64,000 nt of DNA from Pyrobaculum ferrireducens (GTDB lineage: Archaea > Thermoproteota > Thermoprotei > Thermoproteales > Thermoproteaceae). The notes under the pieces were generated by a model. It ran no database searches. It had not been told where the DNA came from and saw only the letters and a program-made list of their open reading frames with translations. The stretch is from positions 1,526,391-1,590,390 of the forward strand of contig NC_016645.1 in assembly GCF_000234805.1 (NCBI RefSeq), in the 5' to 3' direction. The first letter of the stretch is position 1. Each line of letters begins with the position of its first letter. Shown here piece after piece: positions 1-64,000 of the stretch. A program made the position numbers and the translations under genes.

Positions 1-1
1 C

Positions 2-133
2 GCGGGCCCCGCCGTGGCGGCTACGTTGGAGAGATACGGGGTTAAGCCACTCAGCCCACCTGGAGGCAGAATTGCCGAGGTGGCTCTATACGTCAGGAGC
101 CTCCTTGAGGAACTTAGCCACGGCCTCCGCTAG
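2..133 (+). CDS. C-terminal end of a HemD-like uroporphyrinogen-III synthase (partial, cut by window start)
   Basis: An open frame enters from the left edge and stops at a TAG at 131-133. The 43 visible residues include a GPAVAATLERYGVKP segment, resembling the last strand-helix of uroporphyrinogen-III synthases (GP-x-TA-x-x-L-x-x-x-G), followed by a terminal helix. It is convergent with the neighbouring HemD-like gene and overlaps its 3' end by 48 bp. If correct, it would act in tetrapyrrole synthesis, making the uroporphyrinogen III needed for siroheme and heme. Only the tail is visible, so another protein with a similar end cannot be excluded. Confidence 0.5.
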   Translation, partial: AGPAVAATLERYGVKPLSPPGGRIAEVALYVRSLLEELSHGLR

Positions 134-883
134 ATAGGCGAGGAAGGGCTTCTCGGGCGCCAGCACCCGCGCAACTCCGTAGCGCCTCACCGCCTCCTCG
201 GTCACAGGCCCAACAACGGCGATGACAGATCTGCCGGAGTTAGCCACCTCCACCACATCCCGAAGCAGGCCGGCCTTCTCCACCGCCTTGAAGAAAGCCT
301 CCGCCCCGACGCCGCTTGTGAAGACCAAGACGTGGCGGCCCTCCAAAAACCTCCTCGCCGCCTCCAAGGCGTTGGCCTCTGGCGCCTCCTCCGTCTGGTA
401 GACCTGGACGTACCTCACCTCCGAGGCCAAGCCCTTCAGCCGCTCAATTAGCTCAGTGTCCACCGCGCCGTAGAAAGAAACCAGCAACCGCCGACCCCGT
501 AGCAGACCCGAGGCCCTTGCCAGGAGCTCGTCGGACGTCTCGCCGTAGTTGGGACAGTCAAGCTTGAAGTACGTCTTTATGTTGCCGGAGGCCTTGGCGC
601 CCCTACATAGGAGCAACCTCTCCGCTAGGATGCTCCGCAGGTAGTCCAGCCTCCCGGCGCGCTTTGCCAGCTCTGCGAGGCCCCACGCCGACTGCCCCGT
701 CATGAAGAGCACCGTGTCCGACCAGGAGAGGTGGCCAACCACCGCATCCAAATCCACGCCCGACTCCTCAACCATGACTGTGGGCAGGTAAACCACCTCG
801 CCCCCAGCCTTGACAATCAACCTAGCCAGAAGCTCCGCCTTGGAAGGCCTACCTGAGGTGATGATAACCGTCCACCCGGCCAC
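86..883 (-). CDS. hemD: Uroporphyrinogen-III synthase-like protein (HemD family)
   Basis: The 265-residue protein has the two-lobed layout of HemD: an N-terminal VIITSGRPSKAELLARL segment, a middle VLVFTSGVGAEAFF segment and a C-terminal AVVGPVTEEAVRRYG segment. HemD closes hydroxymethylbilane to uroporphyrinogen III, the precursor of siroheme, which is the cofactor of the DsrAB enzyme encoded divergently next door. The GTG start at 883 lies about 24 nt after a TATA-like ACATATA, consistent with a leaderless transcript. The HemD family has weak sequence conservation, so the assignment rests on the pattern of these segments and on context. A second HemD-like tail converges on this gene's 3' end. 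Confidence 0.75.
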   Translation of the reverse strand: MAGWTVIITSGRPSKAELLARLIVKAGGEVVYLPTVMVEESGVDLDAVVGHLSWSDTVLFMTGQSAWGLAELAKRAGRLDYLRSILAERLLLCRGAKASGNIKTYFKLDCPNYGETSDELLARASGLLRGRRLLVSFYGAVDTELIERLKGLASEVRYVQVYQTEEAPEANALEAARRFLEGRHVLVFTSGVGAEAFFKAVEKAGLLRDVVEVANSGRSVIAVVGPVTEEAVRRYGVARVLAPEKPFLAYLAEAVAKFLKEAPDV

Positions 884-940
884 TGTCCCGCCTATATGTA
901 TTACTTAAGTTTTTATTTCACTTTTGGGAGAAATAAGAGA

Positions 941-948
941 TTTTAAAA
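941..948 (+). promoter_or_regulatory. TATA box of the dsrAB operon
   Basis: TTTTAAAA lies 25 nt before the ATG at 966, the usual spacing for leaderless crenarchaeal transcripts. This favours the start at 966 over the upstream TTG at 924. Confidence 0.6.
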
Positions 949-965
949 TAGATCGGTGCACCTCT

Positions 966-2216
966 ATGCAGGTACGTGTAAAAAAGCCGTTAACTGTTGA
1001 TGAATATGCAAAACAAGGTATGGAGATGTTGAAGTACTACGAATCTGGTCCCTGGCCGAGCCACGTCACCGAGCTTAAAAAAACCAAGTATCCAATTGAG
1101 GCCTACGCCGCGGGGCTCGCCGCTGGGAAGACTATGTGGGCCGCCGGCTCGGCCAAGATACGCTATGTATACACCGGCTTCATCGCCAGGAGGACCCGCG
1201 ACGGCAAGATCTCGGAGCTACACTTCCGCGTGTGGCAACCCTCCGGCTACCTATACAGCACCGAGAAGCTGAGGAAGCTGATGGACTTCGCCGATAAGTA
1301 CGGCCTCGGCTTGCTTGAAATCGCCGGCCAGCAGGGGCTGATGATAATCTCCATTAGGCCGGAGGTGGCCGACGAAGCCGTGGACTACTTGAGAAACGTC
1401 GTGGGGACGGATATAGGGGCCACCGGCGACACTATTAGAGAGCTGGCGGCCTGCGTCGGGCCGGCTCTGTGCGAGTTCGCCCTGTACGACACCCTAGAGG
1501 CCAGAGACAGGTTCATGACCCACCCCAAGATCTACGAGTGGATGTCTAACCAGCTCTTCCCGTTCAAATTCAAGGCAAAGTTCTCCGGATGCCCCTTCGA
1601 CTGCACACGCGCCGTGCACCGCGCCGACTTCGGCTTCATCGGCGTTTGGGTCGGCGCTCCCGAGGTGGATCAGGAGCTTTTGAGGAAGAAGATTGAGGCT
1701 GGTGAGGTGGATCCGGCTAGGCTTGCGGCTAACTGTCCAAGCGGCGCCATTACCTGGGACCCAGAGAAAAAAGAGCTGAAGATAGACGGCACCCGCTGCA
1801 AAAAATCAATGCACTGCATAAGAGCGGCGTACCCGGCGATAAAGCCGGGAAAAGAGAGGAAGATCGCCGTGGTTGTGGGCGGCCACGTGAAGGGTAGGTT
1901 CGGCGGCAAGATGGGTAAGCCGCTTGCGGTGGTTAACTCGGTGGAGGAGGCCATGGACTGGGTGGTGAAGACTGTGGAGAGCTGGACGGAGTATATGGAG
2001 AAGGGTGTGGTGAAGCACAAGGACAGGATAGGGGACTTCATTATGAAGGTGGGCTTTAAGAAGTACGTCACGGAGATCCTCGGCCTTAAGGAGGAGAAGA
2101 AGCCGACGCTTCACCCCTCGCTGAGGGCCGGCGCCGTGCTAGACGACGAGGAGAGGACTATGTGGGCAAACTGGGCCTCTAAGCTGGTGGAGGAGTACTT
2201 CGGCAGGAGGCCATGA
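966..2216 (+). CDS. dsrA: Dissimilatory sulfite reductase, alpha subunit
   Basis: DsrA and DsrB form the cytoplasmic siroheme enzyme that reduces sulfite in sulfate/sulfite respiration. Starting at 966 the protein has 416 residues. The paired cysteine motifs that hold the siroheme-coupled [4Fe-4S] cluster are present at C163/C169 (C-x5-C) and C209/C213 (C-x3-C). A ferredoxin insertion follows, with C257, C278 and C284, but the middle position of the usual C-x2-C-x2-C is Ser281 (CKKSMHC). One ligand of the inserted cluster therefore appears to be replaced. The stop overlaps the dsrB start by 4 nt, implying coupled translation. Family assignment is firm; the effect of the Ser is unknown. Confidence 0.97.
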   Translation: MQVRVKKPLTVDEYAKQGMEMLKYYESGPWPSHVTELKKTKYPIEAYAAGLAAGKTMWAAGSAKIRYVYTGFIARRTRDGKISELHFRVWQPSGYLYSTEKLRKLMDFADKYGLGLLEIAGQQGLMIISIRPEVADEAVDYLRNVVGTDIGATGDTIRELAACVGPALCEFALYDTLEARDRFMTHPKIYEWMSNQLFPFKFKAKFSGCPFDCTRAVHRADFGFIGVWVGAPEVDQELLRKKIEAGEVDPARLAANCPSGAITWDPEKKELKIDGTRCKKSMHCIRAAYPAIKPGKERKIAVVVGGHVKGRFGGKMGKPLAVVNSVEEAMDWVVKTVESWTEYMEKGVVKHKDRIGDFIMKVGFKKYVTEILGLKEEKKPTLHPSLRAGAVLDDEERTMWANWASKLVEEYFGRRP

Positions 2217-3328
2217 CGGCGGACCCCGTTGCCCAGAGGCTGCAGAAGCGGCTCCCGGTGCCCTACACCGAGTGGCTACCTGAGCTAGTTCGCCGCAACG
2301 TAGGGAAGTGGGTAGACAGAAGGTTCCACGGATACGGCATCATAGAGCACATATCCTCTACAGGAGACCGCGTATTTACAGTAAAGGTGGGCACCCCGCC
2401 GAACTTTAGAATGAGCACTGAGACCATGAGAAAGTTCATAGACATTGCGGACAAGCTGGGCATCGGCGGGATAAAGATTACGAGAAACGGAAATCTTGAG
2501 ATACTCACAGACTCCCTAGACAAGGCGGTGAAGATTAAGGAAGAGGTGGAGAAGATGGGCTTCCCAGTAGGCGGCTGGGGCCCCACCCTCTGGTCCATCA
2601 ACTCCTGCACCGCGTTCCTAACCTGTACCACCGCGGTGGTTGACGCCCCGAGTATAACAAAGGTGCTATACGACCACCTGAAGCCGTACTTCACTGGTGA
2701 GGTGAAGCTCCCGGCTAAGCTGAGGATTAACGTTTCTGGGTGCCCCAGCTCCTGCGGCGGCTTCACCTCCGACATAAACATCGTGGGGCACTACGGCGAC
2801 GCCCCGACCTACGACCCGGAGCGTGTAAAACTCTGCCTCCCCCGCTCCGCCAAGGCGCTGGAGGCTGGCCACGTGCCTGAGGTGGCCGAGGTCTGCCCAA
2901 CGGGCGCCATAAAGGTGTACGGCAAGCCGGACGGCACGGTTGGCCTAGACGTTATTAGGAGCAAGTGTATAGCTTGCGGCCGTTGCCGCGACGTATGTGA
3001 CTGGATGGACTTCGACGAGTCTAAGATCGGCGTGGCCATCCTTGTGGGGGGCAAGGCCAGCAACACCGGCCGCGGCTCTATGCCGTCTATCCAAGTCATC
3101 CCGTGGGTGCCGGCCATCCCGCCTGAGTACAGGGAGATAGTGGCTGTGGTGAAGAAGATAATCGACGTCTGGAGGGCCAACGCGAGGGAGGGGGAGCGCA
3201 TCGGCGACTGGATAGCCAGGGTCGGCATGGAGCAGTTCTACAAACTTCTGGAGATCCCAGTGACTAAGTGGAACAAGCCTGTGGCCATATCAGGTGAGTT
3301 TGGGATTAGGCAGTTCGGCCCCATTTAA
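2213..3328 (+). CDS. dsrB: Dissimilatory sulfite reductase, beta subunit
   Basis: This 371-residue subunit carries the partner siroheme site: C-x5-C in NSCTAFLTC and C-x3-C in SGCPSSC. It is followed by a complete ferredoxin domain with VCPTGAI and CIACGRCRDVC. Unlike DsrA it keeps all the ferredoxin cysteines. It assembles with DsrA as an alpha2beta2 enzyme in the known family. The ATG overlaps the dsrA stop, and its own TAA shares one base with the start of the next gene, so the three genes form one tight transcription unit. Confidence 0.97.
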   Translation: MTADPVAQRLQKRLPVPYTEWLPELVRRNVGKWVDRRFHGYGIIEHISSTGDRVFTVKVGTPPNFRMSTETMRKFIDIADKLGIGGIKITRNGNLEILTDSLDKAVKIKEEVEKMGFPVGGWGPTLWSINSCTAFLTCTTAVVDAPSITKVLYDHLKPYFTGEVKLPAKLRINVSGCPSSCGGFTSDINIVGHYGDAPTYDPERVKLCLPRSAKALEAGHVPEVAEVCPTGAIKVYGKPDGTVGLDVIRSKCIACGRCRDVCDWMDFDESKIGVAILVGGKASNTGRGSMPSIQVIPWVPAIPPEYREIVAVVKKIIDVWRANAREGERIGDWIARVGMEQFYKLLEIPVTKWNKPVAISGEFGIRQFGPI

Positions 3329-3816
3329 TGAGTATCTACGACGTAATTGGAGACCTTCTTTTAAAACTCCGTTTTCAATACGGGGTTGAGGAGGTGGAGG
3401 ACAGCGTGGGGCTCGTCGCCATGATCAGGTCGCAACCGGACGATGAGGAAAGGACGTATATCTACTCGCCGCCGGGGAGGCCCCGCCCCTACCTCGTCTC
3501 AGCTACGGTGTCCGGTGGCTATGTTGCTTTGGCGTTCGCCGACCTGGACGACGTTAGGCAGATAAAGGCGGCGGTGGACGCCGCCGAGCTGGAGGAGGCG
3601 TCGACGGTGATTGTGGGGAACGTGGCTCCGTTCCTTATGCCGCTTAAGAGAGATGGAGATGTTGTGTACGCCGTGCTGGGCTTCAAGACCGTGGTCGAGG
3701 CCGACGTCTTAACCGGTGGGTTTTTGGAAGCGTTGCTTGAGGAATTTGAATGGGATAGCGATAAATACTTTATGTCTATATTAGATAAACTGTCTATTAA
3801 TAGTGGTAGTAAGTAA
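3328..3816 (+). CDS. Unrecognised 162-residue protein of the dsr operon
   Basis: The start codon shares a base with the dsrB stop, so the protein is almost certainly co-expressed with DsrAB. I do not recognise the family. It is soluble and acidic, has no cysteines and no transmembrane segment, and appears mixed alpha/beta with a central hydrophobic repeat pattern (YLVSATVSGGYVALAFADL). It does not look like DsrC, because the C-terminal conserved cysteines of that family are absent. A role in enzyme assembly or regulation is only an inference from position. Confidence 0.8.
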   Translation: MSIYDVIGDLLLKLRFQYGVEEVEDSVGLVAMIRSQPDDEERTYIYSPPGRPRPYLVSATVSGGYVALAFADLDDVRQIKAAVDAAELEEASTVIVGNVAPFLMPLKRDGDVVYAVLGFKTVVEADVLTGGFLEALLEEFEWDSDKYFMSILDKLSINSGSK

Positions 3817-3934
3817 TAGGTTTTTTACTTATTGAAAGTAGAATGTTGTGTTGAATTCTTTATTTATTTGTAAATAGTACTAGACAAGTGTAAAAAAGTG
3901 TAAGATTTAAATAACATGATATTCATAAGTAGTA

Positions 3935-4630
3935 ATGTTGTATTGGCCAAAGCTAGATGATTCTGCTAAGAACATCGTGGCTTATGTAGTTTCTAACGGC
4001 CCCGTGACTATGTACCGGGTTGCTCGGGACCTCAATATCCATTTTTCCCACGCATACAGAAAGGCGAGGAAGCTGGAGCAGATGGGGTTTCTGACCTCTA
4101 CCGGGGGGCCCAGGGCTAGTCTCTACGACGCCTCTATCAAGGGCCTACTGTACACCTACTCGACTAAGATGGCCAGCCTCGACATAACCCTCTCCAAGCT
4201 TAGAGAGGCTCTGGGGCTGAGGATGTTTTCTCTGGAGGAGGTCAACGCCTTTATCAAGTTTTTCCTTTCGCTGGCAGACAGAGACGCGCCTGTGACGAGT
4301 ATAGCTACAATGGTTAGCTACATACTGGATAAGTGCGGCTCCGAGTACGTGGGGTGCATGTCTGTCCTCGACCACAGGGATAGGGTGCTCGCCAGCCGTG
4401 TGGTGGCCTACGGCATCATTAGCATGATACACCGCTTCTTCGGCGACGCGGTTGTAATAGCTGACGAGGGCTACTTCGCCCTGGTTAACCTAAGGAACGG
4501 CTCGCTTATGGCTGTGCAGTGCCGTCTCTGCGGCCGCGAGAAGTACTGTAGTCTAGATCCATGCCCCTCGCTTCAACGCGTCATTGAGACGAGGCTTAGA
4601 AACGTGGGGAAGATCACATTAACTTTCTAA
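3935..4630 (+). CDS. Winged-helix transcription regulator with C-terminal cysteine cluster
   Basis: The first ~75 residues form a winged helix-turn-helix (VARDLNIHFSHAYRKARKLEQMGFL, split by normal loop spacing). A helical middle and an alpha/beta C-terminal part follow. The end of the protein carries C-x2-C-x5-C-x4-C (in CRLCGREKYCSLDPC), which could bind zinc or an Fe-S cluster and act as a sensor. A TATA-like ATTTAAATA lies about 28 nt before the ATG. It sits directly after the dsr operon and is a plausible local regulator; its target is not shown by the sequence. Its 3' end overlaps the convergent gene by 17 bp. Confidence 0.8.
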   Translation: MLYWPKLDDSAKNIVAYVVSNGPVTMYRVARDLNIHFSHAYRKARKLEQMGFLTSTGGPRASLYDASIKGLLYTYSTKMASLDITLSKLREALGLRMFSLEEVNAFIKFFLSLADRDAPVTSIATMVSYILDKCGSEYVGCMSVLDHRDRVLASRVVAYGIISMIHRFFGDAVVIADEGYFALVNLRNGSLMAVQCRLCGREKYCSLDPCPSLQRVIETRLRNVGKITLTF

Positions 4631-5030
4631 GCCACCTCTCCAAAATAGAGTGGCTTTTTAGGTAGTCCTCCAGATCTATGTTTGTTTTGCAGACGCACGA
4701 CACGGCGCCTTCTACATTTTCCAGCAGATAGACGCCGTCCCCGCCGTTTACCAGGGCAAGGGCGTAATCTGAGTCTGCGTAGTACTCGAGGTACGGCGGG
4801 CCTATCCTCTCGGCGTTTTTCTTCTCTGTGCAGTCGGGGAACCCCGTGGTTTTCAACGCCCACGCCAGCTCGCCGTCTTGTATACACCTGCCCTCGAAGT
4901 ATATAGAGTCTCTCGCCAATATGAGCCCCCTGTCTAGTACAATTCCGCCCTCGGGCTTCGTGCACCTTGTGCCGAATTTAGACACATAGGCCTTTAGCTT
5001 CGTGAAGAAATGCGGTATGTATACGGACAC
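4614..5030 (-). CDS. Unrecognised 138-residue protein co-transcribed with TusA
   Basis: The GTG start immediately follows the stop codon of the tusA gene with no spacer, so the two are in one operon. The family is not recognised. The protein has a short basic N-terminus, several cysteines (GTRC, EGRC, PDC, SCVC) and ends in a helix (SILERWLRKLM). No membrane segment or signal peptide is evident. The cysteines and the TusA link suggest, without proof, a role in sulfur handling. Confidence 0.7.
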   Translation of the reverse strand: MSVYIPHFFTKLKAYVSKFGTRCTKPEGGIVLDRGLILARDSIYFEGRCIQDGELAWALKTTGFPDCTEKKNAERIGPPYLEYYADSDYALALVNGGDGVYLLENVEGAVSCVCKTNIDLEDYLKSHSILERWLRKLM

Positions 5031-5300
5031 CTACTTAAGCCTCTTCACCACTATTCTGAGTGTGCCGTCGGGAAGCTTCTCGCTGGACACCACCTCGTGG
5101 CCCATTCTCTTTGCCCAAGCCTTTATGTCGGGGTCCGCGGCGGGGTCTGTGGCGAGCACCTCGATAGTGTCTCCCACGTTTACCTGGGCAATGGCCTTGG
5201 CCGTCTCCATAACCGGTATGGGGCAGAACTTCCCTCTGACATCCAGAGTCATTGGCATAGGGCCGTTAGACCCCCCGTTAATAAATGTTGTTTCCAGCAT
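5031..5300 (-). CDS. tusA: TusA-family sulfur carrier protein
   Basis: The 89-residue protein has the family's signature near the N-terminus, DVRGKFCPIPVMETAKAI, with the active cysteine in CPIP. It also has the conserved GDTIEVLATDPAADPDIKAWAKRMGHEV core. TusA-like proteins carry persulfide sulfur between enzymes and are common beside dsr and sulfur oxidation genes. It is the first gene of a short minus-strand operon and is divergent from a second TusA-like gene, with an 84 bp shared control region. Confidence 0.93.
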   Translation of the reverse strand: MLETTFINGGSNGPMPMTLDVRGKFCPIPVMETAKAIAQVNVGDTIEVLATDPAADPDIKAWAKRMGHEVVSSEKLPDGTLRIVVKRLK

Positions 5301-5384
5301 TCCTAAAAATAGCCCTCTGGCATATATTGGTGCAAAAATAACACTTTTTAAAAACAGATATATAGCAATGAGGAGGGGTTACTC

Positions 5385-5636
5385 ATGGCGCAGGCGGTGT
5401 ACGACGAGTCGAGGAAGGTACACATCCTGGATCTAAGAGGCTACGTGTGTCCCTACCCCCAGCTGGCGACGGTGAGGGCTATAAAGAGCCTGCCCAGGGG
5501 TAGCGTCTTGGAGGTTATTACCGACAACCCGCCGAGTTGTGAAAACGTGCCGGCGGTTGCGCGGCGGGAGGGCGGCGTGGTGGAGGGGGTATACGAGGTG
5601 GAGCCCGGGGTCTGGAAGATAGTTATCAAGTTATGA
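5385..5636 (+). CDS. TusA-family sulfur carrier protein (CPYP type)
   Basis: This 83-residue TusA relative has the motif DLRGYVCPYPQLATVRAIKS with the persulfide-carrying cysteine in CPYP. It is a separate subtype from the divergent CPIP copy and resembles the copy at 43.5 kb. A purine-rich Shine-Dalgarno-like AGGAGGGG (5371-5378) lies 6 nt before the ATG, so this operon has a short leader, unlike most genes here. Its stop overlaps the start of the SelD-like gene by 4 nt, which suggests the two work together. Confidence 0.92.
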   Translation: MAQAVYDESRKVHILDLRGYVCPYPQLATVRAIKSLPRGSVLEVITDNPPSCENVPAVARREGGVVEGVYEVEPGVWKIVIKL

Positions 5637-7336
5637 ACAGGCTGGAGAGGTTTAGGGAGCGGGTTAGGCTGTACCGCGAGGCGGGTATTGCCTTGGAGTC
5701 GCTGTCGCTTGGCTGCTCGGTTAAGGTGGATCTATACAACGTGCTGTACCCCGCGCTCCAGCTCCTAAAGGAGGACATGTATAAGCTGAACCTCGTCATC
5801 GCGCCCCGGGAGGACGCCGCGGTTATGCCGGGGGAGGCCGCCGAGCTGAGGCGCTACTTCCTCGACGTGGAGGAGCCCCGGCTGGACCCGGCTGAGGTGG
5901 AGAAGCTGGCTCCCACCGTGGCCATCGTCCTGGCGCAGCTGTACATGGGGAAGGCGGCCTCTCCGGAGACCTTCGCGAAGTACGCCGCTAGGCTCTACAA
6001 AGCCCTCGGGTCGAGCAGACACAGGGTGTGGTTTGGGAAGGGGCACAGCATCATCAGCACGAAGAAGGGGGCGGAGTTCTTCATGGTGGACTTCCTCAAG
6101 GCCGAGGGGAGCCGAGGCTACGTGCTGGCTAACAACGACACTATACAGGTTATCGACCCGTCGGAGGATTTCGACTCCCCGCTACAAGTCGCCGTAGCCG
6201 TCAACAACGCCCTAAACGACTTGTTTGCCAAGGGGGCGTGGAGAGATCTGCACATAGCCCCCGTCTACGACGCGCCGTCGCCCTACCGCAAGTCGCTAGA
6301 GGCCAGGGTGACCAGCTACGCATCCTCGCTGGGGAAGCTTGTCGAGGCGCCGCAACCCGACATGGGGTATCTGCTCCTCGGCGCCACGGCCTACGCCTCG
6401 CTGGACAGAGAGCCTCCGCTTTACTACGACAAGCTGGGGGAGGGGTTCGTGGTGCTCGTCACTAGGCCCTTCGGGGAGCTGGCCTACTTCACCACGTACG
6501 TCGCCGTCCACACAGACGAGGCGTTGATGAAGCGCTTTGAGGAAGAGGTGATGCCGCTGGACCAGTTCGAGGAGGAGAAGCGGAGGGTGCTGGAGGTCAT
6601 GGCGACGCCTAACCTAGAGGTGGCGAGGGTGATTTACGAATTCCTCCCCGACCTCGGCGAGCGTTTCGACCCGGAGGCGCACGTAGCCGCCACCATTGAC
6701 GTCTCGGGGCCGGGCATCTTCGTCTTCAAGGAGGTGGCGGAGAGGGCCGGGGTGGACGTGAGGTTGCTAGACGTGCCCTTGATGTCGCCTAAGGTTTCTA
6801 AATTCGCCGCGGATAACTACATAATGCCCGACGCCACCGCCGGGACCAACGGCGCCGTGGCGATATTCGCCCACAGGAAAATCGCGGACCAGCTTCTAGA
6901 CAAGCTGGCCAAGGCCCCCCACGCCAGGCCCACTGTCATCGGCTACGTGGAGGGCAAGGGAGAGGGGAAGCTGATAGTCCCCGACAGGGCGCTTCAGTAC
7001 ATATCCAGCAGGAAGCTCAGGGAGAAGCTAGGCGCCGCGGCCGTGCTGGGCGGCCTCGCAAGGGTCGTCGGGAGGCGTGTACGGGCGGTGGCGTACGTCG
7101 AAGGCGAGGTCCAGGGGGTGGGCTTCAGGCCCATCACGAGGGCAAGGGCCAAAGCGCTTGGGCTAGTGGGCTATGCCAAAAACCTTCCTGACGGCAGGGT
7201 AGAGGTCGTGGCCGAGGGCGACGAGGAGCGGGTCCGCAAATTCGTAGAGGAGCTCTGCAGGGGGTTTGAGAAGTGTAGAGTCACCACGTCATACCAAGAA
7301 CCCGCCGGGGGATACGACGACTTCTACATCCCGTAG
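5633..7336 (+). CDS. SelD/PurM-like protein fused to a C-terminal acylphosphatase domain
   Basis: Residues ~1-475 resemble selenophosphate synthetase and the AIR-synthase (PurM-like) fold. A GCSVK segment at C28-K31 has the same Cys/Lys spacing as the SelD catalytic pair. AVAVNNALNDLFAKGAW, TIDVSGPGIFVFKEV and ATAGTNGAVAIF match nucleotide-binding segments of that fold. Residues ~481-567 are an acylphosphatase domain with VEGEVQGVGFRP and a following conserved Asn (YAKNLPDG). SelD is ~350 residues, so the fusion makes this protein unusually long. Translational coupling to TusA points to an ATP-dependent step in sulfur rather than selenium metabolism. That is inference; nothing else for selenocysteine is present. 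Confidence 0.85.
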   Translation: MNRLERFRERVRLYREAGIALESLSLGCSVKVDLYNVLYPALQLLKEDMYKLNLVIAPREDAAVMPGEAAELRRYFLDVEEPRLDPAEVEKLAPTVAIVLAQLYMGKAASPETFAKYAARLYKALGSSRHRVWFGKGHSIISTKKGAEFFMVDFLKAEGSRGYVLANNDTIQVIDPSEDFDSPLQVAVAVNNALNDLFAKGAWRDLHIAPVYDAPSPYRKSLEARVTSYASSLGKLVEAPQPDMGYLLLGATAYASLDREPPLYYDKLGEGFVVLVTRPFGELAYFTTYVAVHTDEALMKRFEEEVMPLDQFEEEKRRVLEVMATPNLEVARVIYEFLPDLGERFDPEAHVAATIDVSGPGIFVFKEVAERAGVDVRLLDVPLMSPKVSKFAADNYIMPDATAGTNGAVAIFAHRKIADQLLDKLAKAPHARPTVIGYVEGKGEGKLIVPDRALQYISSRKLREKLGAAAVLGGLARVVGRRVRAVAYVEGEVQGVGFRPITRARAKALGLVGYAKNLPDGRVEVVAEGDEERVRKFVEELCRGFEKCRVTTSYQEPAGGYDDFYIP

Positions 7337-7382
7337 CAGGTGAAAGGGGTGAGAAAAAAGGTTGTTTAGTTAGGCGTATAGT

Positions 7383-7442
7383 TTACTGCTTCTTTTCAGC
7401 TTCTTTCTTCTTCTCCTCGGCCTTTTTCGGTGGCGCGCACAT
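7383..7442 (-). CDS. Possible 19-residue lysine-rich peptide
   Basis: An ATG at 7442 opens a 19-codon frame ending in TAA and encoding MCAPPKKAEEKKKEAEKKQ. A TATA-like TTTATATT lies about 28 nt upstream, the spacing expected for a leaderless gene. The composition resembles the basic N-termini of archaeal ribosomal proteins, so it could be a small protein or a truncated gene start. No homology is claimed. Confidence 0.35.
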   Translation of the reverse strand: MCAPPKKAEEKKKEAEKKQ

Positions 7443-7493
7443 AGATGGCCACAAAGTTCTGCAATATAAATCTTTCTAACATTAATATTGATC

Positions 7494-7892
7494 CTATTGG
7501 CTATGGACGCGGCTGGGTCCTAGCTTTGATAGACATTCACTTATTATATCTGCACATTTTACACATAGATCCCCCTTGGGATCTGTCAAACGCCTTTCTA
7601 AACAGTAAGCACATTTGACAGCTTCGGCAGAGGGGTTGCCCACGGCCTTCGCCAAGAGCGCGGGGAGGGCGTGGACAGCCGGCGTGGGGGCATATGGGTG
7701 GCTACCCAGAACCCCCATGAGCAGGGCTCTCACCGCGACGTAGGCGTTGTAGCAAGCCCATGAGTCGTCGCCCCGCTCGAGGCCTCTAATGGCTTCTGTC
7801 ATGTGTCTATAGTGGCGCTCTATCCACTTGGGGTGAATCACGGGGGGAAAGTCTATATAGCTATTTTTGATTTTCTCCATGAGGCTCGGCAT
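7494..7892 (-). CDS. HEPN-like helical protein with a zinc-finger-like tail
   Basis: The first ~90 residues of this 132-residue protein are helical with the spacing of HEPN-type proteins (RHMTEAIRGLERGDDSWACYNAYVAVRALL, shown in segments). The C-terminal part has two C-x2-C pairs (CAYC and CVKC) 14 residues apart that could bind zinc. HEPN proteins are often nucleotide- or RNA-related, but the typical R-x4-6-H nuclease motif is not evident. The gene is divergent from, and its 5' end overlaps, the next gene on the plus strand. Function is not assignable. Confidence 0.6.
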   Translation of the reverse strand: MPSLMEKIKNSYIDFPPVIHPKWIERHYRHMTEAIRGLERGDDSWACYNAYVAVRALLMGVLGSHPYAPTPAVHALPALLAKAVGNPSAEAVKCAYCLERRLTDPKGDLCVKCADIISECLSKLGPSRVHSQ

Positions 7893-8355
7893 GTGCAGAA
7901 CCTCTTCGATTCTCGACTACCGGGCTGTGGTGTTTCTAGAGGGGGAGGGCTACGTCAGGGTCACCGCCGCAAACGGCAAGTCGCTTGTGGCGAAGGTGGT
8001 GAAGGGGCCTTGTTCGGGGGTTTCTAGGGAGGTGGCCTACCTCCTATACCCCAACTACGGCTGGGGCAGGGTGCCCGTGGAGGCGGAGTTCGCCGTGGAG
8101 GCTGTGGAGCCTGTGAAGGCTACTAGAGTTGTGATGCGGGTGCCCTTCGGCATAGGGGAGATCGTTGTGCGGAGACAGCTGGAGGGCTTCCCCGTGTACG
8201 AGGGGTCGGTGGCGCTTGAATATCTGGAGCATATAGAGTTCGGCGAAGTGGTGCACGTGGAGCCTGCCCAGTTCTCAGTGCTGGCGCCCGACACCAAGCT
8301 GAGGCTCGTGGAGGTTCCCGTGGACGACTCCGAGGTCGTCTTTATGCGTAGGTAG
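7879..8355 (+). CDS. Stand-alone protein resembling the CDC48 N-terminal region
   Basis: About 158 residues. The first part has a double-psi-barrel-like pattern (FLEGEGYVRVTAANGKSLVAKV). The second part, with VVMRVPFGIGEIVVRRQLEGFPVYEG and a following VVHVEPAQFSVLAPDTKLRLVE, resembles the second substrate-recruiting subdomain of CDC48/p97 N-termini. No AAA ATPase domain follows. A TATA-like CTATATAG at 7853-7860 supports a start at the ATG 7879 (7891 is also possible). It lies just upstream of ATP sulfurylase. The similarity is judged by eye, so function is tentative. Confidence 0.55.
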   Translation: MRLGMCRTSSILDYRAVVFLEGEGYVRVTAANGKSLVAKVVKGPCSGVSREVAYLLYPNYGWGRVPVEAEFAVEAVEPVKATRVVMRVPFGIGEIVVRRQLEGFPVYEGSVALEYLEHIEFGEVVHVEPAQFSVLAPDTKLRLVEVPVDDSEVVFMRR

Positions 8356-8409
8356 GTTATTTTCTAACAACTGCTAATAATGTTTTAGATTTTTTTGCAT
8401 AGAGACGCC

Positions 8410-9777
8410 ATGCCTGCGCCACTTGAACCACACGGAGGGCGGCTGGTATACAACGTAATAGAAGATAGAGACAAGGCGGAGAGCGCCGTGAGGGGCCTTA
8501 CCAAGGTGGAGATAGAGCCGACACTCGGCCCGGACGGTGCGCCGATCCGCAACCCATACCGCGAAATCATGTCAATAGCCTACGGCTTCTTCAGCCCTGT
8601 GGAGGGCTTTATGACGAGGAACGAGGTGGAGAGTATTTTAAAAGAGAGGCGCCTACTGAGCGGCTGGCTCTTCCCATTCCCACTGGTGTTCGACGTGGAT
8701 GAGGAGAGGTTCAAGTCGCTGGGGGTGAAGGAGGGCGACACCGTGTTGCTCACCCTCAAGGGCAAGCCGCTTGCCACGTTGAAAATCGAGGAGGTGTGGA
8801 AGCTCCCGGACCGCAAGGAGTTCGCCGACGCCGTCTTCGGAACCCCCGACCGCAACAGGGAGGTGGTGAAGAAGAGGTTCGACGAGAAGCACCCCGGCTG
8901 GCTGATATACCGGTCCATGAAGCCCATCGCCCTGGCGGGGAAGATAACAGTGGTGAACTCGCCGAGGTTTAAAGACCCCTACGGCAGGTTCTGGATGCCG
9001 CCGCACGTCTCGCGGGAGTACGTGGCTAAGAAGGGGTGGAAGATTGTGGTTGCCCACCAGACGAGGAACGTGCCGCACATAGGCCACGAAATGCTTATGA
9101 AAAGGGCCATGTTCGTCGCCGGCGGCGACAGGCCGGGGGACGCGGTGCTCGTAAACGCAATTATAGGGGCCAAGAGGCCGGGGGACTACGTAGACGAGGC
9201 CATTCTGGAGGGCCACGAGGCCCTTAACAAATTCGGCTACTTCCACCCAGACCGCCACGTGGTTACCATGACTCTGTGGGATATGCGCTACGGAAACCCG
9301 CTGGAGTCGCTACTGCACGGGGTCATTAGACAGAACCTCGGCGCGACGCACCACATGTTCGGCAGGGATCACGCCGCCACGGGCGACTACTACGACCCCT
9401 ACGCCACGCAGTACCTCTGGACGCGGGGCCTCCCCAGCTACGGCATCAACGAGCCGCCTCACGTGACGGACAAGGGGCTGAAGATACGCCCAGTGAACCT
9501 GGGCGAGTTCGCCTACTGCCCCAAGTGCGGCGAGTATACATACCTAGGCATGTCCTACGGCGACTACAAGGAGGTCGCCCTCTGCGGCCACACCCCGGAG
9601 AGGATATCCGGCTCCTTCCTCCGCGGCGTCATCATAGAGGGCCTCAAGCCGCCGAAGGTGGTCATGAGGCCGGAGGTGTACGACGTAATTGTAAAGTGGT
9701 GGAGGGTGTACGGCTACCCCTACGTCACAGATAGATACCTAAAAATTAAAGAACAGGAGCTGGAGGTGGAGCTATGA
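8410..9777 (+). CDS. sat: ATP sulfurylase (sulfate adenylyltransferase)
   Basis: This enzyme makes adenosine 5'-phosphosulfate from ATP and sulfate, the activation step of sulfate respiration, or runs in reverse during sulfur oxidation. From the ATG at 8410 it has 455 residues. The nucleotide-binding QTRNVPHIGHE motif is at 217-227, followed by GRDHA. A zinc-type CPKC (C370, C373) with a later CGH (C392, H394) is typical of archaeal and thermophile forms. The upstream TTG at 8395 is less likely because a T-rich TATA-like element fits 8410. It overlaps the next gene by 4 nt. Confidence 0.96.
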   Translation: MPAPLEPHGGRLVYNVIEDRDKAESAVRGLTKVEIEPTLGPDGAPIRNPYREIMSIAYGFFSPVEGFMTRNEVESILKERRLLSGWLFPFPLVFDVDEERFKSLGVKEGDTVLLTLKGKPLATLKIEEVWKLPDRKEFADAVFGTPDRNREVVKKRFDEKHPGWLIYRSMKPIALAGKITVVNSPRFKDPYGRFWMPPHVSREYVAKKGWKIVVAHQTRNVPHIGHEMLMKRAMFVAGGDRPGDAVLVNAIIGAKRPGDYVDEAILEGHEALNKFGYFHPDRHVVTMTLWDMRYGNPLESLLHGVIRQNLGATHHMFGRDHAATGDYYDPYATQYLWTRGLPSYGINEPPHVTDKGLKIRPVNLGEFAYCPKCGEYTYLGMSYGDYKEVALCGHTPERISGSFLRGVIIEGLKPPKVVMRPEVYDVIVKWWRVYGYPYVTDRYLKIKEQELEVEL

Positions 9778-10118
9778 CGTACAAAATCGGGTTGCTGATA
9801 GACGAGAAGCGCTACGAGGCTATTAAAGACACGCCGCTGGCCCAGAACCTCAAGTCCATGTTCGGCGGGGAGATAAAGATGCTGGAGGTAGACGTCGACG
9901 AGGAGACCGCGAAGAGAATACTTGCCGAGTTCCCCTCGGCCAGGGTAGACGCCAGAGGCTTCCTAGAGGACCTCCCAGTGGCGTTTAAAAAGGCGCTGTT
10001 TGACGCCATTGCCCAGACTAAGAGGGCTGACAAGACGGCGTTTGAAAAAGTATTTGAAAAAATAGACTCTATTAAGGAAGCGGCGCGGAAAGAGAAGGAG
10101 TACGTACCTCCACCTTGA
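9774..10118 (+). CDS. Unrecognised 114-residue protein coupled to ATP sulfurylase
   Basis: The ATG overlaps the sat stop (ATGA), so it is translationally coupled. The protein is small, charged, cysteine-free and mostly helical in its second half, ending KEYVPPP. I do not recognise a family, and DsrC is excluded by the lack of conserved cysteines. Its 3' end overlaps the convergent gene by 47 bp. An accessory role in sulfate activation is an inference from position only. Confidence 0.75.
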   Translation: MTYKIGLLIDEKRYEAIKDTPLAQNLKSMFGGEIKMLEVDVDEETAKRILAEFPSARVDARGFLEDLPVAFKKALFDAIAQTKRADKTAFEKVFEKIDSIKEAARKEKEYVPPP

Positions 10119-10353
10119 GCCCCTGGGCCGGTAGCAACATCTTTTTTAGATACGCCGAGTGCCTCACGACGAATACGTGGATTTTTCCGTCCTTCTCGGT
10201 TTTTATGGGGACGCCCTTGAATTTTTTGATAGCTTCGTCCAGCGGCGTGCCGGCCAGCTGCGGTGGGTACTCCACAACGCCGTCTCTAGCCTTTATGTAG
10301 GCTACCACGTCGCAGAGGCAGAACTTCTCCACCACCTCGTCGTAGGTTACCAT
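10072..10353 (-). CDS. Unrecognised 93-residue protein
   Basis: A TATA-like AGTATATTA lies about 26-30 nt before the ATG at 10353, supporting a real leaderless gene. The protein includes EKFCLCDVVAYIKARDG and a central beta-rich segment (KIHVFVVRHSAYLKKMLL). No family is recognised. It lies between sat and dsrM on the opposite strand and overlaps the preceding gene's 3' end. Confidence 0.65.
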   Translation of the reverse strand: MVTYDEVVEKFCLCDVVAYIKARDGVVEYPPQLAGTPLDEAIKKFKGVPIKTEKDGKIHVFVVRHSAYLKKMLLPAQGLKVEVRTPSLSAPLP

Positions 10354-10454
10354 TAGTGGGTTTGTGATTCTACCTAATATACTTTATTTCTGGGCAGAGG
10401 TTATTTTCACCGCGGTGGGAACAATCTTATTAAAATCAGCAGTTGTTTACAAAT

Positions 10455-11213
10455 ATGGACCCATTGACTGTGTTTATATACGGGGCGTTGCCCTACATCT
10501 CCCTACTGCTTTTAGTAGGGGGCGTGATCTACCGCTTCGCCGGGTGGCTCTCGGCGGGAGGCCTCACCGGGCTGTACTCAGTAGCTGTGAAGGGCTACAC
10601 CTGGGGCTTCGGGTCTAGGTTCGGCGAGGTGTTGAAGAGGATTTTCCTGCTGTACACACTCACCATGTCCGACAGGCTACTCCTCGTCGGGTCTTTTCTA
10701 TTTCACTGGGGTATCTGGATCGCGCTCTTGGGACACGCCTCGATGATAATTCCCCCGGAGCAATTCGGCATGTCTAAGGAGGTGCACAAGGCAATAGCTA
10801 CATACGTAGGAGGCGCCGCCGGCGTCGTGTCGCTCATTGGGCTCGTCCTCCTTTTGATTAGGCGTGTTGCGAGGAGCGACGTGAGGAGGCTCAGCTTCCT
10901 CGACGACTGGTTTGCCCTCGTTCTGCTACTGGCCCTGGTCGCCGTCGGCAACTACCAGACGCTGGTGCTCCACCCCCACTACATGGAGACCGTGGCGCCG
11001 TGGGTGCAGTCGGTCCTCGCGGGGAGCCCCAGGCTGGAGTACGTGGCACAGTGGGACCCGGTGACGAAGCTACACGTCTTTCTGGCGCTGGTGTTCATTG
11101 GCTACGTGCCGCTGGGCAAGCTGATACACCCCTTCTCCTTCCTCGCAATGCCCACTCTCTGGAAGAGCCCCACTACGCTCTACGGGTACATACTGGCAAA
11201 GATAAGAGGGTAA
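10455..11213 (+). CDS. dsrM: DsrM-like membrane cytochrome b subunit
   Basis: A 252-residue integral membrane protein with about five or six membrane segments, resembling the NarI/DsrM heme-b family. Candidate heme ligands are the histidines in SFLFHWGIWIALLGH and in LHVFLALVFIGYVPLGKLIH. DsrM passes electrons from menaquinol to DsrK in the membrane complex serving sulfite reduction. The ATG at 10455 is chosen over the TTG at 10443 because TTATTAAAA lies 22-30 nt upstream. DsrK follows 51 bp downstream with its own TATA box. Confidence 0.88.
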   Translation: MDPLTVFIYGALPYISLLLLVGGVIYRFAGWLSAGGLTGLYSVAVKGYTWGFGSRFGEVLKRIFLLYTLTMSDRLLLVGSFLFHWGIWIALLGHASMIIPPEQFGMSKEVHKAIATYVGGAAGVVSLIGLVLLLIRRVARSDVRRLSFLDDWFALVLLLALVAVGNYQTLVLHPHYMETVAPWVQSVLAGSPRLEYVAQWDPVTKLHVFLALVFIGYVPLGKLIHPFSFLAMPTLWKSPTTLYGYILAKIRG

Positions 11214-11264
11214 TTTCCAACTTTTTTGTAATAAGCTTTATAGAAAACCAACGGTATTTAAGAC

Positions 11265-12749
11265 ATGACGGTTGCTGAGGCGCAGCACGGCCACGAGGCT
11301 CCCGTTTTTAAACTGGGGGATACCTCAAACATCAAGCCTTTTAAAGCGAAGCCGGAGCAGGTAAAGGTACTGCACGAGAGGGTGGGGCTTACGCTTCCAG
11401 ACAACCCGCTCGAGCACATCCACAAGAGGGTTAGGGAGGCGGTAAAGCAAAACCGCAATGTTAAGATGGCGGTGGAGGTGTGCGTCCACTGCGGGGTTTG
11501 CCTCGACAACTGCCCCACCTACGTGAGGACGAGGGACATTTTCAACTCTCCCGTGGGGAGGGCTGAGCTGCTTAGGGCGGTGCTAAAGGCGGATTCGCCC
11601 AGCGGGAAGATCTTCGGCAGGCTGGTGGGCGCCGAGAAGCTCACCGAGGAGCACCTGGAGAAGATCTACACCTACTACTACCAGTGCCTCGAGTGTAGGA
11701 AGTGCGCCTACGCCTGTCCCTTCGGCATAGACCAGGCGGACATCACCAGGCTTGTTAGAGACGTTATGTACGAGGCCGGCGTAGTTTCGAAGTACATCGC
11801 CACTGTGATAGACGCGGTGGAGAGGACGGGGACTAACCTCGGAATGAAGCCCCTGGCCGTCATAAAGTCAATCACCTTCGCCGGGGGGGAAATTAAGGAT
11901 GAGAAGAAGGTGGAGGTGGAGTACTACATATACAGAGACGACCAGGGCAAGATGCTTAAGTACAGGGGGGACCAGCTGGTAGGCGAGGTGACGAAGGAAT
12001 CTGGCGACTGGCCCGAGGCGTTGTTAATACCCCCCTCGGCCGACTTCTTTACAAACATAGAGACGCTGAAGGGCTACATGCTGTTCCTCCACCTCATGGG
12101 TGTGAAGTTCGCCTTCTCCACTGAGATGGCCGAGCTGGCCAACTTCGGCCTATTCGCCAGCGAGAGGCATATGAAGTTTATTGGACAGAAGGCAGTGAAC
12201 GCCGCTCTGAGGCTAGGCGTTAAGTACGTCATAGCTGGGGAGTGCGGCCACGGCTGGAGGGCGTTTAAGAACTACACGGGGCCGGAGCTGGAGAAGCACG
12301 GCATCAAAACTATGCACATATTCCACCTCGTGATAGACGCCATAAAGAACGGCAGGCTGAAGCTCAACCCCGACGCCAACGGCGACGTCGTCTACACCTT
12401 CCAAGACTCATGCAACTACGCCAGGGGCGGCGACCTCACAGAGGAGCCCCGCTTCATTATTAGACACGTAGTTAAGAAGTACGTGGAGTCGCCTAACAAC
12501 CGGGAGAAGACCTGGTGCTGCGGCGGGGGCGGGGGCCTCCTCACAGACGAACTCCTCCCGCTGAGGATCCAGTACGCCAAGAATTGGTACGAAGACGCGC
12601 TGAAGGCCGGCGCCAACCACGTCGTCAGGGCATGCGCCATATGCAAGGCACAGCTAAGCCACACCATTCCGCACCTCAACAAAGAGTACAAGAAGGAGAT
12701 AACATACAGCGGGTTGATGGACCTAGTGTACAGGGCGATCGTGGTCTAG
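11265..12749 (+). CDS. dsrK: DsrK-like iron-sulfur subunit (HdrD family)
   Basis: The 494-residue protein has two [4Fe-4S] motifs, CVHCGVCLDNCP and CLECRKCAYACP, in the first third. C-terminal CCG-type cysteine segments follow (CGHGWRAF, QDSCNYAR, WCCGGGGG, CAICKAQL), as in heterodisulfide reductase HdrD and DsrK. In known systems DsrK reduces the DsrC trisulfide at the cytoplasmic face of the DsrM complex. DsrC is not in this window, so the partner is unresolved. A TATA-like CTTTATAG precedes the ATG by ~30 nt. The 3' end overlaps the convergent gene by 4 bp. Confidence 0.92.
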   Translation: MTVAEAQHGHEAPVFKLGDTSNIKPFKAKPEQVKVLHERVGLTLPDNPLEHIHKRVREAVKQNRNVKMAVEVCVHCGVCLDNCPTYVRTRDIFNSPVGRAELLRAVLKADSPSGKIFGRLVGAEKLTEEHLEKIYTYYYQCLECRKCAYACPFGIDQADITRLVRDVMYEAGVVSKYIATVIDAVERTGTNLGMKPLAVIKSITFAGGEIKDEKKVEVEYYIYRDDQGKMLKYRGDQLVGEVTKESGDWPEALLIPPSADFFTNIETLKGYMLFLHLMGVKFAFSTEMAELANFGLFASERHMKFIGQKAVNAALRLGVKYVIAGECGHGWRAFKNYTGPELEKHGIKTMHIFHLVIDAIKNGRLKLNPDANGDVVYTFQDSCNYARGGDLTEEPRFIIRHVVKKYVESPNNREKTWCCGGGGGLLTDELLPLRIQYAKNWYEDALKAGANHVVRACAICKAQLSHTIPHLNKEYKKEITYSGLMDLVYRAIVV

Positions 12750-13279
12750 TAGCTGAGGGCCATTTTTTCCGCCTCGTACCTCCGGATGACCTCCATTTTT
12801 ACACCCGTAATCCTCTCCTCCCCTATTACAGCTTTTTCCAACGCCCCGTTTCTAGCCACTACTCTGTAGTAGGTCACGACGTCGGGTAGCTCTCTTGCGG
12901 CGTACCTCACCTCTACCCTCCTAATGGCCTCGGGGAAGCCCGCCATTTCCTCAGCCGCGTAGTAGGCTGGGGTGTGGACCACTGCCACCCGCCTCACTAG
13001 GCGTAGCACTTCGAGCACCTCCTCCCCAAGCCCCTCTCTATACGGCCCCATAGCTACGAAGACGTGGTCGAGGGGGTGGTTTAAATCCGATCGTCTAACG
13101 GCGCGCGCCTTCGCCCCCTTGTCTATCAGCAGTGTAAGTAGCGACGAGGCCAGCGCCGTGCAACTCGGCGAGACTTCGTAAACCACCGCCACGTCGTCGA
13201 GATCGCTGAGTATTTTCCAGTAGAGCGTGGCGAGCACGGAGCGGTATTCCAACTCCACGGCCTCCACCCCTTGCCACAT
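12746..13279 (-). CDS. Unrecognised 177-residue soluble protein
   Basis: An intact frame converging on dsrK. The sequence alternates hydrophobic strands and helices (VAVVYEVSPSCTALASSLL, VAVVHTPAYYAAEEM), suggesting a Rossmann-like alpha/beta fold. No catalytic signature is recognised. It has no membrane segment or signal peptide. Its neighbours are all sulfur-metabolism genes, but it is transcribed alone on the minus strand. Confidence 0.7.
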   Translation of the reverse strand: MWQGVEAVELEYRSVLATLYWKILSDLDDVAVVYEVSPSCTALASSLLTLLIDKGAKARAVRRSDLNHPLDHVFVAMGPYREGLGEEVLEVLRLVRRVAVVHTPAYYAAEEMAGFPEAIRRVEVRYAARELPDVVTYYRVVARNGALEKAVIGEERITGVKMEVIRRYEAEKMALSY

Positions 13280-13320
13280 ATTGCCAAAATATAAAGCTTC
13301 TACATCACTGAAGAAAATTC

Positions 13321-13332
13321 ATGAAATTTCAT
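13321..13332. promoter_or_regulatory. 12-bp palindrome upstream of the SQR-like gene
   Basis: ATGAAATTTCAT is a perfect palindrome in the AT-rich 146-bp intergenic region, about 95 bp before the flavoprotein start. It could be an operator; its distance from the promoter makes this uncertain. Confidence 0.3.
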
Positions 13333-13425
13333 AAACCATCATTCTTATCAAATTCCTTTCTTTTTAAAAATCAATTCATAAATTATTCCCAATGCAACTG
13401 TTAATATTATTTAAAAAATTAACAT

Positions 13426-14580
13426 ATGCGTACTTCTATGAAGTCCATTGTGATAGTTGGCGGCGGAGTAGGCGGGATATTCACAGCCAACAAGCTGGCG
13501 TCTAAACTGGCCTCTGAAATTAGAAGGGAGGAGGTGTCCATTACAGTTGTAGAGCCGCAGGACAGGCAGGTGTACCAGCCTGGCTTTCTGTACGTGCCGT
13601 TTAAAGAACTTACGCCCGACGTCATGTTTAAGCCCGTCTCAAAGCTCCTCTCCCCGCTTGCAAAGGTGGAGAGAGAGCCGGCAGCTAAGATAGACATGTC
13701 TGCTAAAAAAGTGGTGCTTCAAAGCGGAAAGGAGGTGAAGTACGACTACCTAGTAGTGGCCACCGGCTCTGTCGTGAAGACGCAGGCGTTCCCGGGCTTC
13801 GGCGAGGCTTGGCACACGTTTTGGGTGCTGGAGGGCGCCAAGCGGCTGAGAGAGGCGCTTAGGAGGTTTAACGGGGGGACGATAGTATTCTCAGTAACTT
13901 CGACGCCTTATAAATGCCCCGTGGCGCCCTACGAGTTTCTAGGCCTGCTCAACGACTATCTGATGGCAACGGGTCTTAGGGCCAAGACGAAAGTCATCTT
14001 CACCACAGTGGCGCCGCACCTCCACGCCCAGCCCCAGATAAACAAATTCCTTGAAGAGACGTTGAAAATGTGGGGCTTTGACTACAAGACTAAGTTCCAG
14101 GTAAACGCCATTGAGCCGGGCAAGATTTCGGGGTCTGAGGAGCTGAAGGCAGATCTTATAATAGCTGTGCCGCCGCACGGCGGGGAGGAGGTGGTGATTA
14201 AGTCCGGCATCGGGGACCAGGCCGGGTGGATTCCGGTGGATAGATACACACTGCAGATACAGGCTCAGGGCGCCACTGGAGCGGAGTACGCAATTGGCGA
14301 CGCCACGAACCTGCCCGTGCCCAAGGCTGGCTCCGTGGCGCATTTCCAGAGCGAGGTGGTTTCGTCGAGAATCGCCGAGGAGATCCAGCTGGGCTACTCC
14401 GACACTAGGTACGACGGACGTGTAATCTGCTTTATCCTTACCGGATTCGAGGAGGCCACCGTGGTGTCTTGGAATTACGAAAACCCCGCTAAATACCCGC
14501 CGCCGCCCAGCAGATTCTTCACTAGACTCAAGGACATGACTAACTACTCCATCTGGTCGGTCCTGCGCTGTGGGCTATGA
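13426..14580 (+). CDS. Sulfide:quinone oxidoreductase-like FAD flavoprotein
   Basis: The 384-residue protein begins with an FAD-binding VIVGGGVGGIFTANKL motif. It keeps the second dinucleotide-type segment YDYLVVATGS and a C-terminal EYAIGDATNLPVPKAGSVAHFQ FAD motif. A cysteine lies in TPYKCPVAPYEFL, the place of the redox cysteine of SQR-type enzymes, and others in VICF and LRCGL. SQRs oxidise sulfide and reduce quinone at the membrane surface. The next gene, a DUF1641 protein, overlaps by 4 nt, as is common for this SQR type. The internal ATG at 13438 is an alternative start. Confidence 0.88.
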   Translation: MRTSMKSIVIVGGGVGGIFTANKLASKLASEIRREEVSITVVEPQDRQVYQPGFLYVPFKELTPDVMFKPVSKLLSPLAKVEREPAAKIDMSAKKVVLQSGKEVKYDYLVVATGSVVKTQAFPGFGEAWHTFWVLEGAKRLREALRRFNGGTIVFSVTSTPYKCPVAPYEFLGLLNDYLMATGLRAKTKVIFTTVAPHLHAQPQINKFLEETLKMWGFDYKTKFQVNAIEPGKISGSEELKADLIIAVPPHGGEEVVIKSGIGDQAGWIPVDRYTLQIQAQGATGAEYAIGDATNLPVPKAGSVAHFQSEVVSSRIAEEIQLGYSDTRYDGRVICFILTGFEEATVVSWNYENPAKYPPPPSRFFTRLKDMTNYSIWSVLRCGL

Positions 14581-15011
14581 GCGAGGAAAAGGTGGAAAAA
14601 CTCATAGAGCTACTCCAGCAGGACAAGGTCCAGGACGCCTTGATCTCCATTGTGCAGAACATTGACGTAGTTAAGGAGCTTGTGAATACGTTGTACGACT
14701 TCAAGAGAAGCGGCGTGCTTGACGACCTGCTCAACGCCGCGGCGTCGCTTAGGTTCTTCACCGAGGGCCTCCTCACGAGGGAGTTCATTGAGAGGGTAGC
14801 GAAGCTACAGGAGGTGGCGTTGATAGCGGGGAGCAACCTCGCCATGGACAGCTCCAAGATCGACTGCCTCACCTACGCCCTTGCCACGGCAGAGGACGCG
14901 AAGCCCGTTGGTCTATTCGGCCTCCTCAACGCCTTGAGAGATCCAGAGGTGCAGAAGGGCCTGGGCTTCCTCATAGCTGTGTTGAAGAAACTCGGAAGCT
15001 GTCAGAAATAG
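14577..15011 (+). CDS. DUF1641-family protein, partner of the SQR-like flavoprotein
   Basis: This 144-residue helical protein has the DUF1641 pattern, with repeated leucine-rich helices and a C-terminal LFGLLNALRDPEVQKGLGFLIAVLKKLG segment (shown in full only by position, residues ~112-139). Such proteins are routinely encoded with SQR-like flavoproteins or formate dehydrogenases. Their biochemical role is not established. Its start overlaps the stop of the flavoprotein gene, so the two are translated together. It has one cysteine near the middle and one near the end. Confidence 0.85.
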   Translation: MSEEKVEKLIELLQQDKVQDALISIVQNIDVVKELVNTLYDFKRSGVLDDLLNAAASLRFFTEGLLTREFIERVAKLQEVALIAGSNLAMDSSKIDCLTYALATAEDAKPVGLFGLLNALRDPEVQKGLGFLIAVLKKLGSCQK

Positions 15012-15080
15012 CGCCGGTTTTTCGCCACCCATGTATTTTTTGCACTTTTAACTTATTTATAGTCATATTACTATATTTGT

Positions 15081-15652
15081 ATGCTTAGGCTTACGGCCAC
15101 GGCTAAGCTAGTTATTCACTACATGGCGCTTAGGCACCTCGTCGACGGCGTCCCATACGTCACTTTCAAAGAGCTAGTCCAGAGGCTGGGGGTGTCCGAG
15201 AGGAGGCTTAGGTCAGTTATGCAGGAGCTACGCCAAGTAGGTCTCGTAGAGGCCTACATGGACCCCTCGAGGGGCAGGTCCCTCCTGTATAGACTTGCGT
15301 TTAGCAACTTCGACTTCGACGCCCCGAGGGTGGAGCCGGGGCTGTACTACATAGATCTGCCGCGGGGCGCCAAGATACCAAACGACCTCACCTTTAGGGC
15401 CTACTCCATCATAAGGGCCTCCCAGCTACTGCTCTACAGCCTACCTTCGCCCGGAGAAAAGTCTTGTTTAGGCTGACTAAATGTACATGTTCTATAAAGC
15501 CCTACGGACCTCAGACCTTGGAGGAGGCCAAGGCGCTGGCGAATACGGGCGGAGTAGCCACCGTCGTATTCAGCTCAGAGGTAGATGAGGTGGATCTGGA
15601 CGCCCAAAGCCTGATATATACCGCACGCATTAGCATATATAGGAAGGCGTAG
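15081..15652 (+). pseudogene. Winged-helix regulator, probably frameshifted
   Basis: The first frame (15081-15476, 131 residues) is a clear winged helix-turn-helix: FKELVQRLGVSERRLRSVM recognition region, then a wing with YMDPSRGRSLLYRL. It stops after PSPGEKSCLG. A second open frame (15464-15652) overlaps and continues with plausible coding sequence (CTCSIKPYGPQTLEEAKALA). The simplest reading is one ~190-residue gene split by a single frameshift near 15465. The first frame alone could still make a functional DNA-binding protein. The target is unknown. Confidence 0.5.
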
Positions 15653-15809
15653 GCACGCGACACGGGGATCCGCATAAGCCAAGGCTCAGGTGAGGCTAAC
15701 CCCGGGTGGATAGCGCTGAGAAGCGTTGAGAAAATCTAGAGGTGAGAGGTATTTGCGCTTGTTGTACTTATCGTGGACGAGGTGATTGATTTAGCCGAGG
15801 GAAGGCCTT

Positions 15810-16316
15810 TTGGACTGTAAGACCATTTTCGCGACCTCGCTTGGCGTTGTGGCTTATTTGGCGCGGCTAGGGCTCCCGGTGTCTGCGTCGGAGGCAAGGC
15901 TACCGTTTTTTAACAAGATATTAACTGCGTATCCGGTGGAGGAAGGTGAACAAGTCAGCAAACTTGAGCGCGATGTAATACGCGCCTGGGAGATATTGCG
16001 GGTGGCTGACGAAAACACCTTGGTAATAGCCAACGAGCTCTTTATAAACACGACCTCGGAGGAGGGGACTAAGCTCTCTAGGCTATTTCTCGATGAAGTT
16101 GCGAAAAGAGGCGCCTACTGCCTATATGTGACTTTCTTCTCCGAGGTGGCTAAACTAGGCTACGTAGTAAGCTTAGTGACCGCTCCCGATCCTGGAGATC
16201 CCGAAAAGCCGTCCTATAAGATAGTGCCGGGATCTCCGCCTTCTGAGTACATGGCGGTTAGAATCGCGAAGAAACATAGCCTTGAATATAACAAAATCAT
16301 CGGCGTGGTGAGATGA
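15810..16316 (+). pseudogene. MutS-like ATPase-domain fragment
   Basis: The 168 residues follow the C-terminal ATPase domain of MutS-family proteins. A DCKTIFATSLGVVAYLARLGLPV start aligns with the end of the Walker A loop and following helix. VIANELFINTTSEEG matches the Walker B/DExxxGT region, and YVTFFSEVAKLGYVVSLV the H-loop strand. A PSYKIVPGSPPSEYMAVRIAKK tail completes the domain. The glycine-rich Walker A itself is missing, with DCKT in place of GKT/S, and only a TTG start is available after a stop. It looks like a decayed remnant rather than an active ATPase. Confidence 0.45.
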
Positions 16317-16627
16317 GAGACATCGATCTTCTCCTGATAGAAGACCCAGCCACTGTACCCAATGTGGAGGACTTGTGGAAAGATCTTGAGTTGGATAGGA
16401 TAATCGAGTTGGCCTCAACTGGTACAAATATCCGAAAAGGCGACTACGTATTAATGGACGAGAGCTTCTCGTCGACAAACCACGTAGAGGCATCTCTGGT
16501 CGCCTACGACGTCGTCTCAGCTCTAGTAGATAGCGGCATCTTTGTGTGGTACGTAACGTTTCTATATGATTTTACCAGAAAGTTCCTAGATAGATATAGT
16601 GAACATTCCGTGTTATTAACACCATAA
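16313..16627 (+). pseudogene. Second MutS-like ATPase fragment
   Basis: This 104-residue frame overlaps the previous one by 4 nt. It again shows a MutS-type Walker B region, GDYVLMDESFSSTNHVEAS, followed by VAYDVVSALVDSGIFVWYVTF. The N-terminal part of the ATPase and the signature end are absent. Together with the previous frame it suggests tandem remnants of MutS-like genes. A small intact protein of unknown function remains possible because the frame is open and coupled. Confidence 0.4.
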
Positions 16628-16744
16628 CTTCTCCCTAATGGAAAAAGATCATTTAAACTTATTAAAGGCCATTTAACCACCGGCTATGCATTGGACCTAT
16701 GGAAAAAAGTGTCAGAATCATACAGGACCTGATCGGAGTAGCGT

Positions 16745-17434
16745 ATGAATGCAGGTGAGTTGGCATGGCTCTATGCGGGTTTTCTCGCTGGCGTGGTTTC
16801 TACCGCAATTGAAGAGCCTGCATACGCCGCGTTGTTTGTGCTCCCTCTATTGCTAGCCATCGGCGAGCCGCCGGCCGTGGCGTTATTTAGCCTTACGATA
16901 GCGGGCGGAGTAGCTAATTTGCTGAACCTGGTGTATCAAAAATTCGCCTATGGAGGCTCCATTATACATTTTGAATTTCTAAAAAGCGCCCCGGCGTTTC
17001 TAGGCATTGTCCTTGGCATCGCGCTCTATTCAATACTTGACTGGAATTTGTTAAAGATTTTAGTTGCGCTGGCTATGTCACTTACCGGGGTAAATATCCT
17101 GCTCCCGCGCAGATTAAGAGTGACGCAATACAAGCGGTGGGAGCCCGTTTTAAGTTTTATTGTCGGCCTCGCCGACACAATACTCGGAACTACTGTGACA
17201 TTTGCATTAGTAAGGATCTTTATAGGCGAGGCGGAGATCTTGGCCCCTCTTCTACGTGCGGTACAAGCCACGGAGGTGGTTGCAATAAAACAGAAAATAG
17301 TAATAGGCGGTGTCTTAGCAGGTGTGGGGATCTTCACAGGTCAGAGGCTAATCCAATGCGGCCGTTCTAAGATGGCGGAGTACGTGACTGCAATAGTCAT
17401 GTTAGCCACCGCTGTGTGGATAGCTGTATTATAA
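16745..17434 (+). CDS. TauE/SafE-like integral membrane protein
   Basis: The 229-residue protein has about seven hydrophobic segments in two similar halves. The conserved polar turns resemble TauE/SafE sulfite/organosulfonate exporters (EEPAYAALFVLPLLLAIG and a later GLADTILGTT). The family moves sulfur oxyanions or related anions across the membrane. The start lies inside a short open frame (16701-16760) that could encode a 19-residue leader peptide. It is less typical than the TauE at 52.8 kb, so the assignment is moderate. Confidence 0.6.
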   Translation: MNAGELAWLYAGFLAGVVSTAIEEPAYAALFVLPLLLAIGEPPAVALFSLTIAGGVANLLNLVYQKFAYGGSIIHFEFLKSAPAFLGIVLGIALYSILDWNLLKILVALAMSLTGVNILLPRRLRVTQYKRWEPVLSFIVGLADTILGTTVTFALVRIFIGEAEILAPLLRAVQATEVVAIKQKIVIGGVLAGVGIFTGQRLIQCGRSKMAEYVTAIVMLATAVWIAVL

Positions 17435-17813
17435 CTATCAGCGACTCAAATAGGCGCACTACAGCTAATCAGATTATGACTTTTTCCACCTCATTTGGCG
17501 AGTTGTCAGAGGCTGTTACCCTGTTAACTGCTGTAAGGGAGCGGTGGAGGAAGTAGCCCCCAAAGCCCTGGGCAATAGTGGTGAAAAACCACGCCTAGGC
17601 GGCGGTATTCTTGAAGGCGTGGCTCTGCACTATACCTGTAATAGTCATTTTTCAAGAATTCATATCGCACCTAAGGCGGTTTGGCCAAGCCGCTACGCGG
17701 TCGCTATTTGCGTATAGCAATTGTTTAAGCTGAAGTGGCGCCTTTCGTACTAACGGGGCACGCCGCTCTGAGTATACGCCTTCGTGTTGTTGTAGTTATT
17801 TGTTACGCAGACC
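17435..17813. other. 379-bp region with no convincing gene
   Basis: No open frame with coding character is visible. The stretch contains the stem-loop candidate at 17575-17633 and otherwise mixed sequence; nothing else is recognised. Confidence 0.5.
17575..17633 (+). ncRNA. Candidate two-stem hairpin RNA (H/ACA-like shape)
   Basis: ATAGTG (17575-17580) pairs with CACTAT (17628-17633), and CCACGCC (17589-17595) with GGCGTGG (17616-17622). This leaves an internal loop of 8 nt on one side and 5 nt on the other, and a 20-nt apical loop. The shape resembles a pseudouridylation pocket, but no ACA box is clear. A competing hairpin GTGGT-GAAAA-ACCAC (17578-17592) is also possible. No promoter is obvious. 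The class is a guess; only the complementarity is observed. Confidence 0.3.
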
Positions 17814-18299
17814 TTATCTTGTTTGTACTCTCTCGACTATTTCTTTTACTAGTTTCTCCACCCGCTTTAGGGCCTCGGCCACCTGCTCCGCGGTTGCCCA
17901 CCCCTCGTAGAAGTTTATATGCATGGCGTTTGCGGCGTTCCAGGCGTCGTGTACCCAGTTGCCCAGCTCGTCGGCGATCTTCTTGGCGTAGCGCCACAGC
18001 TCTCCGTGGGACGCCAGTCTAACGCCGTCGCGCCAGTAGGCGTAGGCCTTCACCGCCAGAGCCGCCGCCCCCCAAATCTTCTCACTAGCCTGCCTCAAAT
18101 CACCAGCCCTCAACTCCTCCTCGGCGGCCCTCAGCAGATCTAAGGCGACTTCAGCGTACGCCCTAGCCCTCCCCGGGGGGTCTGTGTTTGAGAGGGCTAT
18201 TTCCAGCAGATAATCCTCAAGCGAAACAGCCTCAGACTCGGCCAACGCCCTCAGCCGCCTAGCTAACGCGGAGGGTAGGTAGATCGTCTCCACATCCAC
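17814..18299 (-). CDS. PaREP1-family protein
   Basis: The 161-residue helical protein matches the PaREP1 family expanded in Pyrobaculum genomes. An N-terminal YLPSALARRLRALAESEAVSLEDYLLEIAL segment (shown by its ends at residues ~7-36) is followed by a HEPN-like helical region with ASEKIWGAAALAVKAYAYWR and a C-terminal EVAEALKRVEKLVKEI-type helix. Members occur in many copies per genome; their function is unknown, though HEPN similarity suggests a nucleic-acid or toxin-antitoxin link. It is a strong marker that the window is from the Thermoproteales. Confidence 0.85.
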   Translation of the reverse strand: MDVETIYLPSALARRLRALAESEAVSLEDYLLEIALSNTDPPGRARAYAEVALDLLRAAEEELRAGDLRQASEKIWGAAALAVKAYAYWRDGVRLASHGELWRYAKKIADELGNWVHDAWNAANAMHINFYEGWATAEQVAEALKRVEKLVKEIVERVQTR

Positions 18300-18455
18300 A
18301 GAATATTCTAGTTTTTATAAGCTCGTACAGAGCTCCAACCCGGCCCGCATACCCCCGCCGGGCCTCTTGACGAGGAGCAGGTGCTTAGCCAGATTTCGCC
18401 CCTCTCAACTAGCCGCTTCCGTCAGCGAAGCCAAAAGCAACACCCACATGCGTAC

Positions 18456-18824
18456 TTACCGAACCCCAGCGGTGTACAGCATCAACGCCCTTTCTTTCAA
18501 CTGGCCGGTGATTGGGTCGACCTCCAGCTCCAGCACCTCTAGAGTCGTCATCCCGACGAGGACCTTATCAATAACGTCTGATATCAAGACGGGGACCACC
18601 TCGCCGCGGCCGGCGATCTCCACGTAGGCCCTCCCCCGCTCCATTGTAATCACTCCGGCCCCTGTCTCCACTCTCGACACGGCGTGGGGCTTTATCCCCA
18701 GCTCCTCCGCCAGCCACCTCGGCAACACAGTCAAAGTAGCCCCGGTATCCACCAGCGCCTTCACAGATCTACGCGCCGTACCTTCTAAATTTCCGACAAT
18801 AACCTCAACCCAGACATGACCCAC
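18456..18824 (-). CDS. Retropepsin-like aspartic protease domain protein
   Basis: The protein carries ALVDTGATLTVLPRWLAEEL, a retropepsin-type DTG active-site motif followed by the expected hydrophobic helix. Later AYVEIAGRG and VLVGMTTLEVLELEVDPITG segments complete the single-domain fold. These proteins work as dimers. The GTG at 18824 is preferred because TTTTAAA lies ~22 nt upstream and the copy at 30.8 kb starts at the same place; an ATG at 18875 is the alternative (139 residues). A 122-bp segment covering promoter and first 32 codons is duplicated at 30738-30859. The sequence CGGTAAGTA appears at both ends of this locus. Confidence 0.75.
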   Translation of the reverse strand: MGHVWVEVIVGNLEGTARRSVKALVDTGATLTVLPRWLAEELGIKPHAVSRVETGAGVITMERGRAYVEIAGRGEVVPVLISDVIDKVLVGMTTLEVLELEVDPITGQLKERALMLYTAGVR

Positions 18825-18851
18825 GTACCACTTAACGGGTTTAAAAGTAAA
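18730..18851. repeat. 122-bp dispersed repeat, copy A
   Basis: This segment holds the promoter and first codons of the retropepsin-like gene. It matches 30738-30859 in the same orientation with 7 mismatches and no gaps. Confidence 0.9.
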
Positions 18852-19011
18852 TTCTCCCCCATGTCCCAGCCGCATACTTACCGTAGTTCTTCGCCAGCTT
18901 GCCAATCTTTACTTGAGATTTTCTGAGCACATGGTTTTTGAAAGCAGTTAGTGCCACCGTCTTGGGTTTTCTTTTGGCCCATCAAATTTATATGGGATTT
19001 GGGGTAATAAC

Positions 19012-19248
19012 ATTGTCAACGTCGATGTTGTAATCAGCTCGCTTATAGCCCAGGCGCCGCTTGTCGCCGCCGCAGTTATTGTGCTGTACTACTCACTCGA
19101 CAGAAAGATAGAAGAGGTAAAAAACAAACTCAGTAAGGAAATTGACTCCGTGAGGGGGGAGCTGGCTAGGGGCCTTCCGGAGTTTAGAGAGGCTTTCTAC
19201 AGCTACCAAAACACCCTCATCGACTTCCTCGCGGCAAGGATGTTGTGA
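19012..19248 (+). CDS. Short membrane-anchored coiled-coil protein (no standard start codon)
   Basis: The frame reads a hydrophobic anchor with AQAPLVAAAVIVLYY, then a charged coiled coil (DRKIEEVKNKLSKEIDSV) and a short tail ending at TGA 19246. It is a short paralogue of the protein at 51762-52490, which shares AQAPLV and the same layout. A TATA-like TTTATATG lies upstream, but the codon at the expected start is ATT or GTC rather than ATG/GTG/TTG. The gene may use a non-canonical start or be recently inactivated. About 78 codons. Confidence 0.5.
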   Translation: MVNVDVVISSLIAQAPLVAAAVIVLYYSLDRKIEEVKNKLSKEIDSVRGELARGLPEFREAFYSYQNTLIDFLAARML

Positions 19249-19481
19249 CTAACATGAGAGGCCACGAAACGCCCTTTCGGCGCCTCTCCTCTTACGACGC
19301 GCCGACTAGCATACCTCAGAAGATCTGTATAGAACAAATATACATCGAGGGGGGGACGTGGATCTGTTGACGGCGGTTAACTTGGCAGTGCGCTGTCTCA
19401 GCTAGAATTTGGAGTTTTGTCCAGCACAAAGGGGTTGAGTGAAAGCCAGCTTGGGAAAAGAGGAAGGGAAAAAGGTAGGTT

Positions 19482-22400
19482 TTACCAGACTATATAAGGC
19501 ACCTCAAAGGTGTGCTTCTTCCCGGTTTTTACGACCCTCGCCGGGGTGTCGTAAAACGCCTGGGAGGCGCCTAGCCAGCTCAGAAGCGACCAGCCGCCCA
19601 GCGACGGGTCGAACATTTGAACGACGTTTGGCGTCACGCCGCTGAACCTCCACTTATCAGGCACAAGACCCTTCTCGTAGTACTCAGCGGGGCTCTTGGT
19701 GAACAGGACCTTTTTAACCACCTCTGGGAGGTTCTTGACAGGATTCACGGCGTCTTCAGGAATCTCAACTTTATCGGGTAGCGCGTCTAGCACGGCCTTC
19801 AGACCGCCGTCGTTTGCGTAGAAGTACCTTGGCTTCACTACCACGGTGTCGGCCCACCTGCCCATTCCGTAGGGCACCATTAAAACGCCGGGTTGCACAG
19901 CTGGCTCCACCACCACGGGGGCTTCAAAGGCGCCTGCCGGGGTCTCCACCCTCACAACGTCGCCGGTCTCAACGCCGATTTTCGCCGCGTCGTCCGGATT
20001 CATCACTACGAAATTCTCCGGTACCACCTGCTTTAGCCAGTAGTAGAACTGACTCCTGTGTTTTGTAAAGAGGGGACCTGTGTAGAACACTACTATAAAT
20101 GGCCAGTCCTTCTCCGGATACAATTGCCTCAGCGGGGTGCCGTGGAGCCACTTATCAGTCTTCTGCAAAGCGGGAGCTACAGGCGCGTAGGTGGCAATGG
20201 GGAAGTACTTCGGGCCGCCCCAGAATTTCTCCCCAGTGGCGCTGTTCCGCGTCTTAGCCACATCCTCGCTCCAGAGGTACAGCGTACCCCTTCCGGGGAC
20301 GCTCCTCTTTGAAACGCCGCGCTCGTCAAAAGACTCTTCGTATCTGGTAAACACGCCGCCCCGTGCCAAGCCGTACGCAACGTAACGCCACTCCTCAGGC
20401 GGAAGGATATCCCTATACTGAGCAATGGGGTAGTTCTCCTCGACATATCTTACCTCCTCCTCGGGGACGTCCTCTGGGATAAGCTTCAAATCCTTGGCGT
20501 GAAGCGCCGCGTTTGCAAACACACGCATTATGTATTCCCACTCGCAGTGCAACGGGAACCACTTCCCTTCATACTTCTTGCCCTTAGTCCCAGGTATTCC
20601 CTTATCGCCGTACCCTGGCATGCCGAGCTTCTTCGCCGTGTCGATGAAGAACTCCCAGAAGCTTGCATACCTCGGGTGGCCGTTGGGGCAGTCGCCTATC
20701 CTCTGCGTAAGCGGCATGATAACTGGCGAGCGCCAGCCCTCAGCAAGCGCGACGCTACCCCCAGTGGCGTAAAGATACTGAACTCCCATAGTGCCCGTCT
20801 CTAAATAAGTCGTGTCTGGCACTATGTAGTCGGCGTACATCATCGTCTCGTTAATTGAGGTAGTTATGGCTATAAAGAGCGGGAGCTTAGAGGTGTCTTT
20901 CAAAACCTCTATAAACTTAGTGCCATAGTTGGCGGACAACACGGGGTTTGCATAGAAGAGTATAAGGGCGCCCATCTTGTAGGGATACCCCCCGGCAATG
21001 CCCGCGAAAATCTCTGTATAGCTCTCCTCAGGTGTAAGCGGGTACCAAGGCCTCTTAGTTGGGAACGCGGCTTTAACAGCTTCTTCGAGGCTCTTGCCCT
21101 CCTTCAGAGCTTTCTTTACCCTTAGCCAGTACTCCAACGTGTCTTCATACTTGTACTTCCTGTAGATAGGCGGGCCCCACCTCACAGGCTCGCCGAAGCC
21201 AGAAGGCCCTACATTGTAGACATAGCTGTTGTAATTAGTGGTGGCTGGGCGGCCGAGTATCCCCCCGGCTCTGTGGAAATTACCCACTAATGTGTCCAGC
21301 ATTCTGTAGGCCCACACGATGTATTCGCCGTTGGGGTGCATCCCGGCGCCGCGGTGCACTACGGTAGAGGCCTTGGGGGCCGCCTCGGCGAAGTCTCTAA
21401 TCATCTGCTCAACGAGTCTCACATAATCTGCAAACTCCGCAGTGCCTCTGGCGTAGGGGCTCGCAACGGCGAGCCACTCCTCGAAGGATTTGCTAAAGGC
21501 CTCCTCCTTTAAAACTCTAAACGCTGTCTTCACCGTAACCACCTCGCCCGTCTTCAGAGCCACCTTGGTCTCGTAGTCCAGCACAGCCCTATCCACCGAG
21601 TCATATGTGGCGAATTTCTCCCCAGTCCACACCACCGGCTTGTCCGACTCCTCAACACCCACGTCCCTGGCTTTTAAGAACTCGCCGAGGCGGCTCCCCT
21701 CCATTATCACCAGCCACGTGGCGTTGGTATTCACGGGGTAGCCAAGCTTCTTCGCAGAATCTCTATTCGGGATGGAGAGGAACTCCTCGCTATACTTCTT
21801 GTTCTCTATCAGCCACCTAATCATGGCAAAGGCAAGCGCCCCGTCTTCGCCGGGCTTCACCGGCACCCAGACAATGTTCCCTCTGCAAGAAGTCCTCGGC
21901 GCGGCCGGGTTGACGTAGTACAGCTTCAGCTCCCCCTCGCAAGCCCTTTCAATCATCAAGCCCTGGCCTGTGGCGCCTGGGTGAACTCTACCCATGGACC
22001 AGCCGGCGCCAATTATGACCTTCGCCCCGGCGACATCCCCCTGCAGATCTGCATAGCCAGCCCAGATGACATTGGCGGTGTAGTACCCCAGCTGACATGC
22101 AGAGGTGTGCCTAGCCCAGTTAACGCTACCAAAGGCATTTATCCACCTTAGAGAAAACTCATCAGTGTGCGACTGGCCGCGGCCTCTTAGATACATCACC
22201 ATATTCGCTCTGGTGCCCAGATCGGGGCGGTCCGGATCTATGAGCACATCTTCCAGCCTGAGGCCTTTCTCCCCCAGCATTTTGCTCCACTTAGCCTTAA
22301 ATTCTTCTATAGCCTTGATTAAGTCGTCGTAAGTCTTGTTTAGATCCTTTGCGATGTTCATTATGTTATCTACATCTTTTTTCATCTCGGCCAAGACGGC

Positions 22401-23000
22401 GTTTGGATCCTCGAAACCCGCCTCCTTCAGCTTTCCGTATACGAAAAACTCTTTTAGGCCGGGCAACCTCTCGCCAGTCTCCTCAATCACCCCGCCGTTG
22501 ACAATTTCGTCGATCAGCTGCTCCCAGGTTATTACTTTCCACTTCCCGCTACCCCTCGGCCCAGCCCGCTTCAAAGGCTTCAAGACTCTATAGGGGTCGT
22601 ACACGTAGTGTATCCCGTCGGCACCCCTCGGGCATAGAGTGCCCGACCAAGAAGCGTCGGCTTCTTTTACCGGCGTATTGTAGGGCAGAGGCGAATACCT
22701 CTTTACCTGCTTCCCAAAGGACACAGCTCTGTTGTAAACGTGGTAGGGGTTGCCTTCGATGCGCTCTATCACCTCCACACCGCCGTACTTAACGACCCTG
22801 GCCTTTATGCCGCAGCGTACGTTGCAACCGAGACACACGCTTTTCACATACCTCACGTTGGCACCAGCTTGTGGATCGGGGCCGTAGGGCGTCCTCTTAG
22901 GCTTCATTATTTTCTCAACTACTGGCCAGTAGCCCCAGAGGGCAACTCCCAGCGTCGCCGCGGCGGCCAGGGCCTTAAGGTAAGTTCTTCTGCTAGTCAT
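19482..23000 (-). CDS. ttrA: Tetrathionate-reductase-like molybdopterin catalytic subunit (TtrA)
   Basis: The 1172-residue protein starts with a twin-arginine signal (TSRRTYLKALAAAATLG), so it is exported folded. A [4Fe-4S] motif CLGCNVRC with a later TLCPRG is followed by molybdopterin-binding domains of the DMSO-reductase family. SACQLGYYTANVIW is a candidate region for the Mo-ligating cysteine. Length and gene order (ttrB-ttrC-ttrA, as in the Salmonella operon) favour tetrathionate reductase; a related thiosulfate or polysulfide substrate cannot be excluded. The ATG overlaps the ttrC stop by 8 nt. Confidence 0.85.
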   Translation of the reverse strand: MTSRRTYLKALAAAATLGVALWGYWPVVEKIMKPKRTPYGPDPQAGANVRYVKSVCLGCNVRCGIKARVVKYGGVEVIERIEGNPYHVYNRAVSFGKQVKRYSPLPYNTPVKEADASWSGTLCPRGADGIHYVYDPYRVLKPLKRAGPRGSGKWKVITWEQLIDEIVNGGVIEETGERLPGLKEFFVYGKLKEAGFEDPNAVLAEMKKDVDNIMNIAKDLNKTYDDLIKAIEEFKAKWSKMLGEKGLRLEDVLIDPDRPDLGTRANMVMYLRGRGQSHTDEFSLRWINAFGSVNWARHTSACQLGYYTANVIWAGYADLQGDVAGAKVIIGAGWSMGRVHPGATGQGLMIERACEGELKLYYVNPAAPRTSCRGNIVWVPVKPGEDGALAFAMIRWLIENKKYSEEFLSIPNRDSAKKLGYPVNTNATWLVIMEGSRLGEFLKARDVGVEESDKPVVWTGEKFATYDSVDRAVLDYETKVALKTGEVVTVKTAFRVLKEEAFSKSFEEWLAVASPYARGTAEFADYVRLVEQMIRDFAEAAPKASTVVHRGAGMHPNGEYIVWAYRMLDTLVGNFHRAGGILGRPATTNYNSYVYNVGPSGFGEPVRWGPPIYRKYKYEDTLEYWLRVKKALKEGKSLEEAVKAAFPTKRPWYPLTPEESYTEIFAGIAGGYPYKMGALILFYANPVLSANYGTKFIEVLKDTSKLPLFIAITTSINETMMYADYIVPDTTYLETGTMGVQYLYATGGSVALAEGWRSPVIMPLTQRIGDCPNGHPRYASFWEFFIDTAKKLGMPGYGDKGIPGTKGKKYEGKWFPLHCEWEYIMRVFANAALHAKDLKLIPEDVPEEEVRYVEENYPIAQYRDILPPEEWRYVAYGLARGGVFTRYEESFDERGVSKRSVPGRGTLYLWSEDVAKTRNSATGEKFWGGPKYFPIATYAPVAPALQKTDKWLHGTPLRQLYPEKDWPFIVVFYTGPLFTKHRSQFYYWLKQVVPENFVVMNPDDAAKIGVETGDVVRVETPAGAFEAPVVVEPAVQPGVLMVPYGMGRWADTVVVKPRYFYANDGGLKAVLDALPDKVEIPEDAVNPVKNLPEVVKKVLFTKSPAEYYEKGLVPDKWRFSGVTPNVVQMFDPSLGGWSLLSWLGASQAFYDTPARVVKTGKKHTFEVPYIVW

Positions 23001-24096
23001 GGCCCTCCGCCGGGAATAGTATTGATAGGACTATTGACAGGAATATCCCAAACGCCACGATGCCGATCATGACGGGCAATTCGTGGGCAATTACGTCTTC
23101 GGCGGGGCCTATAAAAGTAAGGCCGCTCCTCTGGGCGTACTGCGCCCTAACAATTATATTCCACTTGTTTAAGAGAGCCGCGGCTACGCCGGTAAACGGC
23201 ACAACCAGCGACACAGCCCTCCACCTAACAGCTATAAGAGACAGTATAAAAGTTACGAGGTACAACATAACTACTGGAGTAATCCAGCTAGCCACCTGGT
23301 CTATAACCTGAATGTAGGGGGATCCGCCGTATTGAGCGTTCCAAATTGCTACCTGCGCAAGTAACAACGCCACTACTGATATAGAGGCGGCGCCGTGTAT
23401 AAGCAATATTCCGTTGATGTCATCACCCACTTTCTTAATTCCATAAATCCACATGGCTAGTATTGCGGCGGCAGTTGCGACCACAAAGGTATCTGCGAAA
23501 TACATGGGGAGGAGAGTCTGCCAATTCCTCCAAATCCACAGCGCCGTCTGCATAGTAAATAGTGTAGCTGGGTACACAGCCCAGAAGGCAAGAGGTATAA
23601 GCGCCACCACAGCTAGTATTTTCAAGACAGCGTTTAGAAACGGAGTGCGGCTCTTCACGCCCAGGGACAATAGCTTGTAGAAGGGATTCCTCGTCGATAG
23701 GTACCTCTTGTAGTTAGCCGGCGCGAAGTACAGCAAAGTAAAGAGAGCCGCCAATACAAACCCCAGAGGCCACAACACGGCGCCTTGAAGCGTAATCAAG
23801 GCGAGGCCGGGGTTCTCCGCAGTGGGGAATAGGTGGGGGTGAGAGAAGAGCAACACGGCGCGGTCTGGATTTCTCAAATCGGCAAGCGGGCCGAGCAGAA
23901 CCACGGTGTAGAACGCCAGACCCACTATGAGAAGCACAGGTACAGTCCTCTTAAGCTTATTAAACAAGTAGGCAATCAACGCAACCAACAAAAGATCAGC
24001 CCCCGAGATTAGTAGCGAGTAGGAGAACAGCACAGGTAGCCACTGAAGCGGCTGGGCGAACTCGTTGGGGTATAGGTAGCCCAGGGGGTACGTCAT
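22993..24096 (-). CDS. ttrC: NrfD/TtrC-like membrane quinol-oxidising subunit
   Basis: A 367-residue polytopic membrane protein with about nine or ten hydrophobic segments, typical of the NrfD/PsrC/TtrC family. It anchors the exported TtrAB heterodimer and oxidises menaquinol. The ATG at 24096 overlaps the ttrB stop (ATGA), which fits better than the longer frame from 24153. The C-terminus overlaps the ttrA start. No heme or Fe-S motif is present, as expected for this family. Confidence 0.85.
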   Translation of the reverse strand: MTYPLGYLYPNEFAQPLQWLPVLFSYSLLISGADLLLVALIAYLFNKLKRTVPVLLIVGLAFYTVVLLGPLADLRNPDRAVLLFSHPHLFPTAENPGLALITLQGAVLWPLGFVLAALFTLLYFAPANYKRYLSTRNPFYKLLSLGVKSRTPFLNAVLKILAVVALIPLAFWAVYPATLFTMQTALWIWRNWQTLLPMYFADTFVVATAAAILAMWIYGIKKVGDDINGILLIHGAASISVVALLLAQVAIWNAQYGGSPYIQVIDQVASWITPVVMLYLVTFILSLIAVRWRAVSLVVPFTGVAAALLNKWNIIVRAQYAQRSGLTFIGPAEDVIAHELPVMIGIVAFGIFLSIVLSILFPAEGHD

Positions 24097-24740
24097 AGGT
24101 CCGCCTCTGACGGGAGATCTCTGTAGAAGATCATCGGCTCTGCGCCGGTCCACTCCTTAAGTCTGCTAGTGGGCATTTTCTTAACTAATTGCGAGACGGG
24201 CGACTCGGGGTCGTTCAAGTCGCCGAAAACCCTGGCGCCGGTAGGGCAAGTCTCTACACATGCAGGTAGTTTGCCTTGGTAAATCCTGTGTTCACAGAAG
24301 GTGCACTTGTCAACGACGCCCTTAACCGGGTTGAAAAACCTAGCCCCGTACGGACACGCTTGGATACACGCGCCGCATCCAATACATAGGTCGTCATTTA
24401 CCAGCACAAGGCCGTCCTCCGTCCGCTTGTATGTGGCGCCGGTTGGACATGCCTTGACGCACGGCGCGTTTTCACAATGGTTACACTGCTTAGGCACGAA
24501 AATAACAGTGCCGCCCTTAGTGACGTGTCTCTCTATCCAAGTCCTAAATACCCCGATGGGGACGTTGTTCTCAGCGGCACATGCGGCCACACATGCGTAG
24601 CAACCGTAGCACTTAGAAACGTCTATGTACATCGCCCAGCGGTGTTTTCTCTCTGCCTGCGCCGACACTGGCACCGCGAGGCTGAGCGCAATAACAGCCA
24701 CAGCCTTAACAGCCTCTCTCCTCGTAGTAGAGATAGACAT
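24093..24740 (-). CDS. ttrB: Four-cluster ferredoxin subunit with Tat signal (TtrB)
   Basis: The 215-residue protein has a twin-arginine start (STTRREAVKAVAVIALSL) and the repeated cysteine motifs of the four-[4Fe-4S] electron-transfer subunits of molybdoenzymes: CYGCYACVAAC, CNHCENAPCVKACP, CIGCGACIQACP and CTFCEHRIYQGKLPAC with a final ETCP. It passes electrons from TtrC to TtrA outside the membrane. The upstream 170 bp are very AT-rich and presumably carry the operon promoter. Confidence 0.92.
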   Translation of the reverse strand: MSISTTRREAVKAVAVIALSLAVPVSAQAERKHRWAMYIDVSKCYGCYACVAACAAENNVPIGVFRTWIERHVTKGGTVIFVPKQCNHCENAPCVKACPTGATYKRTEDGLVLVNDDLCIGCGACIQACPYGARFFNPVKGVVDKCTFCEHRIYQGKLPACVETCPTGARVFGDLNDPESPVSQLVKKMPTSRLKEWTGAEPMIFYRDLPSEADL

Positions 24741-24913
24741 GTGTCTTACACTTTTACCATGATAAAAAATTAACTATTCATCAATATAAAAAATAATAAT
24801 CCATTATAATAGTAAATAGTCGATAGATAGAGTAAAAACTAGAAAAATTAATAATAGAGTAGAATAGGTTACAGTTTTGTTGTCTTTCATTGACATATAT
24901 GTAACTCTCTAGA

Positions 24914-25480
24914 TTATTGTATACAGTTGTAGACTACTATATCGAGGACGTGTTCCCTCTGCTCTGCCTTATGTTGTGTGTAGCCATATGCGTCAAAAAT
25001 CCCGCGGAGATATGCTACAATCAACGGTATGAGCCTCTTAATATTTGGGGGAAATATCAGCGTAAATCTGGCGTTGTTCTCCTCTACTCTGCACTGCGCA
25101 GTTCTGACGGGGAGCAACAGCTTCAAGATCTGCGGCGTCTTTACCAAATCCTGGAAGCTCAGCCACTGCGCCAAGACGGAGCCCAGCTCTCTACCAGCCT
25201 CGTAGAATAGAGTTGTGTACCGCCCAGTCTCCAGCTCTTCAAATATCTTCGCCAATAGGTGGAGGGGCAACGAAAGGGAGTCAGTGGAGGACTTCGCCTT
25301 AAAAACCCGGTAGAGGTACAGTAGGTGGGTGGGGTTCTCACCGTCTTTTAATATCTCCTCCGCCGCTGTTAAAGCCTCGGTGGCCGCTTTCTGTATCGAT
25401 ATACCGAGCTCCCTGGCAAGTTTTGCAAATCTCAAAGCAACATCACGATTAACACTAATAGTAGTTTTATCTGCCGACAT
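24914..25480 (-). CDS. Protein with ribbon-helix-helix-like N-terminus, coupled to TorD-like gene
   Basis: The first ~45 residues (TTISVNRDVALRFAKLAREL and following helix) resemble a ribbon-helix-helix DNA-binding unit. The remaining ~140 residues are helical with a central LPVRTAQCRVEENNARF strand pair and no known signature. The start lies 14 bp inside the end of the TorD-like gene, so both are co-translated. Lying between two molybdoenzyme operons, it could be a dedicated regulator or a second maturation factor. That is inference. Confidence 0.6.
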   Translation of the reverse strand: MSADKTTISVNRDVALRFAKLARELGISIQKAATEALTAAEEILKDGENPTHLLYLYRVFKAKSSTDSLSLPLHLLAKIFEELETGRYTTLFYEAGRELGSVLAQWLSFQDLVKTPQILKLLLPVRTAQCRVEENNARFTLIFPPNIKRLIPLIVAYLRGIFDAYGYTQHKAEQREHVLDIVVYNCIQ

Positions 25481-25892
25481 GTATTAATATTGATTTGATC
25501 ATTTTTGCATCTTCTAGTAATAATTCATATAGGTGTTGTAGCGCTGGGCATAATTCGGCGGCGTATTTAAGTGTCGGCAGGAGGTGGGTGTTGAGAAACC
25601 TCAGCTGAGCCTTCAGAGACTCAGGAGCGGGGTTGCGGGCCAGCTGCGCCATAAAAGCCACCATAGTTACCAAGCTGTCCGGCGCCTCAGCCGCCTCGTA
25701 GCCGTAGTTCTCGTAAAACTGGGCAATTGCCTTCGGCAACAGCGACCTGGTAACCGGATCTAAATCCCGCCTCACCTCAGAAGCCAAAATTTTAGAAACG
25801 TCACACCCCAATTTCTCAAGCCCAAGCTCTCCTGGGGGCACCTCCCCTCTTAGTACGAGAAAAACCAGGAGGTAAAACGCGCCGCGATCCAC
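25467..25892 (-). CDS. TorD/DmsD-like molybdoenzyme chaperone
   Basis: The 141-residue helical protein has the TorD-family core: FYENYGYEAAEAPDSLVTMV followed by AFMAQLARNPAPES and FLNTHLLPTLKYAAEL. TorD-like chaperones bind Tat signals and help insert the molybdopterin cofactor before export. It is short for the family (~200). The GTG start lies ~26 nt after TTTTATATT. Its neighbours are Tat-exported TtrA/TtrB and AioB-type subunits, any of which could be the client. Confidence 0.75.
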   Translation of the reverse strand: MDRGAFYLLVFLVLRGEVPPGELGLEKLGCDVSKILASEVRRDLDPVTRSLLPKAIAQFYENYGYEAAEAPDSLVTMVAFMAQLARNPAPESLKAQLRFLNTHLLPTLKYAAELCPALQHLYELLLEDAKMIKSILIHVGR

Positions 25893-25998
25893 ACGGCCCC
25901 CACTACATGAATATAAAAGCGTTGCTAAAACATTGATAAGAACATATTAGGCCCCTGGACCCCGTGAAAAAGATGCAAGTGGGCGTGTAGGGAAAAGG

Positions 25999-28900
25999 TT
26001 AGCTGAGCTTTACGTCTCTGAATGTGAGCAAGTTCTTAACCTCCTCGCTTAGTGCGCCTATTTTCTGTATATTCGCCGCTGTGAGTTTGTAGTCGGGGTT
26101 CTGGGCCACGGGCTCTACGCTCGGCGTAGTCACGGCGTTAGCCCCCACGCTGTAGGGGTGGGCCATGATTAGGAAGATGTGACCCTCCTTCACCATGTCG
26201 GTGACCCAGACTATCGCCGGGACAGAGCCGTTGTCGCTGTAAACCACCACCACATCCCCACTCTGCACCCCCTCCCGCCTCGCGTCGTTTGAATTAATTT
26301 GGACAAAGGCGTACGGCCACCGTCTAATTAACACCTCGCTGTTGGGATCCGCGTAGCCTGTCTGCCAGATTTCATTATAACGCCCATTGACGACCCAGTA
26401 TTTGTACTTACTCCTCTGCTCAGCCACGTAGGGCGGGTATCCCAGCCACAACGCTGGCCACGCGCGGAGGTGCTTAACCACGTAGTCCCTAGCCTTTTCA
26501 GAAGGCTGGTACTCAATCCTCCGGATTATGGTGCCGTCTGGATTCACTATGACAACCTCCTCTCTGTACTTATCGTTTAGGGCGGGCTCCATGAGGTTTA
26601 CCACCCCCCTGGCCTCGACTGTGCCGTCTGCGCCAATCTTCAGCTCCGTCAGGGGGAGCACAACGCCGACGGTTCTGAACTTCCTCAATATGTTCAAGTC
26701 AAGCTTCTTAAATGCAGGCGTCCAGTACTGCACCTCCCAGCCAACCCCCAGCTTGCCGTATGTCTCGTCTGCGTTAGCTATGTACGTCTTGAATATCTCG
26801 TTCTCCACCTCAACGGTGGGGTCCCTTGCGTTTTTCTCCATGGCGTCCCAGATGGGCTGGAAGGCCCTCCTAAACCTCTGCGCCACGGGGTCGTTCCCAC
26901 GGCCCTCTTCTTCGTACAGCTCCACTATTCTCTTAGCCACCATGGCGTATATCCACCAGTCAGGCTTCGCCTCTCCCGGGGGGTCCAGCCACGCATCGGC
27001 AATTCTAAACCTTCTTTCATGAACAGACATCCTGACGTCGGGAACCTCGCCGTTGTTAAACGCGGCGGGGAGAACCATGTGTGCGTCCTCCATCATAAAT
27101 GTGGGGTATATGTCTTGCACAATTATAAATAAGCCGCCTGTCTTCTCCAAGGCCTCCAGCACCCTCTCCGCATATTCTTTAGAAGTAGGCCTCGTGGTGA
27201 CGGGGACGTCCAGCACCTTCACGTCATACTGCTCCCTCGACTCCGCGCCGCCGATTTTAGCAAAGTCCTCAGCAAACACATATCTAGTCACCCGCCACGC
27301 TCTTTCGCTGACCGCCGCCTTCAGCCTCTGGGCTTGAGGCGCCAGCTTGTAGTTATCCATGTCGTGTACCCACAGCACCTTCCCCTCCCCGGCGGTGAGT
27401 CTGAAGTCCGTCGTGGGCATGTACTTGTCGCCAATGGGCCACTTAGTCTTGTAGTAGCCGTTTCTATAAACCTCGTCGTACCACGCCTCAAACAGCTTCA
27501 CATAGTCGTCATATGTGTTGAGGGCTATTCCCTTCTCCTTGGCAAAGTTCCAGGGACTTACGTGGTGGCGCTCCTTCTCCCAAGGCGGAGGAGGCGGCTC
27601 GGGCCCGGCGTAGCCCTCCTGATGGCCGCCCTGCCTCTGGCAACCGGTTCCGGCCACGCCTCTGAAGGCGCCGACGGCGATGCATAAGTCCACCAATGCA
27701 TATATAGAGCGGTAGTTCTGATTCCAAATAATGCCCTTTTCGTACATGAGCCACACCCTCTTCAAATAGCCGCCTTGCTTAGGCTCTGCGATAATGCGCG
27801 CCGCCGCCTCTATATCCCCCCTGCTCACTCCGGTGATTTTCTCGGCATCCGCCAGATAGGCATCCAGAGGCTTGTTTATCTCCAGCGCCTTTTCTAGATA
27901 CAGCCTCCAGGCGTTTTCATCCCACTTAAAGCCGTACTTCTGGGCGGCGTCTCTGTAGTGCTTGACATAATTCTCAACCACGTCCCTGTACTTTTCGTAT
28001 ATCACCCTCGCGATGGCGTTTGCCAACACAATGTCGGTCCCGGGCTCGGGCCTCAGCACCAGCACCCTGTCACCCCCAGCTACCTTAGCCGCCCTGGCCG
28101 TCTCTGTATCTCTGGGATCGACGATGATCATATACGCCGGCCCGGCGGGCTCCCCTTGGGAGAACCACTTCTGCTTCTCCCCCGCTGTGGCCCCCCTCAA
28201 GTTGTCAAGAGCGTGTTCAATAAACATCACCGTGCCCGTGGTATAGGGGTTGGCACCCCAGAAGATAATTACATCGGCAAGTCTCAAGTCGTGTAGCGAG
28301 TTGTTCATAGCGCCGGGACCCGCGTCGCCTATGGCCGGGTTTTCAGGACCGAAGAAAGGCCTGTTGTGAATTCTGGCAAAGGCGGTGCGGACGCCGTAGA
28401 AGAAGAAGAGCCCCGCCGCCGTGTTCTCAATCATAGCGCCTCCGCCGCCGCCACCGTGATCCATCCTGTGGGCAAACACAGCGTGTCCCTCCTTACCCCA
28501 ACCCGGCCTTTCAATTCCCCATCTGTCTATAACTCCCTTCACCACACGGGCAACCAGATCTATGGCGTAGTCCCAAGTCACCACCTCCAGCCTCCCGCCG
28601 AATCTCACCATGGGGAACTTCAGCCTGCGGAGGCCAGCCACGTTCCACGGGCTCCAGTTTCTCTCTCCATTTGTCCCCCCTCTTATGCTGTGGTCACCCA
28701 TGTTGATAGGACACTCGGGGCTGGGGATCTGGGCCACGTACACCTCCCTGAACTCCCCCGTGCCGCGTCCCTTGGACCAATCTCTTCTAATTGTCCTAAC
28801 CACCATAGCCTCTGATATCCACGGCCTCCCTTGCTTTGCAGATAGTGCAGGTAGCGGCGGTGAGAAATCTGTCATTTCCGGCGTGAGGGTTCTGCCGTAG

Positions 28901-29079
28901 ACCTCGTCTACCACCTTATACACAATTCCGTGCTCACCCGGCTTAGGCCCGCCGCTTACCCCAGCCGGCCATACATATACGTCATAGCCACAGCCGACGT
29001 TACAGAACTGACACGTTGTTGTATACCGCTCGGCGTTAGGAGGCGGTAGCGGGACTCTGCCGGTGTATCTAAACGACAT
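25999..29079 (-). CDS. aioA: Arsenite-oxidase-like molybdopterin large subunit (AioA)
   Basis: The 1026-residue protein has CQFCNVGCGYDVYVWP near the N-terminus, the C-x2-C-x3-C motif typical of arsenite oxidase and its relatives, which binds a [3Fe-4S] cluster. SPECPINMGDHSIRGGTNGE is consistent with this family. There is no Tat signal on this subunit; export would depend on AioB. Arsenite oxidase converts arsenite to arsenate. The related iodate reductase (Idr) group has the same layout, so substrate is not certain. AioB ends 2 nt before its ATG. Confidence 0.85.
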   Translation of the reverse strand: MSFRYTGRVPLPPPNAERYTTTCQFCNVGCGYDVYVWPAGVSGGPKPGEHGIVYKVVDEVYGRTLTPEMTDFSPPLPALSAKQGRPWISEAMVVRTIRRDWSKGRGTGEFREVYVAQIPSPECPINMGDHSIRGGTNGERNWSPWNVAGLRRLKFPMVRFGGRLEVVTWDYAIDLVARVVKGVIDRWGIERPGWGKEGHAVFAHRMDHGGGGGGAMIENTAAGLFFFYGVRTAFARIHNRPFFGPENPAIGDAGPGAMNNSLHDLRLADVIIFWGANPYTTGTVMFIEHALDNLRGATAGEKQKWFSQGEPAGPAYMIIVDPRDTETARAAKVAGGDRVLVLRPEPGTDIVLANAIARVIYEKYRDVVENYVKHYRDAAQKYGFKWDENAWRLYLEKALEINKPLDAYLADAEKITGVSRGDIEAAARIIAEPKQGGYLKRVWLMYEKGIIWNQNYRSIYALVDLCIAVGAFRGVAGTGCQRQGGHQEGYAGPEPPPPPWEKERHHVSPWNFAKEKGIALNTYDDYVKLFEAWYDEVYRNGYYKTKWPIGDKYMPTTDFRLTAGEGKVLWVHDMDNYKLAPQAQRLKAAVSERAWRVTRYVFAEDFAKIGGAESREQYDVKVLDVPVTTRPTSKEYAERVLEALEKTGGLFIIVQDIYPTFMMEDAHMVLPAAFNNGEVPDVRMSVHERRFRIADAWLDPPGEAKPDWWIYAMVAKRIVELYEEEGRGNDPVAQRFRRAFQPIWDAMEKNARDPTVEVENEIFKTYIANADETYGKLGVGWEVQYWTPAFKKLDLNILRKFRTVGVVLPLTELKIGADGTVEARGVVNLMEPALNDKYREEVVIVNPDGTIIRRIEYQPSEKARDYVVKHLRAWPALWLGYPPYVAEQRSKYKYWVVNGRYNEIWQTGYADPNSEVLIRRWPYAFVQINSNDARREGVQSGDVVVVYSDNGSVPAIVWVTDMVKEGHIFLIMAHPYSVGANAVTTPSVEPVAQNPDYKLTAANIQKIGALSEEVKNLLTFRDVKLS

Positions 29080-29081
29080 AT

Positions 29082-29693
29082 CTACGCCAAGTTGTCGTAT
29101 TTTCCATACACCAGCTGGTTTATACCTACGGCGTAAATATCGCCAGTAGCCGCGTCGTACTCAAGCTCAACCTGCGGCAAGAACTCCGTGGCGTGGCCAG
29201 TGACCTGCTTGCCGCCTCTTGCCAAGTCAAACTGCGTGAAGTGGATCTGACATACGGCGCAGTTGACGTCCGGAAGATACACCAAAGGCCCACCCATGTG
29301 GGTGCACTGGTTTACAAAAGCCACGACATCACCCCGCGGCCCAACACCTCCCACCGCCGGCTCGCCCAACTTGACCAAAAGTACATTATACCCCATATAC
29401 TGCTTGAAGACAGGCCTCTTATCTACTAAATCCCTTATATTCGCAAGCTTAACCCGTTCATACCTTTTAGCTACGGGTGCCGGTTGCGGCTGGGTAACAG
29501 TCACTGTCTGAGGAGGCTGGGTAACAGTCTGCGTAACTGTTTGAGTCAACGTCTCGGTCACTACCCTTTCCCGCGGCGCCAGCAGGTAGCCCACGACACC
29601 GCCAACGACAAGAGCCCCAGCGGCAGCCACAACAGCACGCCTTGTTGAGTCAGGTCTAGCCTTTTTTTCACCCCTTTCCTTTTCCTCAGACAT
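29082..29693 (-). CDS. aioB: Rieske subunit with Tat signal (AioB-like)
   Basis: A twin-arginine signal (DSTRRAVVAAAGALVVGG) is followed by a Thr/Gln/Val-rich linker with repeated TVTQ, then a Rieske domain with CTHMGG and CQIHFTQFD (C-x-H, C-x2-H). The linker would tether the domain outside the membrane. AioB-type subunits take electrons from AioA. The ATG at 29693 is preferred over 29699 because it lies ~27 nt after TATATAAA. Confidence 0.88.
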   Translation of the reverse strand: MSEEKERGEKKARPDSTRRAVVAAAGALVVGGVVGYLLAPRERVVTETLTQTVTQTVTQPPQTVTVTQPQPAPVAKRYERVKLANIRDLVDKRPVFKQYMGYNVLLVKLGEPAVGGVGPRGDVVAFVNQCTHMGGPLVYLPDVNCAVCQIHFTQFDLARGGKQVTGHATEFLPQVELEYDAATGDIYAVGINQLVYGKYDNLA

Positions 29694-29699
29694 GACCAT

Positions 29700-30391
29700 A
29701 CAAAAATACGGATTTATATACTTTCGTTAAAAATTATTCTCTAAATTCTCTATATATATAAATATATTTACTATTGAAGATAGACATAAATAATTTTAAT
29801 ATAGAGATTTATGAAGGAAATAATTAATTATTACTTCTATATAAAACAAAAACTCAATACTTTTTAATTCTTGGCAGTAAATGTTCCGTATCGATATCAC
29901 AACCTATGGATTTGTGCGCGTAGTCTTAGCCACTTCTTGTCCAAGATTGTGAAGATGCCGAATAGATTAACAAAGCGTGAGGATTCGATTCCCACCGCGG
30001 CGACGTGCCGATACTGCACACACAGAGGGGGCGCCGGGAGAAGCTTCCTCCTCTCCCCATAGCTCCGACCTCCCTTGCTACTACCTCTACATTCTTCCTG
30101 GCTTAACAACGGAGATTCTTCTTAATTCAGTAAATGTAGGCGAAAGTTGTGAGGCATCTCCAGATATGAGTCGCATAATGTAGGGTTATACATTAGAGGG
30201 GATGCCGAGGCCGCTTCTAGATAGAGATAAGAACTACCACGGCGAGACCAAGACCAGAGCAGTCGCTAATTCATAAACGGGGGTATGTTTCTACACACAT
30301 GGGCTTGCGGTTGCCCCCGAAGGGCCATTAGGCGCCTCTGGGCCCCGCACCAGGAACATCTAGAGTAAAAAGGGGAGATATCCTTCGCCCG
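29700..30391. other. 692-bp intergenic region
   Basis: The first ~180 bp are extremely AT-rich and contain the AioB promoter. The rest is mixed sequence with short frames in every phase and no coding pattern. Near 29985 there is a T-arm-like stretch that fails tRNA pairing rules. Nothing functional is recognised beyond the promoter. Confidence 0.5.
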
Positions 30392-30832
30392 TTACAATAT
30401 TGATATGTTAATCATCAACCCCCCGTCTTCGTGTTCTAGATTGTGGCAGTGGAAGGGGAATAGCTGACCTCTTTCTGCTACGTCGAACTTGACGACGGCT
30501 TTCACTGTTTCACCTGGCCAGATCAACACTGTGTCTTTAAGTCCCAGATCAGTGGGCAATCTGCCCCTGTAGTCGACGGCTAGCTCCGCCACTTGTCTGG
30601 GGCTGTTGCGCCTCTCCACTACCCACATGGGGAATCCGTGGAGGTGCATGGGGTGCGGCATAGAGGCGGCGTCGTTAACAATCTCCCAAAGCTCCACGGA
30701 TCCAGCCTCCACCTTGACGTGTTCCTTCAGCGGCTCGGTCAAAGTAGCCCCGGTATCCACCAGCGCCTTTACAGATCTACGCGCCGTACCTTCCAAATTT
30801 CCAGTAATAACCTCAACCCAGATATGACCCAC
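30392..30832 (-). CDS. Chimeric gene: retropepsin promoter and N-terminus fused to a multicopper oxidase C-terminal domain
   Basis: The first 32 codons, through VDTGATLT, are those of the retropepsin gene at 18.8 kb. From codon 33 the frame continues, without a stop, into the last cupredoxin domain of a multicopper oxidase. The copper-ligand segments are HPMHLHGFPMW and HCHNLEHEDGGLM. The copied segment also brings the TATA box. The fusion lacks the other oxidase domains and most of the protease, so neither activity is expected. It is a recombination product with an open frame; whether it is expressed is unknown. Confidence 0.75.
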   Translation of the reverse strand: MGHIWVEVITGNLEGTARRSVKALVDTGATLTEPLKEHVKVEAGSVELWEIVNDAASMPHPMHLHGFPMWVVERRNSPRQVAELAVDYRGRLPTDLGLKDTVLIWPGETVKAVVKFDVAERGQLFPFHCHNLEHEDGGLMINISIL

Positions 30833-30859
30833 GTACTACTTAACGGGTTTAAAAGTAAA
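30738..30859. repeat. 122-bp dispersed repeat, copy B
   Basis: Matches 18730-18851 at 115 of 122 positions in the same orientation. One difference turns a TGG into TAG upstream of the shared GTG start, which would matter only if translation began further upstream. Confidence 0.9.
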
Positions 30860-31122
30860 CTCACCAATGCCCTAGCTACGTATTTGCCTTTATTCTTCAC
30901 AGCTCCACCCGTCCGCGATTTCAAATACCTAGCTAAGACAGCGCACCGCCGAGTTCAGCACCTCCAGCAGATACGTCCTTCCCCAATGTATATGCCGTGC
31001 CTGATCCTCTGATGTCTGTGAGCTCAGTGAAACAAGCATAATTGTATGAGGTTCAGTACATTCACACCTGGAGATCGGGAAGCCGCATGTCGCAATTTTC
31101 CGCAACACAACGGCTCAATCTT

Positions 31123-31467
31123 CTAGTTCAAAGGACCGCGGGCCGGGATGAATGCTAGACCAAATACGCCGCTTATCAGCCACATCACTACAGCCAGCAA
31201 CAAAGCTGTACGCCAGCTAAGATTTTGGATTTTTCTCAGGGCATACATCCACACAATGATGGCAGGTATCCCACTTATGAATGGTAATCTAAATACTGCA
31301 TTGAAAAACCAGTAGACTGGGGCCCCCATAAGCGCTGTTGCGGCGACTCCGGCGAAGCTCTCATTACTCTGCCTCCCGGCAATAAACTTAAGCGCAACAC
31401 ACACAGCAATCGAGGACTCAATCCACGCTCCCACAAAACTTGCCACAATTCCCACGTAGCTCATCAT
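31123..31467 (-). CDS. Small polytopic membrane protein of unknown function
   Basis: 114 residues with about four hydrophobic segments (SYVGIVASFVGAWIESSI, GVAATALMGAPVYWFF, FISGIPAIIVWMYAL, TALLLAVVMWLISGVFGL). No family is recognised. An AT-rich TTTATATA stretch around 31489 lies upstream of the ATG. It stands alone between the chimeric gene and lipA. Confidence 0.6.
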   Translation of the reverse strand: MMSYVGIVASFVGAWIESSIAVCVALKFIAGRQSNESFAGVAATALMGAPVYWFFNAVFRLPFISGIPAIIVWMYALRKIQNLSWRTALLLAVVMWLISGVFGLAFIPARGPLN

Positions 31468-31769
31468 CCATATTTAGATAAAGAATATTTATATATAATG
31501 CCGCCTATGCCCCACTGCATGACCGCAAGCGATAGTGAGCCTCTTGGTCCATGTGGGCTTTGGGGGCTCCGGCGGAGGGTCGGGGAGGTACCAGCTTAGG
31601 AAACTCCACCCATATATAGCCGGCGTGCACCGTAGTGAAAAAGGTTTTTCACAGCGCGCTGACCGGTTCATCAAGGCCCCGTGGGGGTCTAAGTTGCGGC
31701 GAAGTGTTGACATGCTGTAAGCCAACTTCGGCCCTGCCTAATTTAAATTATGCATTTCGTGTTTTACAA
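31468..31769. other. 302-bp region before lipA
   Basis: Frames on both strands are open here but lack coding character. The region contains an 18-bp palindrome and the lipA promoter at its right end. Confidence 0.45.
31635..31652. repeat. 18-bp inverted repeat
   Basis: GTGAAAAAGGTTTTTCAC is a perfect inverted repeat with 8-bp arms and a 2-bp centre. It lies ~118 bp before the lipA start. It could be an operator or a DNA cruciform; no function is shown. Confidence 0.4.
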
Positions 31770-32642
31770 GTGTTGCCTAGGTGGATAGGCACGGTGGCCG
31801 GCGATTATGGCAGTATTGCGAAAGTGAGGTATGTGCTGAGCCGCCACGGCGTCTACACAGTCTGCGAGGGTGCGCGGTGCCCCAACATATTTAGCTGCTG
31901 GGGGGAGGGCACCGCCACGTTTATGATTCTGGGGGAGGTCTGCACCAGGGCTTGCCGTTTCTGCTCTGTGAGGACGGGCAACCCCCGCGGCTTGGTCGAC
32001 TGGGGGGAGGTTGAGCGGCTGGCTAGAGCGGTGGAGGAGCTGGGTCTCCGCTATGTCGTGGTGACATCTGTGGCGCGGGACGACCTGCCGGACGGCGGCG
32101 CCTCGGTCTTCGCCGCGGCGGTGAGGAGGCTGAGGAAAACCGGCGCCCTGGTTGAGGTGCTTGTCCCCGACTTCCGCGGCGACGAGGCGGCAGTGGCGGA
32201 GGTGGTGGAGTCGGCTCCCGACGTCTTCGCCCACAATGTGGAGACTGTGAGGAGGCTTACGCCCCATGTGAGGGATTCCCGGGCTAGCTACGAGAGGTCT
32301 CTGGCGGTTTTGAAAATGGCTAAGGATCTGGGGGCTCCATTGACTAAGTCCGGCATTATGCTGGGCCTGGGGGAGGGCTTTGAGGAGGTTGTGGAGGCTC
32401 TGGACGATTTGAGGAGGGCCGACGTGGATATTGTCACTATTGGGCAGTACCTAAGGCCCAGCGGCTCGCCTAGGCATTTAAAGCCGGCGCGGTACGCGGC
32501 GCCGGAGGAGTTCGAGAGGCTGGCGGAGGTGGCGCGGGTGATGGGCTTCAAGGCCGTGGCGTCTGGCCCCCTCGTGAGGAGCTCCTACAAGGCCTACGGG
32601 CTATATAAAGAGGCTTTGAAAAATATAGTGTACATAAGTTAA
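31770..32642 (+). CDS. lipA: Lipoyl synthase (radical SAM)
   Basis: LipA inserts two sulfur atoms into octanoyl groups bound to lipoyl domains. The auxiliary cluster motif C-x4-C-x5-C (CEGARCPNIFSC) and the radical-SAM motif C-x3-C-x2-C (CTRACRFC) are both intact. VTSVARDDLPDGG is also typical. The frame is open back to 31635. A GTG at 31770 (or TTG at 31773) fits the ~290-residue family length and lies ~26 nt after the TTTAAATT box. The adjacent operon encodes a lipoylated E2 and LipB, giving a full lipoylation route. Confidence 0.95.
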   Translation: MLPRWIGTVAGDYGSIAKVRYVLSRHGVYTVCEGARCPNIFSCWGEGTATFMILGEVCTRACRFCSVRTGNPRGLVDWGEVERLARAVEELGLRYVVVTSVARDDLPDGGASVFAAAVRRLRKTGALVEVLVPDFRGDEAAVAEVVESAPDVFAHNVETVRRLTPHVRDSRASYERSLAVLKMAKDLGAPLTKSGIMLGLGEGFEEVVEALDDLRRADVDIVTIGQYLRPSGSPRHLKPARYAAPEEFERLAEVARVMGFKAVASGPLVRSSYKAYGLYKEALKNIVYIS

Positions 32643-32644
32643 GG

Positions 32645-32652
32645 TTTATATA
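32645..32652 (+). promoter_or_regulatory. TATA box of the 2-oxoacid dehydrogenase operon
   Basis: TTTATATA lies 28 nt before the E1alpha ATG and directly after the lipA stop, so the five-gene operon has its own promoter. Confidence 0.6.
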
Positions 32653-32672
32653 CTAAGTTCGGATTTTTCACC

Positions 32673-33791
32673 ATGTTAGAAATAAGTTTAGAAATTCCTA
32701 GACAATATACAGCTGAGGCGAGGGAGCCCCAGGTCTTTAGAGTTCTAAATGACGACGGGGCCCCAGACGAGGCCTACGACGTGGGTTACAGACCCACCGA
32801 GTCGGAGCTCGTCAACGCCCATAGGTGGATGGTGCTGGGGAGAGTCCTCGACAGACAGGCCTTGCTCTACCACAGGATGGGGAAGGTCAAGTCTACATAC
32901 GGACCCCACGAGGGCCACGAGGCGGCTGACGCCGGGACGGCGCTGGCGCTGAGGCCGGAGGACTGGGTCGCGCCTTACTACAGAAACCTCACCCTCCTAA
33001 TCGCCAGGGGCGTGCCTCTCGAGACCATCTGGGCTAAGTTCTTCGCTAAGGCGGGAGATTCGGACAAGGGGAGGAACCTAACAGTTGAGTGGGGAGGCTT
33101 CAAGAAGTGGCGTTTCTTATCGATAGGTGCCCCCATAGGCCATCAGTACATTTATGCCGTGGGTTTTGCCTACGCCCTTAAGTACATGAGGAGGGAGGAG
33201 GTGGTGGCGGCGTACATCGGCGACGGGGGCACTTCGACGAACGGCTTCCACGCCGGACTTAACTTCGCCGGGGTGTACAAGACCCCCGTGGCGTTTTTCA
33301 TATACAATAACCAATACGCCATATCCACCCCAGCCGCCAGGCAGACCGCTGTGCGGAGGCTGGCGGTTAAGGCGGTGGCGTACGGTCTTGAGGGCGTCTC
33401 GGCGGACGGCATGGATCTATTGGCGGTGGTGAAAACAGCAAAGTGGGCTGTGGAGAAGGCGAGGCGGGGGGAGCCGGTTCTGGTGGAGTATTTGACGTAC
33501 CGCTTCGGGCCCCACACAACAGCCGACGACCCCCTCACGCGGTATAGAGACCCAAAGGAGGCCGAGGAGTGGCGCCGCCGCGACCCGGTCAGCCTGCTGG
33601 AGAAATTCCTCCTCTGGTCTGGCATATACAAAGAGGGGGAGGTCAAAGCCGTGTGGGAGGAGGCGGAGCGGGCTGTGAAAGAGGCCGCCAAGGCCGCCGA
33701 GGCCCAGCCAGACGTGCCTCTTGAGGAGGCTGTGAAAGACGTCTACAGCTTCGTGCCTAGATCTCTCCGGGAGTGGCTGGAGGAGCTATGA
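32673..33791 (+). CDS. 2-oxoacid dehydrogenase E1 component, alpha subunit
   Basis: The 372-residue protein is a thiamine-diphosphate-dependent E1alpha. [20 protein letters not shown] is the GDG-x-NN-type cofactor motif. [20 protein letters not shown] and the phosphorylation-loop-like [12 protein letters not shown] are also family features. With E1beta it decarboxylates a 2-oxoacid (pyruvate or branched-chain) and transfers the acyl group to E2. Substrate cannot be read from sequence. Its stop overlaps the E1beta start. Confidence 0.93.
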
Positions 33792-34753
33792 TGGCCAACA
33801 TGGCTAGGGCTATAAACATGGCGCTTCACGAGGAGATGGCGAGAGACGAGCGGGTGGTGGTCCTGGGCGAAGACGTGGGGAGGAGGGGCGGGGTGTTTCT
33901 CGTCACAGAGGGGCTGTACGAGAGGTTCGGCCCCGAGAGGGTTATAGACACGCCCCTCAACGAGGGGGGCATCCTCGGCTTCGCGCTGGGGATGGCCATG
34001 GCGGGGCTCAAGCCGGTGGCGGAGATACAGTTCGTGGACTTCATATGGATGGGCGCCGACGAGCTTCTAAACCACATATCTAAGGTGAGGTACAGGTCGG
34101 GCGGGGAGTACAAGGCGCCGGTTGTGGTGAGGACCCCCGTTGGCTCCGGCGTCAAGTCAGGCCTCTACCACAGCCAGAGCCCCGAGGCCATCTTCGTCCA
34201 CACCCCCGGCCTCGTGGTGGTCATGCCTTCGACGCCATACAACGCCAAGGGTCTGCTGAAGGCGGCTATAAGAGGCGAAGACCCCGTGGTGTTTCTAGAA
34301 CCCAAGATCCTGTACAGAGCCCCGCGGGAGGAGGTTCCCGAGGATGACTACGTGGTGGAGATTGGGAAGGCACGTGTGGCTAGGGAGGGGGACGACGTGA
34401 CTATCGTGACGTACGGCGCCATGGTCCACAGAGCGCTGGAGGCCGCCGAGAGGGCAAAGGCCTCTGTGGAGGTGGTGGACCTCCAGACTCTGAACCCCAT
34501 GGATCTCGACACGGTGCTGAAAAGCGTCTCCAAGACCGGCCGGCTAGTGGTAGTCCACGACTCGCCTAAGACCGGGGGCCTCGGAGCCGAAGTGGCCGCC
34601 GTGGTGGCAGAAAAGGCGATAGATAAGCTGGTAGCCCCCGTGGCGAGGGTAGCCGGCCCCGATCTGCCCCAGAGCCCCGTGGCCCACGACGCGGTATACG
34701 CCCCAACTGTGGAGAGGATACTCAAGGCAATAGACAGGGTATTGGCGTACTGA
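33788..34753 (+). CDS. 2-oxoacid dehydrogenase E1 component, beta subunit
   Basis: The protein contains [36 protein letters not shown] and VRTPVGSG, the transketolase-like pyrimidine-binding segments of E1beta. The C-terminal transketolase domain shows [15 protein letters not shown]. About 321 residues from the ATG at 33788, which overlaps the E1alpha stop (ATGA). It pairs with E1alpha as a heterotetramer. Its stop shares a base with the E2 start. Confidence 0.94.
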
Positions 34754-35943
34754 TGGAGTTCAAATTCCCAGACCTGGGCGAAGGCCTTGTAGAAGGCGAG
34801 GTGGTTAAGTGGCACGTCAAGGAGGGGGACTACGTCAAGGAGGGCGACCCCCTAGTCGACGTCATGACTGAGAAGGCGACGGTGACCCTCCCGGCGCCCA
34901 CCAGCGGCAAGGTCGTAAAGATACTGGCGAGGGAGGGACAAGTGGTTAAGGTTGGCCAAACCCTCTGCATAATCGAGCCGGCGGCGGAGGCGGCGCCTCC
35001 CGAGAAGCCCCAGGCGGCCCAGCCGGCCCCCCGCGAGGTGGCGGCGATGCCGGCCGCCCGCAGGCTGGCTAGGGAGCTGGGCATCGACCTCACAAAGGTG
35101 AGAGGCACCGGGCCAGGCGGCGTGATCACCGTGGAGGACGTGAGGAGATACGCCGAGGAGCTAAAGGGCAGGGAGGCGGAGACGCCTAAACCCGCAGAGG
35201 CTCCGAAGGCTGTGGAGGTCTCCAAGCCCCCGGAGGCCCCGAGGGCGGCCGAGGCGGAGGTTATACCGGTTAGAGGGGTGAGGAGGGCCGTCGCCGAGAA
35301 GATGACGAAGGCCAAGAGGCTGATCCCCCACGCATACCACCTCGAGGAGGTGGACTTTACAGAGTTGCTGAGACTGCGCGAGAGGCTGAAGGCCGAGGCG
35401 GAGAGGAGGGGCGTGCGGCTAACAGTACTGCCTTTCATAGTCAAGGCGGTGGCGCAGGCGCTTAGGGAGTTCCCAATGCTGAACTCAGAGTACGACGAGG
35501 AGAAGAATGTGATTGTGGTTAAGAAGGAGGTGAATATCGGCGTTGGTGTGGACACGGAGCACGGCCTTGTGGTGGTCGTCGTGAGAGATGCCGATAAGAA
35601 GAGCGTCTTGGAGCTGGCTAGGGAGATAGGGGCTCTGGCGGACAAGGCGAGGGCCGGCAAGCTGGATATACAAGACGTGAGGGGCTCTACCTTCACCATC
35701 AGCAACATCGGCGCCGTCGGGGGGCTGGGCGGCCTCTCCATACTGAACTACCCCGAGGCCGCCATCATGGCAGTCGGCCAGGCCAGGAAGAAGCCGTGGG
35801 TCGTGGGGGATAGGATAGAGATAAGAGACATTGCCCTGGTGGCTGTCAGCTTCGACCACAGAGTGGTGGACGGGGCCTACGTGGCTAGGTTCACCAGCAG
35901 AGTGAAGGAGCTCCTCGAGAGGCCGGAGGCTCTACTGCTATGA
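34753..35943 (+). CDS. Dihydrolipoyl acyltransferase (E2)
   Basis: Three domains are visible in 396 residues. The lipoyl domain has the lysine in DVMTEKATVTLPAP. A peripheral-subunit-binding domain covers PAARRLARELGIDLTKV and RGTGPGGVITVEDV. The catalytic domain ends with the SFDHRVVDGAYVARF active-site motif (His and Asp). Alanine/proline/glutamate-rich linkers separate them. E2 forms the core of the complex and accepts the acyl group. It is fused into the operon by overlapping stop/start codons on both sides. Confidence 0.95.
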   Translation: MEFKFPDLGEGLVEGEVVKWHVKEGDYVKEGDPLVDVMTEKATVTLPAPTSGKVVKILAREGQVVKVGQTLCIIEPAAEAAPPEKPQAAQPAPREVAAMPAARRLARELGIDLTKVRGTGPGGVITVEDVRRYAEELKGREAETPKPAEAPKAVEVSKPPEAPRAAEAEVIPVRGVRRAVAEKMTKAKRLIPHAYHLEEVDFTELLRLRERLKAEAERRGVRLTVLPFIVKAVAQALREFPMLNSEYDEEKNVIVVKKEVNIGVGVDTEHGLVVVVVRDADKKSVLELAREIGALADKARAGKLDIQDVRGSTFTISNIGAVGGLGGLSILNYPEAAIMAVGQARKKPWVVGDRIEIRDIALVAVSFDHRVVDGAYVARFTSRVKELLERPEALLL

Positions 35944-37298
35944 GGCTTGTGGTGGTCGGCGGCGGGCCCGCCGGCTACGTCGCGGCCATTAGGGCGAGCC
36001 AGCTGGGCATCAAGGTCACGTTGATAGAGGCGGAGCACCTAGGCGGGGAGTGTACAAACTACGCATGCATCCCCTCCAAGGCGTTGCTACACGCCGCGGA
36101 GGTTTACAGAAAGGCGGCTTCAGCCCCGTGGCTGGCCGGCTCTCTGTCGTTTAGGTGGGGGGAAGCCGTTCGCTGGAAGGACGGGGTGGTGGAGAGGCTT
36201 AGGCGCGGCATAGAGTTCCTCTTGAAGTCGGCCGGGGTTGAGGTTGTACACGGCGTCGCCAAGCCGGGGCCGGGGAAGTCGGTTGAAGTGAACGGCCGGA
36301 GGTTTGAGTACGACTACCTGCTTCTAGCCACTGGTAGCGAGCCCGTAGATCTGAAGGAGCTACCCCGCGGGGGGAGGGTCCTTGGGACTAGGGAGGTCTT
36401 CGGTCTAGAAAACGCACCGGCGTCTGTGGCGATTATCGGCGGGGGCGCCGCCGGCGTGGAGGCGGCGTCTCTCTTTTCAATGTTAGGCTCTGAGGTCCAC
36501 CTAGTCGAGGTGATGGATCGGCTACTGCCGGGGCTCGACGCAGATGTGTCTAGGCAGGTTGAGAGGGCGCTCGCTGGAAGAGGCGTTAAGGTGTACACCT
36601 CCTCAAGGGTTGTGGGCGCCGGCGGCGCAGACGGCGCGTTGGAGCTACGCCTCTCCACGCCCGGCGGGGAGAAGAGGGTGGAGGTGGAGATAGCCGTCGT
36701 GGCGGTGGGGAGGCGCCCGAGGCTCGGGCCCTTCGCCGCGCTGGGGCTGGAGCTGGACAGCCGCGGCGCCGTGAAGACAGACAGCTCGATGAGGACGAGC
36801 ATCCCGTGGGTATACGCCGCGGGGGACGTGACTGGGCCGCCGTACTACGCCCACAAGGCCTACGCCCAGGCTAAGGCCGCGGTGGAGAACATGGCGGGCC
36901 TCAAGTCGGCCTACGAGCCCCGTGCCGTGCCGGCGGTGATCTTCAGCGACCCCGAGGTGGTGTCTGTGGGCCTCACCGAGGAGGAGGCCGCCAAGAGGGG
37001 TTACAGACCCAAGGCGGCGAGGGTGCCCCTTTCGGCGCTTGGGCGCGCGGTGGCCACCGACTCGTCTGAGGGATTCGCCAAGCTTGTGTACGACGGGGAG
37101 AGCCGCGTCGTGCTGGGCGTCCACATGGTGGGGCGCGGCGTCTCTGAACTGGCCGGCGAAGCCGCCGCCCTAGTCGAGTTCTACGCCACAGTCGACGACT
37201 TGGCGCTGGTGGTGCACCCACACCCAACTCTCTCTGAGCTCTTCGTCGAGCTGGCGGAGGCCGCCCTCGGGAGGCCCACACACGTGGCGAGGTTATGA
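35940..37298 (+). CDS. lpdA: Dihydrolipoamide dehydrogenase (E3)
   Basis: The 452-residue flavoprotein has an FAD-binding VVVGGGPAGYVAAIRASQLG start, the redox disulfide in GGECTNYACIPSKAL (C-x4-C), a NAD-binding VAIIGGGAAGVEAASLF, and the C-terminal HPHPTLSE histidine-glutamate pair. It reoxidises dihydrolipoyl groups of E2 with NAD+. It starts 4 nt inside the end of the E2 gene and ends overlapping lipB. Confidence 0.95.
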   Translation: MRLVVVGGGPAGYVAAIRASQLGIKVTLIEAEHLGGECTNYACIPSKALLHAAEVYRKAASAPWLAGSLSFRWGEAVRWKDGVVERLRRGIEFLLKSAGVEVVHGVAKPGPGKSVEVNGRRFEYDYLLLATGSEPVDLKELPRGGRVLGTREVFGLENAPASVAIIGGGAAGVEAASLFSMLGSEVHLVEVMDRLLPGLDADVSRQVERALAGRGVKVYTSSRVVGAGGADGALELRLSTPGGEKRVEVEIAVVAVGRRPRLGPFAALGLELDSRGAVKTDSSMRTSIPWVYAAGDVTGPPYYAHKAYAQAKAAVENMAGLKSAYEPRAVPAVIFSDPEVVSVGLTEEEAAKRGYRPKAARVPLSALGRAVATDSSEGFAKLVYDGESRVVLGVHMVGRGVSELAGEAAALVEFYATVDDLALVVHPHPTLSELFVELAEAALGRPTHVARL

Positions 37299-37981
37299 AG
37301 GTGGTGTGGCTTGGGAGGACCGCGTATCACGAGGCATGGCGGCTGATGAAGTCGCTACATAGGGCAGTCTCGGCTGGCCAGGCGGAGGAGGTGGCCCTAG
37401 TCACAGAGCACGAGCCTGTGGTGACCGTTGGGAAGCACGGCAGGCTTAACAACGTACTGCGCTGGGACGTGCCCGTGTACGTGGTGGAGAGGGGCGGCGA
37501 CGCCACCTACCACGGGCCGGGCCAGGCCGTGATCTACCCCATAATACGCCTGAGGTGGCCTCTGAGGCGCTACATCGACGCCCTAGAAGACGCGGTTATA
37601 GAGACGTTGAGAAAATACGGCGTAGAGGCTGGGAAAAATCCAAGCCACAGGGGGGTCTGGTTAGGCGGGAGGAAGATAGCCAGCGTGGGGATAGCCGTGG
37701 AGAACAACGTCGCGTACCACGGCGTTGCCGTCAACGTTTCTCTAGACGTGGGAGAATTCGCCAGGATAAACCCCTGCGGCCTGCCCCCATCCGCCATGAT
37801 CTCCATGAAGGACCTGGGGATACACGCAGACGTCAGAGAGGTCGGCGTCGAGACGGCGGTGAACCTCGCCGAGATCCTTGGACTACACACCGAGATCGCC
37901 CCAAGGCCGCCGGAAGCGCCGCCGGTTGCAGAAGAGCTAAAGCCTGCGGAGCCACCTCGGCAGATCACCGCACGCCCCTAA
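37295..37981 (+). CDS. lipB: Octanoyl/lipoyl transferase LipB with a proline-rich tail
   Basis: LipB moves an octanoyl group to the E2 lysine before LipA adds sulfur. The motif RGGDATYHGPGQAVIYPIIRL (shown by key residues RGG, HGPGQ) and the catalytic-lysine region LGGRKIASVGIAVEN are present. The last ~30 residues form a proline/alanine/glutamate-rich extension not usual in the family. The start overlaps the E3 stop. With lipA next to the operon, synthesis and use of lipoate are encoded in one place. Confidence 0.92.
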   Translation: MKVVWLGRTAYHEAWRLMKSLHRAVSAGQAEEVALVTEHEPVVTVGKHGRLNNVLRWDVPVYVVERGGDATYHGPGQAVIYPIIRLRWPLRRYIDALEDAVIETLRKYGVEAGKNPSHRGVWLGGRKIASVGIAVENNVAYHGVAVNVSLDVGEFARINPCGLPPSAMISMKDLGIHADVREVGVETAVNLAEILGLHTEIAPRPPEAPPVAEELKPAEPPRQITARP

Positions 37982-38190
37982 CTGACAAGGCCGCCGGCTT
38001 TCTCACACAGAGGGGTAAATTTGTATATACCCACCGCTGAGAGGGCTAGGAAGACGGAGGCGGCGAGCATGGGGAGGGCCACCCCTGGCCGTAGCCCCTA
38101 AGGGCTAGATACACCGCAACCGCCGCTTGGATAATGGCGGAGATGGCAAGGAAACTATCGCCATAAACAAAATGCGCCCCACCGCGGTTC
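37978..38190 (-). pseudogene. Possible remnant of a two-helix membrane protein
   Basis: Two membrane-like segments on the minus strand lie in different frames. One reads AHFVYGDSFLAISAIIQAAV and continues VYLALRGYGQG; the other (37978-38070) reads MLAASVFLALSAVGIYKF. A single frameshift near 38075 would join them. No start codon is present for the first part. It may be the decayed partner of the small membrane peptide just upstream. Confidence 0.3.
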
Positions 38191-38197
38191 GCCTAAG

Positions 38198-38278
38198 CTA
38201 CTTAATCATATACAGCGCCATCACCAGGGCGAAGAGCACGGCGAGTCCAGCCACCGCGGTTAGCGCCCACATCATCAT
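38198..38278 (-). CDS. Possible 26-residue single-span membrane peptide
   Basis: An ATG at 38278 opens a 26-codon frame encoding one hydrophobic helix, with core ALTAVAGLAVLFALVMALY and a lysine at the end. An AT-rich box (AATAATA) lies ~24 nt upstream. Such peptides occur as small subunits of respiratory enzymes. No family is recognised, and chance cannot be excluded. Confidence 0.35.
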   Translation of the reverse strand: MMMWALTAVAGLAVLFALVMALYMIK

Positions 38279-38298
38279 GGCTTCAATAAACCCCAGTA

Positions 38299-38574
38299 TT
38301 ATTTTTTAATTAACTGCGACGGGACGTACACACTACCGTAGCCCTCCCCCAGCCTCTCCAAAACCCCATGCCTAGTAAGCACCTCTAGGTGGTGCCTCAC
38401 CGTCTTGTAGTCGAGACCCAGCGACTTGGCAATCTCGTTAGCATTCATAGGCTTCTTCATTAAGATCTTCACAATCTCAAGCCTCGTAGGGCCACCCCTC
38501 GTCGCGTAAAAGAGAAACTGAAACAACTTCCTAGCCGCGCGGTCGTCTAGCCACAGATCATGTCGAAAAGCCAA
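38299..38574 (-). CDS. ArsR-type winged-helix regulator
   Basis: 91 residues with the compact winged helix of the ArsR group: TRLEIVKILMKKPMNANEIA, then SLGLDYKTVRHHLEVLTRHG and a wing with GEGYGSVYVPS. There are no cysteines, so it is not a typical metal sensor. It is divergent from the broken sulfite-oxidase-fold gene and may have controlled it or the small membrane genes downstream. Confidence 0.85.
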   Translation of the reverse strand: MAFRHDLWLDDRAARKLFQFLFYATRGGPTRLEIVKILMKKPMNANEIAKSLGLDYKTVRHHLEVLTRHGVLERLGEGYGSVYVPSQLIKK

Positions 38575-38637
38575 TTTATAAGTCTTTACCCAAATTTTTG
38601 GGAAAAATTAATACACGCCAGCCGATAGAGACGTGTC

Positions 38638-39763
38638 ATGAAAACCGGACAACTCATAGCGGGCCTGGTGGCGGCACTAATCGTGGGGGCCGACCTGGGG
38701 TACCTAATCGCCCCACCAAAAAACCAACATAATAACCACCACGATCCCGACCACAGTTACTCAACAAACCACCCAGACGGTGACAGCCACCCAGACACAG
38801 ACTCTCACACAAACCGCCACACAAACCGTGACCCAGACAGTGACGGCAACCCCACCGAGCGGGCAACAGACGAGGCTAGAACCCGCATATGTCTCATACA
38901 CGACAGTGATAAACGGCACCTCGGGCGGAGCCGTGGAGGCACCGCCTCTACTCGTCGTGATACCCCCGGAACCTATGTAAAGATTGGCGACAAGACGCTG
39001 TCAGTCTACAACTTCACGGTGGTCCTCTAGCCGCCGCCACCCGTCAAGCCGCCGGACAACTCGACGCCGGTCCTCGCCTTCGCCCACTTCGTAAACGGCT
39101 ACAGCGGCGCCGCCGCGCTCGGTAGCTACGCGACGTATCGTCTCCCCCAGTGGAGCGGCCGGCCGGAGCCCCCGCCCAACTCCCACATATCTGCTATACA
39201 GAACTACACCGGGACGGCGGCCGCCAGCGCGCCTCCGCTGACGCCGGAGTTCCTCTGGTATGTCGTCCAGATAGGGCCGACGCCCACGGTCAAAGTGGAC
39301 AACTACGCCCTGGAGGTGGACGGGCTAGTCGAGAAGCCGCTCAGACTTACCTACGACGAGCTAGCCTCCCTGCCGTCTGTAGAGCTAGTGGCGACGCTCC
39401 AATGCGTCTCCGATCCCTACTTCCTTAGGGCGACGGTGAAGTGGCGCGGCGTCAGGCTCGCCGACATACTCAACATGGCCGGCGTCTCCAAAGACGCGGT
39501 CAAGGTGATCGCCTACGGGGTAGACGGGTACACCAGCGACCTGCCCCTCTCGAAGGCCATGGAACCCCGACACCCTGGTGGCCTACATGGCATACTACAA
39601 GCCGCACGCCGCCCACGGCTACCCAGTTAGGCTACTGGTGCCCAGGTGGTGGGGCTACAAGAGCGTGAAGTGGTTGGTAAGGCTTACCGTCACCGACAAG
39701 AACTACCTAGGCTACTGGGAGTCGCTGGGCTATCCCGACGTGGCGAAGATAGAAGGCGGATAG
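38638..39763 (+). pseudogene. Sulfite-oxidase-fold (SUOX/YedY-like) molybdopterin protein, broken by several frameshifts
   Basis: The pieces in order are a membrane anchor (MKTGQLIAGLVAALIVG), a TVTQ-type linker in a second frame (38780-38980), a stop after VYNFTVVL (39030), and a long molybdopterin-binding part. That part contains VDGLVEKPLRLTYDELASLP and LQCVSDPYF, with the expected Mo-ligand cysteine. It ends in another frame with HGYPVRLLVPRWWGYKSVKW. At least three frame changes and one stop are needed. The parent would have been an exported oxidoreductase with a heme-b partner. Confidence 0.75.
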
Positions 39764-39766
39764 GCG

Positions 39767-39901
39767 ATGGACGCCGCCTGGTTGGTGCCGGCGGCTCTGC
39801 AGATAGAGGCGGCGCTGGTGTCGATAGCGGCGTCTCTGCGGCCTGCGCTGTCGCCGTACCTGCTGGCGGCTGTGGGGCGATCCTGGCGGTGCCAGAGATA
39901 A
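39767..39901 (+). CDS. Small hydrophobic protein next to the SUOX remnant
   Basis: A 44-codon frame starts 3 nt after the SUOX stop and encodes two hydrophobic stretches (AALQIEAALVSIAASL and SPYLLAAVG). A single-base shift would give a more natural membrane end (AILAVPEIS then stop). It may be a small membrane subunit that has also decayed. Confidence 0.35.
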   Translation: MDAAWLVPAALQIEAALVSIAASLRPALSPYLLAAVGRSWRCQR

Positions 39902-39909
39902 GCTGAAGC

Positions 39910-40248
39910 ATGTACTCGCCGCAACTCCAGAGGCAGACTGCCAGGGCCTTGCTGGCGCTGGCGGTCGCCGAGGCCCTAACCGGCTTCGCCGGAGGCCCCG
40001 TTACCTCCAACCTCTTCAGCGCGGCAACCGGCGGCCTGCTGACTAGGGGCACCGCCCTACAGCTCCACCTACTGCTGATAGACCCCCTAGCCTTCTTCTT
40101 CATCCTCCACATAGCGAACGCCTTCGGCATGGCGTTTATGAAACGCGGCGTGAGGTGGCCGCCACTCTACACCGCGGTGGTACTCGCGATGCTGGTGCCA
40201 GGTTTCGCCGCCGTTGTCTATCTAGACAGCATGTACTTCATGACATAG
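39910..40248 (+). CDS. Small membrane protein, possible heme-b subunit
   Basis: 112 residues with three hydrophobic segments. Histidines lie inside membrane stretches (LQLHLLLIDPLAFFFILHIAN), as in small cytochrome-b-type subunits. It follows the SUOX-like remnant, whose bacterial relatives work with a heme-b membrane partner. The frame is intact although its probable partner is broken. Family assignment is tentative. Confidence 0.5.
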   Translation: MYSPQLQRQTARALLALAVAEALTGFAGGPVTSNLFSAATGGLLTRGTALQLHLLLIDPLAFFFILHIANAFGMAFMKRGVRWPPLYTAVVLAMLVPGFAAVVYLDSMYFMT

Positions 40249-40424
40249 CAAGACAAACCTAAACCCAGCTTCTACTTTTTAATAACTGTGCATACTTTAA
40301 TACTACGCAGTCTCTCCAAAGCCACGCGCGATGGAGGTGTTTGTCCCCCATCCCCCACAACTACAATCTTCCTTATACGTAGGTATTATAATCGCCGTTA
40401 TTAAATCAGAGGTCTTAATTGCAC

Positions 40425-40562
40425 ATGGCTAGGAGATACTGCCCGACTTGCAGAAAAACCGTTGACGAAGATGTTGCGAAGGAGGGTTCCTTCGTGATAA
40501 AGAAATGTCCACAATGCGGCTATATTTTTGCCAAATATGAGGTGAAGAGTGTTGTTAAATGA
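40425..40562 (+). CDS. Small zinc-ribbon protein
   Basis: A 45-residue protein with two C-x2-C pairs, CPTC near the N-terminus and CPQCG 22 residues later, as in zinc ribbons. It has a lysine-rich basic character. The ATG lies ~24 nt after a TTAAAT box, consistent with a leaderless gene. Role unknown; nucleic-acid or protein binding is typical for such ribbons. Confidence 0.7.
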   Translation: MARRYCPTCRKTVDEDVAKEGSFVIKKCPQCGYIFAKYEVKSVVK

Positions 40563-40678
40563 GCCTTAATCCACAACAAAAAGCTCCGTGGTTTAATTGG
40601 AGCTTCTTGACAAATAGACATCTTCATCACAGGTTAAGAAGAGGCGATTAATAACCACTAAGGCTATGGTTTGAAGTC

Positions 40679-41857
40679 TCAACTTGGGGGCAGGTCGCCG
40701 CATGCGAGTAGCGGCGGGAAGTAGGTGAAGTTGTAGGAGAAGACGCGGGAGACGGCCGGCTTCAGCATGTCGGCCTCGGCGCCGTCTATGAATATGACCG
40801 TGTGGGGCCAGGCCATGGGGGTGGTGAACCTCTTCACGACGCTGAGGGTGTCGACGTCTATTACGTACACCTCGCCGCCGATTATATCGGTCACATATAC
40901 CCTAGAGCAGTCGCGGTTTGCGAAGACTCCCCACGGCGCCTTGCCCAGCTTGATAACCGAAAGCGGCTTCAGGTGGGGGGTGGCCATGACATAGACGGCG
41001 CCCTCCAACGGAGACGTGGCGAAGAGCTTGCCGCGGCAGACCGCGAGGCCTGGGAGGCCGGGGGGCAGGGCTGAGGTGGGGTAGTAGCTGATCACCTCGC
41101 CGGTGGGAGACAGGGTGACTAGGTAGGTATGGGAATGGATGGAGATTGGAGAGAGGAGGTAGCCCGGCTCCAGCGTGTGCCCCTCGCCGTATATATACCG
41201 CCCGTCTGTGGTCACCATGTGGAAAGAGAAGTATGAATACCTCAGCTTGTCGTGGGCGTTTACGTAGGGCGGCCAGCTGACTGTGACAAGCCTCCTCTTC
41301 AGGCCCCCGTCTGTCTTGTACACGACGTACGGCTCTCTAATGAGCGGCGTCACGAGGGCGGTGCCCAGCTTCACCGGCGCGTGGGGGTAGACGCCGACGG
41401 GAACGCAGCTCTGGATAACCTCTGTGGATAGATCCAGCGCGCATATGTACCCCCTCTTTTCTGTGGTGTTGAAAACCGCAAGCCACAGCGTCGATCCCTC
41501 GAGCGGCGCCACCTCGGGCTTGTAGTAGAGGAAGTGGCTGACGTTGCCAGGGGCCCTAAGAACCACCGCCGGCCTGGAGAAGTCGGGGAGGTGGAATATA
41601 TAAATCCACTTGCTAACCTCCGCAATTGTCACCACAAGCTTGTCTCTCCACAGAAAGGCGTCGTACATCGTGTAGTTTGGCCAGACGTCGTTCAGCGCCG
41701 CGCCCCCCACGTACACTCCGTCAATATATAGGGCGATGGAGGGCGGCCCCCCGCCCACAACGATAAAAGTATCCTCAGCTGAAGACTGCGGCCCGGGCTG
41801 GAGCAACAGGAGGAGGGGGAGTAGGAGAAAGAGGGGAAAAAAGATTTTTTTATACAC
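40679..41857 (-). CDS. Secreted beta-propeller protein
   Basis: A 392-residue protein with a signal peptide (FFPLFLLLPLLLLL) and repeated ~45-residue propeller blades such as CSRVYVTDIIGGEVYVIDVDTL and GAVYVMATPHLKPLSVIKLG, like YVTN-type propellers. It is the last gene of a minus-strand operon with TusA, DsrE and YeeE/YedE genes and overlaps the transporter gene by 8 bp. It probably faces the cell exterior. The function is not known; a structural or sulfur-compound-binding role is inferred from context. Confidence 0.75.
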   Translation of the reverse strand: MYKKIFFPLFLLLPLLLLLQPGPQSSAEDTFIVVGGGPPSIALYIDGVYVGGAALNDVWPNYTMYDAFLWRDKLVVTIAEVSKWIYIFHLPDFSRPAVVLRAPGNVSHFLYYKPEVAPLEGSTLWLAVFNTTEKRGYICALDLSTEVIQSCVPVGVYPHAPVKLGTALVTPLIREPYVVYKTDGGLKRRLVTVSWPPYVNAHDKLRYSYFSFHMVTTDGRYIYGEGHTLEPGYLLSPISIHSHTYLVTLSPTGEVISYYPTSALPPGLPGLAVCRGKLFATSPLEGAVYVMATPHLKPLSVIKLGKAPWGVFANRDCSRVYVTDIIGGEVYVIDVDTLSVVKRFTTPMAWPHTVIFIDGAEADMLKPAVSRVFSYNFTYFPPLLACGDLPPS

Positions 41858-43097
41858 GGAGCCTGGGAGCCAAGATTTTTATCTGAGGGACGTGTAGCAG
41901 ACGCTGGAGTGTCCCGTCTCTCCAGCTACCCACCAGCGCTATGAATAGAGCCACGGCGTAAGCGGCGGCGGCGCCGGCGGCGACGTTTCCGCCGAAGAAG
42001 TCGTAGAAGTGAAGCACCGGGGATAGGTAGATGGAGGTGGTGAAGAAGAAGGGCCATACGTACGACAGTATCGTCATGCCGGCCACCATGCCGAACCAGG
42101 CAATTAGATGCGGTATGCTACCCTCCCCGCTTCTGTAGGCGCTACTGAAGCTACAGCCCGCCACGAGGACCATCCCCACTCCGAAGAGCACCCCGCCGAG
42201 GAAGGTGTGGACGCCGACTGGGAATAGGAACTCCTTGTACTGCCAGCCAAAGCCGTATTTAAGCACCAGGTTGCCGGTGATCATAATGGCGAGGGCGATG
42301 GCTATGGCCCTCGCGTTGCCACCGTAGGGGGCCAGCCTTGACCAGAAGCCGTCCCTCAGCATCGAGGTAAAGCATATATTGCCCTTGGAGCCGAAGAATC
42401 CGTAGGCGATGCCTAGGTAGAGAAAGGCGATCGCGGCCCAGATACCCAGCCCCAGCCAGTAGAGAGTGGTCAAGGCCGCCGCGGCGAGGGCCACCGCCAG
42501 CACCTTGCGGTTGTCTACGCTGGAGCCCAGCTCAATCCTTATGGGCTTGGATCTATGCATCTTCTCCATTAGGAAGTCCTCGATGAGGCGCGTCGAGATG
42601 AAGGTGCCCACGGCCATCCCCAGGAAGAAGACGAAGCCTGAGAACACCAGCGACTGTATCGTCGCGACGAAGTTACCCACGTTGCACCCAAGAGCCAGCC
42701 TCGCGCCGAAGCCCAGCATGAGGCCGCCGACGATGGAGAGCAGAACCACCATCCTGTTGGCCGGCCACCGGAGGCGCCAGTTCCCCTCGAGGGCCTTAGC
42801 GATCATAGCCCCCAGCATAAAGCCGAGGACTATCATAAACTCCTTATTTTCCGGCTCCCACGGTGCCGCCGCCGGGGCTACGAACATGGGGGAGCTCGGG
42901 TTGAAGTAGTCCCAGGCCTTTGTGTTAAGGAGGCCGCCGGTAAGGACGTAGAACAGCCAACCCCCGAACTGGTTCTCCGGCCCCGTGATGTACCACGGGC
43001 TCTTCACAATAATTATCTGCAACACGGCGGTTAGGCCTATCAAAGCCCCCGCCACCTCGGGCCGCCAAGGCTCTTTTAAAAACTTGGGGAGCGGCAT
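41850..43097 (-). CDS. YeeE/YedE-family sulfur-compound transporter
   Basis: A 415-residue membrane protein with about ten segments in two repeats. The conserved cysteines of this family are in LALGCNVGNF, GNICFTSML and VAGCSFSSAYR. YeeE/YedE (TsuA) proteins import thiosulfate by passing it between cysteines. The gene is one base past the DsrE-like gene in a four-gene operon, so uptake would feed DsrE and TusA inside the cell. The N-terminal ~75 residues are longer than in simple TsuA. Confidence 0.88.
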   Translation of the reverse strand: MPLPKFLKEPWRPEVAGALIGLTAVLQIIIVKSPWYITGPENQFGGWLFYVLTGGLLNTKAWDYFNPSSPMFVAPAAAPWEPENKEFMIVLGFMLGAMIAKALEGNWRLRWPANRMVVLLSIVGGLMLGFGARLALGCNVGNFVATIQSLVFSGFVFFLGMAVGTFISTRLIEDFLMEKMHRSKPIRIELGSSVDNRKVLAVALAAAALTTLYWLGLGIWAAIAFLYLGIAYGFFGSKGNICFTSMLRDGFWSRLAPYGGNARAIAIALAIMITGNLVLKYGFGWQYKEFLFPVGVHTFLGGVLFGVGMVLVAGCSFSSAYRSGEGSIPHLIAWFGMVAGMTILSYVWPFFFTTSIYLSPVLHFYDFFGGNVAAGAAAAYAVALFIALVGSWRDGTLQRLLHVPQIKILAPRLRV

Positions 43098-43098
43098 A

Positions 43099-43473
43099 TT
43101 AAAACGTCACCACCCTCCCCTCTCCGACCTCCTCGAGAAAGGTGTACATAGACGACACGACGTCGACTAGGCCGAGCTTTCTGTACTCCTCCTCGGCGAC
43201 GGCGAATATCTTGCTGGCGGTTTCGCAGGCGATTATCTTCACCCCCATGGGCTTGGCGGCGGAGAACAGCTCGTCCCACATGACGTGGAGCTCCTTCATT
43301 CTCTTCACCTCAGCCGTGTCGGGCGGGGCGGACCTCCCGGCGAAGGCCAGCGTCGCCCTCCCCGTGACGAATACAACCACTTCGTTTCCCCTCGCCAGCT
43401 CCGTAGCGATGTAGGTCCCCGCCTCGTAGAGCTTAACCACGTCGTCGGAGGTGAGTATAACCCCCACCTTCAT
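43099..43473 (-). CDS. DsrE-family sulfur-transfer protein
   Basis: The 124-residue protein has the DsrE/TusD fold pattern: KVGVILTSDDVVKLYEAGTY start, EVVVFVTGRATLAF and a cysteine in VKIIACETASKIF at the position of the active cysteine. It exchanges persulfide with TusA-type carriers in known systems. It starts 4 nt inside the end of the tusA gene and lies just before the transporter gene. Confidence 0.85.
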   Translation of the reverse strand: MKVGVILTSDDVVKLYEAGTYIATELARGNEVVVFVTGRATLAFAGRSAPPDTAEVKRMKELHVMWDELFSAAKPMGVKIIACETASKIFAVAEEEYRKLGLVDVVSSMYTFLEEVGEGRVVTF

Positions 43474-43715
43474 AGAGCAATAGAGATTTCCCAGGTCCCT
43501 CCCTTGGCCTCGACGGATACAGACTTGGCGCCGGCTTTCTGGGCGACGGATTTAATATTTTCAATAGACGGCGGGTTGTCTATAATTACCTTCAATACGC
43601 TGCCCCGGGGGAGCTTAGTCAATGCTTGGGATGTGTACATCTGGGGGTAGGGGCAGACGTAGCCCTTCAAGTCCAGCTCGTAGAGGTTGTCCCCCACCTT
43701 TTTAATACTTGGCAT
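43470..43715 (-). CDS. TusA-family sulfur carrier (CPYP type)
   Basis: From the ATG at 43715 the protein has 81 residues with ELDLKGYVCPYPQMYTSQAL, the CPYP persulfide site, and PRGSVLKVIIDNPPSIENI. It closely resembles the copy at 5.4 kb. It leads an operon TusA-DsrE-YeeE/YedE-propeller. The control region it shares with the divergent propeller gene holds a strong palindrome. Confidence 0.92.
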   Translation of the reverse strand: MPSIKKVGDNLYELDLKGYVCPYPQMYTSQALTKLPRGSVLKVIIDNPPSIENIKSVAQKAGAKSVSVEAKGGTWEISIAL

Positions 43716-43747
43716 GGCTTTGCCGACTTTTGTTTTTAAAAGTGTTA

Positions 43748-43775
43748 TTAACATGTGAACTGTTAACATGTTAAC
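43748..43775. promoter_or_regulatory. Palindromic operator with repeated TTAACATGT
   Basis: GTTAACATGTTAAC at 43762-43775 is a perfect 14-bp palindrome, and TTAACATGT occurs again at 43748-43756. The site ends just before the T-rich TATA box (43780-43790) of the divergent propeller gene at 43809. It lies between two operons of sulfur genes and probably binds a dimeric regulator. Confidence 0.55.
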
Positions 43776-43808
43776 ATAGTTTTTAAAAAGTGTGTACTCC
43801 ATCATTCC

Positions 43809-44837
43809 ATGTCTGTGGAAATCCCCCTGGAGGAGCCTGCTAAAAAGGAGGGGGGAGGCCTCGGCTACATACTACTCGGGGTGACCATAGGACTGGCGGT
43901 GGGGGTAGCCGTGGGCTACTATGTCAACACAGCCACGCTCCAATATGCCTATAAGCTACTTTCAGAGGCGCAGTCACCGCCGCCTGACGTCTATTTAGTG
44001 GCGTATAAGCCCGGCAGAACGGCGTTGATGACGGCCATGGGCACTCCTCTGTACGAACAGCCATTTGGCGTCGATCAACCGCTTGCCTACGTAGGAGATT
44101 CTGGAGAATTTTCTATCTTCTACTCCCCGAATTATGTATATGTAGTCAAGGGGAGTGACGTCTACACTAAACTACTTGTCGAGGGGATCAAGGCGGCTTC
44201 GCTAATGGACGGGAATCTCTACGTCGGGGCTGGTGACGGCGTTGTAAAGCTGGCGTTGCCCGACCTCGACGAGAAGGGCAGGTTAAAAATGGATAATGTA
44301 AATGATTTAATTGCGATGCCAGATGAAAAGGAGATATATGTACTTACAAAGGATAAGTTATATATATTAGATCAGAATCTTGAAATAATTAAAGAGTTTC
44401 CGTTTGGCGGAGATAAGCTGTTTGTAGGAGCTTACTACTTCTTTATAACCAGGGGAGGTGTCGTATCTTCATACGAAAGGACTACGGGTAGGCAGTTGGC
44501 TAGCTACTCGGTAGTGGGTGAGGTTGTGGATCTCCGCGCCTGCAGAGGCATACTCCTCGTAGTTACCGCCGCCAAGACATATGCACTAAGGGTGCCTGAT
44601 CTCAGTCTTATAAAGGTGCTTGACGTAGGCGGAATCAGGTTGAGAGCTGACTCTACATGTAGCCTAGTGTATATCCTCGGCGACAATTCCATCAGCGTCG
44701 TCCTGCTCCCGTCCCTCTCTATACATAATGTGAAGACAAACACAGCATTTGACGACTTAGCTATAAGAACGGGTGCCGGCGCGGTGGCGGCTCAAGTGGG
44801 CGGCAAAAGACAGATAGCACTGGCTTGCGGTGGGTAG
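43809..44837 (+). CDS. Membrane-anchored beta-propeller protein
   Basis: 342 residues: a short cytoplasmic N-terminus, one membrane helix (GYILLGVTIGLAVGVAVGYY), then beta-propeller-like repeats (DGNLYVGAGDGVVKLALPDL, EIYVLTKDKLYILDQNLEI). The ATG lies ~26 nt after TTTTTAAAAAG. It heads a four-gene operon with a second propeller, a membrane protein and an SQR-like flavoprotein. The propeller would face outside. Function is unknown. Confidence 0.75.
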   Translation: MSVEIPLEEPAKKEGGGLGYILLGVTIGLAVGVAVGYYVNTATLQYAYKLLSEAQSPPPDVYLVAYKPGRTALMTAMGTPLYEQPFGVDQPLAYVGDSGEFSIFYSPNYVYVVKGSDVYTKLLVEGIKAASLMDGNLYVGAGDGVVKLALPDLDEKGRLKMDNVNDLIAMPDEKEIYVLTKDKLYILDQNLEIIKEFPFGGDKLFVGAYYFFITRGGVVSSYERTTGRQLASYSVVGEVVDLRACRGILLVVTAAKTYALRVPDLSLIKVLDVGGIRLRADSTCSLVYILGDNSISVVLLPSLSIHNVKTNTAFDDLAIRTGAGAVAAQVGGKRQIALACGG

Positions 44838-44838
44838 T

Positions 44839-46158
44839 ATGAAGGCTGTCTACATCATCTCGGCGGTGCTTGTTATCGTTGTTGTAGCCTTGGCGGCGCT
44901 CTACGCACAGGCTAACGCCCAGGTTGCTCAACTTTCACAGGAACTTGCTAAGGCCAAGGAGGAGGCGGACAAGCTGAGATCTCAAGTAGGCCAGCTACAA
45001 GGCCAAATAACCCAGATGCAGAGCCAGATAGCCGAGTTAAATAAAGCACTGGCGCAGAAGGAGGAGCAGATAAAAGCTCTTCAACAGAGGCCAGCCGTAG
45101 CTGGATATATCTACGCGGCCGTTAGAGAAGGCGATGTGTTATACGCCTACGTCATCGATCCAGCAACCAATAATTTAGTTACTAAGATAGACTTGAGGTA
45201 TACCCTCAGCGCGCCTGTTTATGAGACGCTGTACGCCACCTTAAAGGGACTCGCCAAGCCCAGCGTATTAGAAACATGGACGCCTAGATACTTCCTAGGA
45301 GATCTCCCGTACTTCATTCTGCTATTTGAAAACCCAAACGGCTCATTTGTCGCCTTCATCGACAGCGTCACATTTAAAGACGTAAAATTACTAAAAACAT
45401 ATGATAAATTTACTAGGCAGTACGGCGGAGTGACGCCTGATGGCAGATACCTAATCATCAGCCAGCGGCAGGCTCAAAGAGTCTTGATAATTGATCTACA
45501 GAAGTTCGAGGTCGTCGGGTCGGTTGATTTAGACGCCAACCCGTGCGACGTCGCGCCGTCTCCCGACGGGAAGTATGTGCTTATCCCGGTGAGAGCAGAT
45601 AAAGACCCCAAGAAGCCGGAGTATGCCCTGGTGCTTGAGGTGCCCACGTGGAGGGAGGTGGCTAGGTATTACTTTAAGAAGCCGGGCGAGGAGACGTACA
45701 CCGAGCCCTCCATGACTTACTGGAGCTTCTACAAGCCTCAGTACGGAATTCTCCAAGGCGAGGCCAGACCATACGAGGCGGTGCTGGAAATAGACGTCAA
45801 GACGGGAACTATACGTCTTATAAAGGAGGTTAGCTACCCGTCAATTGCGTACATGGCCATCGAGAATCCGGCTAGGGAGGAGGTCGCCATTGTTGTGTCA
45901 GGTGTGGGTCTATATATTAGATCTCTGCCGCCTGCATACAGCGTCGTTAAGGAGGTGAAAGTAGTACCGGATTATTTAAAAACAGCTGTACAGGGGGTAT
46001 ATAGCCAAGACGGTCGGTACTACTACCTAGCAGGTACAGGCGGCTTGGTGGTCCTGGACACGTCTACATGGAGCGTAGTTAAGCACTACAAGGCAGACGC
46101 CGCCGTGTGGGTCATGGCGGTGCCCAGCGGCGAATGGCTTAGGCTAAGGGGGAGGTGA
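44839..46158 (+). CDS. Membrane protein with coiled coil and beta-propeller
   Basis: About 439 residues: an N-terminal membrane anchor (VYIISAVLVIVVVALAAL), a ~60-residue coiled coil rich in Q/E/K heptads (QLSQELAKAKEEADKLRSQV), and a propeller with YLIISQRQAQRVLIIDLQKF and CDVAPSPDGKYVLIPV. It starts 1 nt after the previous gene's stop. The coiled coil suggests oligomers that hold the propellers away from the membrane. No enzyme motif is visible. Confidence 0.75.
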   Translation: MKAVYIISAVLVIVVVALAALYAQANAQVAQLSQELAKAKEEADKLRSQVGQLQGQITQMQSQIAELNKALAQKEEQIKALQQRPAVAGYIYAAVREGDVLYAYVIDPATNNLVTKIDLRYTLSAPVYETLYATLKGLAKPSVLETWTPRYFLGDLPYFILLFENPNGSFVAFIDSVTFKDVKLLKTYDKFTRQYGGVTPDGRYLIISQRQAQRVLIIDLQKFEVVGSVDLDANPCDVAPSPDGKYVLIPVRADKDPKKPEYALVLEVPTWREVARYYFKKPGEETYTEPSMTYWSFYKPQYGILQGEARPYEAVLEIDVKTGTIRLIKEVSYPSIAYMAIENPAREEVAIVVSGVGLYIRSLPPAYSVVKEVKVVPDYLKTAVQGVYSQDGRYYYLAGTGGLVVLDTSTWSVVKHYKADAAVWVMAVPSGEWLRLRGR

Positions 46159-46904
46159 GCACAATACCCCTCTTTTTCCTACTTTCCTATCTCCTGTCTT
46201 TCTACCTTTTTAAAATTAGGACTAGGCCTTATGTATATGCCCTCGCCGGGGGGGCCGCCGCACACATGGCGATGATGGCGGGCGGCAACGCCTCCTCTCT
46301 GCCAAAGGCCTTGGCGGTGGCGTGGCCTGTCGACCTCATGCCGCTTTTTATCTACGCCGTGGCGGTGACCTCCGCGGCGTATTTAGCCTTTCTAAAGGTG
46401 GGCACCTCTATTACGCCGGGCGGCGCCCTCGCCCTAGGCCTGGGGCTGTACAACTACCCCTTCGGACTCGCCGTGGCCTCCGCGGTGTATTCCCTGCCGA
46501 GGTACGCAGATCTGGCCCCGAGTCTACTTGCGGCGGGGGTGTCCAGCCTCGCCGTGGTGGAGGTATTTATCCTCAAGGCGGTGGCTTCTTCCACCCGGTC
46601 TTCTACCAGGCTGTGGCCTCTGCCGGTGGCCGCCCTGCCGGCGGGCTACTTCTCGTACTTCGCCATGCCGCCGCTGGCCATTGATATATTTCCACGCGTC
46701 GTGGCGGCGACTTTCTACGCGGGGGCAGCCGCCCTCATTGTCTACGCCATGTTTAGAAATAACGTCGTGGCGGCTAGCCTAATGGGGGGCTTGGGCTCCT
46801 ATAAATTCTGGGCGGCTCTCTTCGGCGGCGTTATGATATACGCAGTGCCTGAGGTCTTAATCCACATGTACCACCCAGAAATGCACACATATCTCCATCT
46901 GTGA
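46155..46904 (+). CDS. Polytopic membrane protein of the propeller/SQR operon
   Basis: 249 residues with about seven or eight hydrophobic segments and a histidine-rich C-terminus (HMYHPEMHTYLHL). No known family is recognised. The GTG start overlaps the previous stop, and its own stop overlaps the next start. The C-terminal histidines could bind a metal or heme. It may be the membrane anchor or quinone-reactive partner for the exported flavoprotein encoded next; this is inference. Confidence 0.7.
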   Translation: MSTIPLFFLLSYLLSFYLFKIRTRPYVYALAGGAAAHMAMMAGGNASSLPKALAVAWPVDLMPLFIYAVAVTSAAYLAFLKVGTSITPGGALALGLGLYNYPFGLAVASAVYSLPRYADLAPSLLAAGVSSLAVVEVFILKAVASSTRSSTRLWPLPVAALPAGYFSYFAMPPLAIDIFPRVVAATFYAGAAALIVYAMFRNNVVAASLMGGLGSYKFWAALFGGVMIYAVPEVLIHMYHPEMHTYLHL

Positions 46905-48103
46905 GGCGGCGCGACTTCCTAAAGGCGGCCGCGGCCGCGGCTGTCGCGGCGGCTGGGGGGTACCTACTGACTAGAAACAGGTCTAAAAAAGTCGACGTTG
47001 TGATTGTGGGAGGGGGCGTAGCCGGCTCCACAGTAGCCCGGCTACTGCCTAGAGATCTAGACGTGGTGGTGGTAGAGAAGAGGAGTAGCTACCTGGTCGG
47101 GCCTGCGAAGGAGGACGTGGCGCTGGGGCTGGCCTCCCCCGTGGAGTACGCCGTTGGGTTTGCGAACTACGTCAGAGGCGAGGTCTTGGCGGTGGATCCT
47201 GGAAATAGGCTGGTGTACACCACCGCCGGCGTATTTCAGTACAAGTACCTCGTCCTAGCCCCCGGCGTGAGGCTGGCGTACGAAGCCGTGGCTGTTGACA
47301 GGGGGGCGAGGTACGTCAATATTTACGACGATGATAACGTGCTGGCCAGCGCCGGGGTGCTCAAAAGGGCGCGCGGCCGCGTGGTGGTGGCGCATCCAGG
47401 CCTGCCCTATAGATGCACCTCGGCCCCGTACGAAACCGCTTTTTTGTTAAAGTGGCTAAACCCAGAGGCTGACGTTACCGTGATTTCCGGAGTTAAGGAA
47501 ATACCCCGGGAATTTGTGGACCAGGTCTCGACCTTGGGCGGGAGGGTTGCCGAGCTTATGGAGGAGAGGGGTATAGACTTCGTGGGGGGCCTGGAGGTGG
47601 TGGAGATATGGAGAGATAGAGTGGTGACGGACGGCGGAGAGGTGTTTAAATATGACGCCTTGATCTGGACGCCTCCGCACAGAGGCTGGGGTTTGCTGGT
47701 GGAGGCGGGGCTGGCCCGGGAGGGGGAGTACAGCTTTGTGCGAGTAGACGACGAGATGAGGGCGCTGGGCTGGGACGACGTGTACGCCGTCGGCGACGTG
47801 GTGTGGCACGTGGTGAAGACAGGCTGGGCCGCCTTCTACCAGGCGCAGGTGGCGGCGGCCTCCATAAAGAGAGATTTGGGACTGCCGGCTGAGGGGCCGA
47901 GGTTTCTCTACAGCGAGGACGCCATAAGGCTCTCCCCCAGAGAGGCTATAAGGGGCGCCAAGGCCTGGTGGCCTATATACGGAGGGGTGCTGTGGCGCGG
48001 CGTCTACGGCCCCTCCGAGGCGGAGGCCGAGGCCAAGTATCAGTGGATGAGGGCAATGAAGGAGATTATAGAAGAGGGCCAGAGGAGGTGGAAAAAGTTA
48101 TAG
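46901..48103 (+). CDS. Tat-exported SQR/flavocytochrome-c-like FAD protein
   Basis: The protein starts with a twin-arginine signal (MRRRDFLKAAAAAAVAAAGG), then an FAD motif VDVVIVGGGVAGSTVARLLP. It has YKYLVLAPG and a C-terminal DDVYAVGDV FAD segment. A cysteine in GLPYRCTSAPYETAFLL matches the redox-cysteine place of the SQR family. Export would put sulfide or polysulfide oxidation outside the membrane, as in FccB. It is the last gene of the four-gene operon and overlaps the convergent gene by 6 bp. Confidence 0.85.
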   Translation: MRRRDFLKAAAAAAVAAAGGYLLTRNRSKKVDVVIVGGGVAGSTVARLLPRDLDVVVVEKRSSYLVGPAKEDVALGLASPVEYAVGFANYVRGEVLAVDPGNRLVYTTAGVFQYKYLVLAPGVRLAYEAVAVDRGARYVNIYDDDNVLASAGVLKRARGRVVVAHPGLPYRCTSAPYETAFLLKWLNPEADVTVISGVKEIPREFVDQVSTLGGRVAELMEERGIDFVGGLEVVEIWRDRVVTDGGEVFKYDALIWTPPHRGWGLLVEAGLAREGEYSFVRVDDEMRALGWDDVYAVGDVVWHVVKTGWAAFYQAQVAAASIKRDLGLPAEGPRFLYSEDAIRLSPREAIRGAKAWWPIYGGVLWRGVYGPSEAEAEAKYQWMRAMKEIIEEGQRRWKKL

Positions 48104-48424
48104 TCTTTTGTAGATTAGCTTTACCACATCCCCATCTCTAGTCACTACGAGGAATTTATCCACCATGGGACATGTACAGTATAGGAGGAAGGCCTCCCCC
48201 GGCTCGAGCTTGAGTAGCTCCAGAAAGACGTGTTGAGTCTTTGCAAAGGAGATGATTCCCCTCCCCTCGTTTCTCACCCTCAAGGTGACGAAGTCTATGT
48301 GTTGCCCCGGCGCCAGCTCGTCGACCACTACGCCGGGTATTTTTAGAAATTCGCCGACTCTACCGGGCATCAGCGGCTCGCCGTCTAGGCCGAAGTGCTT
48401 CAGCCCTACATGGTCTATCTCCAT
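48098..48424 (-). CDS. Unrecognised 108-residue protein
   Basis: An intact frame with beta-rich character (FVTLRVRNEGRGIISFAKTQ) and a CTC pair in LLYCTCPMVDKFLVV. No membrane segment or known motif is seen. It converges on the SQR-like gene with a 6-bp overlap, and its upstream region is shared with the ferredoxin gene. Function not assignable. Confidence 0.6.
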   Translation of the reverse strand: MEIDHVGLKHFGLDGEPLMPGRVGEFLKIPGVVVDELAPGQHIDFVTLRVRNEGRGIISFAKTQHVFLELLKLEPGEAFLLYCTCPMVDKFLVVTRDGDVVKLIYKRL

Positions 48425-48542
48425 GTATTAAATTTCGAAATTAATATTAAAAGATTTTGAATTAAAATTTTTATTTAATGAATTTTCTATAAATATTATC
48501 TCTGCTAGACTTTGGTTAGGGGTCTGTTTTAATGCTGTGATA

Positions 48543-48567
48543 TTATTAACATTTATATTGTTAATAA
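48543..48567. promoter_or_regulatory. 9-bp inverted repeat before the ferredoxin gene
   Basis: TTATTAACA (48543-48551) and TGTTAATAA (48559-48567) are perfect inverted repeats with a 7-bp spacer. They end just before the putative TATA region of the gene at 48598. The half-site TTAACA is the same as in the palindrome at 43762. Confidence 0.5.
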
Positions 48568-48597
48568 AAGATAAATTTAGGCAAAATAGTAAAAACA

Positions 48598-48903
48598 ATG
48601 GAAAAAGTGGTGATATATAGGGATAGCTGTATAGCATGTGGGGCGTGTATTGTCTACTGCCCCCACGGCGCCCTCATCCCCGACGAAGACGGCAAGCCAA
48701 TCCTCCTCTGGGATTTGTGTAAAGACGACTTCGCCTGTGTATATGTATGCCCGGTGGCCGCCGTGCAGAAGACCTCCCAAGCCTCTAAGAGGCCGCTTGT
48801 GCCGTGGTACAGGCTACAAGACCCCGCCAAGCTTCGGGAACTGGAGGCTTGGCTGAGGCGTTTAGGTTCGTCGACAAAACCTTCTCTATATTTACACAAC
48901 TAA
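48598..48903 (+). CDS. Small ferredoxin-like Fe-S protein
   Basis: 101 residues with CIACGACIVYCP binding one [4Fe-4S] cluster. A second, less standard group, CKDDFACVYVCP, could bind another. The C-terminal ~45 residues form a helical extension. It is probably an electron carrier or the Fe-S subunit of a larger enzyme. An inverted repeat with the TTAACA half-site lies directly upstream of its promoter. Confidence 0.8.
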   Translation: MEKVVIYRDSCIACGACIVYCPHGALIPDEDGKPILLWDLCKDDFACVYVCPVAAVQKTSQASKRPLVPWYRLQDPAKLRELEAWLRRLGSSTKPSLYLHN

Positions 48904-48940
48904 GTTAATAAACATTATTTTTTCCAACTATTTTTATGCC

Positions 48941-49135
48941 ATGTTGGAGGGGCTCGTGGGGCGGCGGGTTAGGCTGGTGCTAGCCAGGTGCGACCAGGTG
49001 TCGGAGCGGGATTTGGAGGTTGTGGAGGGGGTTCTTACACACGTGGCGAGGGATAGGGTGTTGGTGAGCGAGGGCGGGAGGGTGAGAGTAGTGGAAAGGG
49101 GGTGGATAATAGAGGCGAAGCCCCTGGAGGGTTGA
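48941..49135 (+). CDS. Small beta-rich protein of unknown function
   Basis: 64 residues with an alternating strand pattern (LVGRRVRLVLARC, GVLTHVARDRVLVSEGG) suggestive of a small beta barrel. No family is recognised. It follows the ferredoxin gene by 37 bp and could be co-transcribed. One cysteine is present. Confidence 0.5.
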   Translation: MLEGLVGRRVRLVLARCDQVSERDLEVVEGVLTHVARDRVLVSEGGRVRVVERGWIIEAKPLEG

Positions 49136-49148
49136 AAAGGGGGGGTTT

Positions 49149-49637
49149 TTAGGCGTGGCCAGCCACTTTTTCTGCCTCTTTTATCACCTCGTCGTATGGG
49201 GGCTCGTTTCTCGGGTCGTCGCTGTACCAGACGTACCTAATCGTTCCGCTTGGGTCGATTATGTAGACGGCTCTCTTGGCGAGGTGGAACAGTGGGAGGC
49301 CCAGCAGATTGGCCTGCACCACGTCGTACATGCCGATGACAATGCGGTTGTAGTCGGAGAGCAGTGGGAAGTTCAGCTTGTTGGCGTCTTTAAACGCCTT
49401 GAGGGCGAAGGGGCTGTCTACAGATATCGCCAGGACCTCGGCGTTGGCCTTGTTTAGAAGTGCCATCTTGTCGCGGAAGGTGCAGAGCTCCTTGGTGCAT
49501 ACAGAGGTGAACGCGCCTGGGAAGAATAGTAGCACCACCGGCCTCCCCTTTTTCAACACCTCAGATAGCCTCACCGGCTTGAGGTCCTCGTTTAGTAGTT
49601 CGAAGTCTGGGGCTTTTTCACCTACTTTTAGCGGCAT
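49149..49637 (-). CDS. Peroxiredoxin (AhpC/TSA family)
   Basis: 162 residues with the peroxidatic cysteine in FFPGAFTSVCTKELCTF (C47), a second cysteine at C52, and the family's N-terminal GEKAPDFELL. It reduces hydrogen peroxide and organic peroxides. A C-terminal resolving cysteine is absent, as in Bcp/1-Cys-like types, where C52 may resolve. The upstream AT-rich TTAATACTTAAAT supports a leaderless start. It fits an organism exposed to oxygen. Confidence 0.93.
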   Translation of the reverse strand: MPLKVGEKAPDFELLNEDLKPVRLSEVLKKGRPVVLLFFPGAFTSVCTKELCTFRDKMALLNKANAEVLAISVDSPFALKAFKDANKLNFPLLSDYNRIVIGMYDVVQANLLGLPLFHLAKRAVYIIDPSGTIRYVWYSDDPRNEPPYDEVIKEAEKVAGHA

Positions 49638-49901
49638 GTCTCCAACTCACTTTCCACATTTAAGTATTAATATTGGCCATTTGTGTGCCGGTGCAAATTT
49701 ATATAGTGAATTCTACTATGATATATAACATTCTAAATATCAAACCAACTTTATACCCCTATCTAAATTAATAAAAATAAATTTAGATTTGCTAAATTTC
49801 TAAGTCTTATCTCATAGAGATTCTCGATATTCTGTTATCTCTACCAGATGAAGTTTTTGCATACTTGAATTTGTTTTTAACTCCAAGTCGGAACTACTTC
49901 T
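49638..49901. other. 264-bp AT-rich divergent control region
   Basis: Contains promoters for the peroxiredoxin and rhodanese genes. A 9-bp inverted repeat, ATCTAAATT (49761-49769) and AATTTAGAT (49780-49788), lies in the middle. Confidence 0.5.
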
Positions 49902-50755
49902 ATGAGCGAAGTAGTTGTATCAACCGAGTGGGTTCAGCAGAATCTAAACAACCCAAAGGTGAGGATCGTGGAGGTTGACTACGACCCAGCCTCTGCCTAT
50001 GAGGTGTGGCACGTGCCCAACGCGGTGTTGATAGCGTGGAGAGAGCTCCGGCACCCAGTGAGGCGGGACTTCATAGAGCCGGGCGACTTCGAGAGGCTTC
50101 TGTCTGAGAGGGGCATATCTAACGACCACACCGTGGTGCTCTACGGCGACTTCAACAACTGGTTCGCTACGCCTTCTGGCTGTTCCAGGCCTACGGCCAC
50201 GAAGACGTCAAGATTATGGACGGCGGGAGGACCGCCTGGGCGAAGGAGGGGAGGCCCACGACAAGGGAGAAGCCCGCCTTCCCCAAGACCCAGTACAGGG
50301 TAAAGAGGGTGGACTGGGGCTCCAGGAGGGCCTACCTCTGGGAGGTGTTCAACAAAGTTGTCCACGGCGAGGTTGGGCGAAACGTCCTGCTGATCGACGT
50401 GAGGAGCCCAGCCGAGTACAAGGGCGAGATCACGGCACCGCCGGAGTACGCCAACGAGCAGACCCAGGTCGGCGGCCACATCCCCGGCGCGGTGAACATC
50501 CCCTGGGGGCAGGCCGTCGACCCACAGACAGGTAAGTTTAAGCCAATCGACGAGCTGAAGAGGCTATACGAAGGCGCCGGCGTGACGCCAGACAAGGAGA
50601 TAATCACCTACTGCAGAATCGGCGAGAGAGCAGCCCACACATGGTTCGTCTTGAAACACCTACTGAAATACCCCGCCGTCAGAGTCTACGACGGCTCCTG
50701 GGCAGAGGGGGGCAACCTAGTCGGGGCCCCCGTTAAGAAAGGCGATCAGCCATAA
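49902..50755 (+). pseudogene. Thiosulfate sulfurtransferase (rhodanese), frameshifted
   Basis: The first frame (49902 to ~50165) matches the N-terminal rhodanese domain: VSTEWVQQNLNNPKVRIVEV, WHVPNAVLIAW and HTVVLYGDFNNWFA. The protein then continues in another frame as YAFWLFQAYGHEDVKIMDGG and a second domain with VLLIDVRSPAEY and EIITYCRIGERAAHTWF, where C is the catalytic cysteine. One base appears missing near 50167. Both domains are otherwise well preserved, so the break is recent, a programmed shift, or a sequencing error. Confidence 0.85.
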
Positions 50756-51170
50756 ACCGTCCCCCTTTTCTGCATCACTCCCTTAAAATGCCGTAATTTT
50801 AAACTATCTCAATTTTCTAAGAAGCCTCCACGTTGCGGGAACCGGATCTCTCTAACCCCCACAACGGCGCCGACGTCCTCTGCCCGCGCCGTGCGCGCTG
50901 TATAGGGGGCTGTGGGAGGTGGTCTAGATCTGCGCGGCAAGCCCTGTCTAGATTAGAAACTTGGCTTAGTAGAAACCCTATCAGCTCTGAAAGCTGGGCG
51001 TATTACTCAGTAGAGGAGCTATATGTTATGTTGCGTCTTCCGCGTCTAACGTCTCCCAACGCCACCTGTGTCTCAAATCTTCCTCGCTGGTCTAATCTTT
51101 TATATTTTTCGAGTAGTGATATTTATACAGTAGATGACTATATTTTAAAATTAGCTTTCCATAAATTCGA
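50756..51170. other. 415-bp region without a convincing gene
   Basis: An open frame at 50833-51186 has an irregular composition and no family features, so it is not called. The right end carries the promoter (TATTTTAAAA) of the DsrE-like gene. Nothing else is recognised. Confidence 0.5.
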
Positions 51171-51623
51171 ATGGAGCGGAAGTTAGGGATTGTGTTCGCC
51201 TCGGGCGCCGTGAATAGGATTTGTTGCCTCGTTGTGTACAGCGCGGCGGCCTTAGCCTCTGGCTACAGAGTCACAGTCCACCTAGTAAACGAGGGCTTGG
51301 TTGCGTTTAAGAAAGACGTGCTTCCAAAGCTCAACACCGGCGACTTGGAGACCGCGATTCACCCTCCGATGTACACCCCTTATGTAGAGACCTACATCAA
51401 GAACCTTAAGGACGCGGTGGCTAAGGGTGCTCTGAAGACTTGGTACGACTTCCTCAAGGATCTAAAGAGTCAGTACGGCGACAGGCTTAAGATATATGCA
51501 TGTCCACTGGCGTCGCAACTCTACGGCATATCCAAGGACCAGCTAGTCGACGTAGTCGACGACGTGCGCGGCGCCGAGTACTTCCTAGAGGAGGTATACG
51601 GCGGCGTCGTGATGTATCTCTAA
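51171..51623 (+). CDS. DsrE-like protein
   Basis: 150 residues with the DsrE/DsrF fold pattern: LGIVFASGAVNRICCLVVYS start, YRVTVHLVNEGLVAF, and a cysteine in LKIYACPLASQLYGI at the usual active position. An extra helical insertion sits in the middle. It probably exchanges persulfide with a TusA-type carrier. It is a monocistronic gene near the rhodanese and TauE genes, consistent with a sulfur-trafficking role. Confidence 0.8.
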   Translation: MERKLGIVFASGAVNRICCLVVYSAAALASGYRVTVHLVNEGLVAFKKDVLPKLNTGDLETAIHPPMYTPYVETYIKNLKDAVAKGALKTWYDFLKDLKSQYGDRLKIYACPLASQLYGISKDQLVDVVDDVRGAEYFLEEVYGGVVMYL

Positions 51624-51761
51624 ATCGTCGAGTTTTTTCCATCCTCTGGGGTCGGCGGTTGTGTGGGGACGTCTACAACGGGTAGCTCGCTGACCTATCC
51701 GGGCGGCGACGCAGGTTCTAGAGAGGTAGCCTTTTTAACTGTTGTGTATCGACCCCGTCGG

Positions 51762-52490
51762 CTAGCCTTCTGGCGTTGGTTTCTTTTCCTGTAGCTTCTC
51801 TAGTTGTTTTCTCATGAGGATGCCTTCGATGATTGCGATGTAGGTTCTGAGCTTGGGGTAGTACCTCAGGAGGTCTTCTCTCTTGGTCTCAAAGTACTCG
51901 TTTAGAATGGCCTCGGCGATTTTCCTAAGCTCGTTGACGTCTTCCCAGGTATAGGCCTCTATGTCCTTGTCTAGAAGCTCTAGCAGCCTCTTTCTGACCT
52001 CCGGCGTGTAGTATCTAGACCTGGCCTCCGGCGACAGCTGTTTAAGCAACCCCCTAAGGAGGACAGCCTCGGAGTTCGATACAAGGCTTTTGCCGGATGG
52101 GAAGTTTATGAAGGCGTCGTGGAAGTTGTAGACAGCCTCGCCCATGACTCTCACCCTCTCTTTCAACTCCCCCAGCTCACCCCTCACGCGGAACAGCTCG
52201 CCCCGGACCCCCTCCAGGGCGTTTTTCACATCGGCAAGCCCGCTTTCTACACTCGCCACTCTACTCTCAAGAGCGGCCAGCCTAGTGCTTAAGTGGGCTA
52301 CGCTACTCTTCACCTCAGCTAGCTCTATCCTGTTTCTTCCCACCTCTTCTTCTATTCTCTCTACCCTTTTTTCCAAGGTTGCTAAATCACGCCTCACCTC
52401 CACAATTTTGTAGTAAAGCACTAGAACTGCAACTGCTACGAGGGGGGCCTGGGCCACCATGGAGTTAACAATGTAGCTAATGTCAATCAC
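51762..52490 (-). CDS. Membrane-anchored coiled-coil protein
   Basis: From the GTG at 52490 the protein has 242 residues: a short N-terminus, a membrane helix (AQAPLVAVAVLVLYYKIV), a ~100-residue coiled coil (TLEKRVERIEEEVGRNRIEL, LAALESRVASVESGLADV), and a helical C-terminal domain. The longer frame from 52655 has non-coding character. A TATA-like TTTTAAAAA precedes the GTG. The short protein at 19.0 kb is a paralogue. Function unknown. Confidence 0.7.
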   Translation of the reverse strand: MIDISYIVNSMVAQAPLVAVAVLVLYYKIVEVRRDLATLEKRVERIEEEVGRNRIELAEVKSSVAHLSTRLAALESRVASVESGLADVKNALEGVRGELFRVRGELGELKERVRVMGEAVYNFHDAFINFPSGKSLVSNSEAVLLRGLLKQLSPEARSRYYTPEVRKRLLELLDKDIEAYTWEDVNELRKIAEAILNEYFETKREDLLRYYPKLRTYIAIIEGILMRKQLEKLQEKKPTPEG

Positions 52491-52842
52491 GTAATTTACC
52501 AACCACTTTTTAAAAAACTTGCCTACACCTTCTCCACCAAGCGCAGGCTTAGAAATAACACCACTTCCACTATTTCGGCTGACTGAATCAACCACACCTC
52601 CTGCCGTGTACCCATCTGCGCTTCTTCGCGTACCGTGGGGGCCTCTTACCCTCACTCTGGAACTGCAAATTAGGCTGGCGGCGCGCTGGGGCTCCTCCGC
52701 GGCGATTGGTATCTACCTCCTAGTGGATTAAGCGCTTTAGCTTTTTAATGGGTTTATTAGCGTTTTTGTCTGGAGACTCCTTTTGCTGTGATTACTGGAA
52801 ATCTGCGAATATCCTATATAAATGTTTCTGATACGTGGTGGT

Positions 52843-53709
52843 ATGGCGGTGGAGGGGTTGTACGTACCTCTTATCCTGGGGGTTGTTAGTGTATTTATTG
52901 GGTTTATCGGCGCCTTGGCTGGGGTTGGGGGTGGGGTTTTGTTTACCCCACTATTCCTGGCATTTACAGCCGCCGATATAAATATCGTCAGAGCGACGGG
53001 GCTCGCGCTGGCGATGACCACGTCAATCTTCTCTAGCGTCAGGTACATAAGAGCTGGAATTACCAACCTCAACATCATCCTCTTCTCCTCATTTTTTCTA
53101 ACTATAGGAGCTGTTTTCGGAGCGACTATGGGCATCTACCTGGTGCATCAATATGGCCAAGTAGGCGCCGCCGTGACTAGGCTCGCCCTTGGGGTTTTGC
53201 TGATTGTGATTATCGTCGTCATGAGTTTGAGGAGGGTGGAGTGGCCCGAGGCTAGGGAAGATAGATTTACGAAACTATTCGATCTGCGCGGCGTATATTT
53301 CGAACAGTCGCTAAAGAGAGAGGTGCGGTACGCGGCGAGGAACGCCCACATTGCGGCGGTGTTCCTCTTTCTCGTCGGTGTCATAAGCGGCACCTTCGGC
53401 CTGGGGGGTGGGTGGGCTCTCGTGCCGGTTCTAAACTTGGTCTCGGGCCTCCCGCTTAAAGTCGCCGTGGCGACCTCTGTTGCTTCAATTGCCGTGGGCG
53501 ACGCGGCTGGCCTCTGGGTTTACTACCACCACGCCTATCTACTCCCAGAGATGTTTATAGCGGTTGTCCCAGGGGTGGTGGTGGGGGCAACGCTGGGGGC
53601 CAAGGTGGCGCTGAGAGTTAAGGCATCAATCGTGAAGTACGCAGTTATGGGAGTGATGCTAGTCTCGGGAATTCAGCTGATAATAAGAGGCATAAGCTCG
53701 TTAATATGA
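52843..53709 (+). CDS. TauE/SafE-family anion exporter
   Basis: 288 residues with two halves, each starting with a GLAGVGGG-type motif: GALAGVGGGVLFTPLFL in the first and SGTFGLGGGWALVPVL in the second. About eight membrane segments are visible. The family exports sulfite, sulfoacetate or related anions. The ATG at 52843 lies ~26 nt after TATATAAA, favouring it over 52822. The DUF1634 gene overlaps its stop. Confidence 0.9.
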   Translation: MAVEGLYVPLILGVVSVFIGFIGALAGVGGGVLFTPLFLAFTAADINIVRATGLALAMTTSIFSSVRYIRAGITNLNIILFSSFFLTIGAVFGATMGIYLVHQYGQVGAAVTRLALGVLLIVIIVVMSLRRVEWPEAREDRFTKLFDLRGVYFEQSLKREVRYAARNAHIAAVFLFLVGVISGTFGLGGGWALVPVLNLVSGLPLKVAVATSVASIAVGDAAGLWVYYHHAYLLPEMFIAVVPGVVVGATLGAKVALRVKASIVKYAVMGVMLVSGIQLIIRGISSLI

Positions 53710-54029
53710 GGAGACTAAGCTACGTAAATACCCTCTATATAACTGCGATCTTGGGAATACTACTGACTACCGCAACAGTAGTCGCGCTGGCCGTTGCCAA
53801 CGGCCCTCAAAAACTCGCAGACGTCTACCACCGCGTACTCTCCGGCGATTTAAACAACGGCGCCCGCGGCATGGGCGACATCGGCCTGGTAGTATTCATG
53901 CTGGCGATCCCAGCGGCTTTAACAGCCGCGCTCATTAGGGAAAAACTCAACAAGCTAATCAAAATCCTAGCCCTGGCAGTCCTAGTTATCAACATACTGG
54001 CGGCACTGGGCCTACTATCATTACATTAA
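53706..54029 (+). CDS. DUF1634-family membrane protein
   Basis: 107 residues with three membrane segments (ILLTTATVVALAVAN, IGLVVFMLAIPAALTAALI, ILALAVLVINILAALGLL), matching DUF1634. Members are typically encoded directly after TauE/SafE genes, and here the two genes overlap by 4 nt. It probably forms part of the transporter. No catalytic motif is present. Confidence 0.85.
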   Translation: MRRLSYVNTLYITAILGILLTTATVVALAVANGPQKLADVYHRVLSGDLNNGARGMGDIGLVVFMLAIPAALTAALIREKLNKLIKILALAVLVINILAALGLLSLH

Positions 54030-54074
54030 CCCTTAAAAAAGTTAAAAACACCGTGAAAAAGTAAAAAAGCTGTG

Positions 54075-54881
54075 CTAGATTGCGTGCCTCTCGGCGAGCT
54101 CCACCCTCTTAATCCTCGCCTCCATTGAGGCCCTCAACGCGCCGGAGGCGCAGTCGAGAATCTCCGCCCTTGTCTCGGGGTCTTTGGCGTATTTCATCCA
54201 CACCCTCTCCGCTATGGACCAGTGGAACAGCTCGTCGTCTTCAATCTCGCGGAACGTCTCCATGAAGAGCTGGGAGGCCTCTCTATACGGCGGCTCCCAG
54301 AGCCTGGGGTTCTTGGGGAAGTAGTCGTGGACTCCTCTGTGGTGGTAGACGCTGGTCAGCTCCACCACCTGAAGCGTGGAGGTGAGCTTCACCTGGAAGT
54401 AGGGCCACTCCCTCCTCCGGGCGGCGCACTGCAACGGGAAGTCGAAGAGATCCACCCACTCCTTTATGGGCTGGAACCCCTCCATAGAGCCTCCGTACAT
54501 CTTCAACACCTTGGAGCGGATGTAGTAGTGGCGGCACTCGTCGGAAATCTGCTGCGCGAGGACGTTCATAAACTCCGTGTCTATCAAGTCGCGGTACTCG
54601 GTGACGGACCGGGTAATAACTGTGTTGGCGGCCCACTCGTTCCACATCCCCTGCCTAAGCCACGCAATGACGTTTTTCACATCTGCGTTCTGTATCCAGT
54701 AGGCCCCAATTTCGTACTGTAGCGACAGGAGGGGGTCAACGTAGGCCTTGAACCAGTCTACGAACTCCACAGGCGACTTGAACTGGGCTAGGAACTGCCA
54801 GTCGTTTTTCAGCCTCTCCAAGTCTTCTAGAATTTTCTTTAGCTCTACATACTTATTTCTTAATTTTTCAGCCACCGACAT
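54075..54881 (-). CDS. Ferritin-like diiron protein (putative oxygenase), copy 1
   Basis: The 268-residue helical protein has all ligands of a four-helix diiron site in order: E82 (GMWNEWAAN), E115-x2-H118 (SDECRH), E174 (QVVELTSVYHH) and E217-x2-H220 (EDDELFH). This E, ExxH, E, ExxH arrangement is that of diiron oxygenases and oxidases. It is about half the size of toluene/methane monooxygenase alpha subunits and has no signal peptide. Two paralogues follow at 60.9 and 62.3 kb. It is divergent from a Rieske-fusion gene. An oxygen-activating hydroxylase is inferred; the substrate is unknown. Confidence 0.75.
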   Translation of the reverse strand: MSVAEKLRNKYVELKKILEDLERLKNDWQFLAQFKSPVEFVDWFKAYVDPLLSLQYEIGAYWIQNADVKNVIAWLRQGMWNEWAANTVITRSVTEYRDLIDTEFMNVLAQQISDECRHYYIRSKVLKMYGGSMEGFQPIKEWVDLFDFPLQCAARRREWPYFQVKLTSTLQVVELTSVYHHRGVHDYFPKNPRLWEPPYREASQLFMETFREIEDDELFHWSIAERVWMKYAKDPETRAEILDCASGALRASMEARIKRVELAERHAI

Positions 54882-54982
54882 GCCTCCCTTTACCCCCGCT
54901 TTTTAAAACTTTGACAAATTATATTTTAAATAGTTTAATTATATTTGGCCTATTTTTAAAAAAGCCCGCTTGTGCGGGGCGT

Positions 54983-55948
54983 ATGTCCCAGGTAACAAGA
55001 GAGAAGATTGACGAATTCGAATTTACACTGTACGAGAGCTGGGTAAACTGGTTTCAGAGAGATCCGGGGCTGAATGGATACCGGCGATTTATCAACCAGA
55101 AGCTTCTGGAAGAGATGGCGGTTATCCAGCTGGTAAGGGCGGCTATTGGGAGGCCGGAGCTGATGGGCGACCCGGACATATACCACAAGATGGGGTGGAT
55201 AGTGGACTGGCACGAGAGCTCCCTCTACCGTAGGTGGTTCGTGGCGTCTAGGGCCCTGGGCCTAAACGGCTACAAGATAAACAAGAAGACGGCGGAGCTC
55301 CTAGACGCCGTGGTGGGGACAGCCAAGGCCGACATTAAGAGAGGCCTCATGTTGCTCCGCACAGCCCTCAAGTACGTACACACAGGCTACAGAGCCGCCG
55401 CCTACTGGGCTAATAATAGACACGTCGCCAACCTAGCCTACATGGCCTACATGAGGGAGGAGGACGAGATAAAGGTGGTGGACGACGCCCTTCAGTTCGT
55501 CGGCATATCGAGGCCGGACAGAGCGGGCATGGACATGCTGGACTTCAACTCCCTCATGCCAATATTCTTCGACTTCTTCCAGCCCCCCGAAGCCGCCGAC
55601 GACGGAGGCCCCAAGCTGGAGGCGCCCGAGTGGGAGAGAGTGGGCACAGTCGACGAAGTAAGGCAACTAGGCAAGAAGATGGCGATCGTCGGCCTCTGGA
55701 GGGAGGTGCTGGTCGCCGCTGTGGACGGCGACATCGTGGCGTATGAAAACTGGTGCACCCACGAGAGGGATCCGCTCCACTACGGCTACATACAAGGCAG
55801 ACAGCTCATATGCCTAGCCCACCACGCCACCTTCGACATCAAAAACGGCAGAGTTATCCTACATCCCAACCACGGAGAGGCCAGGGTGTTGCCGAGGTAC
55901 CCCGTGAAGATCGAGGGGAATGTGATCTACGTGAGGGTGCCATGGTGA
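54983..55948 (+). CDS. Helical domain fused to a C-terminal Rieske domain
   Basis: 321 residues from the ATG at 54983. Residues 1-~200 are helical and possibly ferritin-like (WHESSLYRRWFVASRALG, MLLRTALKYVHTGYRAAAYW), but the two ExxH motifs of the neighbouring diiron proteins are not preserved. Residues ~215-321 are a Rieske [2Fe-2S] domain with C258-x-H260 (NWCTHERDPL) and C277-x2-H280 (ICLAHHATFD). It may be a non-catalytic subunit that delivers electrons to the diiron proteins. The next Rieske gene overlaps it by 7 bp. I know no family with this domain order. Confidence 0.75.
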   Translation: MSQVTREKIDEFEFTLYESWVNWFQRDPGLNGYRRFINQKLLEEMAVIQLVRAAIGRPELMGDPDIYHKMGWIVDWHESSLYRRWFVASRALGLNGYKINKKTAELLDAVVGTAKADIKRGLMLLRTALKYVHTGYRAAAYWANNRHVANLAYMAYMREEDEIKVVDDALQFVGISRPDRAGMDMLDFNSLMPIFFDFFQPPEAADDGGPKLEAPEWERVGTVDEVRQLGKKMAIVGLWREVLVAAVDGDIVAYENWCTHERDPLHYGYIQGRQLICLAHHATFDIKNGRVILHPNHGEARVLPRYPVKIEGNVIYVRVPW

Positions 55949-56247
55949 GGCAGAGAATAGCCGGGTTGGGGGAGCTACCGGACAAGACGCCGGTGCCGAA
56001 GACCGTCGGCACCAAGGCGCTGGTGGTGGTTAGAGACGGGAAGACTGTCTACGTATGCGACGGCGTGTGCCCACACGGCAGGTGGCTACTGTCCCTAGGC
56101 ACCTACGAAAACGGAAAGCTTAGATGCAAAGGACACGGCGCCGTCTACGACCTGGCCACGGGTCAGGGCTTTCTCAACGGATATCCACTGCAGATAAAGG
56201 TTTACAAATCCGAAGTAGTCGGCGAAGAAGTCTACGTAGAGATATAA
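55942..56247 (+). CDS. Rieske-type ferredoxin
   Basis: 101 residues with both Rieske halves, CPHGRWLL (C-x-H in VCPHG) and CKGHGAVYD (C-x2-H). It is a soluble single-domain ferredoxin of the kind that feeds electrons to oxygenases. The ATG lies inside the end of the Rieske-fusion gene (7-bp overlap), so the two are co-translated. It resembles the single Rieske proteins at 59.3 and 63.1 kb. Confidence 0.9.
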   Translation: MVRQRIAGLGELPDKTPVPKTVGTKALVVVRDGKTVYVCDGVCPHGRWLLSLGTYENGKLRCKGHGAVYDLATGQGFLNGYPLQIKVYKSEVVGEEVYVEI

Positions 56248-56261
56248 AAAATAAAAGCTTT

Positions 56262-56495
56262 TTAAGGTTCTATAATCCAGGGTCTCAGCGGCTTTATGAC
56301 TATACCCCCACTGGGGCATCTATTCTGCGCCTTTAAAACTTCGTAGAGCTCTTCGGAGCCCACCACCGCGGCCTTCGCCCCCCTAACCACTGCCTTGGGA
56401 CCTTGGCTTGTCTCAACCACCTTAAAGAGGGGGGTCGCCTCCTCACAGTGAGGACACCCCCTGCACCGGTGCCAAAGCACCTCTACCCTATACAT
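56262..56495 (-). CDS. One-cluster ferredoxin-like protein
   Basis: 77 residues with C-x2-C-x2-C near the N-terminus (HRCRGCPHCEEATPLF) and a final cysteine in NRCPSGGIVIKP, the layout of [4Fe-4S] ferredoxins with a single cluster. A TATATAAGG box lies ~26 nt before the ATG. It converges on the Rieske genes and could be the reductase-side electron carrier for the oxygenase system, since no flavin reductase is seen in the window. Confidence 0.7.
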   Translation of the reverse strand: MYRVEVLWHRCRGCPHCEEATPLFKVVETSQGPKAVVRGAKAAVVGSEELYEVLKAQNRCPSGGIVIKPLRPWIIEP

Positions 56496-56597
56496 GGTGT
56501 ATGGCTTTTTCCTACCTTATATAATTTCGGGAAAATTAAATTATATGATTTACCAGTTAAATTAAATTATGAACTACCGCTTGGACTCGCGTCTCCG

Positions 56598-56630
56598 GGT
56601 AGGCAGTGCGTTGTTATAAAGCACGCTACC
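56598..56630 (+). other. Imperfect hairpin in the regulator's upstream region
   Basis: GGTAG (56598-56602) pairs with CTACC (56626-56630), and GTGC (56606-56609) with GCAC (56621-56624), around an 11-nt loop. It lies between the divergent ferredoxin and MarR genes. Role unknown. Confidence 0.3.
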
Positions 56631-56774
56631 TACGAGATTTCGCCGCCTTAATAGAATGAATGAACTAAAACCACCGGGGACTTGTTCTCGAGACTCTGTA
56701 TTATTAGCCGCGTTTTGCTAGATTCTGGCAGAGAGGCGTATGTGTAATTTTTTATTGCATATCGTTTCAGTACG

Positions 56775-57299
56775 GTGATATCCGATGCGTTGGATAGGTT
56801 GGCGCGTGTATATAGGTATCTACTCCTTAAGAAGGCCACGTCTATGGGCCTCACTGAGCTACAGCTCTCCATCCTTCTCCACGTCGCCGAGGGTTTTAAC
56901 ACAGTGGGGAGGCTTGCGGAGCGGGTGGCGGTGTCTCAACCGACGGTGTCAGACGCCGTTTTGGCCTTGGAGCGGAAGGGTCTTGTGAGGAGGATTAAAT
57001 CGGGCAGACTTACCTTAATTGAACTCACGCCTGACGGCTTAAAGGCCGTGGGGGAAGTTAGACGGCTGCTAGCGGAAATTGATGAGGCTGGTGTGGCGGC
57101 TGGCGGCCCCGGGCTACGGCTGGCGCTTCTAAGGCTAATTGCCGAAATGCAGAAAAGGGGCTTAATTGAGGCTAGGCTGTGCTTAACCTGTAGATTTTTC
57201 AAAGAGGGCTACTGCATGCTTTTGGAGAAAAAGCTGGAAATAACTGAGTATAGAGTTGACTGTCCTGATTACAAACCAGCTACCATTCTCCAGGCTTAG
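56775..57299 (+). CDS. MarR-family regulator with C-terminal cysteine cluster
   Basis: 174 residues with the MarR winged helix: TELQLSILLHVAEGFNTVGR, AERVAVSQPTVSDAVLALER and a wing RIKSGRLTLIELTPDG. The C-terminal tail carries CLTCRFFKEGYC and a later VDCPDY, four cysteines that may hold an Fe-S cluster or zinc, suggesting a redox or oxygen sensor. GTG start. MarR proteins commonly control aromatic degradation genes; here it lies inside the oxygenase cluster and overlaps the convergent protoglobin gene by 20 bp. Confidence 0.85.
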   Translation: MISDALDRLARVYRYLLLKKATSMGLTELQLSILLHVAEGFNTVGRLAERVAVSQPTVSDAVLALERKGLVRRIKSGRLTLIELTPDGLKAVGEVRRLLAEIDEAGVAAGGPGLRLALLRLIAEMQKRGLIEARLCLTCRFFKEGYCMLLEKKLEITEYRVDCPDYKPATILQA

Positions 57300-57858
57300 C
57301 GTAGGGGTGGGACCATATGGCCACCTGCAACACCACCGACTTGATCCAAGCCGCCCACATCTTCTCCACCACGTCGGGCGGGTGGCCGCCCTTCTCTAGA
57401 AACGGCTTGATTGTCAACCCGATCGGCGCTATGAAGGCCACCATGTATCTCAGCGGTATGTGTTCCACAGTCTCAACTCCGTCGGTCTTGCCTTTCTTAG
57501 TCCTGTGGTGGCGGAGCCCTATCTCATACACGTAGTTCAGCCACTGCCTATCGTAGGATCTGCATACTGTGTCTAGAATCCACTGGCCAAAGCGCTTTCT
57601 GACCGCCTCCAGATACTGGGGGATAGGCCTCCCCGATCTGTCACCGAAGTAGTAGACCAGATGCGGGTTTGAGCCAACCCAGCCGTACCAAAGGTCGAGG
57701 ATTTGCTCCACCTGCCCCTTTAAGACTTCGCACGCCAATTTGCGGTACTTCTCATCCTCCTCAGTCCACATAACCGACTTCTTCAACAGCTCAAATTCCT
57801 CGTCGCTGATAGGAGCGTCGGGGACTTTCCCAAATTCGTAGCCCGGGATTTCCCGCAT
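57280..57858 (-). CDS. Protoglobin
   Basis: The 192-residue length and sequence match archaeal protoglobins: an extended N-terminus, WTEEDEKYRKLACEVLKGQV, YEIGLRHHRTKKGKTDG with the proximal histidine (H117 or H118), and IPLRYMVAFIAPIG. Protoglobins bind O2, CO and NO through heme. A TTTATATA box lies ~28 nt before the ATG, with a perfect palindrome between box and start. An oxygen-sensing, storage or detoxifying role fits the surrounding oxygenase genes. Confidence 0.92.
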   Translation of the reverse strand: MREIPGYEFGKVPDAPISDEEFELLKKSVMWTEEDEKYRKLACEVLKGQVEQILDLWYGWVGSNPHLVYYFGDRSGRPIPQYLEAVRKRFGQWILDTVCRSYDRQWLNYVYEIGLRHHRTKKGKTDGVETVEHIPLRYMVAFIAPIGLTIKPFLEKGGHPPDVVEKMWAAWIKSVVLQVAIWSHPYAKPGEW

Positions 57859-57865
57859 AGATGAA

Positions 57866-57882
57866 ATATAGGACTCCTATAT
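57866..57882. promoter_or_regulatory. Palindromic operator of the protoglobin gene
   Basis: ATATAGGACTCCTATAT is a perfect palindrome with 8-bp arms around one base. It sits between the TATA box and the start codon of the protoglobin gene, a place where a bound repressor would block transcription. The adjacent MarR protein is a candidate binder. Confidence 0.55.
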
Positions 57883-57909
57883 AAATTTAACCCGCTGTAG
57901 GCCAGCGCG

Positions 57910-57974
57910 GCCGCGGGCCTTTGTGCTAGGTCGCTGATAGGACCTAGCCGTCTACTAGAAGACCACAAAGCGGC
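57910..57974. ncRNA. Candidate three-way-junction structured element
   Basis: CTTTGTG (57919-57925) pairs with CACAAAG (57964-57970) and encloses two adjacent perfect hairpins. These are CTAGGTC/GACCTAG (57926-57932, 57941-57947) and GTCT/AGAC (57950-57953, 57960-57963). A further GCCG/CGGC pair (57910-57913, 57971-57974) extends the closing stem past a 5-nt bulge. It lies between the divergent protoglobin and dioxygenase genes. It could be an RNA gene or a leader element; no promoter is assigned and the strand is unknown. Confidence 0.4.
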
Positions 57975-58104
57975 TTGAAATCACAAACACGTTTTGGACT
58001 GGTAATTCCTGAGCTTGAATGGGGTCGGCCGGGCCCTGAAGCCCGCGGCGGCTTGCTGGCCGTGCTCCTCCTTTAAATTTATTACTCCACTTCCGAATTT
58101 CTAT

Positions 58105-58800
58105 GTGTTGAGGAGCGCGGTTTTGGCTGTGTCGAGTATAAGAGACGCCGCGGAGTTCTACGGAAGGATTCTGGGGCTGGAGACTAAGATGGTGGGTGAT
58201 GTATTGTGTGTCGGCGACTGTGTGCTTAGGCTAGTCGAGGGGGAGGCCCGCCACCCGGAGGGGAGCTACGTATACCACGTGGCCCTGAGGCTGAGGGATA
58301 GGCGCGCTCTCGGCGCCGTGTTGAAGAGGGTTCTTGAGTTTGAAGAAGTAGTGGATGGATTCGCCGACCACCTAGTCTCCGAGTCTATATACGTGAGGGA
58401 TTTCGACGGGATAGGCGTTGAGCTCTACGTCGACAAGCCGAAGGAGGCGTGGCCGAGGATGCCAGACGGCGGAGTGGCTATGGACACCCTCCCCCTCGAT
58501 GTTAAGAGCCTACTGCGCGAGGCAGGGGGTGCCCCCGGCGAGGTGGAGCTCGGCCACATCCACATGAGGACGATCGACGTCGAGAAGGCTGAGAAGTTTT
58601 ATGGCGCCATTGGCTTCAAGACGACGTATAGGTGGCGGGGCGCCGTGTTTATGGCCTGTGGAGACTACCACCACCACCTGGCATTTAACTCATGGCCTCT
58701 GCCGCAACCGCGGAGAGGCAGGGGGTTGCTAGAGATACACCTGGGGATGGAAATCTGCGCCGTGGACCCGCTGGGGGTGAAAATAGTAGGTCGATTATAG
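58105..58800 (+). CDS. Type I extradiol (catechol 2,3-dioxygenase-like) dioxygenase of the glyoxalase fold
   Basis: 231 residues in two vicinal-oxygen-chelate modules. The second holds the 2-His-1-Glu iron site: His in GHIHMRTIDVEKAEKFY, His in CGDYHHHLAFNSW and Glu in GRGLLEIHLGM. The GTG at 58105 lies ~30 nt after TTTAAATTTA; the longer frame from 58015 is unlikely. Members cleave catechols next to the hydroxyls using O2. It shares its upstream region with the protoglobin gene and lies amid Rieske and diiron genes. Confidence 0.82.
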   Translation: MLRSAVLAVSSIRDAAEFYGRILGLETKMVGDVLCVGDCVLRLVEGEARHPEGSYVYHVALRLRDRRALGAVLKRVLEFEEVVDGFADHLVSESIYVRDFDGIGVELYVDKPKEAWPRMPDGGVAMDTLPLDVKSLLREAGGAPGEVELGHIHMRTIDVEKAEKFYGAIGFKTTYRWRGAVFMACGDYHHHLAFNSWPLPQPRRGRGLLEIHLGMEICAVDPLGVKIVGRL

Positions 58801-59290
58801 TGGTATATACTTCCTGCCATTTTTACATAGCTATATACTTTTACATACTTAGTCACATACCTCGGTCGTGTGGCTACGACCGACGTGGCAATGCACATCT
58901 CTACCTAAGGCTCGGTGCTACCCGGAGGTGCCCCACTCCACCCGGCACCTGTTTTTTAAATGTTTCAGCCACGCTACGTGCTACCATCTGCGGCTGTGAA
59001 TCAGCTGAGTAAGTGTATCTCATTATTGATTAATGCGGCGGAAAGCTCCCCTGGGGTAAGCTCCTAATAGTTGTTTAGGAGTGCATCTATCCAGACTCCG
59101 GGCCCCCGTGGTGATCTAGATGGGCCCCACGACCCAGCCGGGAGGGGAGGCGGCGAATCTGGCCTAGGAAGATGGCGCCCATAAGCCGCCCCATGGGGAA
59201 GGCCGGGGGGCGGTGAGGAGGTCTGAATCCCGCAAACGTAACGGAGTGGCAATTGGGGTAGGCAAGGGGATTGCGTTGCCTTGTTTCCAC
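58801..59290. other. 490-bp intergenic region with a GC-rich core
   Basis: The left part is AT-rich and non-coding. Bases ~59070-59230 are strongly GC-rich with local complementarity (GGCGGC near 59150 and GCCGCC near 59178; CGTGG and CCACG near 59107-59128). Open frames there look like by-products of base composition. It may encode a structured RNA, but no known family is recognised. Confidence 0.4.
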
Positions 59291-59662
59291 CTATCCCATG
59301 GTTGCGGATTTAATAGGCGCTCCTTGGTGGCGCTCCTCTGTTTTGGATAAGTCCACGTAGACATATCCGTTTACCACACTTACCGCGTATCTTTTTAGTT
59401 TTGGCGCCTCTCTGCCTTGGACTTTGCCCTCCCCCGTCTCTAGAGACCACATACCTGCGTGTCCCATGCAGAAGAGGTAGACGTGTCCATTGTTGGTAAT
59501 TACCTTCCCCGAGGCGCCTAGGTTCCACTTGCTGTGCGGACAAAAGGCTTCGAAGGCGTAGACTCTGTCGTCTAGCTTTAACAAGGCTATGGGTCTCAGC
59601 CCCGCCAGTTTAATAACAGGCTTTCCGTGGGGTAGCTCGTCCACTCTGCAGATCCGCATCAC
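59291..59662 (-). CDS. Rieske-type ferredoxin
   Basis: 123 residues with the two Rieske motifs, FCPHSKWNL (C-x-H) and FCMGHAGMW (C-x2-H), and the usual IALLKLDDRVYAFEA strand before the first. The C-terminal ~15 residues extend beyond the fold. It is transcribed alone, divergent from the LigB-like dioxygenase. It probably supplies electrons to one of the diiron proteins. Confidence 0.88.
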   Translation of the reverse strand: MMRICRVDELPHGKPVIKLAGLRPIALLKLDDRVYAFEAFCPHSKWNLGASGKVITNNGHVYLFCMGHAGMWSLETGEGKVQGREAPKLKRYAVSVVNGYVYVDLSKTEERHQGAPIKSATMG

Positions 59663-59773
59663 CGCCCCTCCGTCTTTTTCTAAATATAAATCCGTGTCTA
59701 ATTTAATTGATTTATTTTCTCCGCCGTGATTTAATTTTCATATAGATTTTTAACATCTCATCGGTTGCTACCT

Positions 59774-60604
59774 ATGGCGAGGGTGGTGTTGGGGCTCGCC
59801 GCCACGCACGCCCCGGGTATCACGGCGAGGGCCGAGGAGGAGCCTCCGGAGGTTAGGCAGAGGGTGTATAGGAACTACGAGGTTTTAAGAGGTGTTTTGG
59901 AGGAGGCAAGGCCCGATGTGTTGATGACTGTCGCCAACGACCACGTGACCTACATGTTTGAAATAATTCCGCAGTTTTTAATTGTAGTCGCCGACGAGTA
60001 CGAGGGGCCGCCTGACTACGAGTGGCTGAGGATACCTAAGTACAAGGTGAAGTTTAGGAGGGATCTCGCCGAGTATCTACTAGCCAACCTCGTGGAGAGG
60101 GGTTTCGATGTGGCTTTTTCAGAAAAGCCTCTGCTGGACCACGCCACGATGAACCCGCTACACTTCCTCGCGGGGGATAGGGAAGGGGGTGTTGTGAAGT
60201 ATCCAGTGGTGTCGATACTCACCAACGCCTTTGTTAAGCCTGTGCCGCCGCTGAGGAGGGGATTCCAGCTCGGCCTCGCCGTTAGAGAACTCGTGGAGGC
60301 ATACCCCGGCGATCTGAGGGTGGCGGTGCTGGCGACGGGTGGGCTTTCCCACGACCCAGGGGGGCCGCGGTGGGGGTACGTAGACGAGGAGTTTGACAAG
60401 AAGTTCCTAGCCGCGCTGGGCTCGGGCGACGTGGAGTCTGTGCTCAGGCTCACGCCGGAGCAAGTCTTCGCCACTGGCGGGGGCTCCTACGAGATATTAA
60501 ACTGGGTGGTTGCGTGGGGCGTAATGAAGGGGAAGCCCGCCGAGGTGGTGGACTACGTGCCTGGGTACAACATAGGCTCGGCGTGGGCTATCTGGAGGCC
60601 ATGA
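59774..60604 (+). CDS. LigB-type extradiol dioxygenase, catalytic subunit
   Basis: 276 residues of the protocatechuate 4,5-dioxygenase beta (LigB) superfamily. Iron ligands are visible as H12 (AATHAPGI), H57 (VANDHVTYM) and a C-terminal Glu in GGGSYEILNWVVAWG, with a catalytic His in GGLSHDPGG. The family opens catecholic rings with O2. The ATG at 59774 is chosen over the TTG at 59765. Its stop overlaps the LigA-like start (ATGA), so the two subunits are made together. Confidence 0.88.
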   Translation: MARVVLGLAATHAPGITARAEEEPPEVRQRVYRNYEVLRGVLEEARPDVLMTVANDHVTYMFEIIPQFLIVVADEYEGPPDYEWLRIPKYKVKFRRDLAEYLLANLVERGFDVAFSEKPLLDHATMNPLHFLAGDREGGVVKYPVVSILTNAFVKPVPPLRRGFQLGLAVRELVEAYPGDLRVAVLATGGLSHDPGGPRWGYVDEEFDKKFLAALGSGDVESVLRLTPEQVFATGGGSYEILNWVVAWGVMKGKPAEVVDYVPGYNIGSAWAIWRP

Positions 60605-60870
60605 TAAGTAGGAACGACAAGTTTAAAATAGAGTCGCTTCTACGGGATTTTCACCTAAAGCCGGAGGTTAGGGAGAGGTTTAAGAAGGAGCCCGATAGAG
60701 TTATGCAGGAGTACGGCATTGATCCCAACTACTGGCCTCTTCTCAAGGAGGGTAGGTTGCGGACTCTCTACCAGATGGGTATCCACCAGCTTCTGCTGTA
60801 CCACCTGGCGCATGTCCTTGGGATTAAGCGTGATGAGTATGTGAGGCGTATAAACTCTCCCGAGTACTGA
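60601..60870 (+). CDS. LigA-type extradiol dioxygenase small subunit
   Basis: 89 residues with the LigA pattern, a short helical protein with RDFHLKPEVRERFKKEPDRV, then EYGIDPNYWPLLKEGRLRTL and a final helix of histidine and leucine (GIHQLLLYHLAHVLG). LigA covers the active site of LigB. The ATG at 60601 overlaps the ligB-like stop, so the longer frame from 60514 is not used. Confidence 0.85.
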   Translation: MISRNDKFKIESLLRDFHLKPEVRERFKKEPDRVMQEYGIDPNYWPLLKEGRLRTLYQMGIHQLLLYHLAHVLGIKRDEYVRRINSPEY

Positions 60871-60916
60871 AATTAAATTTTACAAAGATTTTTTTGTGTA
60901 ACACGGGGGTTGCCTT

Positions 60917-61711
60917 ATGTCGGTTGGTGAAAAATTGTGGGCCGAGGTCCCCAGGTTGAGGAAGATATGGGAAGATTTGAAAAACGTGGGAGACGACGTG
61001 TTGAGGCAGTTCTCAACCCCCCAGGAGTTTATTGACTGGTTCAAGGCCTACGCCGACCCGGTACTGCAGTTCCACTACGTAATTGGGCACGAGTGGGGCG
61101 CCACCACAGACGTGGATGGCGTGAGGTCTTGGCTTAGGCAGGGGGTGTGGAATGAGTGGGCCGCCGCGGCCGACGTGGCTAAGATGGTGACTGAGTACCG
61201 CGACCTCATAGATACGGAGTTCATGACTATGCTGGCTCAGCAGATATCTGACGAGGGGCGGCACCTGTACCTCAGGTCACGCATCCTCAGAGCGTTCGGG
61301 GGGTCTATGGAGGGGTTCCAGCCGATAAAGGAGTGGGTGGAGCTCTTTGAGCTTCCCTTTGTCTGCGCGCCTAAGAACATGAAGTTCTTCCAAGTGAGGG
61401 CCACCTCTACTCTCCAGGTGGTGGAGCTGACTAGCGTCTACCACCACAGAGGAGTCCACGACGCCCTGCCTAAGAACAGGACGTTGATGGAGGGGCCTTA
61501 CAGAAGCGCCGCTGTTATGCTCCAGGAGAGCTTCCGCGAGATTGAGGACGACGAGCTGTTCCACTGGTCCATAGCGGAGAGGGTGTGGATGAAATACGCC
61601 AAAGACCCCGAGGCTATGAGGAATATACTGGACTGCGCCGCGGAGGCCCTCCGCGTCTCCACAGAGGCCAGGGTGAGGAGAGTGGAACTGGCGGAGAAGA
61701 AGGCTATCTAG
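60917..61711 (+). CDS. Ferritin-like diiron protein (putative oxygenase), copy 2
   Basis: 264 residues, very similar throughout to copy 1 at 54.1 kb. All diiron ligands are kept: E80, E113-x2-H116 (SDEGRH), E170 and E213-x2-H216 (EDDELFH). The helices after each ligand share long identical stretches with copy 1 (FGGSMEGFQPIKEWVELF versus YGGSMEGFQPIKEWVDLF). It lies 46 bp after the LigA-like gene, which ties hydroxylation to ring cleavage. It overlaps the convergent Nudix gene by 8 bp. Confidence 0.75.
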   Translation: MSVGEKLWAEVPRLRKIWEDLKNVGDDVLRQFSTPQEFIDWFKAYADPVLQFHYVIGHEWGATTDVDGVRSWLRQGVWNEWAAAADVAKMVTEYRDLIDTEFMTMLAQQISDEGRHLYLRSRILRAFGGSMEGFQPIKEWVELFELPFVCAPKNMKFFQVRATSTLQVVELTSVYHHRGVHDALPKNRTLMEGPYRSAAVMLQESFREIEDDELFHWSIAERVWMKYAKDPEAMRNILDCAAEALRVSTEARVRRVELAEKKAI

Positions 61712-62210
61712 AGAGGAGGTAGAGGGAGAGGGCCAGGGCCGCCCTCATATCCCCAATTTTCCCCCCAAGTAGCGCCTCCCGCGCCTCCTCCAGCCTCATC
61801 TTCACCACCTCAATAACCTCGTACTCCTCAGGCCTCTGAGTTGAGGGCCTGGGGTCTCTGGCTAGGTATATGTAGGCGTACTCCGTGCTGTAGCCGGGGC
61901 TGACGTAGCCCTCAAAGAGCTTCTCCAGAGCCCGGGCCTCCAGGCCGGCCTCCTCTAGTAGCTCACGCCTCGCCGCTTCCTCCGGCTCCTCGCCTTTGTC
62001 CACCACGCCGGAGGGTATCTCCAGGGTGTAGATGCCGAGGGCGGGTCTGTACTGCCTTATGAAGTAGACGTAACTACCCGCCACCGGGAGGACGGAGACG
62101 ACGTTGGGGAACACCACCCTCTCCACAGCCATGTCCCTCCCGTTGGGGAGCTTCGCTGTGTAGGTCTCCACTACTATGCGCCGGCCGGAGTACGCGACGC
62201 GTGCATCCAC
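61704..62210 (-). CDS. Nudix hydrolase, ADP-ribose pyrophosphatase-like
   Basis: 168 residues with a full Nudix box, GVVDKGEEPEEAARRELLEE followed by AGLEA (G-x5-E-x7-R-E-U-x-E-E-x-G-U). The preceding YVYFIRQYRPALGIYTLEIPSG is typical of ADP-ribose pyrophosphatases. It hydrolyses nucleoside diphosphate derivatives. It is on the opposite strand to the oxygenase genes around it and may be unrelated to them. Confidence 0.93.
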   Translation of the reverse strand: MDARVAYSGRRIVVETYTAKLPNGRDMAVERVVFPNVVSVLPVAGSYVYFIRQYRPALGIYTLEIPSGVVDKGEEPEEAARRELLEEAGLEARALEKLFEGYVSPGYSTEYAYIYLARDPRPSTQRPEEYEVIEVVKMRLEEAREALLGGKIGDMRAALALSLYLLSR

Positions 62211-62302
62211 GTGGCGTGGGGCGGGGACGTTTTTAAATGTTGTAAAAATATATGCTACCTCTCTTAAAATAATTTTTGTAAATAGATAAATCTCCTCCGC
62301 GG

Positions 62303-63121
62303 GTGGGGTCCGTGATTTCGAAGAAGTTGTGGGAGGAGTTTGAAAATGTTAGGTGGGTTCTGGATGAGTTGAGGAGAGCCGCAGATGACTTCTCTTTCCT
62401 CTCTAGGTTTAGGACGGGGCTGGAGTTTGTGGAGTGGTTTAAGTCGTTTATATCTCCCATTCTTCAGGTTAACTACAACACGGGGGCGTATTGGATAAGG
62501 ACTACCGACTTGAGGGGCGTAGTGTTGTGGACTAGGCAGGGGGCTTGGAACGAGTGGGCCGCTAACTCAGTGCTGTCGAGGGCCTTGACGGACTACCGAG
62601 ACTACATCGAGCCCGAGTTTATAGACGTCTTGGCCCACCAGGTGGCTGACGAGGCGCGGCATTTCTACATAAGAGTTAAAATTCTGGAGCTGGCTGGGGA
62701 GTCGCTGGCCGGCTTCCAGCCCCTCCCCCAGTGGATGCAGCTATTCGAGTTCCCGCTGAAGTGCGCCGCCGAGAGGCTGGAGAGGCCGTACTTCCAGGTT
62801 AAGTTCTCGGGGGCTTTCCAGACAGTGGAGCTGACCGCCACGGTTCAGCACAGGGGGGTTGTGGAGAACGCGCATCTCAACAAGGCGCTGTGGGAGGGCC
62901 CCGCCAGGAGGGTCGCCGAGGCGCTGGTGAGGTTCTCCCGGGAGATTGAAGACGACGAGTCTTTTCACTGGTCAATTGCAGAGAGGATCTGGGCGCGGTT
63001 CCTCTCGACGCCTGAGCTGATGTCTGAAGCTCTTAAATGCGCGGTGCCCGCTCTTGAGCTTTCCACAGTGGCGAAGATAGCCCGCATAGAGGCGGCGGAG
63101 AAGGCCCGTGCCGCTGGTTGA
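62303..63121 (+). CDS. Ferritin-like diiron protein (putative oxygenase), copy 3
   Basis: 272 residues, more divergent than copies 1 and 2 but with every diiron ligand: E84 (NEWAANS), E117-x2-H120 (ADEARH), E176 (QTVELTATVQH) and E219-x2-H222 (EDDESFH). GTG start at 62303, or an in-frame GTG at 62312. Its end overlaps a Rieske gene by 14 bp, the clearest sign that diiron and Rieske proteins form one electron-transfer system. Confidence 0.75.
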   Translation: MGSVISKKLWEEFENVRWVLDELRRAADDFSFLSRFRTGLEFVEWFKSFISPILQVNYNTGAYWIRTTDLRGVVLWTRQGAWNEWAANSVLSRALTDYRDYIEPEFIDVLAHQVADEARHFYIRVKILELAGESLAGFQPLPQWMQLFEFPLKCAAERLERPYFQVKFSGAFQTVELTATVQHRGVVENAHLNKALWEGPARRVAEALVRFSREIEDDESFHWSIAERIWARFLSTPELMSEALKCAVPALELSTVAKIARIEAAEKARAAG

Positions 63122-63440
63122 GGCCGCGCGTGTTGAGGAGCTTGTGGAGGGGAGGCCTGTGGTTAGGCACGTATCTGTAGGCGGCAGGCTGGTGTCTATC
63201 ATGCTTGTGAAGCTCGGGGGGCGGGTGTACGCCGCCGAGCCGCTGTGTCCCCACGCCAGGTGGCCGCTCGACGTCTTCGGCACCTTTACAGATAGGGGAG
63301 GCGCAAAGGTTGTATGCAGGATGCACTGGGGGGTGTGGGAGCTGGATACCGGGAGGGGAAGGTTCGCCTCGAAGGAGGCGCCTCGTCTAAAGATCTACGA
63401 GGCAGAGGTTAGGGAGGGCAGGGTTTATCTACGTCTGTGA
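63108..63440 (+). CDS. Rieske-type ferredoxin coupled to diiron copy 3
   Basis: 110 residues with LCPHARWPL (C-x-H) and CRMHWGVWEL (C-x2-H), the two Rieske ligand motifs. The GTG start lies 14 bp inside the diiron gene, and its stop shares a base with the next start, giving a tight diiron-Rieske-PEP-synthase-like unit. It is the fourth Rieske-type domain of the cluster. Confidence 0.88.
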   Translation: MPLVEAARVEELVEGRPVVRHVSVGGRLVSIMLVKLGGRVYAAEPLCPHARWPLDVFGTFTDRGGAKVVCRMHWGVWELDTGRGRFASKEAPRLKIYEAEVREGRVYLRL

Positions 63441-64000
63441 TGTATCCCGAGAGGCAGTCCCGGATCCCCGGCGGAGGTTTTTGGTACCGCGACGTGGTTC
63501 ACTTCGGCGAGGAGCCTCTCTACCCGCTAGACGCCTACTTCACGGTTTCTATGATGGACCTGGCCCAGTCCTACTATTACGGCCGCTTCTTCTCCATGCC
63601 GACGTCGTCTGGAAGGGACACTGCGCTGGTGGAGGGGAGGCCGTTTAGAACCTCCTACCCCCCGCGCCCTCTCGACATATCCGAGTTTGAGAGGAGGGCT
63701 AGGCGCTACCTAGAACACTGGGACGAGATATATGAGGAGTGGAAGAGGGACGTGCTGGCGGTTGTGGAGGAGATGCGGTCGCTTGACCTCTCTCTGCCGG
63801 AGGGTGTCGACGGCGGGGGGCGGCCGCCCGCGCCTTTCAGAGTGGTGGAGGGGTGGTTTAGGCTGTACCTCCTGTGGCTGAGGCTCTGGTTTAGACACTA
63901 CGAGCTTCTAATGCTTGGCTACATGGTGTATCAGCTGTTTTATAAATTTGTAAAGACTTTCTTCCCCGATGCCCCAGACCACCACATAGCGGCCATGCTG
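63440..64000 (+). CDS. N-terminal part of a PEP-synthase/phenylphosphate-synthase-like protein (runs off window)
   Basis: 187 residues are visible and the frame is open at the window end. FWYRDVVHFGEEPLYPLDAY, then MMDLAQSYYYGRFF and KFVKTFFPDAPDHHIAAML, recall proteins of the PEP-utilising (pyruvate-water dikinase-like) group, some of which phosphorylate phenols. The phosphohistidine domain would lie beyond the window. The start shares a base with the Rieske stop. Family assignment is by pattern only and should be treated as tentative. Confidence 0.5.
   Translation, partial: MYPERQSRIPGGGFWYRDVVHFGEEPLYPLDAYFTVSMMDLAQSYYYGRFFSMPTSSGRDTALVEGRPFRTSYPPRPLDISEFERRARRYLEHWDEIYEEWKRDVLAVVEEMRSLDLSLPEGVDGGGRPPAPFRVVEGWFRLYLLWLRLWFRHYELLMLGYMVYQLFYKFVKTFFPDAPDHHIAAML

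Follow-up and report, generated by a model that had tools for sequence, protein, structure and literature searches.

The reading frame described here borders on two known protein kinds. One is the multicopper oxidase McoP of P. aerophilum (PDB 3aw5, 8p4g), which carries a Tat signal peptide (PMC11111587). The other is the archaeal single-domain retropepsin-like proteases (Asp_protease_2 / gag-asp_proteas), represented in our window (the whole stretch of DNA analyzed, 64,000 nucleotides, G000:C1:1526391-1590390) by an intact gene at 18.8 kb, relatives of which occur across most of the family's genomes. In its general make-up, the frame resembles fusion pseudogenes that arise from illegitimate recombination or deletion, with truncated partners that are in frame by chance and found in a single genome; it differs from them in that the frame is still open and most catalytic residues are present.

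With a probability of roughly two in three, we regard this open reading frame as a relic of illegitimate recombination within a variable 54-kb region, by which a second retropepsin copy became joined to an oxidase gene. We found no paper on a retropepsin-oxidase fusion in the literature.

A chimeric reading frame

The frame combines the 5′ end of a retropepsin-like gene (about 32 codons) with the end of a McoP-type multicopper oxidase gene (Table 1). An earlier note, written from the letters of the sequence, had proposed this in-frame fusion, and our analysis confirmed that the chimera is real and that its frame is open over 146 codons.

Table 1. Positions in the window of the chimera, its parts and the related retropepsin locus
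Feature	Position	Strand
Chimeric ORF, GTG start, 146 aa	30392..30832	-
Retropepsin-derived first 32 codons, ending just past the DTGAT active-site motif	30737..30832	-
Last 114 codons of McoP-type multicopper oxidase, incomplete third cupredoxin domain	30392..30736	-
Junction: similarity to the G009 retropepsin through ACCG, oxidase similarity from (GAG)CCGCTG onward	30734..30740	-
Retropepsin promoter/upstream region, TATA-like TTTTAAA at 30848-30854	30833..30898	-
Upstream flank "U", collinear with the G009 retropepsin locus (to 30958); inverted at 19338-19415	30899..30993	-
Intact retropepsin-like gene, GTG start, 122 aa, Asp_protease_2, ortholog of the G009 gene	18456..18824	-
508-bp segment between two breakpoints relative to G009; inverted U at 19338-19415 and partial gene copy at 19015-19249	18908..19415	

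An in-frame TAG lies two codons ahead of the GTG. In the sister genome G009, an in-frame stop precedes the ortholog of the 18.8-kb gene and no start codon lies ahead of its GTG. GTG is therefore the start there, which supports the same choice for the chimera. The TATA-like element is located 16-22 nt 5′ of the GTG on the minus strand. Since the distance from TATA box to start codon is usually longer than this in archaeal leaderless genes, the promoter that the earlier note had ascribed to the chimera is plausible but unproven. No known RNA family was detected across 29600-31700. Just 3′ of the chimera, at 30260-30344, lies a short non-coding stretch without an Rfam match that has 80-85% matches at several places in its own genome and in G009.

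The retropepsin head and the variable region around it

Only the first quarter of the retropepsin sequence is present. The chimera shares the first 32 codons and the upstream region with the single-domain proteases and keeps the DTG(A/S) motif as DTGAT at residues 26-30, but it lacks the remaining ~90 residues of the fold. The complete dimerizing lobe of ~100 residues is thus absent, and Pfam reports no retropepsin domain (Asp_protease_2) in the chimera.

The sole direct repeat of at least 40 bp in the window connects the head with the 18.8-kb gene (139 nt, 90% identity, spacing 12,008 bp). Between 30738-30859 and 18730-18851, 115 of 122 positions are identical without gaps, as had been counted before: 89 of 95 from the GTG on and 26 of 27 upstream. 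BLAST widens the match to 163 bp (30738-30898, 87%, E 6e-54), far above chance. The retropepsin-derived segment is, however, longer than the 122 bp given before, and its copying from 18.8 kb is not supported. Against G009, the retropepsin-derived stretch extends over 30736-30958 (~222-223 bp), running from codon 32 through the promoter region into flank U, collinear with the G009 gene and its flank. Within the 95 coding bases, the chimera agrees with G009 at 93 and with the 18.8-kb gene at 89, while the latter agrees with G009 at 91. Copying from 18.8 kb as the simple source was rejected, since G009 is nearer in coding sequence and has more flank in common. Gene conversion with the 18.8-kb copy was likewise rejected, as the number of coding sites common to both window copies against G009 is zero.

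Because the chimera is nearer to G009 than to the 18.8-kb gene in its coding bases and matches the G009 flank, it most likely carries the stump of a second retropepsin locus, here termed R′, rather than 122 bp copied recently. R′ would date back to about the time at which the G009 lineage split off. Even a short repeat of nearly identical sequence may thus have a source other than its nearest look-alike.

An ectopic duplication, which enlarges the view of the earlier note, would have placed ~220-260 bp of retropepsin 5′ end and flank from the retropepsin locus inside an oxidase gene or what was left of one. This would account for the pair of direct repeats at a spacing of 12,008 bp, and a single copying event would be enough because coding and flanking part are both present in an ancestral locus of the G009 type. 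We nevertheless hold this explanation to be unlikely, as the coding sequence of the chimera is nearer to the G009 gene than to the supposed source and its upstream part is ~29-32% diverged, which speaks against a recent copy.

The flank itself is probably no dispersed mobile repeat: exact matches to the core of U are found only beside retropepsin loci, which led us to reject this candidate and also speaks for R′. Matches with two mismatches occur elsewhere somewhat more often than with a reversed-pattern control. Collinearity between the 18.8-kb gene and G009 ends at 18907, the ancestral upstream region of the gene being replaced from ~83 bp before the start. The adjoining segment 18908-19415, just upstream of this intact gene, is inverted or inserted relative to G009.

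Collinearity of the two genomes resumes only at the window-equivalent of 72.6 kb (L187 ~8600), so that ~53.7 kb, counted from 18908, are replaced by ~1.4 kb in G009. This variable block of ~54 kb contains tetrathionate-reductase-like, arsenite-oxidase-like, lipoyl synthase and 2-oxoacid dehydrogenase genes. The chimera sits in a region with several such scars, and other gene fragments lie near the left edge of the block: 19015-19249, for instance, is an incomplete copy (92-97%), shortened internally, of a small gene that occurs at G000:C1:147981-148363 and also in G009:C5. Genes for lipoyl synthase, E1 alpha/beta, E2, E3 and a lipoate-ligase-type protein stand in a row at 31635-37981, here in an archaeon.

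A block of ~11.8 kb, consisting of the tetrathionate-reductase-like and arsenite-oxidase-like genes plus the oxidase tail, could also have entered the retropepsin locus and left the 5′ end of the gene at either border, in the manner of a long target duplication. In G009, the sequence passes straight from the equivalent of 18907 (7701) into U (7706-7746), whereas in the window U lies past the second copy, and the genes of the block are located elsewhere in G001, G002 and G005. This sequence of events appears rather improbable to us: the inverted U at 19338-19415 requires a second event, the right flank of G009 resumes at the 72.6-kb equivalent and not after 31 kb, and a target duplication of 160 bp would be unusual.

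What the oxidase tail retains and lacks

Several comparisons identify the tail. Residues 27-142 of the chimera match Pfam Cu-oxidase_2 with 72.5 bits (cut-off 20.4), and residues 32-145 align with residues 336-447 of the P. aerophilum multicopper oxidase 3aw5 (E 3e-62), which is also the best structural match of the predicted model. The same residues share 83% identity with the C-terminal portion of the intact 477-aa oxidase of G001, itself a match to 3aw5, and about as much with 3aw5, and the motifs HPMHLHG and HCHNLEH are common to the chimera and McoP. The HCH copper motif had been described as intact, and it is indeed present in the tail together with both His motifs of domain 3, whose histidines and cysteine are all kept.

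A three-domain multicopper oxidase of the McoP/CueO type has four copper motifs, two HxH motifs in domain 1 and two in domain 3, of which the chimera contains only those of domain 3. Domains 1 and 2 of the three-domain enzyme are missing, and with them half of the trinuclear-site ligands. The tail had been taken for the last cupredoxin domain; it does derive from it, but the domain is not whole, as the retropepsin head has taken the place of the two or three strands (~20-30 residues) with which it should begin. Ten residues past the Cys, at the position of the axial T1 ligand in this class of oxidases, the chimera has Leu139, whereas Met occupies this position in 30 of 30 intact relatives, all of them distant oxidases from a GTDB contig scan that returned no loci of the own genus. 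A Tat export signal, as in McoP, is absent, the N-terminus being retropepsin sequence. The chimera can be neither a multicopper oxidase nor a retropepsin.

AlphaFold2 assigned a pLDDT above 85-90 to most of the tail and of 32-70 to the head. Compared with the intact isolated domain 3 of a relative, for which the predicted values are at least 90 through the first 40 residues, this is suggestive of a poorly folded head, the head having entered the prediction without aligned relatives.

The remainder of the oxidase is gone. In a tBLASTn search of the window with the whole G001 oxidase, only oxidase residues 365-476 were found and no other oxidase piece scored above chance; in the genome as a whole, no oxidase match was found besides the tail of the chimera, and no Cu-oxidase_3 domain was detected. 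The genome therefore has no intact oxidase of the McoP kind.

Origin and age of the fusion

For the favored origin as a recombination relic, we propose the following course of events. A further retropepsin copy, R′, together with an upstream flank of its own, would once have stood at the 30.7-kb place. Illegitimate recombination would have linked codon 32 of R′ with codon ~365 in a McoP-type oxidase gene of 477 codons, destroying the oxidase. The simplest form would be a deletion between tandem minus-strand genes, with the oxidase downstream of R′ and the join perhaps made at or near a short run of bases common to both (ACCG/CCG). That the frame was kept may be due to both partners being coding and to the event being young: about one-third of all joins are in frame, and selection is not required for one. 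The retropepsin promoter may still drive transcription of the fragment.

The fusion is restricted to a single genome. Among 45 genomes of the order only the own genome carries it, and it was not seen among the listed GTDB loci, plasmid matches or viral contigs. The fusion is thus no old and widespread family, which the earlier note had named as one finding that would refute its proposal. The scar of recombination that the earlier note had offered as one of two readings is supported. The open frame and the preservation of every copper ligand except one speak against a relic, since selection could have maintained them. It also speaks against the proposed course of events that an intact tandem of R′ and oxidase was found in no relative and that the intact oxidase gene of G001 has no retropepsin beside it.

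The age of the fusion was approached through the divergence of both halves. Between the oxidase tail and G001, dS is 1.57 and dN 0.117, and the amino acid changes divide into six on the chimera branch, six on the G001 branch and four unclear. Because of the low ratio (0.075), nearly all of the divergence of the tail from G001 would have arisen under constraint. In the retropepsin-derived part, changes unique to the chimera branch were counted at 2 of 95 positions in the coding head and at 15 of 84 upstream (Fisher p 0.0005), a comparison of small stretches of 95 and 84 bp. Two explanations fit this contrast: a young fusion of an R′ that had been a working gene until not long ago, or selection on the chimera itself. 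We prefer the first interpretation since it needs no new function; it depends on R′ having been functional first. In a neutral simulation, the frame stayed intact in 0.41-0.75 of cases at 2% divergence and in 0.0003 at 18% with indels, and the simulated survival at 2% fits a recent fusion.

The other reading of the earlier note, a new gene being formed, received no positive support: the fusion is known from 1 of 45 genomes, both of its halves are incomplete, and neither export signal nor axial copper ligand remains. A functional gene would presumably be transcribed leaderless and encode a cytoplasmic single cupredoxin domain with a retropepsin-derived cap. The open frame, the conserved promoter-like upstream sequence, the intact copper-binding His and Cys residues and the low dN/dS of the tail agree with this, but a protein that has no Tat signal, lacks half of the trinuclear-site ligands and its axial Met, has a head predicted to fold poorly and is found in one genome only makes a working gene improbable. 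Still more so is the specific version of a young chimera in which the retropepsin promoter would express, and the N-terminal strand would cap, a free-standing cytoplasmic cupredoxin domain. Such a domain would have a copper site with axial Leu and would be under selection to bind copper or transfer electrons beside the arsenite-oxidase-like and tetrathionate-reductase-like genes. If the chimera were functional, it would be a rare gene built from two unrelated parts in a hyperthermophile. It may have some residual function, though with a low probability.

A misjoin of two contigs near 30738, the other refuting finding named in the earlier note, would explain a junction in one genome only, but is very improbable in an assembly that consists of a single 2.468-Mb contig, contains the remainder of neither R′ nor the oxidase elsewhere, and holds two retropepsin copies that differ by ~10% and are hardly to be confused.

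If the chimera is the recombination relic that we favor, it records the loss of a multicopper oxidase from one Pyrobaculum-like lineage and the build-up of gene fragments in a variable region of respiratory genes. Farther along the window, at 54075-54785 and 61007-61711, there are two inverted stretches, 71-81% similar and 6-7 kb apart, each located inside an ORF of ~265 aa without a Pfam match.
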